Assembly: GCA_900469955.1 (NCBI GenBank)
Contig: UBYX01000004.1
Location: 1 to 64,000 of the forward strand
Source of the DNA: Hyphomicrobiales bacterium
GTDB taxonomy: Bacteria > Pseudomonadota > Alphaproteobacteria > Rhizobiales > Rhizobiaceae
Direction of reading: 5' to 3'
Length of the DNA: 64,000 nucleotides
The position numbers and the translations under genes are program-made. This document shows positions 1 to 64,000 of this stretch, in pieces (the first letter of the stretch is position 1; each line of letters opens with the position of its first letter). The notes below the pieces were generated by a model, which saw only the letters and a list, made by a program, of their open reading frames with translations, did not search any database and was not told where the DNA came from.

Positions 1-17
1 GTTTGTCAGCGGTCTGA

Positions 18-41
18 GCCCGCCGATAAGGCGGGCTTTTT
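18..41. terminator. Rho-independent terminator at left edge
   Basis: A perfect 7-bp stem (GCCCGCC / GGCGGGC) with a 5-nt loop is followed directly by five T on the + strand. It probably ends a gene lying left of the window. No reverse-strand T-run is seen, so + orientation is more likely. Confidence 0.7.
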
Positions 42-83
42 GCATTCCGGCCCATCGGCACACGGCGGCGGTCACCCGAGCGG

Positions 84-250
84 TCAAACGTGGCGCCAGA
101 CATTCACTGCGGAAATCAGCAGGATCAACGCCAGCGCCGGCAGCAGAATGGCGTCTGGCACGAGACCGGGAAGCCGACAGCAGTCGGCGGCACGAACAGT
201 TGTTCGCCCTCAAATGGGGTGACAGGGACGACGTCGATGCGGCGAAACCC
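84..250 (-). pseudogene. Possible broken 3' end of a membrane protein gene
   Basis: Between the left-edge terminator and the lacI-type gene there is no intact gene. On the minus strand, directly after the repressor's stop codon and in its frame, about 25 residues read like protein (ending around PPTAVGFP). After a shift of one base near position 172 the reading continues with a hydrophobic helix (ILLPALALILLISAV) and ends in a stop at 84-86. Together these could be the C-terminus of a gene broken by a small indel and by loss of its 5' part. I do not recognise the family. Chance is a real alternative. Confidence 0.22.
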
Positions 251-1300
251 TCAATCCCTCGGCGCTCTTTTCGACCAGACCGGCTGTGCCACACTTTGGA
301 GGAGTTCCGGTGCCACACCGTCGATGCGTGCCATCAGCGCCTTGGCCAGTTCGCGCCCGGACTGCCGCACATCCTCGTTGACCGTATAGATCTCCGGACG
401 GATCCAGTTCAGGAACTCGGCGGACTGCTTCGACACCATATCGAGATCCACCCCAAGCTTCTTGCCTGCGGCTTCCAAACCGGCAACCAAAGCGATCGTC
501 GACGATCCGCTGATCGAGATGATGCCATCCGGCGGTTCGGCAGAACGCATCAGCCTCTCGGCATGGGCGCGGATCTCGTCGAGCGGCGTTTCGCTCGTCA
601 CGCGTCCCATGGGAACCTCTGCTCCGCCGAAATCCGACAACCCCCGTTCGAAGCCGTTGCGGCTATGGACATAGAAGGAAAAGCGGCTCTGCGGAGTGAG
701 AAGGGCGATGCGCCGGCGCCCCTTTTCGACAAGCTTCCGGACAGCCTGATAGACATAGGCCTCGTTGTCATAGTCGTGATAGGGGTGGACGATGCCCATA
801 TCGGTGCGGCCATGGGTGACGAAAGGAAGATTCCGCTCCGTCATCAGCCGCACGCGTGCGTCTTCGGGCTCTATGCGGGAGATGATCACCCCGTCGGCGG
901 AGCCCGTGTCGAGGATATAGCGCACCGGCACCATGGGGTCCTTCTGGAAGGAATGCGGCGTCACCACCAGGTGATACTGGGTGCCGCCGAGCACCTCGGA
1001 AATCCCGTGCACGAGCTGGCTTGTGAAGCCCATCAATTCCTCGTCGATGCTCAGCACGAGGGCGATGACATTCGTCTTTCCGGTGCGCAGCCTGACGCCA
1101 GCGCGGTTCGGCTGGTAGCCGAGCTGGTTGGCGACGAGACGGACGCGCTCCTTGGTCTCCGCGCCGATATCCGGAGCGTCCTTGAGCGCTCGCGATACGG
1201 TAGTGATCCCCAAGCCCGTCATATAGGCGATCGTCTTCAAGGTGGGACGTTCACGGACCGTCTGCGATCCGCCCGTCCTTGATCTTCCGCTGTCGTCCAT
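251..1300 (-). CDS. LacI-family transcriptional repressor of the sugar operon
   Basis: This 349-residue protein has an N-terminal LacI helix-turn-helix (about residues 19-43, including [14 protein letters not shown]) followed by a periplasmic-binding-protein-like sensor domain ([14 protein letters not shown] onward). Length is normal for the family. It is transcribed away from the ABC transporter and glycosidase operon starting at 1716, so it most likely senses the imported sugar or a breakdown product. The shared 415-bp spacer has two half-perfect CG-centred operators. The start gives about 18 residues before the HTH; a slightly later start cannot be excluded. Confidence 0.93.
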
Positions 1301-1402
1301 TATTTGCCGTCACCGCCCGAGTCAGATGGCCATTATACCGAGCCCAAGCTTGCCTGAAAACGGCGGCGACCCTTTCCTGTCTCCTCACCAGAAACGAATA
1401 AC

Positions 1403-1414
1403 TGAAACGATACA
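1403..1414. promoter_or_regulatory. Putative LacI-type operator, repressor side
   Basis: TGAAACGATACA matches the CG-centred LacI-family consensus TGAAACGTTTCA perfectly in its left half. It lies about 100 bp upstream of the repressor start and fits autoregulation. An overlapping partial half-site (GAAACG) sits at about 1391-1396. Confidence 0.45.
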
Positions 1415-1653
1415 GGTAAAATGTCGAGGACAATTTTGAGGCTGTTCCGATTTTTACTCCCACAGATTGTACAACGCAGGTGCGAAGCTATTTTTTGCAG
1501 TCGCTAAGCGGCGATATGTCAGATCCCGCAGAAATGCGGGATTTTACCATGCTCCCGCGACATTCTTCATCATGTCATCTTAGCCCGCAAGTCCGACAAC
1601 TGCCCTCTTAAGCTGTATTTTCCAGTAGTCCGATTTTTTTCCGGCAAAAGCGG

Positions 1654-1682
1654 TTGCGCGAACTTAACGATTGGCCTAGGTT
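1654..1682 (+). promoter_or_regulatory. Predicted sigma-70 promoter of the sugar operon
   Basis: A -35 like TTGCGC (1654-1659) and a -10 like TAGGTT (1677-1682) are 17 bp apart. The predicted transcription start falls about 30 bp before the binding-protein ATG and directly at the operator-like site at 1688-1699. The rest of the 1301-1715 spacer is AT-richer and shows no gene. Confidence 0.45.
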
Positions 1683-1687
1683 TTCAC

Positions 1688-1699
1688 GGCAACGTTTCA
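1688..1699. promoter_or_regulatory. Putative LacI-type operator at the operon start site
   Basis: GGCAACGTTTCA carries a perfect right half of the TGAAACGTTTCA consensus. It sits immediately downstream of the predicted -10, where bound repressor would block initiation. With the site at 1403-1414 it could form a looping pair 285 bp apart. Confidence 0.45.
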
Positions 1700-1715
1700 G
1701 TGAGGGAGGACACTC

Positions 1716-2951
1716 ATGAATATTCGTGCGATGGCGGCCGCTTTAGCCGCAACCGTAACACTGCCGCTCGGCGCCGCTTTTGCCACAGATCTGGAAGTCA
1801 CCCATTGGTGGACCTCCGGTGGCGAGGCCGCCGCCGTGGGCGAACTCGCAAAGGCATTCAACGCGACAGGTAACAAGTGGGTCGACGGCGCCATCGCCGG
1901 CTCGGGCAGCACTGCTCGCCCGATCATGATCAGCCGCATCACCGGCGGCGATCCCATGGGCGCAACTCAATTCAACCATGGCCGTCAGGCCGAGGAACTG
2001 GTCCAAGAAGGCCTGATGCGCGACCTGACCGCGGTTGCGGAAAAGGGCAAGTGGAAGGACGTCATCAAGCCTGCGAGCCTGCTCGATTCCTGCACCATCG
2101 ACGGCAAGATCTATTGCGCTCCGATCAACATCCATTCGTGGCAATGGCTGTGGCTTTCGAACGAAGCCTTCAAGAAGGCCGGCGTGGACGTTCCGAAGAA
2201 CTGGAATGATCTCGTTGCGGCAGCGCCTGCGTTGAAGAAGGCCGGGATTCAGCCATTGGCCCTCGGCGGTCAGGCCTGGCAGGCAAACGGCCTGTTCGAC
2301 ACCTTGACCATCTCGCTCGGCGGCAAGGAACTTTACGAAAAGGTTTATGTCAAGAAGGATGCCGAGGCAGCCGGTGGTCCAGACATGGCAAAGATCTTCG
2401 CAGCCGCGGCCCAGGCTCGGGACATGGCGAAGGGCAGCAATGTCCAGGATTGGAACCAGGCAACCAACATGGTCCTCACCGGCAAGGCCGGCGGTCAGAT
2501 CATGGGTGACTGGGCACAGGGCGAATTCCAGATCGCCGGCAAGAAGGCCGGCACCGATTATACGTGCCTTCCGGGTCTCGGCCTCAACGAGTACCTGACG
2601 ACCGGCGGCGATGCGTTCTATTTCCCGCTGCTGAAGGACGAAGAAAAGTCCAAGGCTCAGGATATTCTCGCCGCGGCGATCGTCGATCCGAAAACGCAGG
2701 TCGCCTTCAACCTGAAGAAGGGTTCTCTGCCCATCCGAAGCGACGTTGATCTCGCCGCCGCCAATGATTGCATGAAAAAGGGTCTGGAAATCCTCGGCAA
2801 GGGCAACATCATCAAGAGCGTCGATCAGCTCGTTTCCGCCGATACGCAAAAGCAGAAGGAAGACCTGATGTCCGAATTCTTCGCCAATGCGTCGATCACG
2901 CCGGAAGCCGCGCAGAAGCGCTTCGCGGATCTCATCGGTTCGGCGGATTGA
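1716..2951 (+). CDS. ABC transporter sugar-binding protein (CUT1 family)
   Basis: A 411-residue periplasmic solute-binding protein of extracellular solute-binding family 1. A signal peptide ends near residue 23 (AAFA before TDLEV), followed by the typical start of mature sugar-binding proteins (VTHWWTSGGE). A strong ribosome site (GAGGGAGGA) precedes the ATG. It is the first gene of the operon and delivers the sugar to the permeases encoded next. It resembles glucose/mannose-type binding proteins, but the ligand cannot be read from sequence; the downstream mannosidase and xylosidase suggest a plant oligosaccharide. Confidence 0.93.
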   Translation: MNIRAMAAALAATVTLPLGAAFATDLEVTHWWTSGGEAAAVGELAKAFNATGNKWVDGAIAGSGSTARPIMISRITGGDPMGATQFNHGRQAEELVQEGLMRDLTAVAEKGKWKDVIKPASLLDSCTIDGKIYCAPINIHSWQWLWLSNEAFKKAGVDVPKNWNDLVAAAPALKKAGIQPLALGGQAWQANGLFDTLTISLGGKELYEKVYVKKDAEAAGGPDMAKIFAAAAQARDMAKGSNVQDWNQATNMVLTGKAGGQIMGDWAQGEFQIAGKKAGTDYTCLPGLGLNEYLTTGGDAFYFPLLKDEEKSKAQDILAAAIVDPKTQVAFNLKKGSLPIRSDVDLAAANDCMKKGLEILGKGNIIKSVDQLVSADTQKQKEDLMSEFFANASITPEAAQKRFADLIGSAD

Positions 2952-2974
2952 TTTCCTCCCGGATGCCTCGGCAG

Positions 2975-2999
2975 CCGGCCCCGTAGCTTACGGGGCCGG
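2975..2999 (+). other. Intergenic hairpin after the binding-protein gene
   Basis: A perfect 11-bp stem (2975-2985 with 2989-2999) closes on a 3-nt loop between the binding-protein stop and the first permease. There is no T-run, so it is more likely an mRNA-stabilising or attenuating hairpin than a full terminator. Such hairpins commonly let the binding protein be made in excess over the membrane subunits. Confidence 0.6.
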
Positions 3000-3048
3000 A
3001 ACGAGGATTATATTCAGGAAACGGTTCATTCCCTGGAGAGGAGAGACC

Positions 3049-3951
3049 ATGGCGGCACATGCTCCGACCGGCCGACCCAACCAGCTCTTCCGCAACCTCA
3101 ATGCGAAGATCGCTTCCATCCCGATGATGCTCGTCGCCCTGGTGATCTTCCTAGGCGGCACCATCTGGACGGTGTTTTATTCCTTCACCAATTCTAGGCT
3201 TCTGCCACGGCTCAACTTCGTGGGCCTCGATCAATACGAGCGCCTCTGGGCGTCGTCCCGCTGGATCATCTCGATCCAGAACCTTGCGATCTACGGCATC
3301 CTGTCGCTGATCTTCAGTCTGGTCATCGGCTTCATGCTGGCGGCGCTGATGGATCAGAAGATCCGGTTCGAGAACACATTCCGGACGATCTTTCTCTACC
3401 CGTTCGCTCTTTCCTTCATCGTCACCGGGCTCGTCTGGCAATGGATGCTCAACCCGGAATTCGGTGTCCAGTCGGTCATCCGCTCGCTTGGCTGGACCTC
3501 CTTCGCCTTCGATCCGCTCTATAATCCAGACATCGTCATCTATGGCATCCTGATCGCGGCTCTTTGGCAGGGCACCGGACTGGTCATGTGCCTGATGCTG
3601 GCCGGCCTGCGCGGCATCGACGAAGACATCTGGAAGGCGGCCCGCGTCGACGGGATTCCGATGTGGAAGACCTATCTTCTGATCATCATTCCCATGATGC
3701 GTCCGGTCTTCATCACCACGCTCGTCATCATCGCAAGCGGCATCGTCAAGGTCTACGATCTCGTCGTCGCCCAGACCAGCGGCGGCCCCGGCAATGCCTC
3801 GGAAGTGCCGGCAAAATACGTCTACGACTACATGTTCCAGGCCCAGAACCTCGGTCAGGGTTTTGCCGCCTCGACGATGATGCTGCTGACGGTCGCGATC
3901 ATCGTCGTTCCGTGGGCCTACCTCGAGTTCGGAGGACGCAAGCGTGGCTGA
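3049..3951 (+). CDS. CUT1 sugar ABC transporter permease 1
   Basis: A 300-residue inner-membrane permease of the MalF/UgpA type. It has about six hydrophobic segments and the cytoplasmic EAA-type loop (AARVDGIPMWKTYLLIIIP) that docks to the ATPase. The ATG at 3049 is chosen because GGAGAGGAGAG lies just before it; the frame stays open further upstream but covers the intergenic hairpin. It pairs with the permease at 3944 and overlaps its start by 8 bp, indicating translational coupling. Confidence 0.93.
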   Translation: MAAHAPTGRPNQLFRNLNAKIASIPMMLVALVIFLGGTIWTVFYSFTNSRLLPRLNFVGLDQYERLWASSRWIISIQNLAIYGILSLIFSLVIGFMLAALMDQKIRFENTFRTIFLYPFALSFIVTGLVWQWMLNPEFGVQSVIRSLGWTSFAFDPLYNPDIVIYGILIAALWQGTGLVMCLMLAGLRGIDEDIWKAARVDGIPMWKTYLLIIIPMMRPVFITTLVIIASGIVKVYDLVVAQTSGGPGNASEVPAKYVYDYMFQAQNLGQGFAASTMMLLTVAIIVVPWAYLEFGGRKRG

Positions 3952-4888
3952 TATCAGCACTCTCAACACCACTGTCGCGGGCTTTGATGCGGTCTCTTCC
4001 CGTCTCGCCTCGGGTCCGAGCGGCCGTAAGCCCCGCCGTATGCTGTCGACCCGCAATATCGTGCTTTACGGGACGCTCACCGTCGCTGCGCTCTATTACC
4101 TGCTGCCGCTTTACGTGATGGTCGTCACCTCGCTCAAGGGCATGCCCGAGGTCCGCCTCGGCAACATCTTTTCGCCGCCGCTGGAAATCACCTTCGAGCC
4201 CTGGGTAAAGGCCTGGGCCCAGGCCTGCACCGGACTGAATTGCGACGGTCTGTCCCGCGGATTCTGGAATTCCGTGCGCATCCTCGTGCCCTCCGTCGTC
4301 GTTTCGATCGCGGTCGCCTCGGTCAGCGGTTATGCGCTTGCCAACTGGCGGTTCAAGGGAGCGGAGCTGTTCTTCTCGATCCTCATCATCGGCGCCTTCA
4401 TTCCCTATCAGGTGATGATCTATCCGATCGTCATCGTGCTCAGGGAATTGGGAATCTACGGCACGCTGACCGGGCTCGTCATCGTCCACACGATCTTCGG
4501 CATGCCGATCCTGACGCTGCTTTTCCGGAATTATTTCGCCTCGCTCCCTGTGGAATTGTTCAAGGCGGCGCGTATCGACGGGGCCGGGTTCTGGCAGATC
4601 TATTTCCGGATCATGCTTCCCATGTCCCTGCCGATCTTCGTGGTCGCCATGATCCTGCAGGTCACCGGCATCTGGAACGACTTCCTGTTCGGTGTCGTCT
4701 TCACCCGGCCGGATACCTATCCGATGACCGTGCAGCTCAACAACATCGTCAATTCGGTTCAGGGCGTGAAGGAATACAACGTCAATATGGCGGCGACGCT
4801 GTTGACGGGCGCGGTTCCGCTCATCGTCTATTTCCTGTCCGGCCGGCTTTTCGTTCGCGGTATCGCCGCCGGCGCAGTCAAAGGGTAA
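3944..4888 (+). CDS. CUT1 sugar ABC transporter permease 2
   Basis: A 314-residue permease of the MalG/UgpE type, with an N-terminal cytoplasmic stretch, six predicted membrane segments and the EAA loop (AARIDGAGFWQIYFRIMLP). It starts with GTG at 3944, supported by GGAGG eight bases upstream, and overlaps the first permease. It forms the other half of the membrane channel for the sugar bound by the protein at 1716. Confidence 0.93.
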   Translation: MADISTLNTTVAGFDAVSSRLASGPSGRKPRRMLSTRNIVLYGTLTVAALYYLLPLYVMVVTSLKGMPEVRLGNIFSPPLEITFEPWVKAWAQACTGLNCDGLSRGFWNSVRILVPSVVVSIAVASVSGYALANWRFKGAELFFSILIIGAFIPYQVMIYPIVIVLRELGIYGTLTGLVIVHTIFGMPILTLLFRNYFASLPVELFKAARIDGAGFWQIYFRIMLPMSLPIFVVAMILQVTGIWNDFLFGVVFTRPDTYPMTVQLNNIVNSVQGVKEYNVNMAATLLTGAVPLIVYFLSGRLFVRGIAAGAVKG

Positions 4889-4893
4889 GCCTG

Positions 4894-6006
4894 ATGCACA
4901 ATATCGTTTCCATCGGCAAGCAGAGCAGCGTCTCCATTCGCGATCTGTCGCTTTCTTTCGGATCGGTCACGGTTCTGGAGAATCTCAATCTCGACATCCG
5001 CGATGGCGAGTTCCTGGTGCTGCTCGGCTCCTCCGGCTGCGGCAAGTCCACGCTGCTCAATTGCATTGCAGGGCTTCTCGAACCCACCGAAGGCCAGATC
5101 TTCATCAAGGACCGGAACGTCACCTGGGAAGAACCCAAGGATCGCGGCATCGGCATGGTCTTCCAGTCCTATGCGCTCTATCCGCAGATGACGGTGGAGA
5201 AGAACCTGTCCTTCGGCCTCCAGGTCGCCAAAGTGCCCAAGGACGAGATCGATCGCCGCGTGGCGCGCGCTGCCGGCATCCTGCAGATCGAACCGCTCCT
5301 GAAACGCAAACCGGCCGAACTTTCGGGCGGCCAGCGCCAGCGTGTGGCGATCGGGCGGGCGCTGGTACGCGATGTCGACGTGTTCCTGTTCGACGAGCCG
5401 CTGTCGAACCTCGACGCCAAGCTGCGCTCGGAACTGCGTGTCGAGATCAAGCGTCTGCATCAGTCGCTGGAAAACACGATGATCTACGTGACGCACGATC
5501 AGATCGAGGCACTCACGCTTGCCGACCGGATCGCCATCATGAAGAGCGGCGTCATCCAGCAGCTCGACGACCCGGTAATCATCTACAACCGACCCAAGAA
5601 CAGGTTCGTCGCAGGCTTCATCGGCTCGCCCTCCATGAATTTCCTCACCGGGGAACTGGTGGAGGAGGGCGGCCGCGTCCTCTTCAGAACGAACAACGTC
5701 AGCTTCTCTCTCGACGGCTATGACGCTTCCGAGCCACTAAGAGCAGGGCGCAAGGTGATCCTCGGGGTTCGGCCGGAACACATCAAGGTGGATGGCGACA
5801 TTCAGGGCGGGGAGGTGCATGAGGCGGTGGTCGACATCGAGGAGCCGATGGGCGCCGACAACCTTCTCTGGCTGAAACATGCTGGCCATACCATGTCGGT
5901 GCGTATCGGAGGCGCCCGCCGCTATGCCGTCGGCACCAAGGTTCGCCTGGCTTTCGACATGACCATGGCCTCGCTCTTCGACGCCGAGACAGAAGATCGC
6001 ATCTGA
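4894..6006 (+). CDS. Sugar ABC transporter ATPase (MalK/UgpC type)
   Basis: A 370-residue ATPase powering the importer. Walker A (GSSGCGKST, 45-53), ABC signature (LSGGQ, 143-147), Walker B (VFLFDE, 163-168) and the switch histidine (H201) are all present. The C-terminal 130 residues form the MalK-like regulatory (TOBE) domain, with GVRPEHIKV as its landmark. The ATG at 4894 lies 5 bp after the permease stop; the same frame is open far upstream but that part is only a shadow of the permease gene. Confidence 0.95.
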   Translation: MHNIVSIGKQSSVSIRDLSLSFGSVTVLENLNLDIRDGEFLVLLGSSGCGKSTLLNCIAGLLEPTEGQIFIKDRNVTWEEPKDRGIGMVFQSYALYPQMTVEKNLSFGLQVAKVPKDEIDRRVARAAGILQIEPLLKRKPAELSGGQRQRVAIGRALVRDVDVFLFDEPLSNLDAKLRSELRVEIKRLHQSLENTMIYVTHDQIEALTLADRIAIMKSGVIQQLDDPVIIYNRPKNRFVAGFIGSPSMNFLTGELVEEGGRVLFRTNNVSFSLDGYDASEPLRAGRKVILGVRPEHIKVDGDIQGGEVHEAVVDIEEPMGADNLLWLKHAGHTMSVRIGGARRYAVGTKVRLAFDMTMASLFDAETEDRI

Positions 6007-6015
6007 GCAGAGCCA

Positions 6016-8454
6016 ATGGATTCTTCCCGTTTAGACCTTTCCGGCGCCTGGCAGCTTGCGTCTGCTGACGGAGCGCATCGCACCGAGATGTCGATCCCAG
6101 GCGACGTTCACAGCGCGCTGAAGGCGGCCGGCATTATTGCCGATCCCTATTTCGGGCGTAACGAGAACGAAGTCCAATGGGTGGCCCAAGGTGAATGGAT
6201 CGCGGAACGGCGGTTCATCGTGGATGACCCGGACGGCAGCTGGTATCTTGACGTTACAGATCTCGATACGGTTGCCATCATCTTCATCAACGGCGTTCCG
6301 GTGCTCTCGGCCGACAATTGTTTCCGCCGTTATCGGCCGGACGTCTCCTCGACGCTTCAGTCGGGCGAAAACACGATCCGCATCCATTTTCATTCGAGTA
6401 TTGCTGCGGGAGCCGAGCGTCAGGCACGCCAGCCGTTCTATATTCCGTATTCCACGGCCAATTGCCCGATCCCGAACGGCAACATGCTGCGCAAGCCGCA
6501 GTGCCATTTCGGCTGGGATTGGAATATCGCGCTCGCGCCGCTCGGTCTCTATGGCGAAATCTCGCTGAACAGGCTCGACACGGCTCGCATCGAACATATC
6601 GTCACCAAACAGAGACATAGTGACGGCAAAGTCGAGCTTCACATCGCTCTGACGCTTTACGCAAGGGATCCCGGCATCGTGCCGGTGCATTTCGAGCTTG
6701 ATGGGGAACGGGTGCGGCTCGATTGCGGCATAGAGGCCGGCGAGACGGTGATCCGTCACGTCTTCGAGATCGATGACCCGAAACTCTGGTGGCCGGCCGG
6801 CAGCGGCGATCAGCATCTTTACAGGCTGACGGTCGATATTCCGGGCGAGAGGGTCATCCGCCAGATCGGCCTGCGTACCGTCGAGTTGCTTACCGATCCC
6901 GACGAAGCCGGCAGCCGCTTTGCATTCCGCATCAACGGGCGCGAGATTTTCTGCCGCGGCGCGAACTGGATTCCGGCCGACGCGCTCTTTTCGCTGACCA
7001 GTCCCGAAAAGACAGAGGACCTGCTGCAATCCGCAGTCGACGCGAACATGAACATGATCCGCGTCTGGGGCGGAGGGTTCTATGAAGCCGACTGGTTCTA
7101 TGACCTCTGCGACCGGCTTGGTCTGATGGTCTGGCAAGACTTTCAGTTTGCCTGCAACCTTTATCCGTCTACGCCCGATTTCCTGGAAAATGTCGAGGCG
7201 GAGGTGGATTACCAGGTCCGTCGGCTGATCTCGCACCCGTCGATCGTCGTCTGGTGCGGCGATAACGAACTCGTCGGCGCGCTCAACTGGTTCAAGGAAT
7301 CGCTGGAAAACCGGGATCGTTATCTGGTTTCCTATGACCGTCTGAACCGCGTGATCGAGCAGGCGCTCAAGAAGGCGGCGCCGGAGGCCATCTGGTGGCC
7401 GTCGAGCCCTGCATCCGGTTATCTCGACTATGGCGACGCTTGGCACGCGGACGGTTCCGGAGACATGCATTACTGGTCGGTCTGGCACGAGAACAAGCCG
7501 TTCGACAACTACCGTTCGGTTCGTCCGCGCTTCTGCTCGGAATTCGGTTTCCAGTCCTATACCTCGCTGCCGGTGATCGAGACCTATGCGGCGAATAAGG
7601 ACATGAACATCGCCTCGCCGGTGATGGAGCACCACCAGAAGAATGTCGGCGGCAACGAGCGCATCGCCGGCACGATGTTCCGCAATTTCCGGTTCCCGAA
7701 GGACTTTCCGAATTTCGTCTATCTCAGCCAGGTGCAGCAGGGCGTTGCGATCAAGACCGCGGTCGACTACTGGCGATCCCTGAAGCCCCATTGCATGGGC
7801 ACGCTCTATTGGCAGCTCAACGACACCTGGCCGGTCGCCTCCTGGTCGAGCCTCGACTATGGCGGCAGCTGGAAGGTGCTGCATTACATGGCGCGGCGTT
7901 TCTTCCAGCCGGTTGCCGTAGCGGCGATCCCTTCCGAGGATGGTGGGGACATCCGAATTTCGCTGGTCAACGACACACCGGCGGATGTCACCGTAACCGT
8001 CAATCTCTCCCTGCTGACGCTTTCTGGCGAGCGCAAGCCGCTTCGCAGCATCGACGCGGTCTGCACGCCCGATACTGCGGTCACGGCTTTGACGATCCCG
8101 GTTTCGGATCTGCCGGAGAACTCGATTCTTGCCTGGACCTTCACCGCATCCAACGGAACGGGTGGAGATGGGCACTATGTCCACGGCACCTACAAAGCCC
8201 TCGACCTGCAGCCGGCGGGCCTTGAGCTTTCCGTGTCTCCTGCCGGTGACGGCGCGGTCGATATTCTCGTCCAGGCGAAGGGGCTCGCCCTTTTCGTATT
8301 GGTCGAGAGCAGCACTGCCGGCCGCTATTCCGACAATGCCTTCGATCTTGCCGCCGGCGAAAACCGCCGGATCACCTTCACGCCCGCCGCACAGACGGAC
8401 GCGATCCCGAACTTCCGTATCTACGATCTCCATTCCTGCCAGACGGCAGGCTGA
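6016..8454 (+). CDS. Glycoside hydrolase family 2 beta-mannosidase-like protein
   Basis: An 812-residue cytoplasmic GH2 enzyme. The N-terminal jelly-roll reads like beta-mannosidases (LSGAWQLASADG, NGNMLRKPQCHFGWDWN), followed by the TIM barrel. The likely acid/base is E418 in WCGDNE and the nucleophile E509 in FCSEFGFQSY. Beta-mannosidase (EC 3.2.1.25) removes terminal beta-mannose from oligosaccharides. No signal peptide is seen, so it acts on sugar imported by the preceding transporter, whose ATPase gene ends only 9 bp upstream. GH2 specificity varies, so mannoside is a family-based inference. Confidence 0.87.
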   Translation: MDSSRLDLSGAWQLASADGAHRTEMSIPGDVHSALKAAGIIADPYFGRNENEVQWVAQGEWIAERRFIVDDPDGSWYLDVTDLDTVAIIFINGVPVLSADNCFRRYRPDVSSTLQSGENTIRIHFHSSIAAGAERQARQPFYIPYSTANCPIPNGNMLRKPQCHFGWDWNIALAPLGLYGEISLNRLDTARIEHIVTKQRHSDGKVELHIALTLYARDPGIVPVHFELDGERVRLDCGIEAGETVIRHVFEIDDPKLWWPAGSGDQHLYRLTVDIPGERVIRQIGLRTVELLTDPDEAGSRFAFRINGREIFCRGANWIPADALFSLTSPEKTEDLLQSAVDANMNMIRVWGGGFYEADWFYDLCDRLGLMVWQDFQFACNLYPSTPDFLENVEAEVDYQVRRLISHPSIVVWCGDNELVGALNWFKESLENRDRYLVSYDRLNRVIEQALKKAAPEAIWWPSSPASGYLDYGDAWHADGSGDMHYWSVWHENKPFDNYRSVRPRFCSEFGFQSYTSLPVIETYAANKDMNIASPVMEHHQKNVGGNERIAGTMFRNFRFPKDFPNFVYLSQVQQGVAIKTAVDYWRSLKPHCMGTLYWQLNDTWPVASWSSLDYGGSWKVLHYMARRFFQPVAVAAIPSEDGGDIRISLVNDTPADVTVTVNLSLLTLSGERKPLRSIDAVCTPDTAVTALTIPVSDLPENSILAWTFTASNGTGGDGHYVHGTYKALDLQPAGLELSVSPAGDGAVDILVQAKGLALFVLVESSTAGRYSDNAFDLAAGENRRITFTPAAQTDAIPNFRIYDLHSCQTAG

Positions 8455-8477
8455 CGCTCTTCTCAAGGAGGATCACC

Positions 8478-9239
8478 ATGACGAAACTTGGTTTTCAGCT
8501 CTATTGCGCCCGCAATTTTCCGCCGCTGTCCGAAACGTTGAAAAAGGTCGCGGCAGCGGGGTATGAGGAAGTCGAAGGCTACGGCGGCATTTACGCCACC
8601 ATGGACGAGCTGTCGCTCAAGGCCTTGCGGGCTGATCTCGATGCCAATGGGCTCGCCATGCCCACCGGCCACTTCGGCCTCGATCTTCTCGAAAAGGAGC
8701 CGGAGCAGGCACTGCTGATCGCCAAGACGCTCGGTATGGAAGCGATCTATTGCCCCTATCTCCTGCCCGATCAGCGGCCGACCGACGCCGGGGGCTGGTT
8801 CGCCTTCGGCAAGCGCCTTCAGGAGGCCGGCAAGCGTTATCAGGATGCCGGCTATATCTTCGGCTGGCATAACCATGATTTCGAATTCAAGGCGCTCCCG
8901 GACGGTTCTGCACCGCAGGAAGAAATTTTTGCCGGCGGCCCCGACCTCGCCTGGGAGGCCGACATCGCCTGGGTCATCCGCGGCGGCGCCGACCCCTTTG
9001 CCTGGATCGAACGCCACGGCGAGCGCATTACCGCAGTGCATGTCAAGGATATCGCGCCGGCGGGAGAAAATGCGGATGAAGACGGCTGGGCCGATGTCGG
9101 TCACGGCACCGTGCCGTGGAAGGATCTGGCGGCTGCGCTGAGGAAGACGCCGGCGAAGCACTACGTCCTCGAACACGACAATCCGAAGGATATCGACCGG
9201 CTGCTGAGGCGGTCCATCGCCTCCTTCAAGACCTATTGA
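8478..9239 (+). CDS. Sugar phosphate isomerase/epimerase family protein
   Basis: A 253-residue protein of the xylose isomerase-like TIM-barrel (AP endonuclease 2) superfamily. Typical elements are LGFQLYCARNF at the N-terminus, the FGWHNHDFEF strand, the EADIAWVIRGG strand and VHVKDI near the C-terminus, which supply metal-binding residues. AAGGAGGA precedes the ATG. Next to a Gfo/Idh/MocA dehydrogenase such proteins usually convert keto-sugar intermediates. The exact reaction is not predictable. Confidence 0.85.
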   Translation: MTKLGFQLYCARNFPPLSETLKKVAAAGYEEVEGYGGIYATMDELSLKALRADLDANGLAMPTGHFGLDLLEKEPEQALLIAKTLGMEAIYCPYLLPDQRPTDAGGWFAFGKRLQEAGKRYQDAGYIFGWHNHDFEFKALPDGSAPQEEIFAGGPDLAWEADIAWVIRGGADPFAWIERHGERITAVHVKDIAPAGENADEDGWADVGHGTVPWKDLAAALRKTPAKHYVLEHDNPKDIDRLLRRSIASFKTY

Positions 9240-9262
9240 TCACTGAGATTTCGGAGTTTTCC

Positions 9263-10396
9263 ATGCCTAAGGAACTTGGCGTCGGCATCATGGGATGCGG
9301 CAATATTTCCACGACCTATTTCAAGCTGGCGCCCCTTTTCAAAGGCCTGAAAGTGCTGGCCTGCGCCGATCTCAACGAAGAGACGGCCGAGGCTCGAGCT
9401 GAGGAATATGGCGTCAAGGCGCAGTCGATCTCCGACCTGCTGGCCAACGACGAGCTGGACGTGATCGTCAACCTGACGATCCCGGCCGCGCATTTTTCCG
9501 TTTCCAAGGCGATCCTGGAAGCGGGAAAACACGTCTATTCCGAAAAGCCGCTGACGGTCACCCTGGAAGAAGGCAAGGCGCTTCAGGCGCTTGCCAAGGA
9601 AAAAGGCCTGTCGGTCGGCTGCGCCCCCGACACGTTCCTCGGCGGCTCGCATCAGCTTGCCCGTAAATATATCGACGAGGGCGGCGTCGGCCGCATCACG
9701 TCTGGCACCTGCCACGTGATGAGCCCCGGCATGGAGATGTGGCATCCCAATCCCGGCTTCTTTTTCCTTGAGGGCGGCGGGCCGATCCTCGACCTCGGGC
9801 CTTACTACATCGCCAACCTGATCAATCTGATCGGTCCGGTGAAGCGTGTGGGGGCGCTTACCTCCATGGCGAGCCCGACCCGTACCGTCACCAGCGAGCC
9901 GCTGAATGGTCAGGTGATCCCGGTTGAAACGCCGACAACGATCCACGCGCTCCTCGAATTCGTCAGCGGTGCCACGATCACGCTCTCGGCGAGTTGGGAT
10001 GTCTGGTCACACCGCCACGCCAACATGGAGCTCTACGGCACCGAAGGATCGATCTTCGTTCCCGATCCGAATTTCTTTGGCGGCGTCGTCGAGGCAAGCG
10101 GGCGCAATAAGGATATCCAGCCCCTGGAGGACTGGGACCATCCTTTCGGTATCCTGAACCAGGAAAGTCCACAGGGTCCGCGTGCGAATTATCGCACGGC
10201 CGGTCTTGCGGATATGGCGATCGCCATCATCGAAGGCCGCGATGCCCGCTGCTCGCTCGAGCGGACGCTGCATGGCATGGATGTGATGACGTCCATCCTG
10301 AAGTCTGGCGAGGAGGGCCGCTTCATCGAGCTGTCCACCACCTGCACCCAGCCGGCGGCTCTCGGCATCAACGAAGCACTGGCACTTCTGCGCTGA
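9263..10396 (+). CDS. Gfo/Idh/MocA-family oxidoreductase
   Basis: A 377-residue NAD(P)-dependent sugar dehydrogenase. The N-terminal Rossmann fold begins with GVGIMGCGNIS, and the family motif EKPLTVTLEEG contains the conserved Lys-Pro pair. The C-terminal half is the substrate-binding beta-sheet domain. The ATG at 9263 follows CGGAG and lies 23 bp after the isomerase stop; the frame is open earlier but only as a shadow of that gene. It probably oxidises or epimerises the monosaccharide released by the operon's glycosidases. Confidence 0.88.
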   Translation: MPKELGVGIMGCGNISTTYFKLAPLFKGLKVLACADLNEETAEARAEEYGVKAQSISDLLANDELDVIVNLTIPAAHFSVSKAILEAGKHVYSEKPLTVTLEEGKALQALAKEKGLSVGCAPDTFLGGSHQLARKYIDEGGVGRITSGTCHVMSPGMEMWHPNPGFFFLEGGGPILDLGPYYIANLINLIGPVKRVGALTSMASPTRTVTSEPLNGQVIPVETPTTIHALLEFVSGATITLSASWDVWSHRHANMELYGTEGSIFVPDPNFFGGVVEASGRNKDIQPLEDWDHPFGILNQESPQGPRANYRTAGLADMAIAIIEGRDARCSLERTLHGMDVMTSILKSGEEGRFIELSTTCTQPAALGINEALALLR

Positions 10397-10459
10397 TCCG
10401 CTATGTGTTTGACGCGGGCCGTTCGCGCCCGCGTCAATCCAAGACATGAGGAGGGCGTC

Positions 10460-11509
10460 ATGGCCTGGCAACCGGCGGAAGACCGCTATTCCAAGATGAA
10501 ATACAACCGCTGCGGCCGTTCGGGCCTGCAGCTGCCGGCGATCTCGCTCGGCCTCTGGCACAATTTCGGCGACGACACGCCGCATGAGCGGAAGGTGGCC
10601 ATCTGCCGCAAGGCCTTCGATCTCGGCATCACCCATTTCGATCTCGCCAACAACTATGGCCCGAAACCGGGGAGCGCCGAGACTGCCTTCGGGCAGATCC
10701 TGCGGGAGGACTTCAAGGGCTATCGCGACGAGCTGATCATTTCGTCCAAGGCCGGCTACAACATGTGGCCCGGCCCCTATGGCGAGTGGGGCAGCCGCAA
10801 ATATCTGATCGCCTCCTGCGATCAGAGCCTGAAGCGCATGGGCCTCGACTACGTCGACATCTTCTATTCGCACCGCTTCGACCCCGATACGCCACTCGAA
10901 GAAACCTGCGGCGCGCTCGATCACATCGTCCGGTCGGGCAGGGCGCTTTACGTCGGGATATCCTCCTACAATTCCAGGCGCACCCGCGAGGCGGTCGCGA
11001 TCCTGAAGGCGCTCGGCACTCCCGTGCTCATTCATCAGCCCAGCTATTCCATGATCAACCGCTGGGTCGAAGAAGACGGTCTTCTTGACGCGCTCGATGA
11101 GCTTGGGATCGGCTCGATCGTCTTCTCGCCGCTGGCGCAGGGCATGCTGACGTCCAAATATCTCGGTGGCATTCCAGACGACAGCCGGGCGGCCCAAGGC
11201 AAATCGCTCCGTTCGGAATTCCTGAGCGAAAAGAACGTCGCGAACTTGCGAGCCTTGAACGCAATCGCCGAAAAGCGTGGCCAGACGCTGGCGCAGATGG
11301 CGCTGGCCTGGGTGCTTCGCGGCGGACGGGTCACGACAGCGCTGATCGGTGCAAGCCGTCCGGAACAGGTGGAGGATTGCGTCAAGGCGCTGGAGCGACT
11401 CGATTTCACTCCTGAGGAACTGGCTGAAATCGACGTCCATGCCAAGGAAGCCGACATCAACCTCTGGGCGGCTTCGGCGGAGCGCCAGGGCCCATCCCGC
11501 AACAAGTGA
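10460..11509 (+). CDS. Aldo/keto reductase, glyceraldehyde-3-phosphate reductase (YghZ) type
   Basis: A 349-residue NADPH-dependent aldo/keto reductase. It has the catalytic Asp and Tyr of the family (FDLANNYG), the active-site Lys (ISSKAGY), and the MWPGPYGEWGSRKYL region characteristic of YghZ/Gpr-type enzymes that reduce L-glyceraldehyde 3-phosphate. The ATG at 10460 is preceded by GAGGAGGG. It belongs to the sugar operon, but its substrate there is unknown; detoxification of reactive aldehydes or sugar reduction are both possible. Confidence 0.87.
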   Translation: MAWQPAEDRYSKMKYNRCGRSGLQLPAISLGLWHNFGDDTPHERKVAICRKAFDLGITHFDLANNYGPKPGSAETAFGQILREDFKGYRDELIISSKAGYNMWPGPYGEWGSRKYLIASCDQSLKRMGLDYVDIFYSHRFDPDTPLEETCGALDHIVRSGRALYVGISSYNSRRTREAVAILKALGTPVLIHQPSYSMINRWVEEDGLLDALDELGIGSIVFSPLAQGMLTSKYLGGIPDDSRAAQGKSLRSEFLSEKNVANLRALNAIAEKRGQTLAQMALAWVLRGGRVTTALIGASRPEQVEDCVKALERLDFTPEELAEIDVHAKEADINLWAASAERQGPSRNK

Positions 11510-11518
11510 AGTGAAACC

Positions 11519-11545
11519 ATGCCCGGCGGCCTTCCCGCCGGGCAT
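11519..11545 (+). other. Intergenic hairpin before the GH43 gene
   Basis: A perfect 11-bp inverted repeat (11519-11529 with 11535-11545) with a 5-nt loop lies between the aldo/keto reductase and the xylosidase. It has no T-run. It includes an ATG at its base, and this is a reason to place the xylosidase start further downstream at 11570. Confidence 0.6.
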
Positions 11546-11569
11546 ACCCTTGTGTCGTTGGAAGAAGAC

Positions 11570-13177
11570 ATGATCCGCAATCCGATCCTGCCGGGTTTCA
11601 ATCCCGATCCGTCCATCTGCCGCGTCGGCGAGGACTATTATATCGCGACTTCGACGTTCGAGTGGTATCCGGGCGTGCAGATCCACCACTCGCGGGATCT
11701 GGTGAACTGGACGCTGGTGCGCCGGCCGCTGGAACGCGCGAGCCAGCTCGATATGCGCGGCAACCCTGACAGTTGCGGCATCTGGGCGCCATGTCTCTCC
11801 TATGCCGACGGCTTGTTCTGGCTGGTCTACACGGACGTCAAGCGGCTCGACGGAAACTTCAAGGACGCGCACAACTACATCGTGACTTCGCCTGTCATCG
11901 AGGGCGAGTGGTCCGATCCGGTTTATGTCAATTCCTCCGGTTTCGATCCCTCGCTCTTCCATGATGAGGACGGGCGCAAATGGTTCCTCAACATGCAGTG
12001 GAACCACCGCACCGAGAGCTATGGCGGGGCGCCCAAGCATCCCGCGTTCGACGGCATCCTGCTACAGGAGTGGGACCCGGCGACGAAGGCACTGAAAGGT
12101 CCGATCAAGAATATCTTCGCCGGCAGTCCGCTCGGCCTCGTCGAAGGCCCGCATCTCTTCAGGCGTAACGGCTGGTATTATCTGACGACCGCAGAGGGCG
12201 GCACGGGCTATACCCACGCCGTCACCATGGCGCGTTCCCGGACGATCGACGGGCCCTATGAGATGCATCCGCAAACTCATCTGATCACCTCGAAGGACCA
12301 CCCGAACGCCGCACTTCAGCGTGCCGGGCACGGGCAATATGTCGAGACGCCGGATGGTCAGGCCTATCACACCCATCTTTGCGGCCGCCCGCTTCCGCCG
12401 CAGCGGCGCTGCACACTCGGCCGGGAAACCGCGCTGCAGAAATGCATCTGGGAAGACGATTGGCTGTATCTGGCCCAGGGCGGGGTTGTGCCTGACGTCG
12501 ATGTTCCGGCCCCGACGGGTGCCGCGGCGGTCGAGAAGCCTCGCCGTATCGAGCGGAGCTTTGATGGCTCGACGCTGCCTTCCGAATTCCAATGGCTGCG
12601 AACGCCTCATTCGGAGCGGCTCTTCAGCCTGACCGAACGGCCGGGCCACCTGCGTCTCTTCGGGCGGGAAAGCATCGGTTCCTGGTTCGAACAGTCGCTC
12701 GTCGCGCGCCGGCAGGAGCATCATTCGTTCCGGGTGGAGACGGTGGTGGATTTCGCGCCCGAGACCTATCAGCAGGTTGCTGGCGTGACGCATTACTATA
12801 ATCGCCACAAGTTCCACGCAGTCGTCGTGACGCTTCACGAGAAACTCGGCCGCGTGGTGACGATCTTCTCCTGCCCAGGCGATTATCCGAACAGCCGGAT
12901 GACTTTCCCGGTGGAGAGCGGGTTTGGCGTTCCGGAGGGCCCTGTGCATCTCGCCATGGAAATCCGCGACAACGACCTGCGGTTCTTCTGGCGCGGCACC
13001 GTTTCGGCAGAGTGGCGCGCGCTTGGTCCGGTGCTGGACGCCGGAGTCGTCTCGGACGAAGGCGGGCGCGGGGAGCATGGTTCCTTTACAGGCGCATTCG
13101 CCGGCATCTTCGCCTTCGACACCTCCGGGCGGGCGAAGTACGCCGATTTCAACAATTTCGTTTATGAGGTGCTTTAG
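11570..13177 (+). CDS. Glycoside hydrolase family 43 beta-xylosidase (XynB type)
   Basis: A 535-residue GH43 enzyme, the usual length for XynB-type beta-xylosidases. The N-terminal five-bladed propeller starts with RNPILPGFNPDPSICR, where the first Asp-containing NPDPS motif supplies the catalytic base. The C-terminal part is the beta-sandwich domain (DUF1349-like) of this subfamily. No signal peptide is seen, so it cleaves non-reducing xylose or arabinose from imported oligosaccharides. The ATG at 11570 follows GGAAGAAG and lies beyond the hairpin. It is the last gene of the sugar operon. Confidence 0.9.
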   Translation: MIRNPILPGFNPDPSICRVGEDYYIATSTFEWYPGVQIHHSRDLVNWTLVRRPLERASQLDMRGNPDSCGIWAPCLSYADGLFWLVYTDVKRLDGNFKDAHNYIVTSPVIEGEWSDPVYVNSSGFDPSLFHDEDGRKWFLNMQWNHRTESYGGAPKHPAFDGILLQEWDPATKALKGPIKNIFAGSPLGLVEGPHLFRRNGWYYLTTAEGGTGYTHAVTMARSRTIDGPYEMHPQTHLITSKDHPNAALQRAGHGQYVETPDGQAYHTHLCGRPLPPQRRCTLGRETALQKCIWEDDWLYLAQGGVVPDVDVPAPTGAAAVEKPRRIERSFDGSTLPSEFQWLRTPHSERLFSLTERPGHLRLFGRESIGSWFEQSLVARRQEHHSFRVETVVDFAPETYQQVAGVTHYYNRHKFHAVVVTLHEKLGRVVTIFSCPGDYPNSRMTFPVESGFGVPEGPVHLAMEIRDNDLRFFWRGTVSAEWRALGPVLDAGVVSDEGGRGEHGSFTGAFAGIFAFDTSGRAKYADFNNFVYEVL

Positions 13178-13224
13178 GTTTCGCCTCAAGCAGCGGACAG
13201 CCGATCATGGGTCATAGGTTTGCG

Positions 13225-13776
13225 TTACGGCAGGTGCTTGATCAGCACGACCATATCGGCATAGCCGGCCCTGACGGGTTTGCTGAACATTTTGGTTCCC
13301 AGCACTGAAAATCCCCATTTCAAATAAGCAGCCTTCGCGTGATCTGCTGATGCCATGACATCAAGCCAGATGTGGCCCAATCCCCTTTCCCTCGCCTCGG
13401 TAACGGCTGCTTCCAGAAGCTGCCTGCCTAATCCAGAACCTTGAACTTGGGGCAGGAGGTAGATTCTCGGAATCTCGGAACCATTGGATTCGTGGCTGAT
13501 CGGGTTCGGCGAACCGATGATCATCGACAAAAAGCCGACGATAGATCCCTCCATCTGTGCTACCCACAGTTCCGTATCCGCTCGCGCTAGAAATTCCTCA
13601 AAGGCTTGGCTGCCAAACGTGGCGAGATGTTCCGCAAACTGGGAGCCGTTGTCCCACAGATAGCTGTAGCTGGCGGCATAGGCTGCAGGTCCGATGACGG
13701 CCAAAGCGTCCACATCAGCGGCGGATGCCTTTCGAATGGCTGACAGGGAGCGCGCTACGTTTTCGGACATCGTCAT
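13225..13776 (-). CDS. GNAT-family N-acetyltransferase
   Basis: A 183-residue acetyltransferase. The acetyl-CoA pyrophosphate-binding motif is PQVQGSGLGRQLLEAA, followed by the family's C-terminal strand (AKAAYLKWGFSVLGTKMF). The substrate is unknown. It converges with the GH43 gene 47 bp away and is followed upstream by the znuA terminator, so it is probably expressed alone. ATGs at 13776 and 13770 are both possible and the ribosome site is weak. Confidence 0.8.
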   Translation of the reverse strand: MTMSENVARSLSAIRKASAADVDALAVIGPAAYAASYSYLWDNGSQFAEHLATFGSQAFEEFLARADTELWVAQMEGSIVGFLSMIIGSPNPISHESNGSEIPRIYLLPQVQGSGLGRQLLEAAVTEARERGLGHIWLDVMASADHAKAAYLKWGFSVLGTKMFSKPVRAGYADMVVLIKHLP

Positions 13777-13841
13777 TTTTCAGCAGGTCTCTGTTGGTCG
13801 GAGTTTCAGGCGCGTCCATTGCGACCTGACGATGCGTCGAT

Positions 13842-13886
13842 AAAAAACGTCGGCCTGCGGATGCTGCCTTCAAGCGTCCGCAGGCC
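13842..13886 (-). terminator. Rho-independent terminator of znuA
   Basis: Read on the minus strand, a 10-bp stem (13877-13886 with 13852-13861) with a 15-nt loop is followed by GACG and six T. It lies 50 bp after the znuA stop codon. Confidence 0.7.
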
Positions 13887-13935
13887 TGGCATGGATCGCC
13901 GCTATGCGGTCGGCGGTCCAAGCGTCTTTTAGCCG

Positions 13936-14928
13936 TTACGTTCCCTGTGACAGGCAGTTCTTCATGGAACTCGCAAGCCCGCGCATCAGCTCGAAATAAA
14001 GGCTCGGCCCTTCCTTCAGCGTGGCGGCTTCCGGATCGAGCGTAGCTGAACGGGCCGGCGTTCCTTCCGTCACCACCGCCACGAGCTTGGGTTCAAACTG
14101 CGGCTCGGCGAAGACGCAGGTCGCGCCGAGTTCGGTGACTTTCTTGTGGATCTCGCCGATGCGCTCCGCACCCGGGATCGTTTCGGGGCTTACCGTGATG
14201 GAACCGGCGACGGCTACGCCGTAACGATGTTCGAAATACTGATAGGCATCATGGAAAACGACGAATGGTTTGTCCTTTACGGGCGCAAGCGTCGTCTTCA
14301 ATTCCGCATCCAGCGCGTCCAGGTCCTTCATCAGAGCGGCACCGTTGGCCTGGTAGGTCGCGGCATTGGCCGGGTCTGCGGAAACCAGCACTTTGGCGAT
14401 CTCGGCAGCCATCGCCTTGGCATTCATCGGATCAAGCCACAAATGGGTGTCGAATCCTTCGTGGTCATGATCCTCATGACCTGCCTCGTGGCCGTCGCCG
14501 TCGTGATCCGCGTGCCCCTCGGCGGCGTGCCCGTGCTCCTCAGCCTCATCTCCGTCATCGTGGGGTTCGAAAGCACCACCCTCGCGAAACGGCAGCTTTT
14601 CAAGTCCCGGCGCATCTTCCAAGGTGGCGACCTTGGCCTTCGACGCCAGAGCCTCGAGGGGCTTTTCCATAAAAGCCTCCATGCCGTGACCGACCCAGAA
14701 CACGAGGTCGGCATTCTCCAGCGTCCGCGCATTGGATGGCTTCATGGTAAAGGTATGGGGGGAGGCCGCGCCTTCCACGATCAGCTTCGGTTCCCCGACG
14801 CCCTTCATGATGGATGCCACGAGAGAGTGGATGGGCTTGATGGAAACCACGACATCCGGCGCGGCAAAGGCGCTTGGTGCATTCACCAGAGCAGCGGAAG
14901 ACAGAAGAAGGGCGGCAGCAAATTTCAT
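13936..14928 (-). CDS. znuA: Zinc ABC transporter periplasmic binding protein ZnuA
   Basis: A 330-residue zinc-binding protein. A signal peptide ends near residue 22 (SAFA before APDVV). Metal ligands fit the family: H58 in SPHTF, H162 in THLWLDP, and His in VFHDAYQYFEHRYG. Between them lies a His/Asp-rich loop at about residues 123-158, typical of ZnuA and thought to collect zinc. It is divergent from znuC with Zur-like palindromes between them. Confidence 0.95.
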   Translation of the reverse strand: MKFAAALLLSSAALVNAPSAFAAPDVVVSIKPIHSLVASIMKGVGEPKLIVEGAASPHTFTMKPSNARTLENADLVFWVGHGMEAFMEKPLEALASKAKVATLEDAPGLEKLPFREGGAFEPHDDGDEAEEHGHAAEGHADHDGDGHEAGHEDHDHEGFDTHLWLDPMNAKAMAAEIAKVLVSADPANAATYQANGAALMKDLDALDAELKTTLAPVKDKPFVVFHDAYQYFEHRYGVAVAGSITVSPETIPGAERIGEIHKKVTELGATCVFAEPQFEPKLVAVVTEGTPARSATLDPEAATLKEGPSLYFELMRGLASSMKNCLSQGT

Positions 14929-14951
14929 GACATGGCTTCCTTGTTTTGATG

Positions 14952-14966
14952 TGTAATGTTATTACA
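14952..14966. promoter_or_regulatory. Zur-box-like palindrome (znuA side)
   Basis: TGTAAT and ATTACA form a perfect inverted repeat around a 3-nt centre, 24 bp upstream of the znuA start. Fur-family Zur proteins of rhizobia bind AT-rich palindromes of this kind between znuA and znuC; a zur gene lies in this locus. Confidence 0.55.
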
Positions 14967-14973
14967 TCAATTG

Positions 14974-14988
14974 CGTTATGCTATAACG
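14974..14988. promoter_or_regulatory. Zur-box-like palindrome (znuC side)
   Basis: CGTTAT and ATAACG form a perfect inverted repeat around GCT, close to the GTTAT-N-ATAAC core of known Zur boxes. It is 38 bp upstream of the znuC start, so Zur bound here could shut both divergent genes when zinc is plentiful. Confidence 0.65.
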
Positions 14989-15026
14989 TGTGCCATGAGG
15001 GCTGACAACAGGATTTTTGGAAAAAC

Positions 15027-15959
15027 ATGCTGATGACCGATCGGGCCCTGGGCGCCCAATCCGAGAACCGGCTCGTATCGCTGGCGAATGCCGGGCTTCT
15101 GCGCGATGGCCGCTGGCTGGTCCGCGGCGTCGACTTCTCGATCCGCCGCGGCGAGGTGGTGACGCTGATAGGACCGAACGGCGCCGGCAAATCGACGACG
15201 GCAAAGCTGGCGATCGGCGTGCTTCGGCCCAACGAAGGTGCCGTGGAGCGAATGCAGGGCCTGCGGATCGGTTACGTGCCACAGAAACTGGCGATCGACT
15301 GGACCATGCCGCTTTCGGTGCGTCGCCTGATGCGGCTGACCGGCCCGCTTTCGGACGCCGAGTTGGCTGGTGCGCTGGCGGCGACGGGGATTCCTCATCT
15401 GGTCGATGCCGAGGTCCGTCATCTTTCGGGAGGCGAGTTCCAGCGGGCACTCCTTGCCCGTGCCATCGCCCGGAAGCCCGATCTCATGGTGCTGGACGAA
15501 CCGGTGCAGGGCGTCGACTTTGCCGGCGAAAGCGCTCTCTATGAACTGATCCGCGAAATCCGCAATTCGACCGGCTGCGGCATCCTGATGATCTCCCACG
15601 ACCTCCATATGGTCATGGCCGGTACGGACACGGTGATCTGCCTGAACGGCCACGTCTGCTGCCGCGGAACGCCTGAAGTCGTCAGCCAGAGCGCCGACTA
15701 TCTGAAGCTCTTCGGCGGTCATTCCCGCTCGTTGGCGGTCTATAGTCATCATCACGACCATACTCATCTGCCTGATGGCCGCGTGCTGCACGGGGACGGC
15801 TCGATCACCGATCATTGCCATCCAGACGACGGGCATCACCACCACGAGGTTCACGACCACCCTCACGACCATACCCACGATCACCATCAACACGGCCATG
15901 CCGGGCATGACCACGCCCATCATGCACCCGCCGCAGACAGGGGGAACGATCGTGCTTGA
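15027..15959 (+). CDS. znuC: Zinc ABC transporter ATPase ZnuC with His-rich tail
   Basis: A 310-residue ATPase for zinc uptake, with Walker A (GPNGAGKST, 49-57), signature (LSGGE, 133-137) and Walker B (LMVLDEP). After the ATPase domain comes an unusual C-terminal extension (about residues 239-299) packed with His, Asp and Cys, which could bind zinc in the cytoplasm. The ATG at 15027 has a second ATG two codons later. It overlaps znuB by 8 bp and heads the znuC-znuB-zur operon. Confidence 0.93.
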   Translation: MLMTDRALGAQSENRLVSLANAGLLRDGRWLVRGVDFSIRRGEVVTLIGPNGAGKSTTAKLAIGVLRPNEGAVERMQGLRIGYVPQKLAIDWTMPLSVRRLMRLTGPLSDAELAGALAATGIPHLVDAEVRHLSGGEFQRALLARAIARKPDLMVLDEPVQGVDFAGESALYELIREIRNSTGCGILMISHDLHMVMAGTDTVICLNGHVCCRGTPEVVSQSADYLKLFGGHSRSLAVYSHHHDHTHLPDGRVLHGDGSITDHCHPDDGHHHHEVHDHPHDHTHDHHQHGHAGHDHAHHAPAADRGNDRA

Positions 15960-16776
15960 CGATTTCTTCACCCGCGCTCTGGTGGCGGGCATCGGTGTGG
16001 CGCTGACCGCGGGACCGCTTGGGTGTTTCGTCGTCTGGCGGCGGATGGCCTATTTCGGCGACACCATGGCCCATTCGGCGCTGCTGGGTGTCGCACTGTC
16101 GCTTTTCTTCCAGATCAACCTGCTCGTCACTGTGTTCGGCGTAGCGGTTGCGGTTTCCCTGCTGCTTCTCATGCTGCAGCGGCGCCAGTCGCTCTCGGCC
16201 GATGCGCTTCTCGGCATCCTTTCCCATTCGGCTCTCGCGATCGGCCTCGTGCTCGTCGCCTTCATGACCTGGGTCCGGATCGATCTCATCGCCTTTCTGT
16301 TCGGCGATATCCTGGCGGTGACACCGGGCGACATCGGGCTGATCTGGGGCGGCGGCGTGCTGGTGCTCGCAGCGCTCGTCTTTCTCTGGCGTCCGCTGAT
16401 CGCTTCGACGGTCAGCGAGGATGTCGCGGAGGCTGAAGGCATGAAGCCGGCGCGGGCGCGCCTCTTCTTCATGCTTCTCATGGCGCTGGTTATTGCGATT
16501 GCCATGAAGATCGTCGGCATCATGCTGATCACCTCGCTTCTGATCATTCCGGCGGCGACGGCACGGCGGTTTTCATCCAGTCCGGAAGTGATGGCGGTGC
16601 TGGCGTCGCTGATCGGCGCCCTGGCCGTGATCGGCGGATTGTTCGGCTCGCTGCATTACGATACGCCGTCAGGGCCTTCCATCGTGGTTGCGGCACTCCT
16701 ACTTTTCATTCTAAGCCTTTTCCCGGCCCTGGGGAAAAACACGGCCGAGAAGGCCGGTAACCAAGGAGTGCGATGA
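15952..16776 (+). CDS. znuB: Zinc ABC transporter permease ZnuB
   Basis: A 274-residue membrane permease of the ABC-3 family with about eight hydrophobic segments (for example AYFGDTMAHSALLGVALSL near the N-terminus). I chose the GTG at 15952, preceded by AGGGGGA, because the frame's earlier ATG lies inside the His-rich tail of znuC. It overlaps znuC at its start and zur by 4 bp at its end, so the three genes are translationally coupled. Confidence 0.92.
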   Translation: MLDDFFTRALVAGIGVALTAGPLGCFVVWRRMAYFGDTMAHSALLGVALSLFFQINLLVTVFGVAVAVSLLLLMLQRRQSLSADALLGILSHSALAIGLVLVAFMTWVRIDLIAFLFGDILAVTPGDIGLIWGGGVLVLAALVFLWRPLIASTVSEDVAEAEGMKPARARLFFMLLMALVIAIAMKIVGIMLITSLLIIPAATARRFSSSPEVMAVLASLIGALAVIGGLFGSLHYDTPSGPSIVVAALLLFILSLFPALGKNTAEKAGNQGVR

Positions 16777-17198
16777 TGAACGCACCAGTATCCGCCCCGG
16801 CATTGACCAAGAACCAGTCGCTCGTCTTCGACGTGCTGACCCGCTCCGATGCGCCGATGAGCGCCTATACCATCCTCGACAAGCTGCGCGACAACGGTTT
16901 TCGCGCGCCGCTACAGGTCTATCGGGCGCTGGACAAGCTTCTGGAGTTCGGCATGGTGCATCGGCTGGAAAGCCTGAACGCCTTCGTCGCCTGCGCCCAT
17001 CGGGAAAGCGAATGCTGCGGGCATGGCCACGGCCATGGCTCGGTTGCCTTCGCAATCTGCGAGAGCTGCGGGCATGTCTCGGAATTCCACGACCATGAGG
17101 TCGATCATCGCCTCAGCGACTGGGCGAAACACAAGGGCTTCAAGCCGGCCAAGACGACGATCGAGATCCGGGGGCTGTGCAGCGTCTGCGCTGCCTAG
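16773..17198 (+). CDS. zur: Zinc uptake regulator Zur (Fur family)
   Basis: A 141-residue Fur-family repressor. The N-terminal winged helix (LTKNQSLVFDVLTRSDAPMSAYTILDKL) is followed by the metal-binding dimerisation domain, with a His-rich stretch (CCGHGHGHG), CESCGH and a C-terminal CSVC that form the structural zinc site. It is the third gene of the znuCB-zur operon and should close a negative feedback loop through the palindromes before znuA/znuC. Its 3' end overlaps the convergent gene at 17195 by 4 bp. Confidence 0.93.
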   Translation: MMNAPVSAPALTKNQSLVFDVLTRSDAPMSAYTILDKLRDNGFRAPLQVYRALDKLLEFGMVHRLESLNAFVACAHRESECCGHGHGHGSVAFAICESCGHVSEFHDHEVDHRLSDWAKHKGFKPAKTTIEIRGLCSVCAA

Positions 17199-17722
17199 AG
17201 CTGACGCAGGTCCCGGGCGAACCGTTTCCAGTTCTCGATGTAACGAAGGGCGGATTGCTTCAGCTTCTCGACCGCCTCGTCGTCCAGCGTCCGGATGACC
17301 TTCGCCGGCGAGCCGACGATGAGCGAGTTGTCGGGGAATTCCTTGCCTTCGGTGATGAGCGCGTTGGCGCCGATCAGGCAGTTCCTGCCGATCCTGGCGC
17401 CGTTCAGGATCGTCGCACCCATGCCGACCAGCGAGTTTTCGCCGATGATGCAGCCGTGGATGATCGCGTGGTGGCCGATGGTGCAGCCTTCACCGATCCT
17501 CACCGGATAACGCGGGTCAGTGTGGATCATCACACCTTCCTGAATGTTCGATCCTGCGCCCACCACAATCGGCTCGTTGTCGCCGCGCAGCACCGAGCCG
17601 AACCAGATGCCGACATCTTCGCCAAGTTCCACCTTTCCGATCACGGTCGCATCCGGAGCGACCCAGAAGCGATCCGGGGCAGGGGTCTTGGGTTGGAATT
17701 CTCCAAGCGCGTAAAGCGGCAT
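17195..17722 (-). CDS. Gamma-carbonic anhydrase-like hexapeptide-repeat protein
   Basis: A 175-residue left-handed beta-helix protein with hexapeptide repeats. Candidate zinc-binding histidines lie in VMIHTD and CTIGHHAIIHGC. Family members (YrdA/PaaY type) are trimeric metalloproteins, some with carbonic anhydrase or thioesterase activity. It follows the FAH-family gene by 21 bp on the same strand and is probably co-transcribed. Confidence 0.87.
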   Translation of the reverse strand: MPLYALGEFQPKTPAPDRFWVAPDATVIGKVELGEDVGIWFGSVLRGDNEPIVVGAGSNIQEGVMIHTDPRYPVRIGEGCTIGHHAIIHGCIIGENSLVGMGATILNGARIGRNCLIGANALITEGKEFPDNSLIVGSPAKVIRTLDDEAVEKLKQSALRYIENWKRFARDLRQL

Positions 17723-17743
17723 CTTTCTCCTCCCGTGGCTTGC

Positions 17744-18430
17744 TCAGGCGACCGTCAGCAACAGTTTCCCGACGCCGTCGATGCCGCAGGCGACCTGGTC
17801 CCCCCTGACCACGGCGCCGACACCTGCCGGGGTTCCGGTCATGATCACGTCGCCGGGCGCCAGGGTGAAATAGCTGGAGAGCTCGGCGATGATTTCGGCC
17901 GGCGACCAGATCATCTGGTTGAGGTCCCCCGATTGGCGGCGGGTGCCGTTGACGTCGAGCCATACGGCGCCGATCTTCGGATGGCCGATGCGGGCAGCCG
18001 GGACGATGGCGGATACGGGGCCGGACTTCTCGAAGGCCTTGGCGGCTTCCCAGGGGCGGCTCATCTTCTTTGCCCTGTCCTGCAGGTCACGGCGGGTGAA
18101 ATCTACGCCGACGGCATAACCGTAGACCTTGGAAAGCGCGTCTTCCACCGCTATCCCTGCGCCGCCTTCGGCAAGCGCCATGACGAGTTCGACTTCGTAA
18201 TGGACATTGGAGGATGCCGATGGATAGGGGAAGGTGTCGCCGTTATAGAGGTTGTCGGCATTCTTCTGAAAGAAGAAGGGCGGCTCGCGGGACGGATCGT
18301 GACCCATTTCGATCGCATGGTCGGCATAGTTGCGACCGACGCAATAGACCCGGTGCACCGGAAACTGTTCCGTCACCCCTTCGACGTCGAGAAGCACGGG
18401 TTGGGGAGCGGGGATCACGGTAGCGCGCAT
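17744..18430 (-). CDS. Fumarylacetoacetate hydrolase (FAH) family protein
   Basis: A 228-residue hydrolase of the FAH/acylpyruvase fold. It shows the standard opening (VYCVGRNYADHAIEMG), the FFFQKNADN strand and the metal ligands in VHYEVELVMAL. Small members of this size cleave acylpyruvates or decarboxylate oxaloacetate. I prefer the ATG at 18430, which has AGGA eight bases upstream, over one at 18460. It probably forms a two-gene operon with the hexapeptide-repeat gene. Confidence 0.87.
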   Translation of the reverse strand: MRATVIPAPQPVLLDVEGVTEQFPVHRVYCVGRNYADHAIEMGHDPSREPPFFFQKNADNLYNGDTFPYPSASSNVHYEVELVMALAEGGAGIAVEDALSKVYGYAVGVDFTRRDLQDRAKKMSRPWEAAKAFEKSGPVSAIVPAARIGHPKIGAVWLDVNGTRRQSGDLNQMIWSPAEIIAELSSYFTLAPGDVIMTGTPAGVGAVVRGDQVACGIDGVGKLLLTVA

Positions 18431-18575
18431 GGGGACATCCTGAACAGTGGCATAAGACAACGCCCGTCTTTGTCTCTCGATTCACCGGACAATCCTAGCC
18501 CTTTTTGAACCTGCGGGGAAAACTGGCGAAAAATTTGAAGCTGCTGTATGGAAACCGCCAACAGAAGGATTTTGG

Positions 18576-19607
18576 ATGTACGCCGACGCGCTGAAACACG
18601 GCCAGAAGATATTTGCCGTCGCACCGATGATCGACTGGACGGACCGGCATTGCCGTTTCCTGCACCGGCAGTTGTCGAGGCAGGCGTTGCTCTATACCGA
18701 AATGGTGGTGGCGGACGCGATCATCCACGGGCCGCGCCAGAGGCTGCTTTCCTATTCGCCCGAGGAACATCCGGTCGCGCTGCAGCTCGGCGGTTCGGAC
18801 GCGGGCAAGCTCACCGAGGCGATCCGGATCGCGGCGGACTACGGTTATGACGAAATCAATCTCAATGTCGGCTGTCCGTCGGACCGGGTGCAATCAGGAA
18901 CGTTCGGCGCCTGCCTGATGCGCGATGCGGGCCATGTGGCGGATCTCGTTTCGGCGATGAAGGCGGCGGCTACGGTCCCGGTGACGGTGAAATGCCGGAT
19001 CGGCGTCGACGATCAGGAGCCGGCGGAGGTGCTGCCGGATTTCCTCAGGCGGATGATCGGTGCCGGTGCGGACGCAATCTGGATTCATGCCCGCAAGGCC
19101 TGGCTGCAGGGGCTGAGCCCAAAGGAAAACCGCGAGATCCCGCCGCTCGACTATGAGCTCGTCTATCGGATGAAGCGGGAGAATCCTGATGTCTTCGTCG
19201 GCATCAACGGCGGCATCGCCGACCTCGATCAGGCGGCAAGTCACCTCGAGGTGATGGATGGCGTGATGCTCGGCCGCGCCGCCTACCAGAATGCGGGGCT
19301 GCTGGCAGGGGTGGATGCCGCGGTGGCGGGAACGGGTCCTGCCGAGGTGGACTGGCTGGCGCTGCGCGACCGGATGATGGCCTATGCGGAAGGCGTGATC
19401 GCTGCCGGCGGCCGGCTGCATCACGTCACGCGGCACATGGTCGGGTTGTTCCAGGGATTTGCCGGCGCCCGCCGTTTCCGTCAGATCCTTTCGGCTGATG
19501 CAACTCGGCCGGGGGCCGGCGTCGATGTCATCGCTGCGGCCTTTGCGGCGGTGGACATTGAGGCTGGTTCTCGGGTTCAGGCCGAAGAAAAGAAGCTGGC
19601 GGGGTAA
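18576..19607 (+). CDS. dusA: tRNA-dihydrouridine synthase A
   Basis: A 343-residue FMN enzyme that reduces uridine to dihydrouridine in the tRNA D-loop. It has the DusA opening (FAVAPMIDWTDRHCRFLHRQ), the NLNVGCPSDRV strand, the catalytic Cys in FGACLMRD, and phosphate-binding motifs (VGINGGI, GVMLGRAAY). Length agrees with DusA. It diverges from the FAH-family gene with 145 bp between them. Confidence 0.94.
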   Translation: MYADALKHGQKIFAVAPMIDWTDRHCRFLHRQLSRQALLYTEMVVADAIIHGPRQRLLSYSPEEHPVALQLGGSDAGKLTEAIRIAADYGYDEINLNVGCPSDRVQSGTFGACLMRDAGHVADLVSAMKAAATVPVTVKCRIGVDDQEPAEVLPDFLRRMIGAGADAIWIHARKAWLQGLSPKENREIPPLDYELVYRMKRENPDVFVGINGGIADLDQAASHLEVMDGVMLGRAAYQNAGLLAGVDAAVAGTGPAEVDWLALRDRMMAYAEGVIAAGGRLHHVTRHMVGLFQGFAGARRFRQILSADATRPGAGVDVIAAAFAAVDIEAGSRVQAEEKKLAG

Positions 19608-19628
19608 GGACAACCCTTGCCCTCGGGT

Positions 19629-19653
19629 CATCCTCGGGTTTAACCCGAGGATG
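19629..19653. repeat. Palindromic repeat element after dusA
   Basis: A perfect 12-bp inverted repeat around one central base, with the core CCTCGGGTT / AACCCGAGG. Such 'cctcgggt' palindromes are a well-known dispersed intergenic element in rhizobia. Here it could also serve as a bidirectional hairpin at the dusA 3' end. Confidence 0.55.
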
Positions 19654-19963
19654 AGGGTGACGGAAGACGGAATCCTCCCTTGGGGATCCTCGGTTTTCTT
19701 GTCGGACGGGGCGCTGGGAGCTGCCTCGTAAGTTTTAGTTTTAGGTGACACCTCTCAGCGCCCCGTTCGGCGGTTTTTATCCGCGACTGCGGTCCCTCTG
19801 CCGTGGCCTTTCCGGACGGTTTTCTGCCGCCGGTTTCTCGATATTTCGGACGGACTTCAAAGAGTCCGGCGAAACCATCCTTCGGGCCACCATGTGTGCC
19901 GCACAGGCACGCCCGGCGCGCTTTCGGGCATCAAGAGACGAGGGCCGGTCCGTTGCCACTCAT

Positions 19964-20098
19964 CTCTCCCCGTGTCGCCGGAGGGAGACCATTTTCCGCG
20001 GACCCCTGATACAAGGACTTACGTCGTTTCCCTGCACTCGGCGCCGGCCCCGCCTCGCCGGAACGCCTTCCGGTGTATCCGATGCGGGACGGGGAGAG
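19964..20098. repeat. Mosaic-type element bounded by inverted repeats
   Basis: CTCTCCCCGT at 19964-19973 recurs inverted as ACGGGGAGAG at 20089-20098, enclosing 115 bp with further short palindromes. This matches the style of rhizobial intergenic mosaic elements, which often end in 'ctctcccc' motifs. Copy number elsewhere cannot be seen here. Confidence 0.4.
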
Positions 20099-20236
20099 TG
20101 TAGGCATGGGTTGAGGAGACGGGGATGATGAGACCTGGAAATTCCAGCTAAGACGTTGATGTATAGAGCCTGCGCCGGCGCAAATATTCCCCGCTCGCGG
20201 GAGCGATGATGTGGGCCACCACGGTACGTTCAACGC

Positions 20237-20509
20237 TCAGACGTCGTCCAGTCTTCGCAGAAGCTGCTGGATCCTCGAAGGCTTCGAGGGTAAATCCGCT
20301 GGCTCGGATTTCAGAAGGTTTCGCTCTGTCAGGTCGAACTGATACCAGTCGATCAGAGCGGAAGCGACATCGGCCGCCGATTCATCGGTCAGGTCGACGG
20401 CGTTTTCCTCGCACCAGGCTTCCAGAAATTTCTGCAGCAGTTCAAGGTCATCAGGACCAAGAAGAACTGCCGACTGCTTGGCGTATCGCTGAAGCATAAG
20501 CATTCTCAT
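20237..20509 (-). CDS. Small conserved-looking hypothetical protein
   Basis: A 90-residue acidic, mostly helical protein without signal peptide or membrane segment. It has a tidy alpha-helical pattern (LELLQKFLEAWCEENAVDL) and ends with a basic helix (RIQQLLRRLDD). Three ATGs within the first five codons are possible starts and no strong ribosome site is seen. Function unknown. Confidence 0.5.
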   Translation of the reverse strand: MRMLMLQRYAKQSAVLLGPDDLELLQKFLEAWCEENAVDLTDESAADVASALIDWYQFDLTERNLLKSEPADLPSKPSRIQQLLRRLDDV

Positions 20510-21115
20510 TCAAGTATCGCCGACGGCCTTCCCTCAGCAGTCTCGCGGCACCCCATATGGCAAAAAGGGCAACGATTCTCTCGCGAGACTGTCGCAATTC
20601 GAGCTTGTGCAGGGCTTTCTAATATTCCGGGCTGCCGCATGACTTCGCGGATGATGCCTGCCACCCCTAACGTAACTGCTGCGGAGCGTTACTGTTCCGC
20701 CCATGCGGGCTGGTCGTTCGAACTCGCGAAGGGAGGAAACGTCGCTATACTGATCATCGCTTTCACCGAGAGCCCACTACCAGTAGTTCTTTCGGAGGAA
20801 CTGGTGGAGAACCAGCAATCAATGTGGGGCGTTGACGATGTAGAAGCTCTGACAATAACTTTCGATTAACCGGTAAGTCACTCGGCCTTGGGTCGGATAT
20901 CGGGGCTGCATTGGAAAAACACTGTGCTACCCGCGCTCAAATCCTTTGTTCAACATGCCCGGCCGATCCTCGGAGGCCAAGGCAGGCAGGCCAATAGCAT
21001 CCGGCGTGGCGAGCGCCAGGATCAGCCGGCCATCGGGAAGCCCGAGTGGGAAACGAGGGACGGCTCAGGAGTGCAATCGGTGTCGTCGGATGAGGTGTCA
21101 GGAGGGACGTTCGGC
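20510..21115. other. 606-bp spacer without a confident gene
   Basis: A 76-codon frame at 20639-20869 on the + strand is possible, but its codon use is poorer in GC than the neighbours and its product resembles nothing I know. The region from 20888 is an open frame upstream of the methyltransferase start, without coding character. A methyltransferase promoter must lie here, but I cannot place it. Confidence 0.4.
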
Positions 21116-22054
21116 ATGATTTCGGCATGCGATGGTCTGTTGAGTTGTCCCGATTGCCGCGCCGATCTCGCCTCACCCCAAAGATGCGTCGCATGCGGTC
21201 GCGAATTCGAACGGGAGGACGAGCGTCCCAGCCTGATGCCGAGCAGCGGCGGCACCGTCAGCTTCGACTGGCCTCGACAGGCCTTCAACCCCGCAATCAT
21301 CCCCGAGGTGGAGATCCTGCGCTTCCCTCTGGAGCACGGCCAGCCCAGAGAAGGCATCTATCACCTCGACCGGGCGCATGAAGCGTGCCTGAAGGATCTG
21401 CCGGCGGGAAGCACGGTGCTGGAAATCGGCTGCGGCGGCGGTCAGATGCGCAAATGGATGGACGAGCGCGGCATCCGCTATATCGGCGTCGACGTGGCCG
21501 TGGACCGGGTGCACGACTGGCTGCGCACGCATGGCGGTCCGGACATCTTATGCGACGCCCATGTGCTGCCCTTCCGGGACGAGAGCTTCGACGCGGTCTA
21601 CGCCTCCGCCGTGTGGGAGCATCTGGCCTTTCCCCAACTTGCGGCAAAGGAGGCCGCCCGCGTTCTCAAGCCCGGCGGTGTCTGCCTCGGCTCGGCCTCG
21701 TTTCTCGAGCCCTGGCACGATGCAAGCTACTACCACATGACCCCCTATGGGGTTTTCATGACGTTGAGCCTCGCCGGATTCAGGGTGATACAGATCTGGC
21801 CCGAGACGAAATGGTCGGGATTCCGGGCCATGCTGGAGATGGGCAACAAGGCGACGCGCGCGGTGCGCGGTTTGTCATGGCTGATCTATGGCTGGTATCT
21901 GGCTCCCAAAGCGGCTCAGGCCTGGCTGCGCAATCGGAGAAAACCGGACGAACAGGCGCTGCTGCATCCCATCGCGGAGATGGCTGGCGCTATCGCCTGG
22001 ATTGCGCGGAAATCCGGTAGTCGGCTAACGGAACCGGTGAAAACTTCGGATTAG
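21116..22054 (+). CDS. Class I SAM-dependent methyltransferase with zinc-ribbon N-terminus
   Basis: A 312-residue methyltransferase. Residues 10-28 hold two Cys pairs (CPDC, CVAC), like the zinc ribbon of Trm112/RlmA-type enzymes. The SAM-binding motif is VLEIGCGGGQMRKW, with the acidic residue in YIGVDVA and motif IV in FDAVYASAVWEHL. A C-terminal hydrophobic stretch (LSWLIYGWYLAPKAAQAW) suggests membrane association. The ATG at 21116 follows AGGAGGG; the frame is open further upstream without coding character. The substrate is unknown; cell-surface sugar or lipid methylation is possible. Confidence 0.82.
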   Translation: MISACDGLLSCPDCRADLASPQRCVACGREFEREDERPSLMPSSGGTVSFDWPRQAFNPAIIPEVEILRFPLEHGQPREGIYHLDRAHEACLKDLPAGSTVLEIGCGGGQMRKWMDERGIRYIGVDVAVDRVHDWLRTHGGPDILCDAHVLPFRDESFDAVYASAVWEHLAFPQLAAKEAARVLKPGGVCLGSASFLEPWHDASYYHMTPYGVFMTLSLAGFRVIQIWPETKWSGFRAMLEMGNKATRAVRGLSWLIYGWYLAPKAAQAWLRNRRKPDEQALLHPIAEMAGAIAWIARKSGSRLTEPVKTSD

Positions 22055-22100
22055 AGCCGTCTCCACGTGTCATCGCTGGCCTTGCTGCCAGGGATGGTCA

Positions 22101-22125
22101 GGTGGCCTGCGGGAAACAGGCCACC
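22101..22125. terminator. Hairpin between convergent genes
   Basis: A 9-bp stem (GGTGGCCTG / CAGGCCACC) with a 7-nt loop sits between the methyltransferase and gcvP, whose 3' ends face each other. No T-run follows on either strand, so it is only a possible bidirectional terminator or mRNA 3' end stabiliser. Confidence 0.35.
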
Positions 22126-22136
22126 CAAGATGCCGG

Positions 22137-24997
<2,861 letters not shown>

Positions 24998-25001
<4 letters not shown>

Positions 25002-25360
25002 GCGATGAGGTCCTTGTAGGCAGCTTCGTCGAGCAGCGCGTTGGCGTCGGAAGCGTTCTTGAGCTTCAGCTTGAAGAACCAGCCCGCACCCTGCGGATCG
25101 GAATTGACGATCGAAGGATCGTCGACGATCGCCTGATTGATCTCGGCGACTTCGCCATCGAGCGGACAATAGACATCGGATGCCGCCTTTACAGATTCCA
25201 CGGTGGCGGCATTGCCGTCCTTCGTCAGTTCGGCACCCACCTCCGGCAGTTCCACGAAAACGAGATCACCGAGCTGCTCTGCAGCGTGAGAGGTGATGCC
25301 GACGGTCGCGACACCATCTTCGAGCTTCAGCCATTCATGTTCGGCGGTAAATTTCAGCAT
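24998..25360 (-). CDS. gcvH: Glycine cleavage system H protein
   Basis: A 120-residue lipoyl carrier. The lipoylation lysine is in [10 protein letters not shown], within the usual context. It shuttles the aminomethyl group from GcvP to GcvT. It lies 17 bp after gcvT and overlaps gcvP by 4 bp. The lipoyl group would depend on LipB, encoded at 39903. Confidence 0.97.
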
Positions 25361-25377
25361 GGTTCTCTCCGGGGATT

Positions 25378-26514
25378 TTAGCGTTTGTAGGTGGTGGTGA
25401 TAAAAGGAAGCTTGGCGACGGTCATCGGCAGATATTTTCCACGTACCTCGGCAAAGATCTGGGTGCCGGGCTCGGCATATTGGGCGGGAACGTAGCCCAT
25501 GGCGACCGGTCCTTCGACCGAGGGACCAAAGGTTCCGGAGGTGACTTCGCCGAGTTCAGTCTTGCCCTCGGAGTCCGCAAAAAGCTTGGCGTGAGCGCGA
25601 ACGGGAGCCTTGCCTTCCGGCTTTAGGCCGACGCGCCGGCGTGATGTACCGTTCGTCAGTTCATCCAGAATGCGGCGGGCGCCGGGGAAGCCGCCTGCGC
25701 GTTCGCCGCCCGGGCGGCGGGCCTTCTGGATCGCCCATTCGAGCGAGGCCTCGATCGGAGAGGTCGTGGTATCGATGTCGTTGCCATAGAGGCAGAGCCC
25801 GGCTTCGAGCCGCAGCGAATCGCGGGCGCCGAGACCGATCGGCATGCAATGCAGATCCTCGAGCAGCGCCCTGGCGATCTGTTCGGCGTTTTCGGCGGGG
25901 ACGGAAATCTCGAACCCGTCCTCGCCGGAATATCCGGAGCGGGAGACGATGCAGGCGGCGTCATGAAGGCTGGCGTCGCAGACATCCATGAATTTCATGT
26001 CGACGACATCCGGCCAGAATTCCGCGAGCACGGCCTCGGCCCGGGGGCCTTGCAGCGCGAGAAGCGCGCGATCCTCGAGGAGGGTGACATCGCAATCGGA
26101 AAGATGCGCCTTCATATGCGCGACATCGGCATCCTTGCAGGCGGCGTTGACGACGACGAAGAGATGATCGCCGCGATTGGTGATCATCAGGTCGTCGAGG
26201 ATGCATCCGTTCTCGTCGGTGAAGAACCCATAGCGCTGGCGTCCTTCCTTCAGGCCGAGAATATCCACCGGCACGAGGCTTTCCAGCGCCCTGGCCGCAT
26301 CCGCATAGGTGCCGGACCTGGCCTTCACAACGACCTGTCCCATGTGTGAGACATCGAAAAGGCCGGCGTCCGTGCGCGTGTACAGATGTTCCTTCAGGAC
26401 GCCTGCGGGATATTGCACCGGCATCTCATAGCCGGCGAACGGCACCATCTTCGCTCCAAGCGACAGATGCAGGGCATGAAGGGGTGTTTTCTTCAGAACG
26501 GTCTGATCGTCCAA
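25378..26514 (-). CDS. gcvT: Glycine cleavage system aminomethyltransferase (T protein)
   Basis: A 378-residue THF-dependent enzyme releasing ammonia and methylene-THF from aminomethyl-GcvH. Typical motifs are [36 protein letters not shown] and [17 protein letters not shown] choose a TTG start at 26514: it is preceded by GGAG six bases upstream and yields the family's normal N-terminus ([12 protein letters not shown]). A GTG 13 codons earlier is open but would add an atypical extension. It is the first gene after the glycine riboswitch. Confidence 0.95.
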
Positions 26515-26583
26515 GGACGCCTCCAGGTCTTGGCGCTTGACGCACCGGCTCACGGTCAGGCGCGTTTCCGCGCCACTTTTTGA

Positions 26584-26752
26584 GCCCCCTCTGTCCCTTT
26601 CGCCTGAGATTGTTATCCCTTCGGCGAGCCTTCCCTTCGGAAAGACTTCTCTCCAGAGTCCTGTCGACGCTCGCTGGTCCTTTTGCCTGAGAGTTTCCGG
26701 GGCGGTTGCTCCTTCGGCACCACAGTGAAGTGGCTTCTCCCAGCGAGTGAGG
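26584..26752 (-). ncRNA. Tandem glycine riboswitch
   Basis: Read on the minus strand, the leader of gcvT has two consecutive glycine aptamers. Each has the conserved core: aptamer 1 (about 26669-26750) with GGAGCAACCG, CTCAGGCAAAAGGACC, and aptamer 2 (about 26584-26665) with ATCTCAGGCGAAAGGGACAG. Flanking P1 halves pair (CTCGCTGG with CCAGCGAG; CTCTGGAG region with CAGAGGG). A short linker joins them. It should switch gcvTHP on when glycine is abundant. Confidence 0.92.
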
Positions 26753-26756
26753 CGTC

Positions 26757-26784
26757 ATTATCCGCCTCGACCGGGGTTTGACAA
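26757..26784 (-). promoter_or_regulatory. Promoter of the gcvTHP operon
   Basis: On the minus strand TTGTCA (26784-26779) and GATAAT (26762-26757) lie 16 bp apart, a good sigma-70 match. Transcription would begin about 26750, exactly at the first aptamer stem of the glycine riboswitch. Confidence 0.7.
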
Positions 26785-26943
26785 GGGGCCAATGTCGCTC
26801 CGGACATAATTTCTGTCGCAGCGCAACGAATGCTGCTTGATCTGGTGCAAACAGCCCTCGGGAGGGTGTGATATAGAGACGACCATGTTTTGCGCTTCGC
26901 GACGAATTGGGTTATGCCGAGTGGTATTCGAACAGGTTATGCG

Positions 26944-27315
26944 ATGACGACAAGTCCCCGCACAGTGGCAAGCGTGCTGCGCATCTTTTGCGCAATAGTC
27001 CTCTTTTCGCTGGGCCTTGGGCATCAGCCGGTAAGCGCCGCTCCGCTCGAATCGTTCAGCGAAGAATATCGGCTTCCGGACGGCAGTTTCGCCGACATCT
27101 GCGCCGACGGTGAACACAGGCGGGAGCCGGCGGCAAAGCCTCTTTGCGAAGTCTGCCTGCTTGCCGCCTCGGTCATCCTGCCGCCCCCCAACGATGAAAC
27201 ATGGCTGACGGGCAAGCGGGGCTCCGATGCGATCCTGCTTCCGAAGTCCGTCGAGATACGCGGCGCGACGGCGATCGACCGGCCGAGATCCCGCGCGCCG
27301 CCAGCGTTGATCTGA
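26944..27315 (+). CDS. Small exported protein next to the copper chaperone (DUF2946-like)
   Basis: A 123-residue protein with an N-terminal signal or membrane segment (VASVLRIFCAIVLFSLGLG, then a possible cleavage at VSAA) and a CxxC pair (PLCEVCLLAASVILPPP). This layout resembles DUF2946-type proteins often encoded beside copper genes; the match is by pattern only. The ATG at 26944 is chosen because it starts just before the signal segment. The PCuAC gene follows 71 bp downstream. Confidence 0.6.
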   Translation: MTTSPRTVASVLRIFCAIVLFSLGLGHQPVSAAPLESFSEEYRLPDGSFADICADGEHRREPAAKPLCEVCLLAASVILPPPNDETWLTGKRGSDAILLPKSVEIRGATAIDRPRSRAPPALI

Positions 27316-27386
27316 CGCCCAACCCGCACAGATCAACCGTCCCGGTCGGGCAGCCAAAGCATGCTGTCACCGGAAGAGGACATATC

Positions 27387-27965
27387 ATGAAGACCATCAC
27401 AAAAATCGCCCTTTCCGGCATGCTCGCAGCCGCCGGCGCTGCTCACGCTTTTGCGCAGCCTAACTTCGTTAATCCCGGCAGGCCGATGAATGGCGTGATC
27501 ATGGCGGCCGGTACGGATCACGCGCACGGCACGACGGCGACTGGCGCAACCACTACCGGCGACGCCGTCAAGGTCGGCGATCTGGAAGTCAAAGGCGCGT
27601 TCTCCAAGGCCATGCTGCCGGGCCAGCCTGTCGGCGGCGGCTACCTGACCATCACCAACAACGGCAAAGCGGACGACGTGCTGATCTCTGCGTCGTCATC
27701 GGCGGCAGGGTCGGTGGAGCTACACGAAATGGCGATGCAAGGGCAGGTTATGAAGATGCGCAAGCTCGATGCCGGGATTGCCGTTCCCGCCGGCCAGACC
27801 GTCGAGCTGAAGCCCGGCGGGCTGCACATGATGTTCATGAAGGTGAAGGAGCCCTTCAAGGCCGGCAGCGAAGTGCCCGTCACCCTGACATTCGAAAAGG
27901 CCGGCCAGATCGAAGTGAAGCTGGCCGTCGGGGCGGCTGGTCCTAGCGGGCAGAAGACAAACTGA
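27387..27965 (+). CDS. Periplasmic copper chaperone PCuAC (DUF461)
   Basis: A 192-residue secreted protein. A signal peptide ends near residue 23 (AHAFA before QPN). The PCuAC fold has the copper ligands H and M in VELHEMAMQGQVMKM and H-x-M in GGLHMMFMK. PCuAC proteins carry Cu(I) to the CuA/CuB sites of cytochrome oxidase. The region before the domain has an extra DHAHG stretch that might also bind metal. GGAAGAGGA lies before the ATG at 27387. Confidence 0.88.
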   Translation: MKTITKIALSGMLAAAGAAHAFAQPNFVNPGRPMNGVIMAAGTDHAHGTTATGATTTGDAVKVGDLEVKGAFSKAMLPGQPVGGGYLTITNNGKADDVLISASSSAAGSVELHEMAMQGQVMKMRKLDAGIAVPAGQTVELKPGGLHMMFMKVKEPFKAGSEVPVTLTFEKAGQIEVKLAVGAAGPSGQKTN

Positions 27966-27975
27966 ATGTTTTCCG

Positions 27976-28005
27976 GAGGCCGCCTAGGGGCGGCCTCATT
28001 TTTTC
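27976..28005 (+). terminator. Rho-independent terminator after the PCuAC gene
   Basis: A 9-bp stem (GAGGCCGCC / GGCGGCCTC) with a 4-nt loop is followed by ATTTTTT. It lies 10 bp after the PCuAC stop and directly before the convergent DUF2000 gene's 3' end. Confidence 0.8.
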
Positions 28006-28422
28006 CTAGCGTAGAAGCTTAAGGCTGCCAGTGAGCGACCTGACCCATTTTGAGGGACCGGCGATGCCCAAACCGTCGATCGCCTCTTGCGACAGGTCGC
28101 AGCTCGGAAAAGCGGCCTCGTATTCCCTGTAGTCGTGCAGCGACCGGGCGAAAGCCGGGAAGGGGACGATGGCGCGGTCGTCGGACCGGCCGAGCGCCCG
28201 CAGGAGGAGCGCGCCGATCATGTCTGCGTCTGCCGCGAGGATCGGGACCGGCTGCCGGGAGCTGGTGTCGATGGCGCGACCGTCCCGGTCGGCGAGGGTT
28301 TGCCCGGCAAGCTGAGGCAGGCGCGCGCCGAGACCTACCGAAATGGCACTGACCGTATTGGCGACGAGGCCGATCGGCAGGGCGGGATTGACGACGATGG
28401 CAAGGCGGATGTCTTCGCTCAT
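28006..28422 (-). CDS. DUF2000 family protein
   Basis: A 138-residue protein resembling DUF2000 (SEDIRLAIVVNPALPIGLVANTVSAISVGLG at the start), a peptidyl-tRNA-hydrolase-2-like fold of unknown role. I choose the ATG at 28422; an earlier in-frame start would add a stretch with no family character. It is divergent from the Lrp-type regulator 133 bp away, which may control it. Confidence 0.75.
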   Translation of the reverse strand: MSEDIRLAIVVNPALPIGLVANTVSAISVGLGARLPQLAGQTLADRDGRAIDTSSRQPVPILAADADMIGALLLRALGRSDDRAIVPFPAFARSLHDYREYEAAFPSCDLSQEAIDGLGIAGPSKWVRSLTGSLKLLR

Positions 28423-28555
28423 GATTGTCCGATGTGGGTTGAAGGATGGTTCGGACAATAGCCCAGTCCGTCGGGGCGATCTTACCTTTCGCTTCTTGTT
28501 TCCGTTCCTTTCCGGTAGAATTTTCCTCTCCTTCGTCAGATGTGGGAAGAGTTAC

Positions 28556-29053
28556 ATGGAAGATGAGATCGAACCGGCAGATGTACGAATCCTGAGAGCG
28601 CTACAGGAGGACGGCCGGCTGACGAATCAGGCGCTGGCGGAAACGGTGGGGCTTTCGACGTCGCCGAGCTGGCGACGGGTCAGGCATCTGGAAGAGACGG
28701 GAGTTATCCAGGGTTATCGGGCGATCCTGGACAGGCGGGCGATCGGTCTCGGCGTGCTTGCCTTTATCCGCGTCAAGATCGACAGCCATAGCGCGGCGGA
28801 AGCGGAAGCTTTCGCCGATGAGGTGAGCGGACTGGATGAGGTGGTGGCGTGCTACAGCATCGCAGGCGACGCGGATTTCCTGCTGCAGGTGGTCTCGCGC
28901 GACCTCGACGCCTATGCCGATTTCGCTATGTCGACGCTGAGGCGCTTGCCGCGCATCAAGGAGATGCAGACCACGTTTGTGCTGAAGGAGATCAAGGGTT
29001 TTGACGGCTTTCCGCTGAAGTTTGCAGGCAAGTCCGCCAGGCAGGCGCGCTAG
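28556..29053 (+). CDS. Lrp/AsnC-family transcriptional regulator
   Basis: A 165-residue regulator. The N-terminal helix-turn-helix (LRALQEDGRLTNQALAETVGLSTSPSWRRV) is followed by the RAM ligand-binding domain (GVLAFIRVKIDSH, VVACYSIAGDADFLLQV). Such proteins sense amino acids and usually act on the divergent neighbour, here the DUF2000 gene. The ATG at 28556 has a weak GGGAAGAG upstream. Confidence 0.9.
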   Translation: MEDEIEPADVRILRALQEDGRLTNQALAETVGLSTSPSWRRVRHLEETGVIQGYRAILDRRAIGLGVLAFIRVKIDSHSAAEAEAFADEVSGLDEVVACYSIAGDADFLLQVVSRDLDAYADFAMSTLRRLPRIKEMQTTFVLKEIKGFDGFPLKFAGKSARQAR

Positions 29054-29068
29054 TGCAGAGGGAGGGAA

Positions 29069-29347
29069 TTAGTCGTCCAAATCCCGGTAGGCCGATTGCA
29101 CGTGATGATAGGTGACCTGCTGGTGCGGCTGCTGGCCCGCATTCAACAGGTCGGGGGACACGGTGGTGGCGGGAATCATGAGTTCGATGTCGCCGGGCTC
29201 GCCGGCGTTTTGTGCACGTCTCGCATTACGCTCGGCATCGGCCTTGATGTCGGCAGCCTGATCCTTGGGCGACAGGCGCCGGCCGGGTTTCAGCGCCTCT
29301 ATGGCCATGGCGGCGGTGTTCGCCGAGATGCTAAGCACTTGAGTCAT
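29069..29347 (-). CDS. Small hypothetical protein
   Basis: A 92-residue cytoplasmic protein, Ala- and Gln-rich, with a helix-prone middle (PKDQAADIKADAERNARR) and no recognised domain. I prefer the ATG at 29347, preceded by GGCAGG, over a start 26 codons earlier. It sits between the Lrp gene and fluC on the opposite strand. Function unknown. Confidence 0.55.
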   Translation of the reverse strand: MTQVLSISANTAAMAIEALKPGRRLSPKDQAADIKADAERNARRAQNAGEPGDIELMIPATTVSPDLLNAGQQPHQQVTYHHVQSAYRDLDD

Positions 29348-29471
29348 ATTACCTGCCACTTCTTCTCCGATCATAAAGAAGTAAGCCAAACCCGATTCGT
29401 TCCCGTTTAAGCAAAACGTCGGCATTTTATCGATTTGACGTTTTTTGGTTCCGGGCTACACAGTATTTCTC

Positions 29472-29849
29472 ATGAACAACATGCTTCTCGTCGCCCTCGG
29501 CGGAGCGATCGGCTCCGTATGCCGCTATCTCGTCGGGCTCTGGACTTTGCGCCTATGGGGGGCCTCCTTTCCCTGGGGGACGCTTGCCGTCAATGTCGCC
29601 GGTTCGCTGGCGATCGGCTTGCTCGCCGAACTCATTGCCCGACGGTTCGATGCATCGCCCGAAATGCGGCTTTTGATCATCACCGGGTTTCTCGGCGGCT
29701 TCACGACGTTTTCTGCCTTTTCCCTTGATGTCGTATCGCTGCTGGAGCGGGGCGCCACCATGGCCGGTGTGACCTATATCGTTGCGAGCGTAGCGATCTC
29801 GCTCGGCGCCGTCTTCGCCGGGCTGGCGCTCGGGCGGGCAATGCTCTAA
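29472..29849 (+). CDS. fluC: Fluoride channel FluC (CrcB)
   Basis: A 125-residue, four-helix membrane protein that dimerises into a fluoride-specific channel. Diagnostic motifs are GGAIGSVCRYLVG, TLAVNVAGSLAIG and GFLGGFTTFSAFSLD. The ATG at 29472 lies 125 bp after the convergent-facing small gene start; there is no room for, and no sign of, a fluoride riboswitch. The pseudouridine synthase gene follows after 38 bp. Confidence 0.93.
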   Translation: MNNMLLVALGGAIGSVCRYLVGLWTLRLWGASFPWGTLAVNVAGSLAIGLLAELIARRFDASPEMRLLIITGFLGGFTTFSAFSLDVVSLLERGATMAGVTYIVASVAISLGAVFAGLALGRAML

Positions 29850-29887
29850 AGACCGGGCTCAATCAGACGAGACACGAAAGAGCGTTG

Positions 29888-30880
29888 ATGGCAGGCATCG
29901 AGCATATCCGCGTCGAGGCGGACGAGGCGGGCATGCGTCTCGACCGCTGGTTCAAGATCCATTTCCCGGGCCTCGGTTTCGGGCCGCTGCAGAAGCTCTT
30001 GCGTTCCGGCCAGGTGCGCGTCGACGGCGGGCGTGTGAAGTCCGACACCCGCGTTCAGCCGGGCCAGACGGTGCGCATTCCGCCGATGGATACGGACGCC
30101 CGGAAGGCCGGCCCGATCGCATCGAAGGACCTGAAGCATTCCGGCGACTTCGAGCTGCTCTCGCGCATGGTGCTGCACGAGGACGAGAAGGTCATCGTTC
30201 TCAACAAGCCTGCAGGGCTTGCCGTACAGGGCGGCTCCGGCGTCACGCGGCATATCGACCAGATGCTCGACGCCTGGGTCAGTCCGAAGGGTGAAAAGCC
30301 GCGACTCGTCCACCGGCTCGACCGCGACACGTCCGGCGTCCTGGTGATCGCCCGCACCCGCGGAGCCGCACAGAAGCTGACGGCAGCCTTCCGCGAACGG
30401 GACACGAAGAAGACCTATTGGTCGCTCGTAAGAGGCGTGCCACGCAAGCACGAGGACAAGATCTCCACCTGGCTCGTCAAGGAACAGACGCCGGACGGCG
30501 ACCGCATGCGTATCGCCAAGCACGGCGAGGAGGGCGCCGATCATGCGGTGTCGTATTACCGCGTCCTGGAAACGGCCGCACAAACGCTCGCCTGGCTGGA
30601 GATGGAGCCTTATACGGGCCGCACCCATCAGCTTCGCGTTCACGCCCTGCATATCGGCCACCCGATCATCGGCGATCCGAAATATTTCATCGACGATCCG
30701 AACTGGGATTTCCCCGGGGGCATTCAGAAGCGACTGCATCTGCACGCCCGGCATATCGATGTCCCGCATCCCAGCGGCGGGCGGCTGAAGGTCACCGCAC
30801 CTTTGCCGCCGCACATGGTGCAGAGCTGGAACCTGCTGGGCTTCGATATGGAAAACGGCATGAGGGGCGATGAAGAATGA
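29888..30880 (+). CDS. rluC: 23S rRNA pseudouridine synthase, RluC/RluD family
   Basis: A 330-residue enzyme with an N-terminal S4 RNA-binding domain (GMRLDRWFKIHFPGLGFGPL) and the catalytic RluA-type domain with the active-site Asp in PRLVHRLDRDTSGVL. Further landmarks are EPYTGRTHQLRVH and HPIIGDPKY. RluC makes pseudouridines in 23S rRNA; RluC versus RluD cannot be fully separated from sequence alone. It overlaps the HAD gene by 4 bp (ATGA). Confidence 0.9.
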   Translation: MAGIEHIRVEADEAGMRLDRWFKIHFPGLGFGPLQKLLRSGQVRVDGGRVKSDTRVQPGQTVRIPPMDTDARKAGPIASKDLKHSGDFELLSRMVLHEDEKVIVLNKPAGLAVQGGSGVTRHIDQMLDAWVSPKGEKPRLVHRLDRDTSGVLVIARTRGAAQKLTAAFRERDTKKTYWSLVRGVPRKHEDKISTWLVKEQTPDGDRMRIAKHGEEGADHAVSYYRVLETAAQTLAWLEMEPYTGRTHQLRVHALHIGHPIIGDPKYFIDDPNWDFPGGIQKRLHLHARHIDVPHPSGGRLKVTAPLPPHMVQSWNLLGFDMENGMRGDEE

Positions 30881-31530
30881 AACTCGTTCTTTTCGATTGC
30901 GACGGCACGCTGGTCGACAGCGCCGGCCTCATCCACGAAACCATGCGCCGGACCTTCGCGCAGTTCGGCAAGCCCGAACCGCAGGTCGAGGACACCAAGG
31001 CGATCATTGGTCTGACGCTCGACATCGCGATTTCCCGGATGCAGGGAAAGGAGCATGTGGACGACGAGGCGATCGAGATGACAGCCTACTACAAGTCGCT
31101 GTTTTCGGTCGTCCGGCAGGATCTCGACTTCAAGGAGCCGCTGTTTCCGGGAATCCGGGCACTGATCGATGAAATCGGCCCGCGCGAGGATCTATTGATC
31201 GGCGCAGTCACCGGCAAGTCGCGGCGCGGGCTCAATCTCATCATGGAGACGCATGGCTTCGACAGATATTTCGTCGTCGGGCGGACGGCAGACGATTGTC
31301 CATCCAAGCCGCATCCGGCGATGGTGACGGAATGCTGCGACGAAACCGGGATGAGAGCGGCCGATACCCTTGTCATAGGCGATGCCATTTACGATATGCA
31401 GATGGCAAAGGCTGCCGGCGCCACGGCGATCGGCGTTTCCTGGGGTTATGCCTCGGTGGAAGAGCTGACGAAGGCCGGAGCCGACGCGATCGTTGATCAT
31501 CCAAGCGAGATTCTCGCCCATATCGGCTGA
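30877..31530 (+). CDS. HAD-family hydrolase (phosphoglycolate phosphatase-like)
   Basis: A 217-residue HAD phosphatase with nucleophile motif FDCDGTLVDSAG at residues 5-16, motif II in IGAVTGKS, Lys in SKPHPAM and motif III in LVIGDAIYDMQMAKAAG. The cap domain lies between. Such enzymes remove phosphate from small metabolites; phosphoglycolate is one candidate. It is translationally coupled to rluC and followed by ATP12 after 9 bp. Confidence 0.9.
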   Translation: MKLVLFDCDGTLVDSAGLIHETMRRTFAQFGKPEPQVEDTKAIIGLTLDIAISRMQGKEHVDDEAIEMTAYYKSLFSVVRQDLDFKEPLFPGIRALIDEIGPREDLLIGAVTGKSRRGLNLIMETHGFDRYFVVGRTADDCPSKPHPAMVTECCDETGMRAADTLVIGDAIYDMQMAKAAGATAIGVSWGYASVEELTKAGADAIVDHPSEILAHIG

Positions 31531-31539
31531 GGTTGTTTT

Positions 31540-32331
31540 ATGCGTGACATCTTTCCTGACCCCTCCGAGGAGCTGAGCCATGCGGATCCGACCAGACGGG
31601 CGCAGATCCAGATGCAGAAGCCGCTGCCGAAACGTTTCTACAACGAGGTAGGCGTCGCCGAAGGCGAGGGCGGTCACGCCATCCATCTCGACGGCCGGCC
31701 GGTAAAGACCCCCGCGAAGAACAGCCTTATTGTCCCGACCGCAAGGCTGGCGGAGCTCGTGCGCGACGAATGGGCGTCACAGGTAGAGGTCATCGACCCA
31801 CGCACTATGCCGGTCACAAGGCTCGTCAACACTGCAATCGACGGGGTTGCAACCGACCCGCAGGCGGTGTTCGAGGATATTCTCAGGTTTTCCTCGAGCG
31901 ACATGCTCTGCTACCGCGCCGAAGGGCCCGACAATCTCGTTATCAGGCAGAATGACAACTGGGACCCGATCATGGACTGGGCGGCGAACGAACTCGGCGC
32001 CCGCTTCATCCTGATCGAAGGCGTCATGCCTCAGGAACAACCCAAGGAGGCGGTCGCCGCCTTTGCCGTGACCCTTCGCAAATACGACACGCCGATCGAA
32101 TTGGCGGCATTGCATACGGTGACGTCGCTGACCGGATCGGCGATCCTGGCACTTGCGTTTGCGGAAGGCCGCATCACGGATCAGGAAGCCTGGACGCTCG
32201 CCCATCTCGACGAAGACTGGACCAACGAGCATTGGGGCGCTGACGCGGAAGCCGAGCACCGCCGCGCCAAGCGGTTCGAAGAAATGCAGGCAGCTGCGGC
32301 AGTTTTTCTCGCTCTGCGCCCGATCGCTTAA
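31540..32331 (+). CDS. ATP12 family F1-ATPase assembly chaperone
   Basis: A 263-residue cytoplasmic protein matching ATP12. Typical segments are KPLPKRFYNEVGVAEGEGGHAIHLDGRPVKTPAKN near the N-terminus in outline, and LGARFILIEGVMPQEQP further on. In mitochondria ATP12 binds the F1 alpha subunit before assembly; alphaproteobacteria keep the homologue. It closes the rluC-HAD-ATP12 operon and is followed by a terminator. Confidence 0.92.
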   Translation: MRDIFPDPSEELSHADPTRRAQIQMQKPLPKRFYNEVGVAEGEGGHAIHLDGRPVKTPAKNSLIVPTARLAELVRDEWASQVEVIDPRTMPVTRLVNTAIDGVATDPQAVFEDILRFSSSDMLCYRAEGPDNLVIRQNDNWDPIMDWAANELGARFILIEGVMPQEQPKEAVAAFAVTLRKYDTPIELAALHTVTSLTGSAILALAFAEGRITDQEAWTLAHLDEDWTNEHWGADAEAEHRRAKRFEEMQAAAAVFLALRPIA

Positions 32332-32358
32332 GTCTTCTCTAACCCTGTTTGGTGGAAC

Positions 32359-32386
32359 ATCCGGAAGTCTCGTCTTCCGGATTTTC
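32359..32386 (+). terminator. Hairpin terminator after ATP12
   Basis: A perfect 9-bp stem (ATCCGGAAG / CTTCCGGAT) with a 6-nt loop runs into TTTTCTC. It ends two bases before the ATG of the next gene, leaving that gene no ordinary ribosome site. Confidence 0.65.
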
Positions 32387-32388
32387 TC

Positions 32389-32877
32389 ATGTTCCGCCGC
32401 CTTTCCCGTTTCGCTCTCATCGTGCTCGCGGCTTTGCCGCTGACGGCGTTTCGCATGCCCGCGGGCCATGAAACGCGGGAGCAATTTCTCTATGACGTGC
32501 GCGGCGCATTCGTGACTGCGCGCGGCAATGTTCCGCAGGGGTTGGTGATCGCCATCGACATGCTGGTGGACGAGGCGATCCGCGCGACCAGCCGTTCGAC
32601 CATGCTGCCGCGGACGATCATCGCCATCCGGATAGAGAAGGCCTCGCAGGTCCCGCAGCTGATCGGCAGCCGGCATGCGGCGAAGGTAGCGGTTCAGGTG
32701 ATTTCGGTCAGCAGCGGCGAGGCGATCGCCGAGGGAAATTTCGAAACCTCGGTCTTTCTGCTGGAAGGAGGCGACGGGAACACGGCGCTCGCCGAGAAGG
32801 TCGCCGACCGGATCGCCGCAGAATTCCGCCTCAAGGGCGACGGGCGTCCGGCGATCGCGAGCGCGCTGTTTCCGTAA
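32389..32877 (+). CDS. Secreted hypothetical protein
   Basis: A 162-residue protein with a clear N-terminal signal segment (FRRLSRFALIVLAALPLTAF). The mature part is mixed alpha/beta, with VAVQVISVSSGEAIAEGNF and LAEKVADRIAAEFRLKG, and looks like a small periplasmic protein. No family is recognised. The start directly abuts a terminator hairpin and lacks a Shine-Dalgarno, so either it is leaderless or the hairpin is not a true terminator. Confidence 0.72.
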   Translation: MFRRLSRFALIVLAALPLTAFRMPAGHETREQFLYDVRGAFVTARGNVPQGLVIAIDMLVDEAIRATSRSTMLPRTIIAIRIEKASQVPQLIGSRHAAKVAVQVISVSSGEAIAEGNFETSVFLLEGGDGNTALAEKVADRIAAEFRLKGDGRPAIASALFP

Positions 32878-32880
32878 GGC

Positions 32881-33714
32881 TTATGCCAGCCGTTCCGCGT
32901 GCCAGCGCAGGTGGTCGTCCATGAAGGTCGAGATGAAATAGTAGGAGTGGTCATAGCGTTCGTGCATGCGCAGCGTCAGGGCGATATCGGTTCCCCCGAT
33001 CGCCTCTTCGAACAGCCACGGCCGGAGGCCGTTTTCCAGAAAGCCGTCCGCCTTGCCCTGGTCGATCAGGAATTCGGGAAAACGCGCGCCGTCTTCCACC
33101 AGCGCGCAGGCATCATACTGGCGCCAGGTTGAACTGTCAGCGCCGAGATATTTTTCCAAGGCCGGCGCCGACCAGTCGGCCGTCGAGGGCTGGACGATCG
33201 GCGCGAAAGCCGAGCAGCTTCTAAAGCGGTCCGGGTTCCTCAGCGCCATCGTCATGGCGCCGTGGCCGCCCATGGAATGACCGAAAATGCCTTGGCGGCT
33301 CATGTCCATGCGAAAGTGCTGACTGACGAAGTTAGGCAGTTCCTCGGTGATGTAGGTGTACATCTGGTAGTGTTCAGACCATGGCTTCTCGGTGGCGTCG
33401 AGGTAGAAACCGGCCCCCTTGCCCATCTGCCAATTGGTGAGTTCGTCCGGCACATCGTTGCCGCGCGGGCTGGTGTCCGGGCAGACGATGATGAGGCCCA
33501 GCTCCGAAGCCAGCCGCCGGTATTCGCCCTTCTCCATAACGTTGGCATGGGTGCAGGTGAGGCCGGAGAGATACCAGAGGACGGGGCAGGGCTCCTTGAT
33601 CGCCTTCGGAGGCACGAAGACCGCAAAGGTCATCTCGCATTTGCAGGCTTCAGAATCATGGGCGAAGACGCCCTGCATACCGCCGAAGGCGGTGTTCTGC
33701 GACAGAACTTTCAT
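32881..33714 (-). CDS. fghA: S-formylglutathione hydrolase
   Basis: A 277-residue alpha/beta hydrolase (esterase D family) that hydrolyses S-formylglutathione to formate and glutathione. The nucleophile is Ser in IFGHSMGGHGA, the acid Asp is near DQGKADGFL, and the His is in YDHSYYFI. LSGLTCTHANVMEKG is diagnostic. It completes the pathway begun by the class III alcohol dehydrogenase at 34494. Its ATG overlaps the upstream gene's stop (TAATG). Confidence 0.95.
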   Translation of the reverse strand: MKVLSQNTAFGGMQGVFAHDSEACKCEMTFAVFVPPKAIKEPCPVLWYLSGLTCTHANVMEKGEYRRLASELGLIIVCPDTSPRGNDVPDELTNWQMGKGAGFYLDATEKPWSEHYQMYTYITEELPNFVSQHFRMDMSRQGIFGHSMGGHGAMTMALRNPDRFRSCSAFAPIVQPSTADWSAPALEKYLGADSSTWRQYDACALVEDGARFPEFLIDQGKADGFLENGLRPWLFEEAIGGTDIALTLRMHERYDHSYYFISTFMDDHLRWHAERLA

Positions 33715-34175
33715 TATCGGTTTCCGGATTGCACTTCGTTTCTGGCACGGCGGCAGAGCCGATCCAGCGTTTCAAGGAATTTGGATCGATCACGGGGAGA
33801 AAAGGCCGCGTTGTAGCCCTTGCTTTCGCCGGTTTCCCGCAGATGCGCGCCGAGGTCGCGCATGGCGCTCGCCATTCCAATGTTGGTCTCATCGAAAAGA
33901 CGGCCGGTCGGGCCTGTCACCAGCGCGCCCTTGGAAACGCATCGAACGGCAAGCGGCACGTCGGCGGTAACGACGATGTCACCGGTGCCGGCATGGTCTG
34001 CGATCCAGTCGTCGGCCGCGTCGAATGCGCCCGAGACGATCACGTTGCGGATCATCGGGTCACGCGACGGGCGGAGACCGGAATTGGCGACGAAGGTTAC
34101 CTCAAGGCCGTGGCGTTCCGCGACCTTGAGGATTTCCGGCTTTACCGGGCAGGCGTCGGCATCGACATAGATCAT
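33714..34175 (-). CDS. YaiI/YqxD family protein (DUF188, UPF0178)
   Basis: A 153-residue cytoplasmic protein with a PIN/NYN-nuclease-like fold: MIYVDADACPVKPEIL at the start, then GAFDAADDWIADHAGTGDIVVTADVPLA in outline, holding conserved Asp residues. Biochemical role unproven. It is one base from fghA and probably in the same transcript. Confidence 0.9.
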   Translation of the reverse strand: MIYVDADACPVKPEILKVAERHGLEVTFVANSGLRPSRDPMIRNVIVSGAFDAADDWIADHAGTGDIVVTADVPLAVRCVSKGALVTGPTGRLFDETNIGMASAMRDLGAHLRETGESKGYNAAFSPRDRSKFLETLDRLCRRARNEVQSGNR

Positions 34176-34235
34176 GCTGCGTCATTCTCTGCAGAGGAGC
34201 AATGTCGTCCGACCGAGACCGGGAAGGCTGGGCCT

Positions 34236-34424
34236 TCAGGCAATTGCCGTGGTCTGATCGTCCGTGGTCGCCCCCGGCGCGTTCTTCCTGATGGATTCAA
34301 TGGCAGCAACGGCCGAAGCCTTTGCCGAGTAGCCTTCGGACGAGAACAAAGTCTGGCCGTTCGAGGCCTTGAAGCGGAAGCGGAATTCGCCGGACTTGTC
34401 CTTGTAGATTTCGAACTTGTACAT
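34236..34424 (-). CDS. YegP family protein (DUF1508)
   Basis: A 62-residue protein holding one DUF1508 unit, with the KFEIYKDKSGEFRFRFKASN strand pair and the SSEGYSAKASAVAAIESI repeat-like helix. Function is unknown; related proteins are stress-linked. It lies 60 bp before the DUF188 gene on the same strand. Confidence 0.87.
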   Translation of the reverse strand: MYKFEIYKDKSGEFRFRFKASNGQTLFSSEGYSAKASAVAAIESIRKNAPGATTDDQTTAIA

Positions 34425-34443
34425 TTGGGAGTCCCCTCACTAG

Positions 34444-34469
34444 CAACGCTTAGGATGATAGAAGCGTTG
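34444..34469 (-). other. Hairpin between the dehydrogenase and YegP genes
   Basis: An 8-bp inverted repeat (CAACGCTT / AAGCGTTG) with a 10-nt loop lies between the alcohol dehydrogenase stop and the YegP start on the minus strand. No T-run follows. It may reduce read-through or stabilise the upstream message. Confidence 0.4.
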
Positions 34470-34493
34470 TTCCCAAATACAAGCAGGTACCTT

Positions 34494-35621
34494 TCAATAA
34501 ACCACCACGCCGCGGATGCTCTCGCCCTTGTGCATCATGTCGAAGCCCTTGTTGATGTCCTCGAGCGGCATGGTGTGGGTGATCATCGGGTCGATCTGGA
34601 TCTTCCCCTGCATGTACCAGTCGACGATCTTGGGAACGTCGGTGCGGCCGCGCGCGCCGCCGAAGGCGGTACCCATCCACTGGCGACCGGTGACGAGCTG
34701 GAACGGACGGGTGGAGATTTCCTGACCCGCACCCGCGACGCCGATGATGACCGACTTGCCCCAGCCCCGATGGGCCGATTCCAGCGCCTGGCGCATCACC
34801 TTGGTGTTGCCGGTGCAGTCGAAGGTGTAGTCAGCGCCGCCGATGAGGTCACCGTTTCGCTTGGTCATGTTGACCAGGTAGGGCACGATGTCGTCGCCAA
34901 CTTCCTTCGGGTTGACGAAGTGCGTCATGCCGAACTTCTCGCCCCAGGCCTTGCGGTCGGGATTGATGTCGACACCGATGATCATGTCCGCACCGGCAAG
35001 GCGAAGGCCCTGAAGCACGTTCAGGCCGATGCCGCCGAGGCCGAAGACGATCGCCGTCGAACCGATCTCGACCTTGGCAGTGTTGATGACCGCGCCCACG
35101 CCGGTGGTCACGCCGCAGCCGATGTAGCAGATCTTGTCGAAGGGGGCGTCCGGGTTCACCTTCGCAAGCGCTATCTCCGGCAGAACCGTATAGTTCGCGA
35201 AGGTGGAGCAGCCCATGTAGTGATGGATCTTGTCCTTGCCGATCGAGAAGCGCGAGGTGCCGTCGGGCATCAGGCCTTGCCCCTGCGTGGAGCGGATGGC
35301 GGTGCAAAGATTCGTCTTGCGCGACAGGCAGGAATAGCACTCGCGGCATTCCGGGGTGTAGAGCGGGATCACGTGATCGCCCTTCTTCACCGAGGTGACG
35401 CCAGGGCCGACCTCGACGACGATGCCTGCACCTTCATGGCCGAGGATGGCCGGAAAGAGGCCTTCCGGATCGGCGCCCGACAGGGTGAAATCATCGGTAT
35501 GGCAGATGCCGGTCGCCTTGACCTCGACCAGCACCTCGCCGGCCCGCGGGCCTTCGAGCTGCACGGTCATCACTTCCAGCGGTTTGCCTGCCTGAACGGC
35601 AACAGCGGCGCGTACATCCAT
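34494..35621 (-). CDS. adhC: S-(hydroxymethyl)glutathione dehydrogenase / class III alcohol dehydrogenase
   Basis: A 375-residue zinc- and NAD-dependent enzyme that oxidises the adduct of formaldehyde and glutathione to S-formylglutathione. Catalytic zinc ligands are in GICHTDDFT and LGHEGAGIV; the structural zinc Cys cluster is [15 protein letters not shown]. The Rossmann motif is [14 protein letters not shown]. With fghA it forms the glutathione-dependent formaldehyde pathway. Symbols flhA and frmA are also used for this enzyme. Confidence 0.95.
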
Positions 35622-35732
35622 GTCTCTCTCCCTTCGTGCATTTAAGAATCTGCGGCGGACCTTTGCACGGCCCGACCCACAGGCTCAAGCCGGAAGCGGA
35701 CCTTGGACGTCGCAAAAAGGACTGTGGCCGCG

Positions 35733-36347
35733 TCAGGGCTCGATCAGCGGCACATGCGGCGAGGCGTTTTTCGGCGCTTGGCCGGCAAGGCGAGGGTCGT
35801 CAAAAACCTCGACCATCGAGGCATAGGGAACAAAACCCGAGCGCTGATAGAAGGGTAACGCTGCGGGCGAATCGAAATGGCAGGTATGGACCCAGAAACG
35901 GGTTATCTGACGGGACCAGGCCTTCTCAACCGCGTGGTTCATGAGAAAGCGTCCGGCACCCTTGCCGATGGCGTCGCGAACGACCCCGAAAAACACCAGT
36001 TCGCATTGGCCCTCGGTACGAAAGTCGAGTTCGAGAAGGCCGATGCGACGCTCGCCGTCCTTGAGGACGTAAATCTCGACAAGCGGGTCATCGAGGATCG
36101 CGGCGAGTTCGTCGTCCGCCATGACCAGCCGCGACACCCACATCCAATCCTCGCCGACGGCGCGGAAAAGGGAGCGGTAAGCTTCCAACCCCGGAGAATT
36201 CCAGGCTTCCGCGACGAGCGAGCCATTTTCCGCGCCGGAATTTACTGCCGGTGGGGCCAGCATCTGCAGACAGGTGACGACGGTGGCGAGCTTGCCCGGC
36301 GGAACGGCGGAATAGCCAAACGGCAATGGAGGGTTCTCGGTCTTCAT
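35733..36347 (-). CDS. GNAT-family N-acetyltransferase
   Basis: A 204-residue acetyltransferase. The CoA-binding motif is FFGVVRDAIGKGAGRFLMNHAVEKA and the final part carries FWVHTCHFDSPAALPFYQRSGFVPY, outlined here rather than given in full. I choose the ATG at 36347, with AAGGG upstream, over an earlier one. The substrate is unknown. Confidence 0.85.
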   Translation of the reverse strand: MKTENPPLPFGYSAVPPGKLATVVTCLQMLAPPAVNSGAENGSLVAEAWNSPGLEAYRSLFRAVGEDWMWVSRLVMADDELAAILDDPLVEIYVLKDGERRIGLLELDFRTEGQCELVFFGVVRDAIGKGAGRFLMNHAVEKAWSRQITRFWVHTCHFDSPAALPFYQRSGFVPYASMVEVFDDPRLAGQAPKNASPHVPLIEP

Positions 36348-36393
36348 GCGACCCTTGGAGCCATTTCGCCAATTGTTGTCAAGGATCGCCGCC

Positions 36394-37665
36394 TCAGCCG
36401 AACAGGTGGTCGCACGCAAAGACCACCGCATAGGCGTGGATGAAAAGCGCGGCATAGAGACCAAGCCCGGCCATCAGCCGCTCGCCGGGATGCATCGGAT
36501 CGAGGCTTCGTCGCGGCTTGATGGTGCTGAACCCCATCAGGCTGACGAGCGTGAAGACCGCCAGTGCGGCGATAAGTGCCGTGGACGACATGCCGATGCG
36601 ATAGCCGACCCACAACAGGAGCAGGGTCACCCCGAAGCTGCCGGCGACGAGCAGGCGGCGGCTCGTGAAGATCTGGCGCAGGACCTGTCCGCCGTCGAAG
36701 CGATACATCGGCAGCAGATTGAGAAGGTTGAAGGCACCGAGGATGAGGAGGAAAAGGAGTGCGAAGTCCCGGACCGGAGCCGGCAGGACGTTTGCGGCGG
36801 CGAATTCGCACGCTGAGACCAGAACCGGCACCAGGAAGGCCGAGATGCCGGGCCCCATGAGTGCGCAGGTGGCGACCTCGAAGCGGCTGTTGTAGGGGCG
36901 TCCTCCGATGGCGAGCCCCCCGAGCAACGGCACGAAGATTATTCGGGCACTCTCGTGTCCGAAGGCGCGATAGGCAACCAGATGGCCCATTTCGTGGAGC
37001 ACGATGACTACGGTGAGCATCACCGAGATCGTCAGGCCCGCAGCGTTGAGGCCGAAGAACGGCCAGAGCAGCAGCGTGGACAGGACAGCCAGACACACCT
37101 GGAAGAGCGGGTGCTCGATTGCCATGCCGCTCCTGTCGCGACCGCCCTCCAGCCATCCCGTCAGCGACTGCAGGGTGCGTCGGATCATGAAATAGCGGAA
37201 CAGATAAAGGGCGAGGCCGCGATATGTGTCGGTTTCGGCGAAGGTGACCATGGCGCCGCCCGGGACCGCCGAAACAGACCTGTAGGACTCGAAATTTCGC
37301 CAAAAGGAGAGATCCATCGCACTGTCTTCGACTACGCGGGCGTGGCTTTCGTAACGGCCTTCAGCAGGGTTCAGGTGATCGTCGATCCGGAAGATCCGGC
37401 GAATCGGATCGCCATGGCGATCGGGGTGGGTATAAGCAATCTCGATGAAGCCGGGGTGGGCTTTGTCCGCTTCCACCGCGAGGATCGCCGGGTTCCAGCC
37501 TGTCGCTTCCCCGCTAGGCTGGACCGCTTGCCAAAGACGTTCGGGAGCGATTGCCACGGTACGGCGCAGCTCGATCCTGCGGCGACCGAGCGGCGCCGCC
37601 ATCAGCAGCCAGAGGAGGCCGAGATTGAGCGAAAGCAGCAGCGTTGCAGATACAAGGGGCGACAT
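36394..37665 (-). CDS. START-like domain fused to M50 (site-2) membrane metalloprotease
   Basis: A 423-residue protein in two parts. After an N-terminal membrane anchor (about 6-24), residues 32-175 resemble a START/SRPBCC (polyketide cyclase-like) ligand-binding domain (TVAIAPERLWQAV, FETDTYRG region). Residues 185-423 hold several membrane helices with the zinc motif HEMGH (224-228) and the third-ligand motif NLLPMYRFDGG (D324), as in site-2 proteases. It should cut within the membrane; the substrate is unknown, and the extra domain may gate it. Confidence 0.8.
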   Translation of the reverse strand: MSPLVSATLLLSLNLGLLWLLMAAPLGRRRIELRRTVAIAPERLWQAVQPSGEATGWNPAILAVEADKAHPGFIEIAYTHPDRHGDPIRRIFRIDDHLNPAEGRYESHARVVEDSAMDLSFWRNFESYRSVSAVPGGAMVTFAETDTYRGLALYLFRYFMIRRTLQSLTGWLEGGRDRSGMAIEHPLFQVCLAVLSTLLLWPFFGLNAAGLTISVMLTVVIVLHEMGHLVAYRAFGHESARIIFVPLLGGLAIGGRPYNSRFEVATCALMGPGISAFLVPVLVSACEFAAANVLPAPVRDFALLFLLILGAFNLLNLLPMYRFDGGQVLRQIFTSRRLLVAGSFGVTLLLLWVGYRIGMSSTALIAALAVFTLVSLMGFSTIKPRRSLDPMHPGERLMAGLGLYAALFIHAYAVVFACDHLFG

Positions 37666-37799
37666 TGGGCACCTCCGGCGCCGACTCGGGGTGGCCGGTC
37701 ATTCGAGCCAGTCTAGCGCGAACCGTTTTCCCCAGGATTTAGCCAAACGCTAAAATCCGAATTAGGCCGCATCAATTGCCTCGGAAGGCGCCGGCGCAA

Positions 37800-38510
37800 T
37801 CAGGCGGCGAGTTCCTCCGAAGGCGGATGGACGTCATTGGTGATCAGCCAGGGGGCGGAACGGAGCGCGCGCCGAGGTCTGTCGAGCGTCACGATCGCCT
37901 CGATCATTTCACGCCATGCGGGGTGATGGGCGGAGGCATCGGCCAGTCCGTCGATTTCGCGCAGCACGACCGCCTCGAGCGGTGAGAGCATCAGCCGACC
38001 GCGATCGAGCGCGCTGCGGAGAACCCGCCAGATATAGGCGAGATCGTGACGTGCAATTCCGGGCGAGGCGGGACGGATGGCATGATAGGCGCCGCAGGCA
38101 TCCACCTGCAGGGCGAGGCGGACCTGGTCCAGCGCGAAAGCCGACAGGCTTTCGGGGACTTCAGGCGCGACTTCCATGACGTGAAGGAGAAGCTCCAGCT
38201 CCAGGGGTGAACGCACTGCGCAATCCGTCGCGATCGTGCGCATCAGCCAGCCGGCCTTGGCTTCGTCGACGATACCGCGCGGGGCGCAGTCGTGAACGAG
38301 AAACATCGTCAGGCTCTCGACAAAATAGCTCGCCCATTCGGGGCCGTGCTCGCGACATTCCTCGTTCAGCGCAAAAAGAGTGAGCGCATCGTCAAACGAG
38401 CCGATTCCCTCCGGGAATGCATATCGGCGCAGCATCAAAATGTCGTCGGCATCAATCCGACCCTTCCCGGCGGTCACACATGCCGGAAAAGAAAAGCGGA
38501 ACCCGCTCAT
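37800..38510 (-). CDS. Hypothetical protein, alpha-helical
   Basis: A 236-residue cytoplasmic, Asp/Glu-rich helical protein with no signal peptide or membrane segment. The sequence is well-behaved (for example DAKAGWLMRTIATDCAVRS region), with codon use like its neighbours, so it is a real gene. It resembles a rhizobial conserved hypothetical protein whose role I do not know. Confidence 0.7.
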   Translation of the reverse strand: MSGFRFSFPACVTAGKGRIDADDILMLRRYAFPEGIGSFDDALTLFALNEECREHGPEWASYFVESLTMFLVHDCAPRGIVDEAKAGWLMRTIATDCAVRSPLELELLLHVMEVAPEVPESLSAFALDQVRLALQVDACGAYHAIRPASPGIARHDLAYIWRVLRSALDRGRLMLSPLEAVVLREIDGLADASAHHPAWREMIEAIVTLDRPRRALRSAPWLITNDVHPPSEELAA

Positions 38511-38608
38511 CCCCTATCTCCGTTTCCTCATGAAACTGATTTGGGTCATAAACTTCAGAAGTTTAGGGTCCGGAAAGGAGAGGGGTTAACGCCTGCTCAA
38601 ACAAGCTC

Positions 38609-39571
38609 CTAAAGAGCTTCCACCTGTTTCGTTCCGGAACGTTCGCGCCAGATGATGAAGAGGCCGGACGCGACGATGATCAGTATGCCAAGCCATTTGG
38701 ATGCTGTGGGAAAATCGCCGAAGAGAGCGTAACCGAGCACAGTCGCGGAGATGATCTCGAAATACTGGAACGGTGCAAGCAGCGACAGCGGCGCCAGCCG
38801 GAAGGCCCGCACCACCAAGAGGTGCATGTAACCGGAAATGGAGCCGAGCAGAATCAGCAGGAAAAGCCCGAGCCACGACGAGGGGAGCGAAGGGGCAAAA
38901 TCGGCCGCCGCCATTCCGTTTCCCATGACGAGCGCAACACCGGTAAAGATCGTGCCGCCGATGCCCGCCATGGTCTGCATGACGAGCGGCGAATCGGCAT
39001 CGCCGATCGCACGGTTGAGGAACAGGTAGAGCGTGAAGAGAAAGGCGCAGGCTATCGGCAGAAGGGCCGTCCAGCCGAAGATCGCGTAGCTCGGCTGGAT
39101 GACGACCATGGCCCCGCAGAAACCCACGAGGATCGCGAGCCAGCGGCGCCAGCCGACTTTCTCCCTCAGGAAGATCGCGGACATCATGGTGAGCATGAAG
39201 GGTTCGACGAAATAGATAGCGAACACGTCGGCAAGCGGCATGTATTTGACCGCGACGAAGAACATCAGGCTGGCGCCTGCGTGCAGCACGCCGCGCAGCA
39301 GGTTCATCCAGGGGCGTTTGGCTCTGAAAACCGCGGCGCCCGTTACAGCCGCCAGCGGCAGGACGCAGACCAACTGGAAGAAGAAGCGGTAAAACGTCAC
39401 CTGTCCCGGCGACATGGATTCGAAGGTCGCCATGTATTTCGCGATCGCGTCCATCAGCGGCAGAATGAGCATGCAGACGGCCATGATGGCCATGCCCTTG
39501 AGCGGATTTTCGGATGTGGAGAAGGGCATGACGGCGCTTTCGAAGAAGGAAATTTCTTCAATCACAGCCAT
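38609..39571 (-). CDS. DMT-family transporter (two EamA domains)
   Basis: A 320-residue inner-membrane protein with ten predicted helices in two EamA repeats (MAIMAVCMLILPLMDAIAKY, and TVLGYALFGDFPTASKWLG in the second). The FAIYFVEPF and AFRLAPLSLLAPFQY segments are typical of RhaT/YdcZ-like exporters of metabolites. The substrate is unknown. The ATG at 39571 lacks a strong ribosome site; a start at 39529 is also possible. Confidence 0.88.
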   Translation of the reverse strand: MAVIEEISFFESAVMPFSTSENPLKGMAIMAVCMLILPLMDAIAKYMATFESMSPGQVTFYRFFFQLVCVLPLAAVTGAAVFRAKRPWMNLLRGVLHAGASLMFFVAVKYMPLADVFAIYFVEPFMLTMMSAIFLREKVGWRRWLAILVGFCGAMVVIQPSYAIFGWTALLPIACAFLFTLYLFLNRAIGDADSPLVMQTMAGIGGTIFTGVALVMGNGMAAADFAPSLPSSWLGLFLLILLGSISGYMHLLVVRAFRLAPLSLLAPFQYFEIISATVLGYALFGDFPTASKWLGILIIVASGLFIIWRERSGTKQVEAL

Positions 39572-39615
39572 TCGAAGGGTTCAAGCCGAGGACGCCGCAA
39601 GCATGGGCCAGACAG

Positions 39616-39639
39616 AAAAAAACCCGCCGAAGCGGGTTT
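39616..39639 (-). terminator. Rho-independent terminator of tRNA-Leu
   Basis: On the minus strand, CCCGC-TTCG-GCGGG is followed by seven T, three bases past the encoded CCA end. The TTCG tetraloop makes it very stable. Confidence 0.85.
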
Positions 39640-39642
39640 CTT

Positions 39643-39727
39643 TGGTGCGGTCGAGAAGACTCGAACTTCCACGGGTTGCCCCACAGCGACCTCAACGCTG
39701 CGCGTCTACCAATTCCGCCACGACCGC
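39643..39727 (-). tRNA. tRNA-Leu (anticodon GAG)
   Basis: An 85-nt tRNA on the minus strand, including an encoded CCA. The acceptor stem pairs GCGGTCG with CGACCGC. The anticodon stem CAGCG / CGCTG frames loop TTGAGGT with anticodon GAG. A long variable arm and the T-loop (GTTCGAGTC) mark it as class II tRNA-Leu. It reads CUC/CUU codons. Confidence 0.95.
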
Positions 39728-39902
39728 ATCGTGGTAGGTGCCGATTTGCGCCGGCGGGGCTGCATGTAGCAAAAGCATCTGGGGTGCACAAGTGCGCCGT
39801 GACAGATTTTTGGAGGATAAAAATCGCCTGTGGAAATGCCTATATCAAAACCGCCGAAAAGCCTCGTTTGCCGCGTCCCTTCGATATTGTAAGAAGACTT
39901 TC

Positions 39903-40622
39903 ATGTTGACCCGCACCGATCTCGATCTTTCCATGATGCCCCAGCCCGGCTCACCCCCGGTGCGCTGGCGTATTTCCGACGGCCTCGTATCCTATGAAGA
40001 GGCGATCAGGCAGATGGAGGACGAGGTGGCGGCAATTGCCGACGGGCGCGCCGACGAGCTTGTCTGGCTGCTCGAACATCCGCCGCTCTACACGGCCGGT
40101 ACAAGCGCCAATACCGCCGACCTGATCGAGCCGAATCGGTTTCCCGTCTTTGCGACGGGCCGGGGTGGCGAATATACCTATCATGGCCCCGGCCAGCGGG
40201 TCGCTTATGTGATGCTCGACCTCAAGCGGCGCCGCCAGGATGTGCGCGCCTATGTGGGGGCGCTCGAGGAAGTGGTGATCAACACGCTGGACTTGATGAA
40301 CGTGCGCGGAGAGCGGCGCGAGGACAGGGTGGGGGTCTGGGTGCGGCGACCGGAAAAACCGACGTTGCCGGATGGAAGCATGGCGGAGGACAAGATCGCG
40401 GCTCTCGGCATCCGCCTGCGGCGCTGGGTAAGCTTCCACGGCCTGTCGCTCAATGTCGATCCGGATCTCTCCCACTTCAGCGGTATCGTGCCGTGCGGAA
40501 TCAGCACCTATGGCGTCACGAGCCTCGTCGACCTCGGTTTGCCCGTGATGATGGCGGATGTGGACATACGCCTGCGAGAGGCTTTTGAAGGCGTGTTTGG
40601 ACCGACGGTATCGGAAAGCTGA
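39903..40622 (+). CDS. lipB: Lipoyl(octanoyl) transferase
   Basis: A 239-residue enzyme that moves octanoate from acyl carrier protein to lipoyl domains, including GcvH. It has the family motif [22 protein letters not shown] in outline, the catalytic Cys (C198 in IVPCGI) and the catalytic Lys (K164 in [10 protein letters not shown]). The ATG at 39903 follows AAGA; the frame is open further upstream across the tRNA promoter region without coding sense. Confidence 0.94.
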
Positions 40623-40635
40623 CAAGGGGAGGCAT

Positions 40636-41058
40636 ATGGTGGACATAAAGGTCAAGGCTCGGCCGATCGGCGCTAAAGCGGTCCTCGGACGCCTTGGTCA
40701 CCCGCGGGTGACAAGCGCGACTAAGGGCGGACTGGAGGTCGTCACCGGCGCCTCCGAACCCGGCTTCAATCCGCTCGACCTGATGTTCGCTTCGCTCGCC
40801 TCCTGCCTCGTCCTGAGCGGGCGGATCGCCGCAAGCAAGCTCGGCATGTTGGATAAACTGACCGAGGTCAGGGCTTATGTGACCGGCGAGAAAGCCCATG
40901 AGGAGCCGTCTCGTATTGTCCGGTTCATCGTGAGCCTGGAAGTCGACGGGGAACTGACGGCAAGTCAAAAAGCCGAAATTGCTCATATGGCGGAAGAGAT
41001 CTGCACCGTCAGTAATACGCTGAAAGGGTCGCCCGAGTTCTCGGTGGAAATCGCCTAG
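40636..41058 (+). CDS. OsmC family peroxide-stress protein
   Basis: A 140-residue OsmC/Ohr-fold protein. The two reactive cysteines are in LASLASCLVLSG and EEICTVSNTL. Such proteins reduce organic hydroperoxides as dimers. AAGGGGAGG precedes the ATG, 14 bp after lipB. Its stop overlaps the convergent BON-domain gene by 4 bp. Confidence 0.9.
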   Translation: MVDIKVKARPIGAKAVLGRLGHPRVTSATKGGLEVVTGASEPGFNPLDLMFASLASCLVLSGRIAASKLGMLDKLTEVRAYVTGEKAHEEPSRIVRFIVSLEVDGELTASQKAEIAHMAEEICTVSNTLKGSPEFSVEIA

Positions 41059-41552
41059 TCGTCATCCGGTATCCGGCTGTCGACACCGGCAAGCCTGAGA
41101 TTGTTCACGACCTGCCGGCCCCCCGCGATCGTCTGGATGTGACGGCCGATCTTGCGTGACGTCGCCGCATCGTCCACCACGCCTTCAAGCGTCACTACGC
41201 CGCCGTCGACATGGACGTCGACCGCCTCCATGGGAACGACATCTAGGCTCTCGATTGCATCGGTAATCCGCTCTTCGAGGTCATCCGAATCTGCCAGGCC
41301 TTCCGTAGCCGGGGAATCGCTATCGATGACCGGTTCCTCCAGTCCGTCGAAACCAGCCTCGTCCACATGATAGCCTCGATTGCGGTCGCTATCGAAATTG
41401 GCTTTGGGATCGCCATAGGCGGCGTTGTCGACAGGACGCGCACCGGCACCCGCTGCATCATCATAGGGCCAGCCTTCACCGATGTTGCGGTCGTCGTAAT
41501 CGCGAAAATCCTCTTCGCGGGAAATGTCGTCAACTTTCCGCTTGGACGGCAT
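41055..41552 (-). CDS. BON-domain protein with long acidic N-terminus
   Basis: A 165-residue protein. The N-terminal 90 residues are very acidic and disorder-prone; the C-terminal BON domain holds DAIESLDVVPMEAVDVHV-type strands and the key VVTLEGVVDDAATSRKI glycine pattern. BON domains bind membranes or small ligands and are stress-linked (OsmY-like). The ATG at 41552 has CAGGAGAA upstream. A second BON gene follows on the same strand. Confidence 0.85.
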   Translation of the reverse strand: MPSKRKVDDISREEDFRDYDDRNIGEGWPYDDAAGAGARPVDNAAYGDPKANFDSDRNRGYHVDEAGFDGLEEPVIDSDSPATEGLADSDDLEERITDAIESLDVVPMEAVDVHVDGGVVTLEGVVDDAATSRKIGRHIQTIAGGRQVVNNLRLAGVDSRIPDDD

Positions 41553-41616
41553 GGTGTTCTCCTGTCGGTTCTGTATTGGACCCGGCGCACCAGCAGATGC
41601 GCCGGGTAGATTAGCC

Positions 41617-41874
41617 TCAATGGCTCGTGGATGTGCCATTCTTGTTACCCGTCAGGGTCAGATGGCTTTCGACATCATGCACGCCATCCACGGTTTCCGC
41701 GCTCAGCACCGCCTTGCGGGCCGAAAACACGGTGTCCACAGAACCTTCCAGGACGATCTTCGTTCCCTCGGCATGCGGTTCTATCGCCGAGGCATCGACA
41801 TCCGGCAGGGCAGCCAGACGCTCGGCGACCTTCCGCTCGAGTTCGGCCCCACTCTTGCCTTGAGATACACTCAT
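41617..41874 (-). CDS. Small BON-domain protein
   Basis: An 85-residue protein consisting of one BON domain: LERKVAERLAALPDVDAS, then KIVLEGSVDTVFSARKAV and VHDVESHLTLTG. No signal peptide is seen. The ATG at 41874 follows GAGGAGCG. Two BON genes in tandem, next to an OsmC gene, suggest a cell-envelope or osmotic stress group. Confidence 0.85.
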   Translation of the reverse strand: MSVSQGKSGAELERKVAERLAALPDVDASAIEPHAEGTKIVLEGSVDTVFSARKAVLSAETVDGVHDVESHLTLTGNKNGTSTSH

Positions 41875-41938
41875 CGTATCGCTCCTCATGGCTTGCGAGC
41901 GCAAAACGAGCGAAAGCAGTTTTGGTTCGACGCCTGCC

Positions 41939-42430
41939 TTAAATTCCCTTTTCCCACTTGCGGGAGAGGCGGTCGCGTTTCAGCCGGGACAGGCGCTTCA
42001 GCCAGAAGATGCCGTCGAGCTGATCGATCTCGTGCTGCATGCATATGGCATAAAAACCTTCGGCGTCTTCCTCCTGGTGCGCACCGTCGAGATCCTGATA
42101 GCGAAAACGGATTTCTCTTGGCCTCTCGACCTCATCGGTAGCACCCGGCATGGAGACACTGCCTTCCATGTGCCGCATGGTTTCGGCGGAAAAGGACAGG
42201 ACCTCCGGATTGACGTAGAAGCGTGGGCCGATCTCGCTGGACAACTCCAGCACCACGAGACGCGTCAACACGCCGACATGTGCGGCGGTTATGCCGACGC
42301 CGGGCGCTGCGCGCATGGTATCGAGAAGATCGCGGGCGAGGGTGCCGAGCTCACCGTCAAAGACGGTGACCGATGCGCAGGGCCTCATGAGGTCCGGATG
42401 AGGATATCTGAGAATGGGACGAATGGTCAT
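41939..42430 (-). CDS. Peptide deformylase-like protein lacking metal ligands
   Basis: A 163-residue homologue of peptide deformylase. The three family motifs are recognisable but altered: motif 1 is GVGITAAHVG (44-53), motif 2 is EGSVS instead of EGCLS (S91 for the metal Cys), and motif 3 is HEIDQ instead of HEIDH (Q137 for a metal His). Without two of three ligands it should not bind iron or zinc normally, so it is probably not a working deformylase. The ATG at 42430 is chosen; the upstream extension is atypical. Confidence 0.87.
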   Translation of the reverse strand: MTIRPILRYPHPDLMRPCASVTVFDGELGTLARDLLDTMRAAPGVGITAAHVGVLTRLVVLELSSEIGPRFYVNPEVLSFSAETMRHMEGSVSMPGATDEVERPREIRFRYQDLDGAHQEEDAEGFYAICMQHEIDQLDGIFWLKRLSRLKRDRLSRKWEKGI

Positions 42431-42635
42431 GATGGAATTCCTCTCGCCGGCGGCCGGACATTGCATGCGCCTTTGCCATATCCTTTTGCCATGCGGACTG
42501 GACCCGGGCGACCATTTGTTCTAGCAGGAAAACCGGTGGTATGGGCAGTCGCTCCGGATCGAGCTATCCGGTTGTTGACAATATGCTTTTAGCCGCCATT
42601 CTCCTTACGTCGGATACCAGCAGCGAGGGCGGCAG

Positions 42636-44051
42636 ATGAGCGATACCGGCGAAGAGCACCGCCTGCGCACCAAGACCGACGAAGCGGGTGGCGACATCTA
42701 TTCCGAGGACGGCTCCATCCGCGCCGATTTTCTGGCCATGGTCGGCGCCGCAATCGCCGATCGCGACGTGCTTTTCCTGCGGAGCCACGTCGCACGGCTG
42801 CACGAATCGGAACTCGGCGACCTTCTTGAAGCCATTTTGCCAGACCAGCGCCTTGCGCTGGTCAAACTGCTCGGCGACCACTTCGATCTGACCGCACTGA
42901 CCGAGGTTGACGAAGCGATCCGCATGGAGATCGTCGACCAGATGCCGAATGCGCAGATCGCCGCGGCCATCGGCGATCTCGATTCGGACGACGCGGTCTA
43001 CATCCTTGAAGACCTCGATCAGGAAGACCGGGAGGAGATTCTCGCGCAGCTGCCGTTCACCGAACGGGTGAGGCTGCGCCGGGCACTTGACTATCCCGAG
43101 CAATCGGCCGGCCGCCGGATGCAGACGGAATTCGTCGCCGTGCCGCCATTCTGGACCGTCGGCCAGACAATCGACTATATGCGCGATGAGGAGGACCTGC
43201 CGGAAAGCTTCACGCAGATCTTCGTCATCGACCCGACGTTCAAGCTGCTCGGCGTGCTCGACCTCGACCGTATCCTGCGCGCCAAGCGGCAGGTGAAGAT
43301 CGAGACGATCATGCGGGAGACGAACTATCCGATCCCGGCCGATATGGACCAGGAAGAGGCTGCCCAGCTCTTCGAACAATACGACCTTCTGTCGGCCGCC
43401 GTGGTCGATGAAAATGGCAGGCTCGTCGGCGTGCTCACCATCGACGACGTCGTCGACGTGATCCAGGAGGAGGCGGAAGAGGACATCATGCGCCTGTCGG
43501 GCGTCGGCGATGAAGAACTTTCCGACTCCGTCACGCAGACATCGAGGTCGCGCGTGCCGTGGCTGCTGATCAATCTCTTCACCGCCTTCATCTCCGCCTC
43601 CGTCATCTCCCTTTTCGAGGCGACCATCGAGGAAGTGGTGGCATTAGCGATCCTGATGCCGATCGTCGCCGGCATGGGGGGCAATGCAGGTTCCCAGACG
43701 ATGACCGTGACGGTGCGGGCGCTCGCTACCCGCAACCTCGACATCCACAATGCCTGGCGCGTCGCCCGCCGCGAGGCGGGCGTCGGTCTCATCAACGGCG
43801 TGGTGATCGGCTGCCTTGTAGGGATGGTGGCGGGCTTATGGTTCCATGACATCAACATCGGCGGGCTGATCGCCACGGCCATGCTGATCAACATGTTCGC
43901 GGCCGCCATGGCCGGCATCATGATTCCGCTGGTCCTCGATCGGGCCGGCGCCGATCCCGCGGTGTCTTCTGCGGTTTTCGTCACGGCGATTACCGATACG
44001 ACCGGATTTTTCTCGTTTCTCGGCCTGGCGACGCTCTGGCTGCTGGGCTGA
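42636..44051 (+). CDS. mgtE: Magnesium transporter MgtE
   Basis: A 471-residue magnesium channel. The N-terminal superhelical domain is followed by two CBS domains (FVIDPTFKLLGVLDLDRIL; VVDENGRLVGVLTIDDVVDV) and a C-terminal membrane domain with five helices (MPIVAGMGGNAGSQTMTV). Magnesium bound between the CBS and N domains closes the channel. No M-box riboswitch is apparent in the 169-bp upstream spacer, although a weak TTGACA-containing promoter is possible near 42575. Confidence 0.95.
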   Translation: MSDTGEEHRLRTKTDEAGGDIYSEDGSIRADFLAMVGAAIADRDVLFLRSHVARLHESELGDLLEAILPDQRLALVKLLGDHFDLTALTEVDEAIRMEIVDQMPNAQIAAAIGDLDSDDAVYILEDLDQEDREEILAQLPFTERVRLRRALDYPEQSAGRRMQTEFVAVPPFWTVGQTIDYMRDEEDLPESFTQIFVIDPTFKLLGVLDLDRILRAKRQVKIETIMRETNYPIPADMDQEEAAQLFEQYDLLSAAVVDENGRLVGVLTIDDVVDVIQEEAEEDIMRLSGVGDEELSDSVTQTSRSRVPWLLINLFTAFISASVISLFEATIEEVVALAILMPIVAGMGGNAGSQTMTVTVRALATRNLDIHNAWRVARREAGVGLINGVVIGCLVGMVAGLWFHDINIGGLIATAMLINMFAAAMAGIMIPLVLDRAGADPAVSSAVFVTAITDTTGFFSFLGLATLWLLG

Positions 44052-44061
44052 CCCTGCGAAA

Positions 44062-44085
44062 ATTGACTGTTACGTAAAAGTCAAT
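44062..44085. promoter_or_regulatory. Palindromic operator over the MerR gene promoter
   Basis: A 24-bp palindrome, 11 of 12 base pairs matched, consists of ATTGACT and AGTCAAT arms around TTACGTAA. It spans the -35 (TTGACT, 44063-44068) and the 17-bp spacer before a -10 (TATTTT, 44086-44091). It lies 33 bp before the MerR-type gene, so autorepression is likely. It resembles LiuR-type motifs. Confidence 0.75.
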
Positions 44086-44117
44086 TATTTTCGTCTCACG
44101 AGTAGCAGGATGGGATC

Positions 44118-44504
44118 GTGAACAAATATTATAGCATAACGGAGCTGACGCGCGAATTCGGCGTTTCGACCCGCACGCTTCGTTTCTACGAGGATGAAGG
44201 CCTTCTCCAGCCCGACCGACGGGGCCGCACCCGGCTTTTCCGCGCGGCGGACCGGCGGCTGCTCCAGGAAATCCTGCGCGGCCGACGGATCGGCTTCACG
44301 ATCGCCGAGATCCGCGAGATCATCAAGGTCTACAAGGAGCCGCCGGGCGAGCTCGGCCAGCTCAAGCTGATGATGAAGCGCATCGACGAGAAGCGCGAGG
44401 AGCTTCGCCAGAAGCGCAAGGACATCGACGAGACGCTCGACGAGCTCAACAATGCAGAAGAGGCCTGCCTGACGCGGCTGGCTGAGATCGGCGTGGGCAC
44501 CTGA
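44118..44504 (+). CDS. MerR-family transcriptional regulator (LiuR-like)
   Basis: A 128-residue regulator with MerR helix-turn-helix (YSITELTREFGVSTRTLRFYEDEGLLQP) and a coiled-coil dimerisation helix (MMKRIDEKREELRQKRKDIDETL), outlined here. A single C-terminal Cys follows. The size and the TTACGTAA operator resemble LiuR/PsrA-like controllers of branched-chain amino acid and fatty acid breakdown, but no such genes are adjacent. The target is therefore unknown. Confidence 0.87.
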   Translation: MNKYYSITELTREFGVSTRTLRFYEDEGLLQPDRRGRTRLFRAADRRLLQEILRGRRIGFTIAEIREIIKVYKEPPGELGQLKLMMKRIDEKREELRQKRKDIDETLDELNNAEEACLTRLAEIGVGT

Positions 44505-44513
44505 TCCTCATCA

Positions 44514-45500
44514 TTATTGCGCCTCTATGGAGCACTGCTGCGCGAGCGACTGGACGCGGTCATCCTGCGGCGACACCTGGCCGGATTGCAGCGGAACGAG
44601 CAGCGATTGCGAGATCAGCCGGTCCGCCGTGCAGCCGCAGAAGCGCTGGCAGAGACCGGGATCATTATTTTCGCCGCGGCAGGCTGCTTCGCAGCTGAAC
44701 ATGTAGCCGACGCGGGGATCCGGCGGCGGCGCCGGCTGCACCAGCGAGAACAGATAGACCGCAGCGATCAGCACCGGTTGGTGCAGGAGATAGATGACGA
44801 GGCTGTGCCGCCCGGCCTTCGAAAGAAGGTTCGGCGTCGTTTGCGCGGCGGCGAGGCGCGGCAGCCAGTACCTTGTTATCGCCAGCCGTGTCGCGGCTAT
44901 ACCTGCCAGCAAGGCGGCGACCCAGGGATACAGCGGTACATAATCATTCGAGCGCGGCGGTATTTCCGCAAAACCCAGCCAGGCAAGGAACCGCGTGTTG
45001 AAAATGGCCGAATCGAGAACGCCGGGAATCAGAGCGTAGTTGGCGAGCATTGCAGCGACGATCGCCACCACCGCTCCGGCGGTGAACAGGACAGGCAGAC
45101 GCAGGAAGGCAAGGCCGATCAGGCTCGATAGAGCGATATTGTGCAGGATGCCGAAATAGATCCACTCATTGGGGAAGGCGAACCATGTGGCGATGCTGAT
45201 GGCCAATGCCGCGCCCGCGACGAGCGCAAAACGGTTCCAGAAGGAGCGCCATCTGATCACCGGGAAATGCGCAAGAACCAGACTGACGCCGGCCAGGAAC
45301 AGGAAGGAGCTCGCAATCGCGCGAGCATAGATGCGAAAGAAGCCCTGCGTTGCGGTTCCAGGCTCCAGATAGCCGAAGAACTCGAGGTCCCAGGTAAAGT
45401 GGTAGGTCGCCATGGCGACGAGAGCGACACCGCGCAGCGTATCGATGAGCGTGATGCGTGGTGCGCGCAACATGGGGCCGGGGTTATCTGCAACGGTCAC
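44514..45500 (-). CDS. Heparan-alpha-glucosaminide acetyltransferase-like membrane protein (DUF1624)
   Basis: A 328-residue multi-helix membrane protein. The opening RITLIDTLRGVALVAMATYHFTWDLEFFGY carries the family's key His (YHFTWDL). It belongs to the HGSNAT/DUF1624 acyltransferase group, whose role in bacteria is poorly known. Unusually it ends in a Cys-rich tail (CEAACRGENND, CQRFCGC) with five or six Cys after the last helix, possibly metal- or disulfide-binding. It converges with the MerR gene. Confidence 0.8.
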   Translation of the reverse strand: MTVADNPGPMLRAPRITLIDTLRGVALVAMATYHFTWDLEFFGYLEPGTATQGFFRIYARAIASSFLFLAGVSLVLAHFPVIRWRSFWNRFALVAGAALAISIATWFAFPNEWIYFGILHNIALSSLIGLAFLRLPVLFTAGAVVAIVAAMLANYALIPGVLDSAIFNTRFLAWLGFAEIPPRSNDYVPLYPWVAALLAGIAATRLAITRYWLPRLAAAQTTPNLLSKAGRHSLVIYLLHQPVLIAAVYLFSLVQPAPPPDPRVGYMFSCEAACRGENNDPGLCQRFCGCTADRLISQSLLVPLQSGQVSPQDDRVQSLAQQCSIEAQ

Positions 45501-45512
45501 TGACGGCCTTTC

Positions 45513-46223
45513 TCAGTTACTGCGAATCTCGTCCATGATCGCCAGCCGCGCCTCGGAGAAATACTGGCGACGAGCGAGCACGAAGATGACGAACAGGGTC
45601 ATCGCCATGAACATATAGGGGCCGGCGAACCAGCCGAGGTAACCGACGGACAAAAAGAGCGCCCTGAGCCCGGCATTGAAGTGCTTCGCTGCGATGGTGT
45701 TCATGCGTACCACCTGATCGGCGGCACGTTCGGCGGCAGCCCGATCGACATTGGTGTCGTGCATCATCGGCAGCGCGCCGAACAAAATGGTGCAGTAGTT
45801 GAAAAGCCGGTACGACCAGCCGAACTTGAAGAAGGCGTAGCCGAACAGGAACGTCAGGCCGGCCACCTTAATCTCGAAAGCCGTACGTCCGCCGTAAGCG
45901 ACGAGCGGCAGGCTGCTGAACACGGCTTCGACCTGATCGGTCGCCCCCAGCAATGCAAAACAGCCGCCGATCGCGAAAATCGACGTCGAGGCGAAAAAGG
46001 CGGTGCCGTTCTGCAGCCCCGCCATGATCTGGGTGTCGATCATCTTCAGATCGCGACGCAAGGAATTGTAGATCCACAGCTTGCGTCGCTCGGCCATGGC
46101 GCGGTTGAGGCTGGAGCGCGGAAAGAAGCGGGCTCCCGCACCGGCAGTGATCCAGGAGTACGCGGCCCAGAGCAGAGCGAAGAGGGCAAGCGCGATATAA
46201 TCAGCGGTCGTCATGGTGCTCAC
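45513..46223 (-). CDS. DUF599 family membrane protein
   Basis: A 236-residue membrane protein of DUF599, with an N-terminal helix (YIALALFALLWAAYSWIT) and three or four further helices, plus the RRDLKMIDTQIMAGLQNGTAFFAS segment diagnostic for the family in outline. Function unknown. It lies 13 bp upstream of the DUF1624 gene on the same strand and is probably co-transcribed. Confidence 0.87.
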   Translation of the reverse strand: MSTMTTADYIALALFALLWAAYSWITAGAGARFFPRSSLNRAMAERRKLWIYNSLRRDLKMIDTQIMAGLQNGTAFFASTSIFAIGGCFALLGATDQVEAVFSSLPLVAYGGRTAFEIKVAGLTFLFGYAFFKFGWSYRLFNYCTILFGALPMMHDTNVDRAAAERAADQVVRMNTIAAKHFNAGLRALFLSVGYLGWFAGPYMFMAMTLFVIFVLARRQYFSEARLAIMDEIRSN

Positions 46224-46444
46224 CGGGCGGGAATCGGTCCATGCCTTCCGTCATGCGTTGTTTCCTCTCTATCGGCAAGTGCGGCGGGAACCTGGCACGG
46301 GTCCGCACGTTCAATTTTGATAAAGCTGTGGCCAGCGCCATTTTTCCGCCATCTTCGTTATTGCGAAAGCGGATGGAGTTTAATAAACGGTTAGCCATGG
46401 CGGTCCGTGAGGACGTTAAAATGCGACATTCCGACGGAGACCAA

Positions 46445-46546
46445 ATGGAAGAAACTGTGGAGAAATCCTGCTGGGGCGTCACCATCAAGGCGCTGGCGGG
46501 GTTTGCGGGCGCTTTGGCTCTTGCCTACCTGTTCGGCGCTATCTGA
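46445..46546 (+). CDS. Small single-helix membrane protein
   Basis: A 33-residue peptide: a charged start (MEETVEKSCWGVTIKALAG), then a hydrophobic helix (FAGALALAYLFGAI). GGAG lies five bases before the ATG at 46445; an alternative ATG at 46421 gives 41 residues. A strong terminator follows at 46577, supporting a separate transcript. Function unknown. Confidence 0.45.
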   Translation: MEETVEKSCWGVTIKALAGFAGALALAYLFGAI

Positions 46547-46576
46547 TTTTCGCCCATAAATAGATTTCCATTCACT

Positions 46577-46605
46577 CGGCGTGGTATTCGAACCACGCCG
46601 TTTCT
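46577..46605 (+). terminator. Rho-independent terminator before sdaA
   Basis: A 9-bp stem (CGGCGTGGT / ACCACGCCG) with a 6-nt loop is followed by TTTCT. It probably ends the small membrane-protein transcript. Confidence 0.65.
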
Positions 46606-46713
46606 ATTTGTGCTTATGTCGCGGCCGTCAAAAGGGATGTCGGGCAGTCGCCGAAGCAGCCGGCACGCCTGACATAGACTCGGGGCCATAACCGCATCAG
46701 TGCCGGGATCGCC

Positions 46714-48114
<1,401 letters not shown>

Positions 48115-48184
48115 GTCGTTTCGTCGCTGTGGAGTGATCGAGCAAACGCTTGACCGCGCGCCCGGATGGGTCTCCAACAAACCC

Positions 48185-48622
48185 ATGGCTCTTCATCTCA
48201 TCAAACTCTGCGTCGGCGCGGATTCGATCCAGGATCTTCGGGACTGGGTCGCGGAGCGGTCGCTCAATGCGATCGCGGCCGGCCTCGAACCGCACAGCGT
48301 CCACACCACGCGAATGGTGCCGAAGCGTGTCGAGGAGCTTCTGAAGGACGGTTCGCTCTATTGGGTGATCAAAGGTCAGGTGGCCGCCAGGCAAAAACTC
48401 CTGGGAGTGGAGACGTTCACCGGCGGCGACGGCATCCAGCGCTGTCACCTGGTCCTCGGACCTGAGGTGATCGAGACCGCACCGCAGCCGAAGCGTCCGT
48501 TTCAGGGTTGGCGGTATCTCAAAGCAGAAGAAGCGCCGCGTGACCTCGGTGGATTGGGCGAGGGCGTTGCGGCGCTTCCTGAAGACCTTCGGCGGGAACT
48601 CGCCGAACTCGGATTGCTCTAA
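48185..48622 (+). CDS. DUF1489 family protein
   Basis: A 145-residue cytoplasmic protein characteristic of alphaproteobacteria (LHLIKLCVGADSIQDLRDW start; SLYWVIKGQVAARQKLLGV middle; FQGWRYLKAEEAPRDLG end). Its role is unknown. The ATG at 48185 agrees with the family start; earlier in-frame codons overlap the sdaA end. Confidence 0.85.
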   Translation: MALHLIKLCVGADSIQDLRDWVAERSLNAIAAGLEPHSVHTTRMVPKRVEELLKDGSLYWVIKGQVAARQKLLGVETFTGGDGIQRCHLVLGPEVIETAPQPKRPFQGWRYLKAEEAPRDLGGLGEGVAALPEDLRRELAELGLL

Positions 48623-48623
48623 A

Positions 48624-48893
48624 TCAGCGGATTTTGAGGCGGATCGGCGCCCGCCCGGAGCGGATGCCGATATGAAGATGGATATTGGCTTCCGGTTGAG
48701 AGTGGCGCCAAGCGCGGGCGCCGTGGCTCAATAACATCGCAACCAGATCGCGGGTCTTTTCCTTCGAACGACTGAGGCCGACACCTGCCAGTCGCATGGC
48801 CGCTTCGTGGAGAGGATTGAGGGCGACGCCCCTTGCTCTCGTCTTGGATGCGGGTTTGAAGACAAACTCCGCGCTGTTTTCATTCATTCCCAT
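48624..48893 (-). CDS. Small hypothetical protein
   Basis: An 89-residue basic protein without signal peptide. It has a helix-prone core (LNPLHEAAMRLAGVGLSRS) and a strand-rich, His-containing end (PEANIHLHIGIRSGRAPIR). It converges tail-to-tail with the DUF1489 gene. Function unknown. Confidence 0.6.
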   Translation of the reverse strand: MGMNENSAEFVFKPASKTRARGVALNPLHEAAMRLAGVGLSRSKEKTRDLVAMLLSHGARAWRHSQPEANIHLHIGIRSGRAPIRLKIR

Positions 48894-48929
48894 CGGAAAC
48901 CCCGTTTACGCTTTACTTTCGAGATTCCA

Positions 48930-48951
48930 CCGCGCCGGAATATCGGCGCGG
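48930..48951. terminator. Hairpin downstream of the carboxypeptidase gene
   Basis: An 8-bp inverted repeat (CCGCGCCG / CGGCGCGG) with a 6-nt loop lies 26 bp after the carboxypeptidase stop on the minus strand. No T-run is present, so a terminator role is weakly supported. Confidence 0.35.
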
Positions 48952-48976
48952 CCACTTTCGTTATGGCAGCCGCCGC

Positions 48977-50509
48977 TCACTGGAGCGACGCCCAGCAGCT
49001 AATGCCCTTCTTCTTCAGTACGTTGCAGGCATCGACGGCCTTCTTCTGGTCATCGAAGCCGCCGAAGCGGGCCCGGTAGATCTGTTCGCCGTTGTTGCTG
49101 TGGGCGACAGTAAAGGGTTTGGCGGAACGCAATACCTTGCCGCCTTTATCCTGCGCATTCTGCAGGAGATCCTGAGCCATCTTCTGATTGGGCGATGCGC
49201 CAATCTGAATGACCCAACCGCTCGGCCCTGATGACTGGCTTTCCTTGACGGAAGCCTTGGTCGAGGCGGTCGTAACTTCATCGACGCTCGGCTTGGGCGC
49301 ACGGAGTGCTGCGACCTCTTCCTTACGCTCCGGAATGAATTCCGGCGCGGGGGTCGGCACGGCTGCGGCGCTCGCCATTGCGGTGTTCATAACCTGGCTG
49401 ATGACTTTCTTCTCGGCCGGTTCGGCGGCATAGGCGACGGCCGACGGAGAAGCGGCCGCCGGCTGCTCGTTGTAGCGAGCGCCAGGCTTGGGGCCGCTGT
49501 TCGGCAGATCGAGGGCCGCCATCTGACGGGCCTCGGACGGAGCGGGCGCCGCAGCGGCTGGAGCCGGCTTGACGGGAGCTGCCGCGATCGGCGCAATCGG
49601 AGCGGCCTGGGCGATCAGGTTCGAATTGCCGCCGCGCGAGGCCTTCGGCAGATATTCGGCGACCAGTTGGCGCATGGTCGCGTCACGGGCAGCGCTGGAA
49701 CGGCCGCCGAGAACAACGGCGACGATCGAACGTCCGTCAAGCTGGGCGGATGTCGCGAGATTGCTGCCGGCGGCGCGAGTGTAGCCGGTCTTGATCCCAT
49801 CCACGCCTCTTACGTTGCCGACGAGGCGGTTGTGGTTGCCGATCACCTGCTTGCCGAAATTGAACGTGCGGATCGAGAAGTAGCCGTAATATTGCGGAAA
49901 GTGCTGACGCAGGGCCATGCCGAGCCGAGCCTGGTCGCGTGCCGTCGTCATCTGGGCCGTATTTGGCAGGCCATGGGCATTGCGATAGGTGGTTCGCGTC
50001 ATGCCGAGTGCACGGGCCTTGCCGGTCATCATCTGGGCAAAACGATCTTCGGAGCCGCCGAGGAATTCGCCGAGCGCCGTCGCTATGTCGTTTGCCGAGC
50101 GGGTTACAAGAGCCCGGATAGCCTGGTCGACCGATACGGAGCCACCGGCACGGACGCCGAGCTTCGACGGGGGCTCCGCGGCTGCGTTGGTCGACACCGG
50201 CACACTCGTGTCCAGGCTGATGCGTCCGGCTTCGAGTGCTTCGAAGGTCAGATAGAGCGTCATCATCTTGGTCAGCGACGCAGGATAACGGAGGCCATCC
50301 GGGTCCTCGCCGTAGAGGACCTTGCCGGTCTTCGCGTCAACGACGATGCCGGCATATTTCGGGGCAGCCGCCGCAGGTGCAGCAAAGACCGAAACCGCCA
50401 GAACCAAGGTGAATAGATATCCGAGAAGCCGTCCCGGGACCGTAACGCCATCCTTGGGGAAGGATGCTGAAAACATTGCTTTCGACACTGCCGCACTCAT
50501 CGCTTGCAT
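48977..50509 (-). CDS. D-alanyl-D-alanine carboxypeptidase with SPOR domain
   Basis: A 510-residue S11 penicillin-binding protein. After a signal peptide (GYLFTLVLAVSVFAAPAAAA) come the active-site motifs SLTK, SAN and KTG. A long Ala/Pro-rich linker leads to a C-terminal SPOR domain (GWVIQIGASPNQKMAQDLLQ; ending CNVLKKKGISCWASLQ), which binds glycan strands at the septum. It trims peptidoglycan peptides. The start is uncertain: a GTG at 50557 or ATGs at 50509 and 50500 are possible. Confidence 0.9.
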   Translation of the reverse strand: MQAMSAAVSKAMFSASFPKDGVTVPGRLLGYLFTLVLAVSVFAAPAAAAPKYAGIVVDAKTGKVLYGEDPDGLRYPASLTKMMTLYLTFEALEAGRISLDTSVPVSTNAAAEPPSKLGVRAGGSVSVDQAIRALVTRSANDIATALGEFLGGSEDRFAQMMTGKARALGMTRTTYRNAHGLPNTAQMTTARDQARLGMALRQHFPQYYGYFSIRTFNFGKQVIGNHNRLVGNVRGVDGIKTGYTRAAGSNLATSAQLDGRSIVAVVLGGRSSAARDATMRQLVAEYLPKASRGGNSNLIAQAAPIAPIAAAPVKPAPAAAAPAPSEARQMAALDLPNSGPKPGARYNEQPAAASPSAVAYAAEPAEKKVISQVMNTAMASAAAVPTPAPEFIPERKEEVAALRAPKPSVDEVTTASTKASVKESQSSGPSGWVIQIGASPNQKMAQDLLQNAQDKGGKVLRSAKPFTVAHSNNGEQIYRARFGGFDDQKKAVDACNVLKKKGISCWASLQ

Positions 50510-50650
50510 CAAGTTTGCCACGTCCGGACGCTCCCCCGTCGCAGCCGTTGCCGACACTCTAGGAGAACAGCGTTACCAAGAGGTTTATGATGAACAGCAG
50601 CTTGCCTCGATGTGCTGCATTTTAGACATCAACCCATCCGTCCGCGGCGG

Positions 50651-51490
50651 CTATTTCGCCAGCCGGTTTTCGACAAAGAGCCGAACTGCGGCATCAATAT
50701 GTTGCCAATCCTTCAAAAGCACGCTGGAGAAGCGATAGAGCACCGTCAGATCCTGGCCGATGTGGATATCGCGCTGGCAATCTCCGCTGGTCGGCTTTTC
50801 GCCGGAGCCGGGCAGGAGGCAGCGAACCACATAGTCAGGCGAATCGCGGCGTTGCGCCGACAGGATGAGTTCGTCCCCATAACCGGAATCAGGCCGCAGC
50901 CGGTGGAGCGTCAGGCCGAACTTTCCGGGCTGCGGATCGCCCTCGAAGAGCTTCGAATAGATCGGCTCCAGACGGCCGGACATGTCGCGCGACATCGTGC
51001 TTTGTGAAATCTGCAGGAATATCAAATTCGAAGACTGGGCGATATCATCGAACCGGGCGCGCAACGCTGAACTGTAACCCTGTCGTTCCGGCCATGTGAA
51101 ATAAATGTCGACTCGTTCGGCGACGCCATTGCGGCGCTGGTCGCGGAAGCGGATCATGTTGGCTGGAAGACTGAGTTTGTCCTGTCCGATCTGGATCAGG
51201 AACTCCTCGGTGCTGTCGGTGTGACCAGCAAGCGCGATGCGTTCGCCGAACCAGCGACCGCCGACGCTGACCGCCAGAGTCATGGCGGCGAGGAATGCCA
51301 CGATCGCCGTCAAGCGGTAGAGGAAACGGCTCGAGATCAGCGGCCTTTCTTCAGCCGTAGCGTCGGGGGCTGGACCTGCCATGACGTGCGCTCCATGTTC
51401 ACCGGAAGGAAATTCGCCATGCACCGGAATGAGACGGAGACGAGGATACGGAACGCGGTCCGGCGATTGCGCGTCAGTCTGGGATTTCAT
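50651..51490 (-). CDS. Membrane-anchored hypothetical protein
   Basis: A 279-residue protein with one membrane helix (YRLTAIVAFLAAMTLAVSVGG) after a proline-rich cytoplasmic start, and a globular periplasmic domain. That domain has two Cys (VVRCLLPGSGE, SGDCQRD) that could form a disulfide. No family is recognised; it looks like a rhizobial conserved hypothetical. It is 93 bp from the carboxypeptidase gene on the same strand. Confidence 0.72.
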   Translation of the reverse strand: MKSQTDAQSPDRVPYPRLRLIPVHGEFPSGEHGAHVMAGPAPDATAEERPLISSRFLYRLTAIVAFLAAMTLAVSVGGRWFGERIALAGHTDSTEEFLIQIGQDKLSLPANMIRFRDQRRNGVAERVDIYFTWPERQGYSSALRARFDDIAQSSNLIFLQISQSTMSRDMSGRLEPIYSKLFEGDPQPGKFGLTLHRLRPDSGYGDELILSAQRRDSPDYVVRCLLPGSGEKPTSGDCQRDIHIGQDLTVLYRFSSVLLKDWQHIDAAVRLFVENRLAK

Positions 51491-51537
51491 CCTTAATGTT
51501 TCATTAAAAATCGATCGGCGCCGACAAGGAGGAGCAG

Positions 51538-51906
51538 GTGGAGCTGTTTCAGGGAATCAACGTCGTCTCGATTTCGGTGACCGATCTCGGCCGGGCACGG
51601 CTCTTCTACGGGGAGACGCTTGGGCTCGGGGAGCCGCTATACGACTTGCCGGAAGCAGGCTGGCTGGAGTTTTCGACGGGCGGACAGGGCGGCAATCTTG
51701 CCGTGACGGTGGCAGGACCGGATTGGGAACCATCGACGGGGACGACCGTGGTTCTCAACGTCAGGGACTGTTATGCGGCAGTGGACGATCTTCGGTGCCG
51801 CGGCGTCGCCTGCGGCGAGCCGGTCGTCTTCGAGGGTCATGTGGTGTTTGCGAGTTTCCACGACCCCTTCGGCAATCGCCTTCAGATGTGCAGCGATGTT
51901 CCCTGA
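51538..51906 (+). CDS. VOC-family (glyoxalase-like) protein
   Basis: A 122-residue single VOC domain: FQGINVVSISVTDLGRARLFYGETLGLG at the start in outline, ending FASFHDPFGNRLQMCSD with the metal Glu position occupied by Gln/His-like residues. A GTG start is supported by AAGGAGGA. Such proteins bind a metal and catalyse isomerisation or ring cleavage, or confer resistance; the substrate is unknown. Confidence 0.82.
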   Translation: MELFQGINVVSISVTDLGRARLFYGETLGLGEPLYDLPEAGWLEFSTGGQGGNLAVTVAGPDWEPSTGTTVVLNVRDCYAAVDDLRCRGVACGEPVVFEGHVVFASFHDPFGNRLQMCSDVP

Positions 51907-51929
51907 AGGCGCTCGTCGCAGCAGGTGTG

Positions 51930-52541
51930 TTATTGGCCGACCGAACCCACCGCCGTCGCACGCCCGTCCTGAAGCTTGACCCAGCGGGACGGATCGTCGG
52001 AGGCCTGGCGCTTCAGATAGGTATATTCCGTGTCGGACCAGAGCATGACCTTGTTGCGCATGTTGTCGAGTACGAAGTCGCCGTGGTCGGTACGGACCGT
52101 GAGAACCGCGTGTCCTTCACCGTTCGGCTGAAGCACCACGGTGATCAGCAGGTCGGAAGGATCGACGCCCTTTTTGATCAGCATCTTGCGCTTCAGCAGA
52201 ACGAAATCCTCGCAGTCGCCGACGGTCCGCGGATAGGCCCAGCGTTCTTCGACTCCGTAGATCTCCTGGTCGGTCATCGGCGTGATGGAGGAGTTGACGG
52301 TATAGTTGACGTCGAGGATCGTCCGCCATTTGTCCTCGGTGAGGGGCATGGGACCGGCGTCCTGGTAGGTCGCGGCACATTCGCTCGTATAGGTCTTGCA
52401 GAACTCGTAGTGACCCACCGGCGGATTGGCCTGGCTGATGACGCGCATGGCGCCGGCCGGCATTGCGTAGCTGCTGCCGGCGGTGAAGATCGCTGCGATT
52501 GCGGTGATGGCGGCGAGGCCCAGTCCCTTGCTGAATTTCAT
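51930..52541 (-). CDS. Exported transglutaminase-like cysteine peptidase (BTLCP, DUF920)
   Basis: A 203-residue secreted protein. A signal peptide ends near residue 26 (GSSYA before MPAG). The catalytic triad of the bacterial transglutaminase-like cysteine peptidases is visible: C110 in VGDCEDF, H144 in GEGHAVL and D159 in FVLDN. The family includes LapG, the periplasmic protease that releases adhesins under c-di-GMP control. The ATG at 52541 follows GGGGAGA. No lapD-like gene is adjacent. Confidence 0.9.
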   Translation of the reverse strand: MKFSKGLGLAAITAIAAIFTAGSSYAMPAGAMRVISQANPPVGHYEFCKTYTSECAATYQDAGPMPLTEDKWRTILDVNYTVNSSITPMTDQEIYGVEERWAYPRTVGDCEDFVLLKRKMLIKKGVDPSDLLITVVLQPNGEGHAVLTVRTDHGDFVLDNMRNKVMLWSDTEYTYLKRQASDDPSRWVKLQDGRATAVGSVGQ

Positions 52542-52652
52542 TTTTATGTCTCCCCGTTGTGGGAAGAACACTGACACAGAGGGCTTGAGCGACCGCAAAA
52601 TAGCGAAGTAAAATCAAAGTCTTATTTGAATTCATTTTGTCTAAAATGCAAT

Positions 52653-52681
52653 TTGAATGTGAATCAAATTCTAGCTAATTC
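52653..52681 (+). promoter_or_regulatory. Possible promoter of the structured spacer
   Basis: TTGAAT (52653-52658) and TAATTC (52676-52681) are 17 bp apart on the + strand in an AT-rich stretch. It would start transcription near 52688, just before a long hairpin, but AT-rich DNA gives such matches by chance. Confidence 0.3.
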
Positions 52682-52854
52682 GGTCAGCAATTGGCGAGAA
52701 CGCTTAACTTCGGACATCGCCACGATCGTCGGCGACGTGAGGTTAAGTTCCTTGACTTGAAAGACTTTTCGAGAGGAACGCGAGACGACAACCTCGGACG
52801 AGGCAAAGTCCCCGGCTACCAAATTAACCATAGAGACTCGGCAGACGCATCAGA

Positions 52855-52875
52855 GGAGGCGCCAAAAGCGCCTCC
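52855..52875. other. Hairpin in the BTLCP-PilZ spacer
   Basis: A perfect 8-bp inverted repeat (GGAGGCGC / GCGCCTCC) with loop CAAAA. No T-run follows. It is one element of the structured spacer described at 52688. Confidence 0.5.
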
Positions 52876-52903
52876 GGCGGCTCAATACGGTTCAGACGCC
52901 CTA

Positions 52904-52936
52904 CAAAAAAAGTGCCAAAAGGGCACAATTTTTTTT
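52904..52936. terminator. Bidirectional Rho-independent terminator
   Basis: GTGCC-AAAAG-GGCAC is flanked by seven A on the left and by AA plus eight T on the right, so it has a T-run on both strands. On the minus strand it would end the PilZ gene; on the + strand it would end the candidate small RNA. Confidence 0.85.
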
Positions 52937-53053
52937 GAGGAGAAGCGGATGGTAGAGGGGGAATGAACGATCCAACACTCCGCCGTCGTCACCAAGAGCG
53001 GCGCGCGAACGGTATTGCCTGCGGATTGGGAGGCAGAAAAGCGCCTTGGCGCC

Positions 53054-53665
53054 TTAAAGAAATTCCGTCAGGGCTTCGCGGGACTGGACCGAATTGAATT
53101 CGATCGCCACGCCTTCCATGAAGTGACGGACAACGCGACCACGCATGCTCCCGAGCCGAACGGGGGTACCGATCGATGGGCGGACGTCGAGGTCGACGGC
53201 TGCGCCCGAGAGCGAAAGGTCCATGATGCGGCATTCATATCTGCGGCCGTCATCGAGGGTGATTTCGGCGCGGGTGTTGCGTGGCGCCAGGCGATCGTGA
53301 CGGCGATCCTCCGGCAGGCCGAGTTCGTGCTTGTTGGCGATCCAGGTGAGCTGGGCGGCAAGCTTTTCGCGCTTGCGGTCCGTCGCGTTGATCGACATCG
53401 CGAAACCGTCGTCCGACAGGCTGAGCACGGTGCCTTCCAGTCGGCCGATATGGTCGAGATAGGCGATCACACGCTCACCGACGCGAGGCCGGCCGAAACA
53501 GGCAAAGGTCACGTCGCCCGGTGACATATCCACAACGCTGCAGGGAAATTCCTCATGCGTCGCCAGCATCAGCCGCCCGGCAACATTGACAGACACTCGC
53601 TGAAAGGTCCGCTGGGCGGGAACGGCCTGTTTGGCTGGGGTCTGGGCCGACTGAAATGAATACAT
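53054..53665 (-). CDS. PilZ-domain protein, probable c-di-GMP effector
   Basis: A 203-residue protein with two PilZ-like modules. The first starts near residue 17 (AQRTFQRVSVNVAGRL) and has VVDMSPGDVTF; the second has RHDRLAPRN followed by CRIMDLSLSGAAVDL, matching the RxxxR and (D/N)xSxxG c-di-GMP motifs. It has no membrane segment. I choose the ATG at 53665; its ribosome site is weak. It likely binds c-di-GMP and controls motility or surface traits. Confidence 0.88.
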   Translation of the reverse strand: MYSFQSAQTPAKQAVPAQRTFQRVSVNVAGRLMLATHEEFPCSVVDMSPGDVTFACFGRPRVGERVIAYLDHIGRLEGTVLSLSDDGFAMSINATDRKREKLAAQLTWIANKHELGLPEDRRHDRLAPRNTRAEITLDDGRRYECRIMDLSLSGAAVDLDVRPSIGTPVRLGSMRGRVVRHFMEGVAIEFNSVQSREALTEFL

Positions 53666-53731
53666 CTGAAAGAGCTTTTCTCGTCGAGAGTGTACCTGAA
53701 ATTGATAGCGCACCGCGGTTAATAGAATCTT

Positions 53732-54343
53732 TTATTTGGGAGGCGAATGCGAGAGGACGTCAGAATCTCCGCTCTTGAGAGGGTGGGGCTGACGCAGACC
53801 GGCAAGTGGACTGTTGTGGTCGACAGTGACCGGCACGCCGAAATGCGATGCCCCGCCGGTGAGGAAAGTCCAGCTGTCGATTTCCAGTCCGTCAACAGGA
53901 AGGGCGACCGCCGGGAACGGAGCGCCGCGCGGCAGAAGTGCTCCGAAAAGGCGGTCACTCTCCATTCCATCATTGGAGCGGAGCGGCAGGAGAAGCATTT
54001 CGTAGGCTTGGAGGGCATCGGCGCTCACTGCAATCAGATCGACAAGAGCCGGCTGCTCGTGCCGAATGACGTTGCGAGCGATATGCAGGGGTTGCGGCTG
54101 CTCGGCTTCGAACCACACCTGGTCAAAGGCCGCGCCGCGCAGCTCACGACCGAACAGGTCACAGATTCGCGTCCCGGCCAGCCGAAAAGCCAGGACACCC
54201 TCTTCATCCACCGCTGCGATAAAAAGATGAGGAAGGAGGTGGCGCAGCGCCGTTGGATCGACTTCGGTCCGCAGCGGCGCGGCGCGATCACCTTTCAGAT
54301 TGATCCAGTAGTCAAAGACCGCGCGGGTCGCCTGGTTTCGCAT
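53732..54343 (-). CDS. PAS-domain protein (PAS_5, DUF1457)
   Basis: A 203-residue protein with the DUF1457/PAS_5 fold: YWINLKGDRAAPLRTEVDPTALRHLLPHLFI in outline and AFRLAGTRICDLFGRELRG. The family is common in rhizobia, often several copies per genome, with unknown signals. It is 66 bp upstream of the PilZ gene on the same strand. Confidence 0.82.
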   Translation of the reverse strand: MRNQATRAVFDYWINLKGDRAAPLRTEVDPTALRHLLPHLFIAAVDEEGVLAFRLAGTRICDLFGRELRGAAFDQVWFEAEQPQPLHIARNVIRHEQPALVDLIAVSADALQAYEMLLLPLRSNDGMESDRLFGALLPRGAPFPAVALPVDGLEIDSWTFLTGGASHFGVPVTVDHNSPLAGLRQPHPLKSGDSDVLSHSPPK

Positions 54344-54558
54344 CCGCCATTACCTGTCGCATTCCGGGACAGATCGCGCCTCATGCGCGACCTTCACGCT
54401 TTGCGGAGCGAATATCGTGCCATGGCGCGGCCATTGTGGTTAAGGAATCGTCAATCTCGATGGGCAGGGCCATCACACCCGAAATGCTTTCCTTCGACAT
54501 GCCGCTCCTATAAGGCTGACGGAGGATTCCATCGCTGTTTGGAAGCAAGGGGACAGGA

Positions 54559-55308
54559 ATGAGCGACGAGCCGGACATGGCGGAAGAACGGCGCGAGCCG
54601 AACGAAGGTTCGCCGCCCGTCTTCAACCTGCCGCAGAGTCTCGTGGTGACATTGGCTCTGCTTGCCGGGATCTATGTCATTCAGGAATATCTCCTGGACG
54701 AGGCTGCGCGCAGCGAATTCATCTTTACATTCGCATTCATCCCGCTCCGCTACGGTTTCCCTTTGGCGGACCAGGATCTCGCCTGGCTGTGGTCGCCGGT
54801 GACCTATTCGCTCCTTCACGGCGGGGTCGAACACATTCTCTTCAACGCGCTTTGGCTCATGGCGTTCGGGGCTCCGGTCGTCAGGCGAATCGGGACCTTC
54901 CGGTACGTGGTCTTCTGGATTCTCTCGGCGGTGGCGGCAGCTTTTTTCCACGCGCTGCTGAACTGGAACAACGAAACCCTTTTGATCGGAGCATCGGGCG
55001 TCGTTTCGGCACTCATGGGGGCTGCCTGCCGGTTCGCCTTTCCGGGCGATCGCGGCTACGACAGGACCCATGGCCACCTTTATCCGCGGCAATCCATTCT
55101 CGGTTCGTTTAGAAACCGGACCGTCGTGATCTTTACCGTGATGTGGTTCGCCGGCAATCTTCTGATCGCCTTCGGCGTGCAGCTTTTCGGCGCGGATATG
55201 GGGCCGATTGCCTGGGACGCGCATATCGGTGGCTTCCTGTTCGGCTTCCTGCTCTTCGGATTGTTCGATCCGGTTCCTCCGAGCCGGATGCCGATTACGC
55301 AACCTTGA
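54559..55308 (+). CDS. Rhomboid-family intramembrane serine protease
   Basis: A 249-residue membrane protease with six or more helices. The catalytic Ser is S146 in LIGASGVVSALMG and the catalytic His is H222 in WDAHIGGFLFGF. HGGVEHILFNALWL supplies the oxyanion histidine and Asn. It cuts membrane proteins within the bilayer; the substrate is unknown. GGGGACAGGA precedes the ATG. Confidence 0.93.
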   Translation: MSDEPDMAEERREPNEGSPPVFNLPQSLVVTLALLAGIYVIQEYLLDEAARSEFIFTFAFIPLRYGFPLADQDLAWLWSPVTYSLLHGGVEHILFNALWLMAFGAPVVRRIGTFRYVVFWILSAVAAAFFHALLNWNNETLLIGASGVVSALMGAACRFAFPGDRGYDRTHGHLYPRQSILGSFRNRTVVIFTVMWFAGNLLIAFGVQLFGADMGPIAWDAHIGGFLFGFLLFGLFDPVPPSRMPITQP

Positions 55309-55424
55309 TATGTTTTTGACTTAGCTCTAAAATTCGCTGCAGGCAGGGAGTCTTCGCTGCGCATTTGCGCCGGTCCTTGGGGGAGGGCGGCGCCTCAGCC
55401 ATTCTGGTCTACGAGGAGAGAGCC

Positions 55425-55859
55425 ATGGCAATAGTCGTCAAGAACATGCTGGATGCAAAAGGCCGCGATGTCGTAACGGTGAGCCCCGACAAGACATTGC
55501 TGGAGGTCGCCGGCATCCTGCACGAAAAGAAGATCGGCGCAGTGGTGGTCATCGCCATGGAGGGCCGGATTGCCGGCATCTTCACCGAACGCGACCTCGT
55601 GCGTGCCATCGCCGGCAAGGGGCCGAGCGTACTCGATAAGCCGGTCAAATCCGCGATGACCACGACGGTCCAGCGCTGCAGGGAGGAGACGACTGTCGAC
55701 GAACTGATGGGCATCATGACCGGCGGGCGCTTCCGTCACGTTCCGGTCGAAAAGGACGGGAAACTCGCTGGCATCATTTCGATTGGGGACGTCGTCAAGT
55801 CGCGCATCCGAGAAATCGAACTCGAGGCCGAGCAGATCAAGGCTTACATTGCCGGCTGA
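55425..55859 (+). CDS. CBS-domain pair protein
   Basis: A 144-residue stand-alone CBS pair: TVSPDKTLLEVAGILHEKKIGAVVV and GIFTERDLVRAIAG in the first, RFRHVPVEKDGKLAGIISIGDVVK in the second (outlined). Such proteins bind adenine nucleotides and sense energy state. The ATG at 55425 follows GAGGAGAGAG. Confidence 0.9.
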   Translation: MAIVVKNMLDAKGRDVVTVSPDKTLLEVAGILHEKKIGAVVVIAMEGRIAGIFTERDLVRAIAGKGPSVLDKPVKSAMTTTVQRCREETTVDELMGIMTGGRFRHVPVEKDGKLAGIISIGDVVKSRIREIELEAEQIKAYIAG

Positions 55860-55872
55860 GCCTTGCCGTCGT

Positions 55873-55894
55873 GACCCCGCCTACCGACGGGGTC
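55873..55894. terminator. Hairpin between convergent CBS and patatin genes
   Basis: A 7-bp stem (GACCCCG / CGGGGTC) with an 8-nt loop lies between two convergent genes. There is no clear T-run, so it is a weak bidirectional terminator candidate. Confidence 0.4.
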
Positions 55895-55903
55895 GCTCCT
55901 GCC

Positions 55904-56860
55904 TTACCGGGCAAACACTTCCTGCATGCGCTTGAGGGCGGAGATCTGCGCCATCGTTTCGGCATAACCGCGATCGATCGCCTCACCCGCCCGATGAAAT
56001 TCGGAAAGGCCGATATCGGCAAGGCGGGGATGCAATGCCAGATCCGGGGGATCACCGGCAAGCCTCGCACGCGAAATCCGTTCCTGGATGATGTTGAAGG
56101 CTTGGACCATCGTACCGGTGACCCCGACACGAACGCCATCTCTCTTGCGGTCGTCGTCCATGGGTTGAATGCTGGCGCTGTGCTTGACCACCGCAGAGCG
56201 GCCGAAGATCTCGTAGTTCAGGTTAACCGCGACCACGAGCGGCTGCTCATAGGCACGGCAGACCGAGGTCGGGACGGGATTGACCAGCGCGCCGTCTACC
56301 AGCGTGCGATTGTTGCATTTCACCGGTTCGAAAATGCCCGGAAGGGCGTACGAGGCCCGCAGGCCGGTGATCAGCGATCCGCTGGAAATCCAGACCTCAT
56401 GCCCGGTGTGAAGCTCGGTCGCCACCGACACGAACGGCCGATCGAGATCCTCGATCGCCAGGCCTTCGAGGTGCTCCTGCATCCGCTTGGTCAGCCGCAT
56501 GCCGCCTAAAAGGCCACCGCCGCCGATAGTCAGATCCAGCAGCCCCGCGATCCGGCGCATGGTGAGTGAACGGGCAAAGGTTTCCATTTCGTCGAGCTTG
56601 CCCGCCAGATAACAGCCGCCCACGAGGGCGCCGATCGAAGTCCCGGCGATCATTCCGACCTCGATGCCGGTTTCGTCGAGCGCGCGCAATACGCCGATAT
56701 GAGCCCAGCCACGGGCCGCGCCTCCGCCAAGGGCGAGCGCAAGCTTTGCTTTTGGGGGCGGTTCGACGATCGGGGGATGTGGTGGTTCCAAGGTCCGCGC
56801 ACCGCCGCCTTCGGCAGGCGCAGCTTGCGGATCGTGACGATTCCAACTCCAGTTCAGCAT
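55904..56860 (-). CDS. Patatin-like phospholipase (RssA family)
   Basis: A 318-residue protein with the patatin catalytic dyad: oxyanion loop LALGGGAARGWAHIG, nucleophile S75 in AGTSIGAL, and Asp in LVDGALVNPVP. The first 35 residues are Pro/Glu-rich and probably disordered. It should hydrolyse membrane phospholipids or related esters. It converges with the CBS gene and lies 109 bp from hisI on the same strand. Confidence 0.9.
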   Translation of the reverse strand: MLNWSWNRHDPQAAPAEGGGARTLEPPHPPIVEPPPKAKLALALGGGAARGWAHIGVLRALDETGIEVGMIAGTSIGALVGGCYLAGKLDEMETFARSLTMRRIAGLLDLTIGGGGLLGGMRLTKRMQEHLEGLAIEDLDRPFVSVATELHTGHEVWISSGSLITGLRASYALPGIFEPVKCNNRTLVDGALVNPVPTSVCRAYEQPLVVAVNLNYEIFGRSAVVKHSASIQPMDDDRKRDGVRVGVTGTMVQAFNIIQERISRARLAGDPPDLALHPRLADIGLSEFHRAGEAIDRGYAETMAQISALKRMQEVFAR

Positions 56861-56969
56861 CGACTAAAACCCTCCAAGCTGAACAATCCCCAGTCTGGCG
56901 ATTATAGCGCGCGGACAGGTTTCGAAATCGTTTATCCGACCTCTTGGTGTCGAAAAACGAAACAGTTGC

Positions 56970-57431
56970 TTATTTGGTTCCCCCGTCCGAATAGACGGCT
57001 TCCGGATCGAAATGGCGCTCATCGTCGGTGATTTCAAGGACAGCGCTGCTGTCACTTTTTCTTACCGTCCGATAGAAACAGGAGCGGCGGCCGGTGTGGC
57101 ATGTTGCTTCATGGCCGGCGACGGAAACCTTCAGCCAGACGGCATCCTGATCGCAGTCCGTCCGCAGTTCGTGCACGGTCTGAAGATTGCCGGAGGTCTC
57201 GCCCTTCTTCCAGATCTTGCCGCGCGACCGGCTATAGTAGTGAGCAGTCCCCGTCTCGATCGTCAGCGCCAGGGCTTCCGCATTCATGTGGGCAACCATC
57301 AGCAATTCGCCCTCGCGGATATCGGTCACGACCGCGGTGACGAGCCCGTTGCCGTCGAACCGCGGCGCAAAGGCACCCGCACCTTCGATCTCGGCCTTGT
57401 CGGCCGAAGGTTTTTCAAAAGAGATGGACAT
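56970..57431 (-). CDS. hisI: Phosphoribosyl-AMP cyclohydrolase
   Basis: A 153-residue monofunctional HisI, the third step of histidine synthesis. It has [17 protein letters not shown], the [19 protein letters not shown] segment in outline, the zinc/magnesium Cys and His in [11 protein letters not shown] and the Asp-rich [10 protein letters not shown]. It lacks the HisE domain, as usual in alphaproteobacteria. It lies 15 bp after folE. Confidence 0.94.
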
Positions 57432-57446
57432 TGGAATTGGTGCCCG

Positions 57447-58061
57447 TCAGCGGTTGCGAACCAGCATGAAGAACCTAGCCTGCTCGGCAGCGTCCGTCTT
57501 GATCCCGCCGGTAAAGGTCGTCGTGATCGTCTGCGAACCCTGCTTTTGCACGCCGCGCATTTCCATGCACATGTGTTCCGCCTCGATCATCACGGCAACG
57601 CCGCGAGGCTTCAAGGTCTCCTCGATCGCATGGGCGATCTGGGCCGTGAGGTTTTCCTGCGTCTGCAGGCGCCGGCCGAATATCTCCACGACGCGGGCGA
57701 TCTTCGAAAGACCGAGTACGCGACCGTTCGGCAGATAACCGACATGCGCCTTGCCCTTGATCGGCAGCATGTGGTGTTCGCAATGGGAGAAGAACGGAAT
57801 GTCACGCACGAGCACGATATCGTCGTAGCCGGAGACCTCTTCGAAGGTCCGGCCCAAAACTTCTTCCGCCGATTGATCGTAGCCGCCGAACAGTTCGAGA
57901 TAGGCGGCGGCGACCCGCTTCGGCGTGTCGAGAAGGCCTTCGCGAGCAGGATCGTCGCCTGCCCAACGAAGCAAAGTGCGTACAGCCTCCTCAGCCTCCT
58001 GCTGGGATGGGCGAACCAGCTTCTCTTTCGAGGCCGGGAAATTCTTCACTATGGCATCCAT
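57447..58061 (-). CDS. folE: GTP cyclohydrolase I
   Basis: A 204-residue enzyme converting GTP to dihydroneopterin triphosphate, the first step of folate synthesis. The zinc site is [19 protein letters not shown] (outlined) with a further Cys in [16 protein letters not shown]-type context. Length is normal. It is upstream of hisI and the two are probably co-transcribed. Confidence 0.95.
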
Positions 58062-58347
58062 CTATCGTCTCCCGATGCGGTTCAAGGCCGCACCCGACTG
58101 GCTTTACTCAAGGACTGAACAGTGTGAGGGCATCACGACTGATTTTTATGCAATCTTATGCTATCTGATCGCTGGCAGGCGTTTTGACAAGGCATGCTAT
58201 TCCCATTTCGGTCGGATTTCGTGAAAACATCCTTCCTTGATGACGCTCGATCAAAACCACATATAGTGGCACAAGCCCCTTTACGGTAGTCCGCGGCGAG
58301 CGAGACAATGTGTTCAACATCGCGATGGCATTACAAGCGAGCCTGAG
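58062..58347. other. Divergent promoter spacer folE / NifU-like gene
   Basis: The 286-bp stretch lies between divergent genes and is moderately AT-rich near 58140-58270. I see no protein gene, RNA gene or clear iron-responsive box. Confidence 0.4.
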
Positions 58348-58797
58348 ATGGACGAAATCTACAACAGCAAGATTCTCGAATTCGCCGGCAACATTACCCA
58401 CGCGGGAAGCCTGCCGGACGCGGATGCTAACTCCGAAAAACACTCGAAGCTCTGCGGCTCGAAGGTACGCGTCTATCTGAAGATGGATCACGGCACGGTC
58501 ACGGATTTCGCCCACGAGGTGCGCGCCTGCGCCCTGGGTCAGGCGTCGTCGTCGATCATGGCGCGGCATGTCATCGGCGCGACGGCCGATGAAATCCGGA
58601 AGGCCCGCGAGGACATGCTTGCGATGCTGAAGGAGGGTGGCGAAGGACCCGAGGGCCGCTTCGAGGACATGCGCTACCTGAGGCCGGTCAAGGACTACAA
58701 GGCGCGCCACGCTTCCACGATGCTGACCTTCGAAGCCGTGGTCGACGCGATCAATCAGATTGAAGTGAAGGAACGGTCCGAGGCGGCCGCCATCTGA
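58348..58797 (+). CDS. NifU/IscU-like iron-sulfur cluster scaffold protein
   Basis: A 149-residue protein of the IscU/NifU N-terminal family: YNSKILEFAGNITHAG, KLCGSKVRVYLKMD and VRACALGQASSSIMARH. The first two scaffold cysteines are present; the position of the usual third Cys reads MRYLRPVKDY instead, as in other alphaproteobacterial stand-alone versions. It may assemble or carry Fe-S clusters. yidD follows after 2 bp. Confidence 0.87.
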   Translation: MDEIYNSKILEFAGNITHAGSLPDADANSEKHSKLCGSKVRVYLKMDHGTVTDFAHEVRACALGQASSSIMARHVIGATADEIRKAREDMLAMLKEGGEGPEGRFEDMRYLRPVKDYKARHASTMLTFEAVVDAINQIEVKERSEAAAI

Positions 58798-58799
58798 TC

Positions 58800-59180
58800 A
58801 TGTGCGACAGTCCGGATTGCCGCCATCCTCAGCCACAGCAACGAGCGCGCCGCTCCCGCAACTGGTCCGGCCCGTTCCGCAAGACGCCCGGCAGGCTTCT
58901 CGGCATGGGATTGATCCGCCTGTACCAGCTGACGCTTTCCGGCTTCATCGGCAATTCCTGCCGCCATATCCCGACCTGCTCGGAATATGGCTACGAGGCA
59001 ATCGCGCGCCACGGGTTGTGGCCGGGCGGATGGATGACCCTGTTCCGCGTCGCCCGCTGCGGGCCGGGCGGAAGCGGCGGACTGGATCCCGTCCCCAGCC
59101 TTCTTGACCAACGACTGCGCTGGTGGACGCCCTGGCGCTACTGGCGAGGCTCTTCCCGGAAGGCATCCTTGCCGCAATGA
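58800..59180 (+). CDS. yidD: Membrane protein insertion efficiency factor YidD
   Basis: A 126-residue YidD: MGLIRLYQLTLSGFIGNSCRHIPTCSEYGYEAI in outline, with the conserved Cys pair around RHIPTCSEY and the WRVARCGP-type end. It assists YidC in membrane protein insertion. It starts 2 bp after the NifU-like stop and overlaps the DUF1697 gene by 4 bp (ATGA). Confidence 0.93.
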   Translation: MCDSPDCRHPQPQQRARRSRNWSGPFRKTPGRLLGMGLIRLYQLTLSGFIGNSCRHIPTCSEYGYEAIARHGLWPGGWMTLFRVARCGPGGSGGLDPVPSLLDQRLRWWTPWRYWRGSSRKASLPQ

Positions 59181-59698
59181 TCTACGTCGCGCTCCTTTAC
59201 AGCATCGTTCTTGGCGGAGGCAGGCGGGTTGTCATGACCGACCTGCGCGCAATGGCCGAGGACATCGGCTATACGGATTGCCGAACACTGGTTTCCACCG
59301 GCAACCTTGTCTTTGAAGCGGCTCAGTCATCCGTCTCCGGTATCGAGAAGGCGCTGGAAATCGCTTTCGCCCACCGGTTCGGCAAGCATGTCGACATCCT
59401 CGTGCGCTCGCGGTCGGACTGGCTCAAGCTTGCCGCGGCCAATCCGTTTCCCGGGAGGGACGGTTCGGAAGTCGGTGTGCGGATCATGCGCACGCCGCTC
59501 GACGAAAGCGTCAAGACCCTGCTAGAGCGACACAGGGAAAGAGAACAAATAGCCGTCATCGACGGCAATCTCTGGGTCGATTTCGGCGGAAAGGCAAGCG
59601 AGACGAGGCTTCTCTCCGCGATGACGACGAAGAAGCTCGGCATAGGCACGGCCCGCAACGCCAACACCGTCGCTCGCCTCGCAGAAATGGTTGCCTGA
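59177..59698 (+). CDS. DUF1697 family protein
   Basis: A 173-residue protein resembling DUF1697 (VALLYSIVLGGGRRVVMTDL, then VSTGNLVFEAAQS). The ATG at 59177 overlaps the yidD stop and gives the family's N-terminus. Function is unknown. It ends a likely three-gene operon closed by a weak terminator. Confidence 0.82.
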   Translation: MIYVALLYSIVLGGGRRVVMTDLRAMAEDIGYTDCRTLVSTGNLVFEAAQSSVSGIEKALEIAFAHRFGKHVDILVRSRSDWLKLAAANPFPGRDGSEVGVRIMRTPLDESVKTLLERHREREQIAVIDGNLWVDFGGKASETRLLSAMTTKKLGIGTARNANTVARLAEMVA

Positions 59699-59756
59699 GC
59701 CGCGGCCGCCTTTACTAAATCGGCGAAACACACTATCACCGCGCCCGTTAACAGCC

Positions 59757-59777
59757 GGCCGATCCGGCCATTTTTTT
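59757..59777 (+). terminator. Terminator upstream of thrS
   Basis: A short GGCCG-ATC-CGGCC hairpin is followed by A and seven T. It probably ends the NifU-yidD-DUF1697 transcript. The T-run is strong although the stem is only 5 bp. Confidence 0.5.
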
Positions 59778-59820
59778 ACCACCACCCGCATTCGTTGGCG
59801 GGACTGGACAGGAGAAAGAC

Positions 59821-61848
59821 ATGTCCCAATCCGTTTCTCTTACATTTCCCGATGGCTCCGTCCGCGTTTTCGACGCCGGAACGACCGGTCGTGACGTTGC
59901 CGAGGGCATTTCCAAGTCGCTCGCCAAGAAGGCGGTCGCGGTTGCCATCAACGGCACCGTGCAGGATCTAGCCGATCCCGTCACCGACGGTTCGATCGCC
60001 ATCATCACCCGCACGGACCCGCAGGCGCTGGAACTGATCCGCCACGACGCAGCACATGTGATGGCGGAGGCCGTGCAGGCACTCTGGCCCGGAACCCAGG
60101 TCACCATCGGCCCGGTGATCGAGAATGGATTCTATTACGATTTCAAACGCGTCCATAAGGAGAGCGGCGAGGACTGGCCTTTCACGCCTGAAGATCTGCC
60201 GAAGATCGAGGCGAAGATGAAGGAGATCATCCAGCGCAACGATCCGTTCACCAAGGAAGTCTGGTCGCGCGACGAGGCCCGCAGGGTGTTCGGCGAGATG
60301 GGCGAGACCTACAAGGTCGAGCTTATCGATGCGATCCCGGCGGATCAGGACCTCAAGATCTATCGCCAGGGCAAATGGTTCGACCTTTGCCGCGGCCCGC
60401 ACATGGCCTCCACGGGCCAGATCGGCACCGCCTTCAAGCTGATGAAGGTGGCCGGGGCCTATTGGCGCGGGGACAGCAACAATCCGATGCTGACGCGCAT
60501 CTACGCGACCGCCTGGGCGACGCAGGAAGAGCTCGACCAGTATCTCCACGTGCTGGCCGAGGCGGAGAAGCGTGACCACCGGAAGCTCGGCCGGGAAATG
60601 GATCTTTTCCACTTCCAGGAAGAAGGCCCGGGCGTCGTGTTCTGGCACGGCAAGGGCTGGCGCATGTTCCAGACGTTGACTGCTTACATGCGTCGCCGGC
60701 TTGCCGGCACCTATGAGGAAGTCAACGCGCCGCAGGTCCTCGATGCCTCGCTGTGGGAGACTTCGGGCCATTGGGGCTGGTATCAGGAGAACATGTTCGC
60801 GGTAAAATCGGCCTACGCCTTCACGCATCCGGAGGACAAGGAGGCGGACAACCGCGTGTTTGCGCTGAAGCCGATGAACTGCCCGGGGCACGTCCAGATC
60901 TTCAAGCACGGTCTCAAGTCTTACCGCGAACTACCTATCAGGCTTGCGGAATTTGGCCTCGTTCATCGCTACGAAGCATCCGGCGCGCTTCACGGATTGA
61001 TGCGCGTTCGCGGTTTCACCCAGGACGATGCGCATGTCTTCTGCACCGAGGAGCAGATGGCCGCCGAATGCCTGCGCATCAACGACCTGATTCTCTCCGT
61101 CTACGAGGATTTCGGGTTCAAGGAAGTCGTGGTGAAACTCTCGACGCGGCCGGAAAAGCGCGTCGGTTCCGACGAGCTATGGGACCGCGCAGAGAGCGTC
61201 ATGATGGATGTGCTTAATACGATCGAGGCGCAATCCGGCGGGCGCATCAAGACCGGCATCCTGCCGGGCGAAGGTGCGTTCTACGGTCCGAAGTTCGAAT
61301 ATACGCTGAAGGATGCGATCGGCCGCGAATGGCAGTGCGGCACGACGCAGGTGGACTTCAACCTGCCGGAACGGTTCGGTGCCTTCTACATCGACCAGAA
61401 CTCGGAAAAGCGCCAACCGGTGATGATCCATCGCGCCATCTGCGGTTCGATGGAACGGTTCCTGGGTATCCTGATCGAGAACTTCGCCGGGCATATGCCG
61501 CTCTGGTTCGCGCCGATGCAGGTCGTTGTGGCAACCATCACCTCGGATGCGGACGACTACGGCCGCGAGGTGGCCGAAGCGCTACGCGATGCCGGGCTGG
61601 TGGTGGAAACCGATTTCCGCAACGAGAAGATCAACTACAAGATCCGCGAGCACTCAGTCACCAAGGTGCCGGTCATCATCGTCTGCGGCAAGAAGGAGGC
61701 GGAAGAGCGCTCGGTCAACATCCGCCGCCTCGGATCTCAGGCCCAGACGTCGATGACGCTCGAAGAGGCCATCGCTTCGCTCGGCCATGAAGCAACGCCT
61801 CCGGACTTGCTCCGCCGGATTGAAGCAAAGAGGGCCGCTGCGGCCTGA
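59821..61848 (+). CDS. thrS: Threonyl-tRNA synthetase
   Basis: A 675-residue class II synthetase. An N-terminal TGS domain is followed by the second additional domain with the editing-site [12 protein letters not shown] and then the catalytic core ([26 protein letters not shown], zinc Cys/His), and the anticodon-binding domain ([11 protein letters not shown]). Length is normal. AGGAGAAAG precedes the ATG. It is followed by a strong terminator. Confidence 0.97.
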
Positions 61849-61859
61849 TCATCAAGCAG

Positions 61860-61901
61860 ACAGCGCCTGCCATCCGCAGGCGCTGTCGACAATCTTTTTG
61901 G
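61860..61901 (+). terminator. Rho-independent terminator of thrS
   Basis: A perfect 11-bp stem (ACAGCGCCTGC / GCAGGCGCTGT) with a 5-nt loop is followed by CGACAATCTTTTT, 11 bp after the thrS stop. Confidence 0.85.
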
Positions 61902-61955
61902 TGAAGATGAGGCTCGGGGCCGTCGGCCACGTGGAAGTTGAGAAGCAGGCAGAGT

Positions 61956-62939
61956 TCAATCCTGCTCGTTGGCCGCTCCGGCGACTTGCGCGGCATCGCG
62001 CATGAGGACTTCGACCTCGGTATTGCCGCCTGCTTTGACGGTGAACGATCGCTGGTAGATCTTGTTCTTGTTGCGAGCAACGGCAAGATATTCGCCCTCG
62101 GCCAGCACCATGGTCGAAAAGGCGCTGACGCTTTCATTGACAACGTCGCCGGCAGCCGTCAGCACCGACCAGGCGGTGTCGGCTATCGCCTCGCCGCCGG
62201 GCTGCGATACAAGCTTCAGGGTGATCTGCGCGGCACGATGCTGCAGCACCGCCTGGGTAAGCTTGCCGGCCTCCACCTGGATATCGGCTCGCACGACCGC
62301 GTTGACGTCGCCATATTCGGAGACGATGTGATATGTGCCGGCATTGAGCCGCACGACCGTGTTCGGCTTGACATCCGTCATGACGAGCGGCCGGTCGCCG
62401 TTCTCGCGAACTTCCGATGAATAGACCGAGAAGCTGAGTTCGTTCGGGGGAATGCGCTGGTCGGCGCCCGCCACGGCGTTGAGGACGAAGCCGCCGGCAT
62501 CGAGCACCAGTGTCTGTTTCGATACGTCGCCGTCTGCTGGCACGTTCAGTTTCTTCGTGACACCGGCGCGACCGAAGGCACAGTTGACGAAGTAGTCTCC
62601 CGGTACCAACTGGAAGGCGGCCGAGCCGCCCTCGGAGCTTGCAACGAGCGGCAGTTTGCCGTCTTCGCCCGCGATCGGGCTGAAGACACGCCAGACGAGG
62701 CCTTCCTGCATGACGTCGCCATCGGCCGTCAGCTTGGCGTCGAAGAGGACATCCTTTCCCGCAATGCCGGCCGTACCGCCGGGCAGCGCGGAAAAAGCAT
62801 TGAGCTTCGGCATCTTGGCGGTGCTGTCGAGCTGGCGGAAATTCCTGAATGCATCATCCTGACCGAATGCACTGACGGCGACGCCGAAAGCCATGCTTCC
62901 AGCGAGGATCCAGCGTGCCGCGAAGGAAGTCCATGACAT
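61956..62939 (-). CDS. Secreted beta-rich hypothetical protein
   Basis: A 327-residue exported protein. A signal peptide ends near residue 26 (VSAFG before QDDAF). The mature part is strand-rich with Ig-like or carboxypeptidase-regulatory-like segments (for example [19 protein letters not shown] and [17 protein letters not shown]). Repeated 'PGDY/AGTY/EGEY' turns hint at three similar modules. Function unknown. It is divergent from the nitroreductase gene. Confidence 0.78.
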
Positions 62940-63048
62940 CTGTTGTGTACCGGTTGACTCTTCTTTTCCGAAACGTCACTTGAAGACCAATGCCAAGGCA
63001 ATTTCAAGACCTTCCCATCGCATTCCGTTCCCAGCGAAAGTTTTGACC

Positions 63049-63636
63049 ATGCAAAATGACGTTAAACTCATCGACTTCCTGCGCGACAGGCATTCCACGC
63101 CCGTAGCCCAGATCAAGGAGCCCGGCCCGTCGCAGGAGGAATTGGACGCGATCCTCACGTTTGCCACGCGAGTTCCCGATCACGGCAAGCTGGCGCCGTG
63201 GCGTCTGGTCGTCTATCGCGGAGATCTACGCAGAAAGCTCGGGGAGGCGTTCCTTGCTATTGCGCTCAAAAACACCCCCGATATGGCCGATGCCGCCAAG
63301 GAGGCCGAACTTACCCGCTTTACCCGGGCGCCGCTCGTGGTTGGCGTCGTCAGCACGGCTGCGCCGCATGTCAAGATCCCCGAATGGGAGCAGCTTCTCT
63401 CGTCCGGCGCCCTATGCCTCAACATGCTGATTGCGGCAAATGCGCATGGCTACGCCGCCAACTGGCGCACGGAATGGATCGCCTACGACGAGGCGGCGCT
63501 TGCGCTTCTCGGCATCAAGCCGGGCGAGAAAGTGGCAGGCTTCGTTCATATCGGCTCCAGCGATTTCCAGACGCCCGATCGTCCGCGGCCGGAACTTTCG
63601 CAAGTCGTCACCTATGCAGGCGAAGGCGAACTCTGA
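63049..63636 (+). CDS. Nitroreductase family protein (YdjA type)
   Basis: A 195-residue FMN oxidoreductase. Typical segments are [36 protein letters not shown] and [20 protein letters not shown] (outlined). It would reduce nitro or quinone compounds with NAD(P)H. I choose the ATG at 63049; the frame is open earlier but there overlaps the divergent promoter. Its stop overlaps the next gene's ATG by one base (TGATG). Confidence 0.9.
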
Positions 63637-64000
63637 TGTTCTACGCGACCGATACCAATCAGCATGGCCTGAAGCACGATCCTTTCAAGGCGATCGTGGC
63701 GCCGCGGCCGATCGGCTGGATCGGCACGAAGGGCAGGGACGGTACGCTGAACCTCTCGCCCTATTCTTTCTTCAACATCGTCTCCGACAATCCGAAGCTG
63801 GTGATGTTTTCCTCCAGCGGCCGCAAGCACAGCCTCCAGAATGCCGAGGAGACGGGCGTCTTCACCGCAAGCCTTGCAAGCCGGCACCTTGCCGAGCAGG
63901 TGAATGCGTCATCGGCACCGGTCGCCTATGGGATCAGCGAGTTTGACGTGGCGGGACTGACGCCGAAGATGGCCGAGCTGGTCGACGCCCCTTATGTCGC
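63636..64000 (+). CDS. Flavin reductase-like domain protein (3' truncated by window)
   Basis: The first 121 residues of a flavin reductase-like FMN-binding split-barrel protein: KAIVAPRPIGWIGTKGRDG and NLSPYSFFNIVSDNPKLVMF are characteristic. It is open to the right edge of the window. Its ATG overlaps the nitroreductase stop, so the two flavin enzymes are co-translated and may share function. Confidence 0.87.
   Translation, partial: MFYATDTNQHGLKHDPFKAIVAPRPIGWIGTKGRDGTLNLSPYSFFNIVSDNPKLVMFSSSGRKHSLQNAEETGVFTASLASRHLAEQVNASSAPVAYGISEFDVAGLTPKMAELVDAPYV

Follow-up and report, generated by a model that had tools for sequence, protein, structure and literature searches.

A peptide deformylase paralogue with an invariant, exchanged catalytic site in Rhizobiaceae and other Alphaproteobacteria

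Introduction

Why would a bacterium keep a peptide deformylase whose catalytic motifs are all altered? Peptide deformylase (PDF, Def) is the enzyme that trims the N-terminal residue of new proteins, and the 64,000-nucleotide stretch of DNA analysed here (the window) encodes a homologue that raises this question. Canonical PDFs carry the motifs GxGxAAxQ (motif I), EGCxS (motif II) and HExDH (motif III), and the metal is held by the cysteine of motif II and both histidines of motif III (PMC5591237). Accessory PDFs are common, and some of them are inactive (PMC12690207).

Results

A PDF homologue altered in all three catalytic motifs

The gene, the codons of its site residues and its C-terminal helix are located as follows:

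41939..42430, minus strand: HSQ-type peptide deformylase paralogue, 163 amino acids (open reading frame, PF01327, NF009484, genus orthologues, AlphaFold2 model)
42278..42280, minus strand: His51 codon, replacing the motif I glutamine (coordinate counted from the 42430 start)
42158..42160, minus strand: Ser91 codon, replacing the metal-ligand cysteine of EGCLS (Ser/Cys contrast between the groups)
42029..42034, minus strand: His133 and Glu134 codons, the kept metal ligand and catalytic glutamate of HExxH (invariant in both groups)
42020..42022, minus strand: Gln137 codon, replacing the second metal-ligand histidine of HExxH (Gln/His contrast between the groups)
41945..41986, minus strand: basic C-terminal helix, residues 149-162 (from the model; S148 and R152 kept in both groups)

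The translated product reads MTIRPIL...WEKGI. An alternative in-frame ATG lies at 42466, 36 bases 5' of the 42430 start, but the latter is right, since the orthologues begin at MxxRPIL; a GAGAGGA sequence was spotted by eye 5' of this ATG. The protein matches the Pfam family PF01327 with 139.8 bits over residues 3-152 (cut-off, 22.8), and this whole-length homology, together with the fold described below, places it in the PDF superfamily. It differs from active Def in each motif: GVGITAAH stands in place of GxGxAAxQ, EGSVS in place of EGCxS, and QHEIDQ in place of HExDH, with the first histidine and the glutamate of motif III kept. At these positions, the numbering presumably corresponds one to one to E. 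coli PDF counted with Met1, and the motif I glutamine, Gln51 in this count, would be Gln50 in mature E. coli numbering.

The translation and the alignment confirm the exchanges of Cys91 for serine and His137 for glutamine that the first-pass annotation of the window had read in this deformylase homologue. Its description of the protein as one that lost two metal ligands is accurate for Ser91 and Gln137 but incomplete, as the replacement of the motif I glutamine by His51 had been overlooked; with this third change, the alteration is a coordinated exchange of three residues, not the mere loss of two ligands. We refer to PDFs that have His51, Ser91 and Gln137, and that form one clade when those columns are left out, as HSQ-PDFs, a group to which the window protein belongs.

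The exchanged residues occur together and are invariant

The gene is present in all 58 genomes of the genus, and each of the 58 copies encodes His51, Ser91 and Gln137. Among all sequences collected, the H/S/Q combination is found in 212 full-length sequences (drawn from the GTDB genus, family and order and from other alphaproteobacterial orders) and Q/C/H in 36; none is mixed, and these 212 and 36 sequences include no intermediate between the two states. The Ser/Gln pair, whose conservation in an orthologue group had been singled out as a check, is constant in all 212 full-length relatives. A scan of GTDB genomes, biased in that EGSVSMPG was one of its two search patterns, added 80 HSQ sequences from Rhizobium, Agrobacterium, Ensifer, Bradyrhizobium, Mesorhizobium, Brucella, Phyllobacterium, Microvirga, Bosea, Ancylobacter, Gluconacetobacter and other genera. 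Searches with profiles, run on the class, order and family samples, are free of this bias and agree with the scan: HSQ-PDFs occur in six further class-sample genomes (one via a partial match), in 18 genomes of the order sample and in about 48 of the 151 in the family sample, two canonical matches excluded. When 141 sequences, down to 47% identity, are aligned, just 17 columns never vary, and H51, E89, G90, S91, H133, E134, D136 and Q137 are all among them. Judged from this alignment, the replaced positions are as tightly constrained as the retained ones.

Some individual copies deserve a remark. In one other family of the order (L193-L197), motif I reads APAIGL(S/T/A)A(C/S)HxG, not APG(I/V)GITAxHxG, with His51, Ser91 and Gln137 kept, so that the altered site exists in a second variant. 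An HSQ gene very like a Pseudochrobactrum (Brucellaceae) copy occurs in record JAHREI010000005.1, part of an assembly named Bacillus subtilis SK6B4 that is probably contaminated or mislabelled. The N-terminus of the HSQ gene of genome G005 is in a different frame, and the alignment of the Tistrella pTM2 copy is broken by a stretch of about 25 unaligned codons that separates its two parts; each may reflect an assembly error or a real lesion.

A canonical deformylase is encoded in the same genomes

The PF01327 search of the window's genome returned exactly two matches, the HSQ gene and, at G000:C26:133412-133903, a canonical def with EGCLS and HEIDH, which lies upstream of an open reading frame that reads as fmt. 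The first-pass annotation had asked for a canonical def elsewhere in the genome; the copy adjoining fmt answers this, and the contrary case, a genome with no canonical def, fails as far as sequence tells. A second, canonical-type match is present in all 58 genus genomes (its motifs were read in eight of them), and a PF01327 test of 25 HSQ genomes that represent 23 genera found at least one further PDF in each, the best copy carrying EGCLS and HExDH. These copies rule out the HSQ gene as the sole deformylase of the genomes searched. Since a canonical PDF is present alongside and the same new residues occur in every species checked, the HSQ-PDF is, by this comparison of sequences, probably kept for a job other than ordinary deformylation.

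Some HSQ genomes also encode distant extra PDF paralogues with canonical motifs, which brings the PDF-like genes there to three. The canonical def of genome G040 is split by a frameshift, either an assembly error or a real lesion.

Origin and selection

In a tree built without columns 51, 91, 92, 137 and 143 (quick search, with SH-aLRT values but no bootstrap), the 50 HSQ rows make up one side of a branch with an SH-aLRT of 96, a single change on the tree, and the HSQ clade stands beside type 1-like PDFs among the sequences included. Gluconacetobacter HSQ sequences nest within those of Rhizobiales and some HSQ copies lie on plasmids, which suggests some horizontal transfer of the gene. A phage origin was rejected, the closest phage matches having ~43% identity or below. 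By a counting method applied to four congeners, dN/dS is 0.08-0.20 for the HSQ gene versus 0-0.09 for canonical def. These estimates show purifying selection on the HSQ gene, in line with its earlier description as intact and kept, not decaying. On the evidence of alignment and tree, the HSQ-PDF is an ancient paralogue in which an invariant His-Ser-His-Glu-Gln set has taken the place of the former catalytic site.

Fold and C-terminal helix

An AlphaFold2 model of the window protein (mean pLDDT 96.5, pTM 0.91), computed from 139 sequences with two rows from plasmid records left out, has the P. aeruginosa and E. coli PDFs as its best solved matches (TM ~0.93, rmsd 1.3-1.6), and the structure comparison returned no solved structure above ~41% identity to the window protein. 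Retention of the PDF fold is shown by this model. Gly44, Gly46, Glu89, Gly90, Ala128, Cys130, Gln132, His133, Glu134, Ser148 and Arg152 are common to HSQ and canonical PDFs, and peptide-cleft positions are among those shared. The HSQ-specific positions in the alignment (F24, L35, I47, T48, V92, M94, G96, F142, W143 and R146) concentrate in motifs I to III and in the turn that leads into the C-terminal helix (F142, W143, R146). The C-terminal helix of E. coli PDF contacts the ribosome (PMC5591237); the helix in our model is its equivalent, and the turn at F142/W143/R146 is the one that orients it. Since canonical PDFs from Alphaproteobacteria end in a similar helix, it is no specific sign of ribosome docking.

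Neighbouring genes

The genes around the HSQ gene in the window are:

42636..44051, plus strand: mgtE, magnesium transporter, divergent, a steady neighbour in Rhizobiaceae (Pfam, synteny)
41055..41883, minus strand: two BON-domain genes (41055-41552 and 41617-41883), in part of Rhizobiaceae only (Pfam, synteny)
40636-41058: OsmC gene (Pfam)

The BON and OsmC neighbours that the first-pass annotation had pointed out are real, but the stress role they hinted at found no support, as they adjoin the HSQ gene in part of Rhizobiaceae only and in none of the loci examined outside; a BON/OsmC stress operon is not a general feature of the gene. Most of the Rhizobiaceae loci examined have the divergent mgtE next to the HSQ gene, with MerR, DUF1624 and DUF599 genes further out, whereas outside the family the neighbours change genus by genus, and no neighbour or partner gene is kept beyond Rhizobiaceae in the loci examined. 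A functional link to mgtE was set aside, since the pairing is absent outside Rhizobiaceae and a shared position is the simpler explanation. Because the neighbours vary in this way, the HSQ gene apparently has no fixed partner in its action, which would fit a general target, for example the ribosome. Rfam indicated no regulatory RNA near the gene, and PADLOC gave no phage-defence match for it.

Discussion

We give about an even chance to the reading that the HSQ-PDF is a duplicated, type 1-like paralogue with a rebuilt site that is no ordinary deformylase, docks at the ribosome and binds N-terminal peptides, a role that we infer from what the protein has kept and exchanged. A single duplication of a type 1-like PDF would have founded the group, which then spread among Alphaproteobacteria, partly by transfer. 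In all its members collected, the glutamine, cysteine and histidine of the site are swapped together for His51, Ser91 and Gln137 around the kept His133-Glu134 pair. Ordinary Fe/Zn deformylation is predicted from PDF chemistry to be abolished or very weak, because two of the three metal ligands and the motif I glutamine are gone. Docking at the ribosome exit and binding of N-terminal (formyl-)Met peptides may have been retained, given that the Gly44/Gly46 loop, Glu89-Gly90, Ala128, Cys130 and the C-terminal helix are kept; at the exit, the protein could shield or modulate certain nascent chains, or act by a different chemistry. The rebuilt site would be used rather than merely tolerated, and would still bind something specific, because the replaced positions are themselves invariant and those of a dead scaffold would vary. 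The most likely ligand would be peptide N-termini near the ribosome exit.

The same invariance would suit an alternative that we consider possible though unlikely, in which the PDF scaffold has become a new hydrolase or transferase for other N-acyl or N-blocked peptides. Either His51, His133 and Glu134, with Ser91/Gln137, would form a relocated metal site, or Ser91 would be a nucleophile assisted by a nearby histidine and glutamate. Five site residues that stay fixed in a protein that otherwise mostly varies make an active-site pattern, and I47, T48, V92, M94, G96, F142, W143 and R146 sit in the catalytic motifs and the adjacent C-domain turn. However, no pathway gene travels with the HSQ gene in the loci examined, and we know of no enzyme with a His-Ser-His-Glu-Gln set on the PDF fold. 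That such a site, with a different chemistry, provides a second N-terminal processing activity in Alphaproteobacteria is a tentative idea; if true, this activity has been hidden behind the name 'peptide deformylase'.

As has been proposed for type 3 PDFs, the altered site might use a different metal and deformylate at a low rate during stress, but such a weak or conditional deformylase strikes us as rather improbable. In its favour, the protein retains its fold and much of its peptide cleft. A rebuilt metal site could still deformylate, and altered motifs are no proof of inactivity: genomes without any PDF that matches the motifs exactly exist, and PDFs with altered motifs, such as the type 3 PDFs of T. 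brucei, are on record as active (PMC12690207). Yet two of the three ligands and the glutamine are swapped, always together, and the canonical enzyme is kept in each genome tested, so that one would expect the changed sites to drift in a weak, redundant deformylase. Drift would equally be open to a protein that does no more than compete with canonical Def for the exit site of the ribosome, with the helix docked and the dead site idle; the basic C-terminal helix is retained as such a role requires, but His51, Ser91 and Gln137 never vary, and we regard this reading as very unlikely. The lost ligands themselves, and nothing more, would speak for decay, an error of sequencing or a peculiarity of one strain. 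This reading is ruled out for practical purposes by the 212 sequences, by dN/dS well below 1 and by the 58 of 58 genus genomes that share all three residues, and with it falls the possibility, raised in the first-pass annotation, that the substitutions belong to one strain.

The group is large, old and strictly conserved, its catalytic residues are exchanged as a set, and its hosts are genetically tractable soil bacteria; through it, the purpose of extra PDFs becomes directly testable. We found no paper on it in the open-access literature searched.

Comparison with known peptide deformylases

Some rhizobial Swiss-Prot entries are named 'Peptide deformylase-like'. The top curated NCBIfam model for the window protein is NF009484 (PRK12846.1-5, 'peptide deformylase'; 261.8 bits, cut-off 190). 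By its name, the model stands for an equivalog deformylase. The changed HSQ site does not support this function, and the group suggests that the automatic 'peptide deformylase' label is wrong for all its orthologues. Through this naming, deformylase function spreads by automatic annotation with no support from the site. We do not claim that NF009484 is exclusive to the HSQ type: the best canonical PDF has an E-value of 3.6e-58, which suggests that at least one canonical PDF lies near or over the cut-off.

Compared with type 1 Def (E. coli, P. aeruginosa; PF01327, TIGR00079), the window protein has the same fold (TM 0.93) and the same length, at 32-41% identity in fold alignments. The HE of HExxH, the Gly44/Gly46 loop, the EG of motif II, Cys130 and the C-terminal helix are held in common, whereas HSQ-PDFs differ by Gln51 to His, Cys91 to Ser and His137 to Gln and by the group-specific positions.

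Type 3 PDFs, found in archaea, in trypanosomatids and as second copies in S. aureus and S. pneumoniae, likewise have substituted motifs, are often weak or inactive and usually stand beside an active PDF (PMC5591237, PMC12690207). Their changes are described for motifs I and II, whereas those of HSQ-PDFs affect all three motifs in one fixed pattern; this comparison is by description, the tree holding HSQ and canonical-motif sequences. Neither rhizobia nor the H/S/Q pattern is mentioned in the main text of the survey in PMC12690207. V. cholerae Def2 and the integron PDFs resemble HSQ-PDFs in being second copies beside a canonical PDF (PMC12690207), but they are proven to be active, whereas in HSQ-PDFs the catalytic residues are exchanged.
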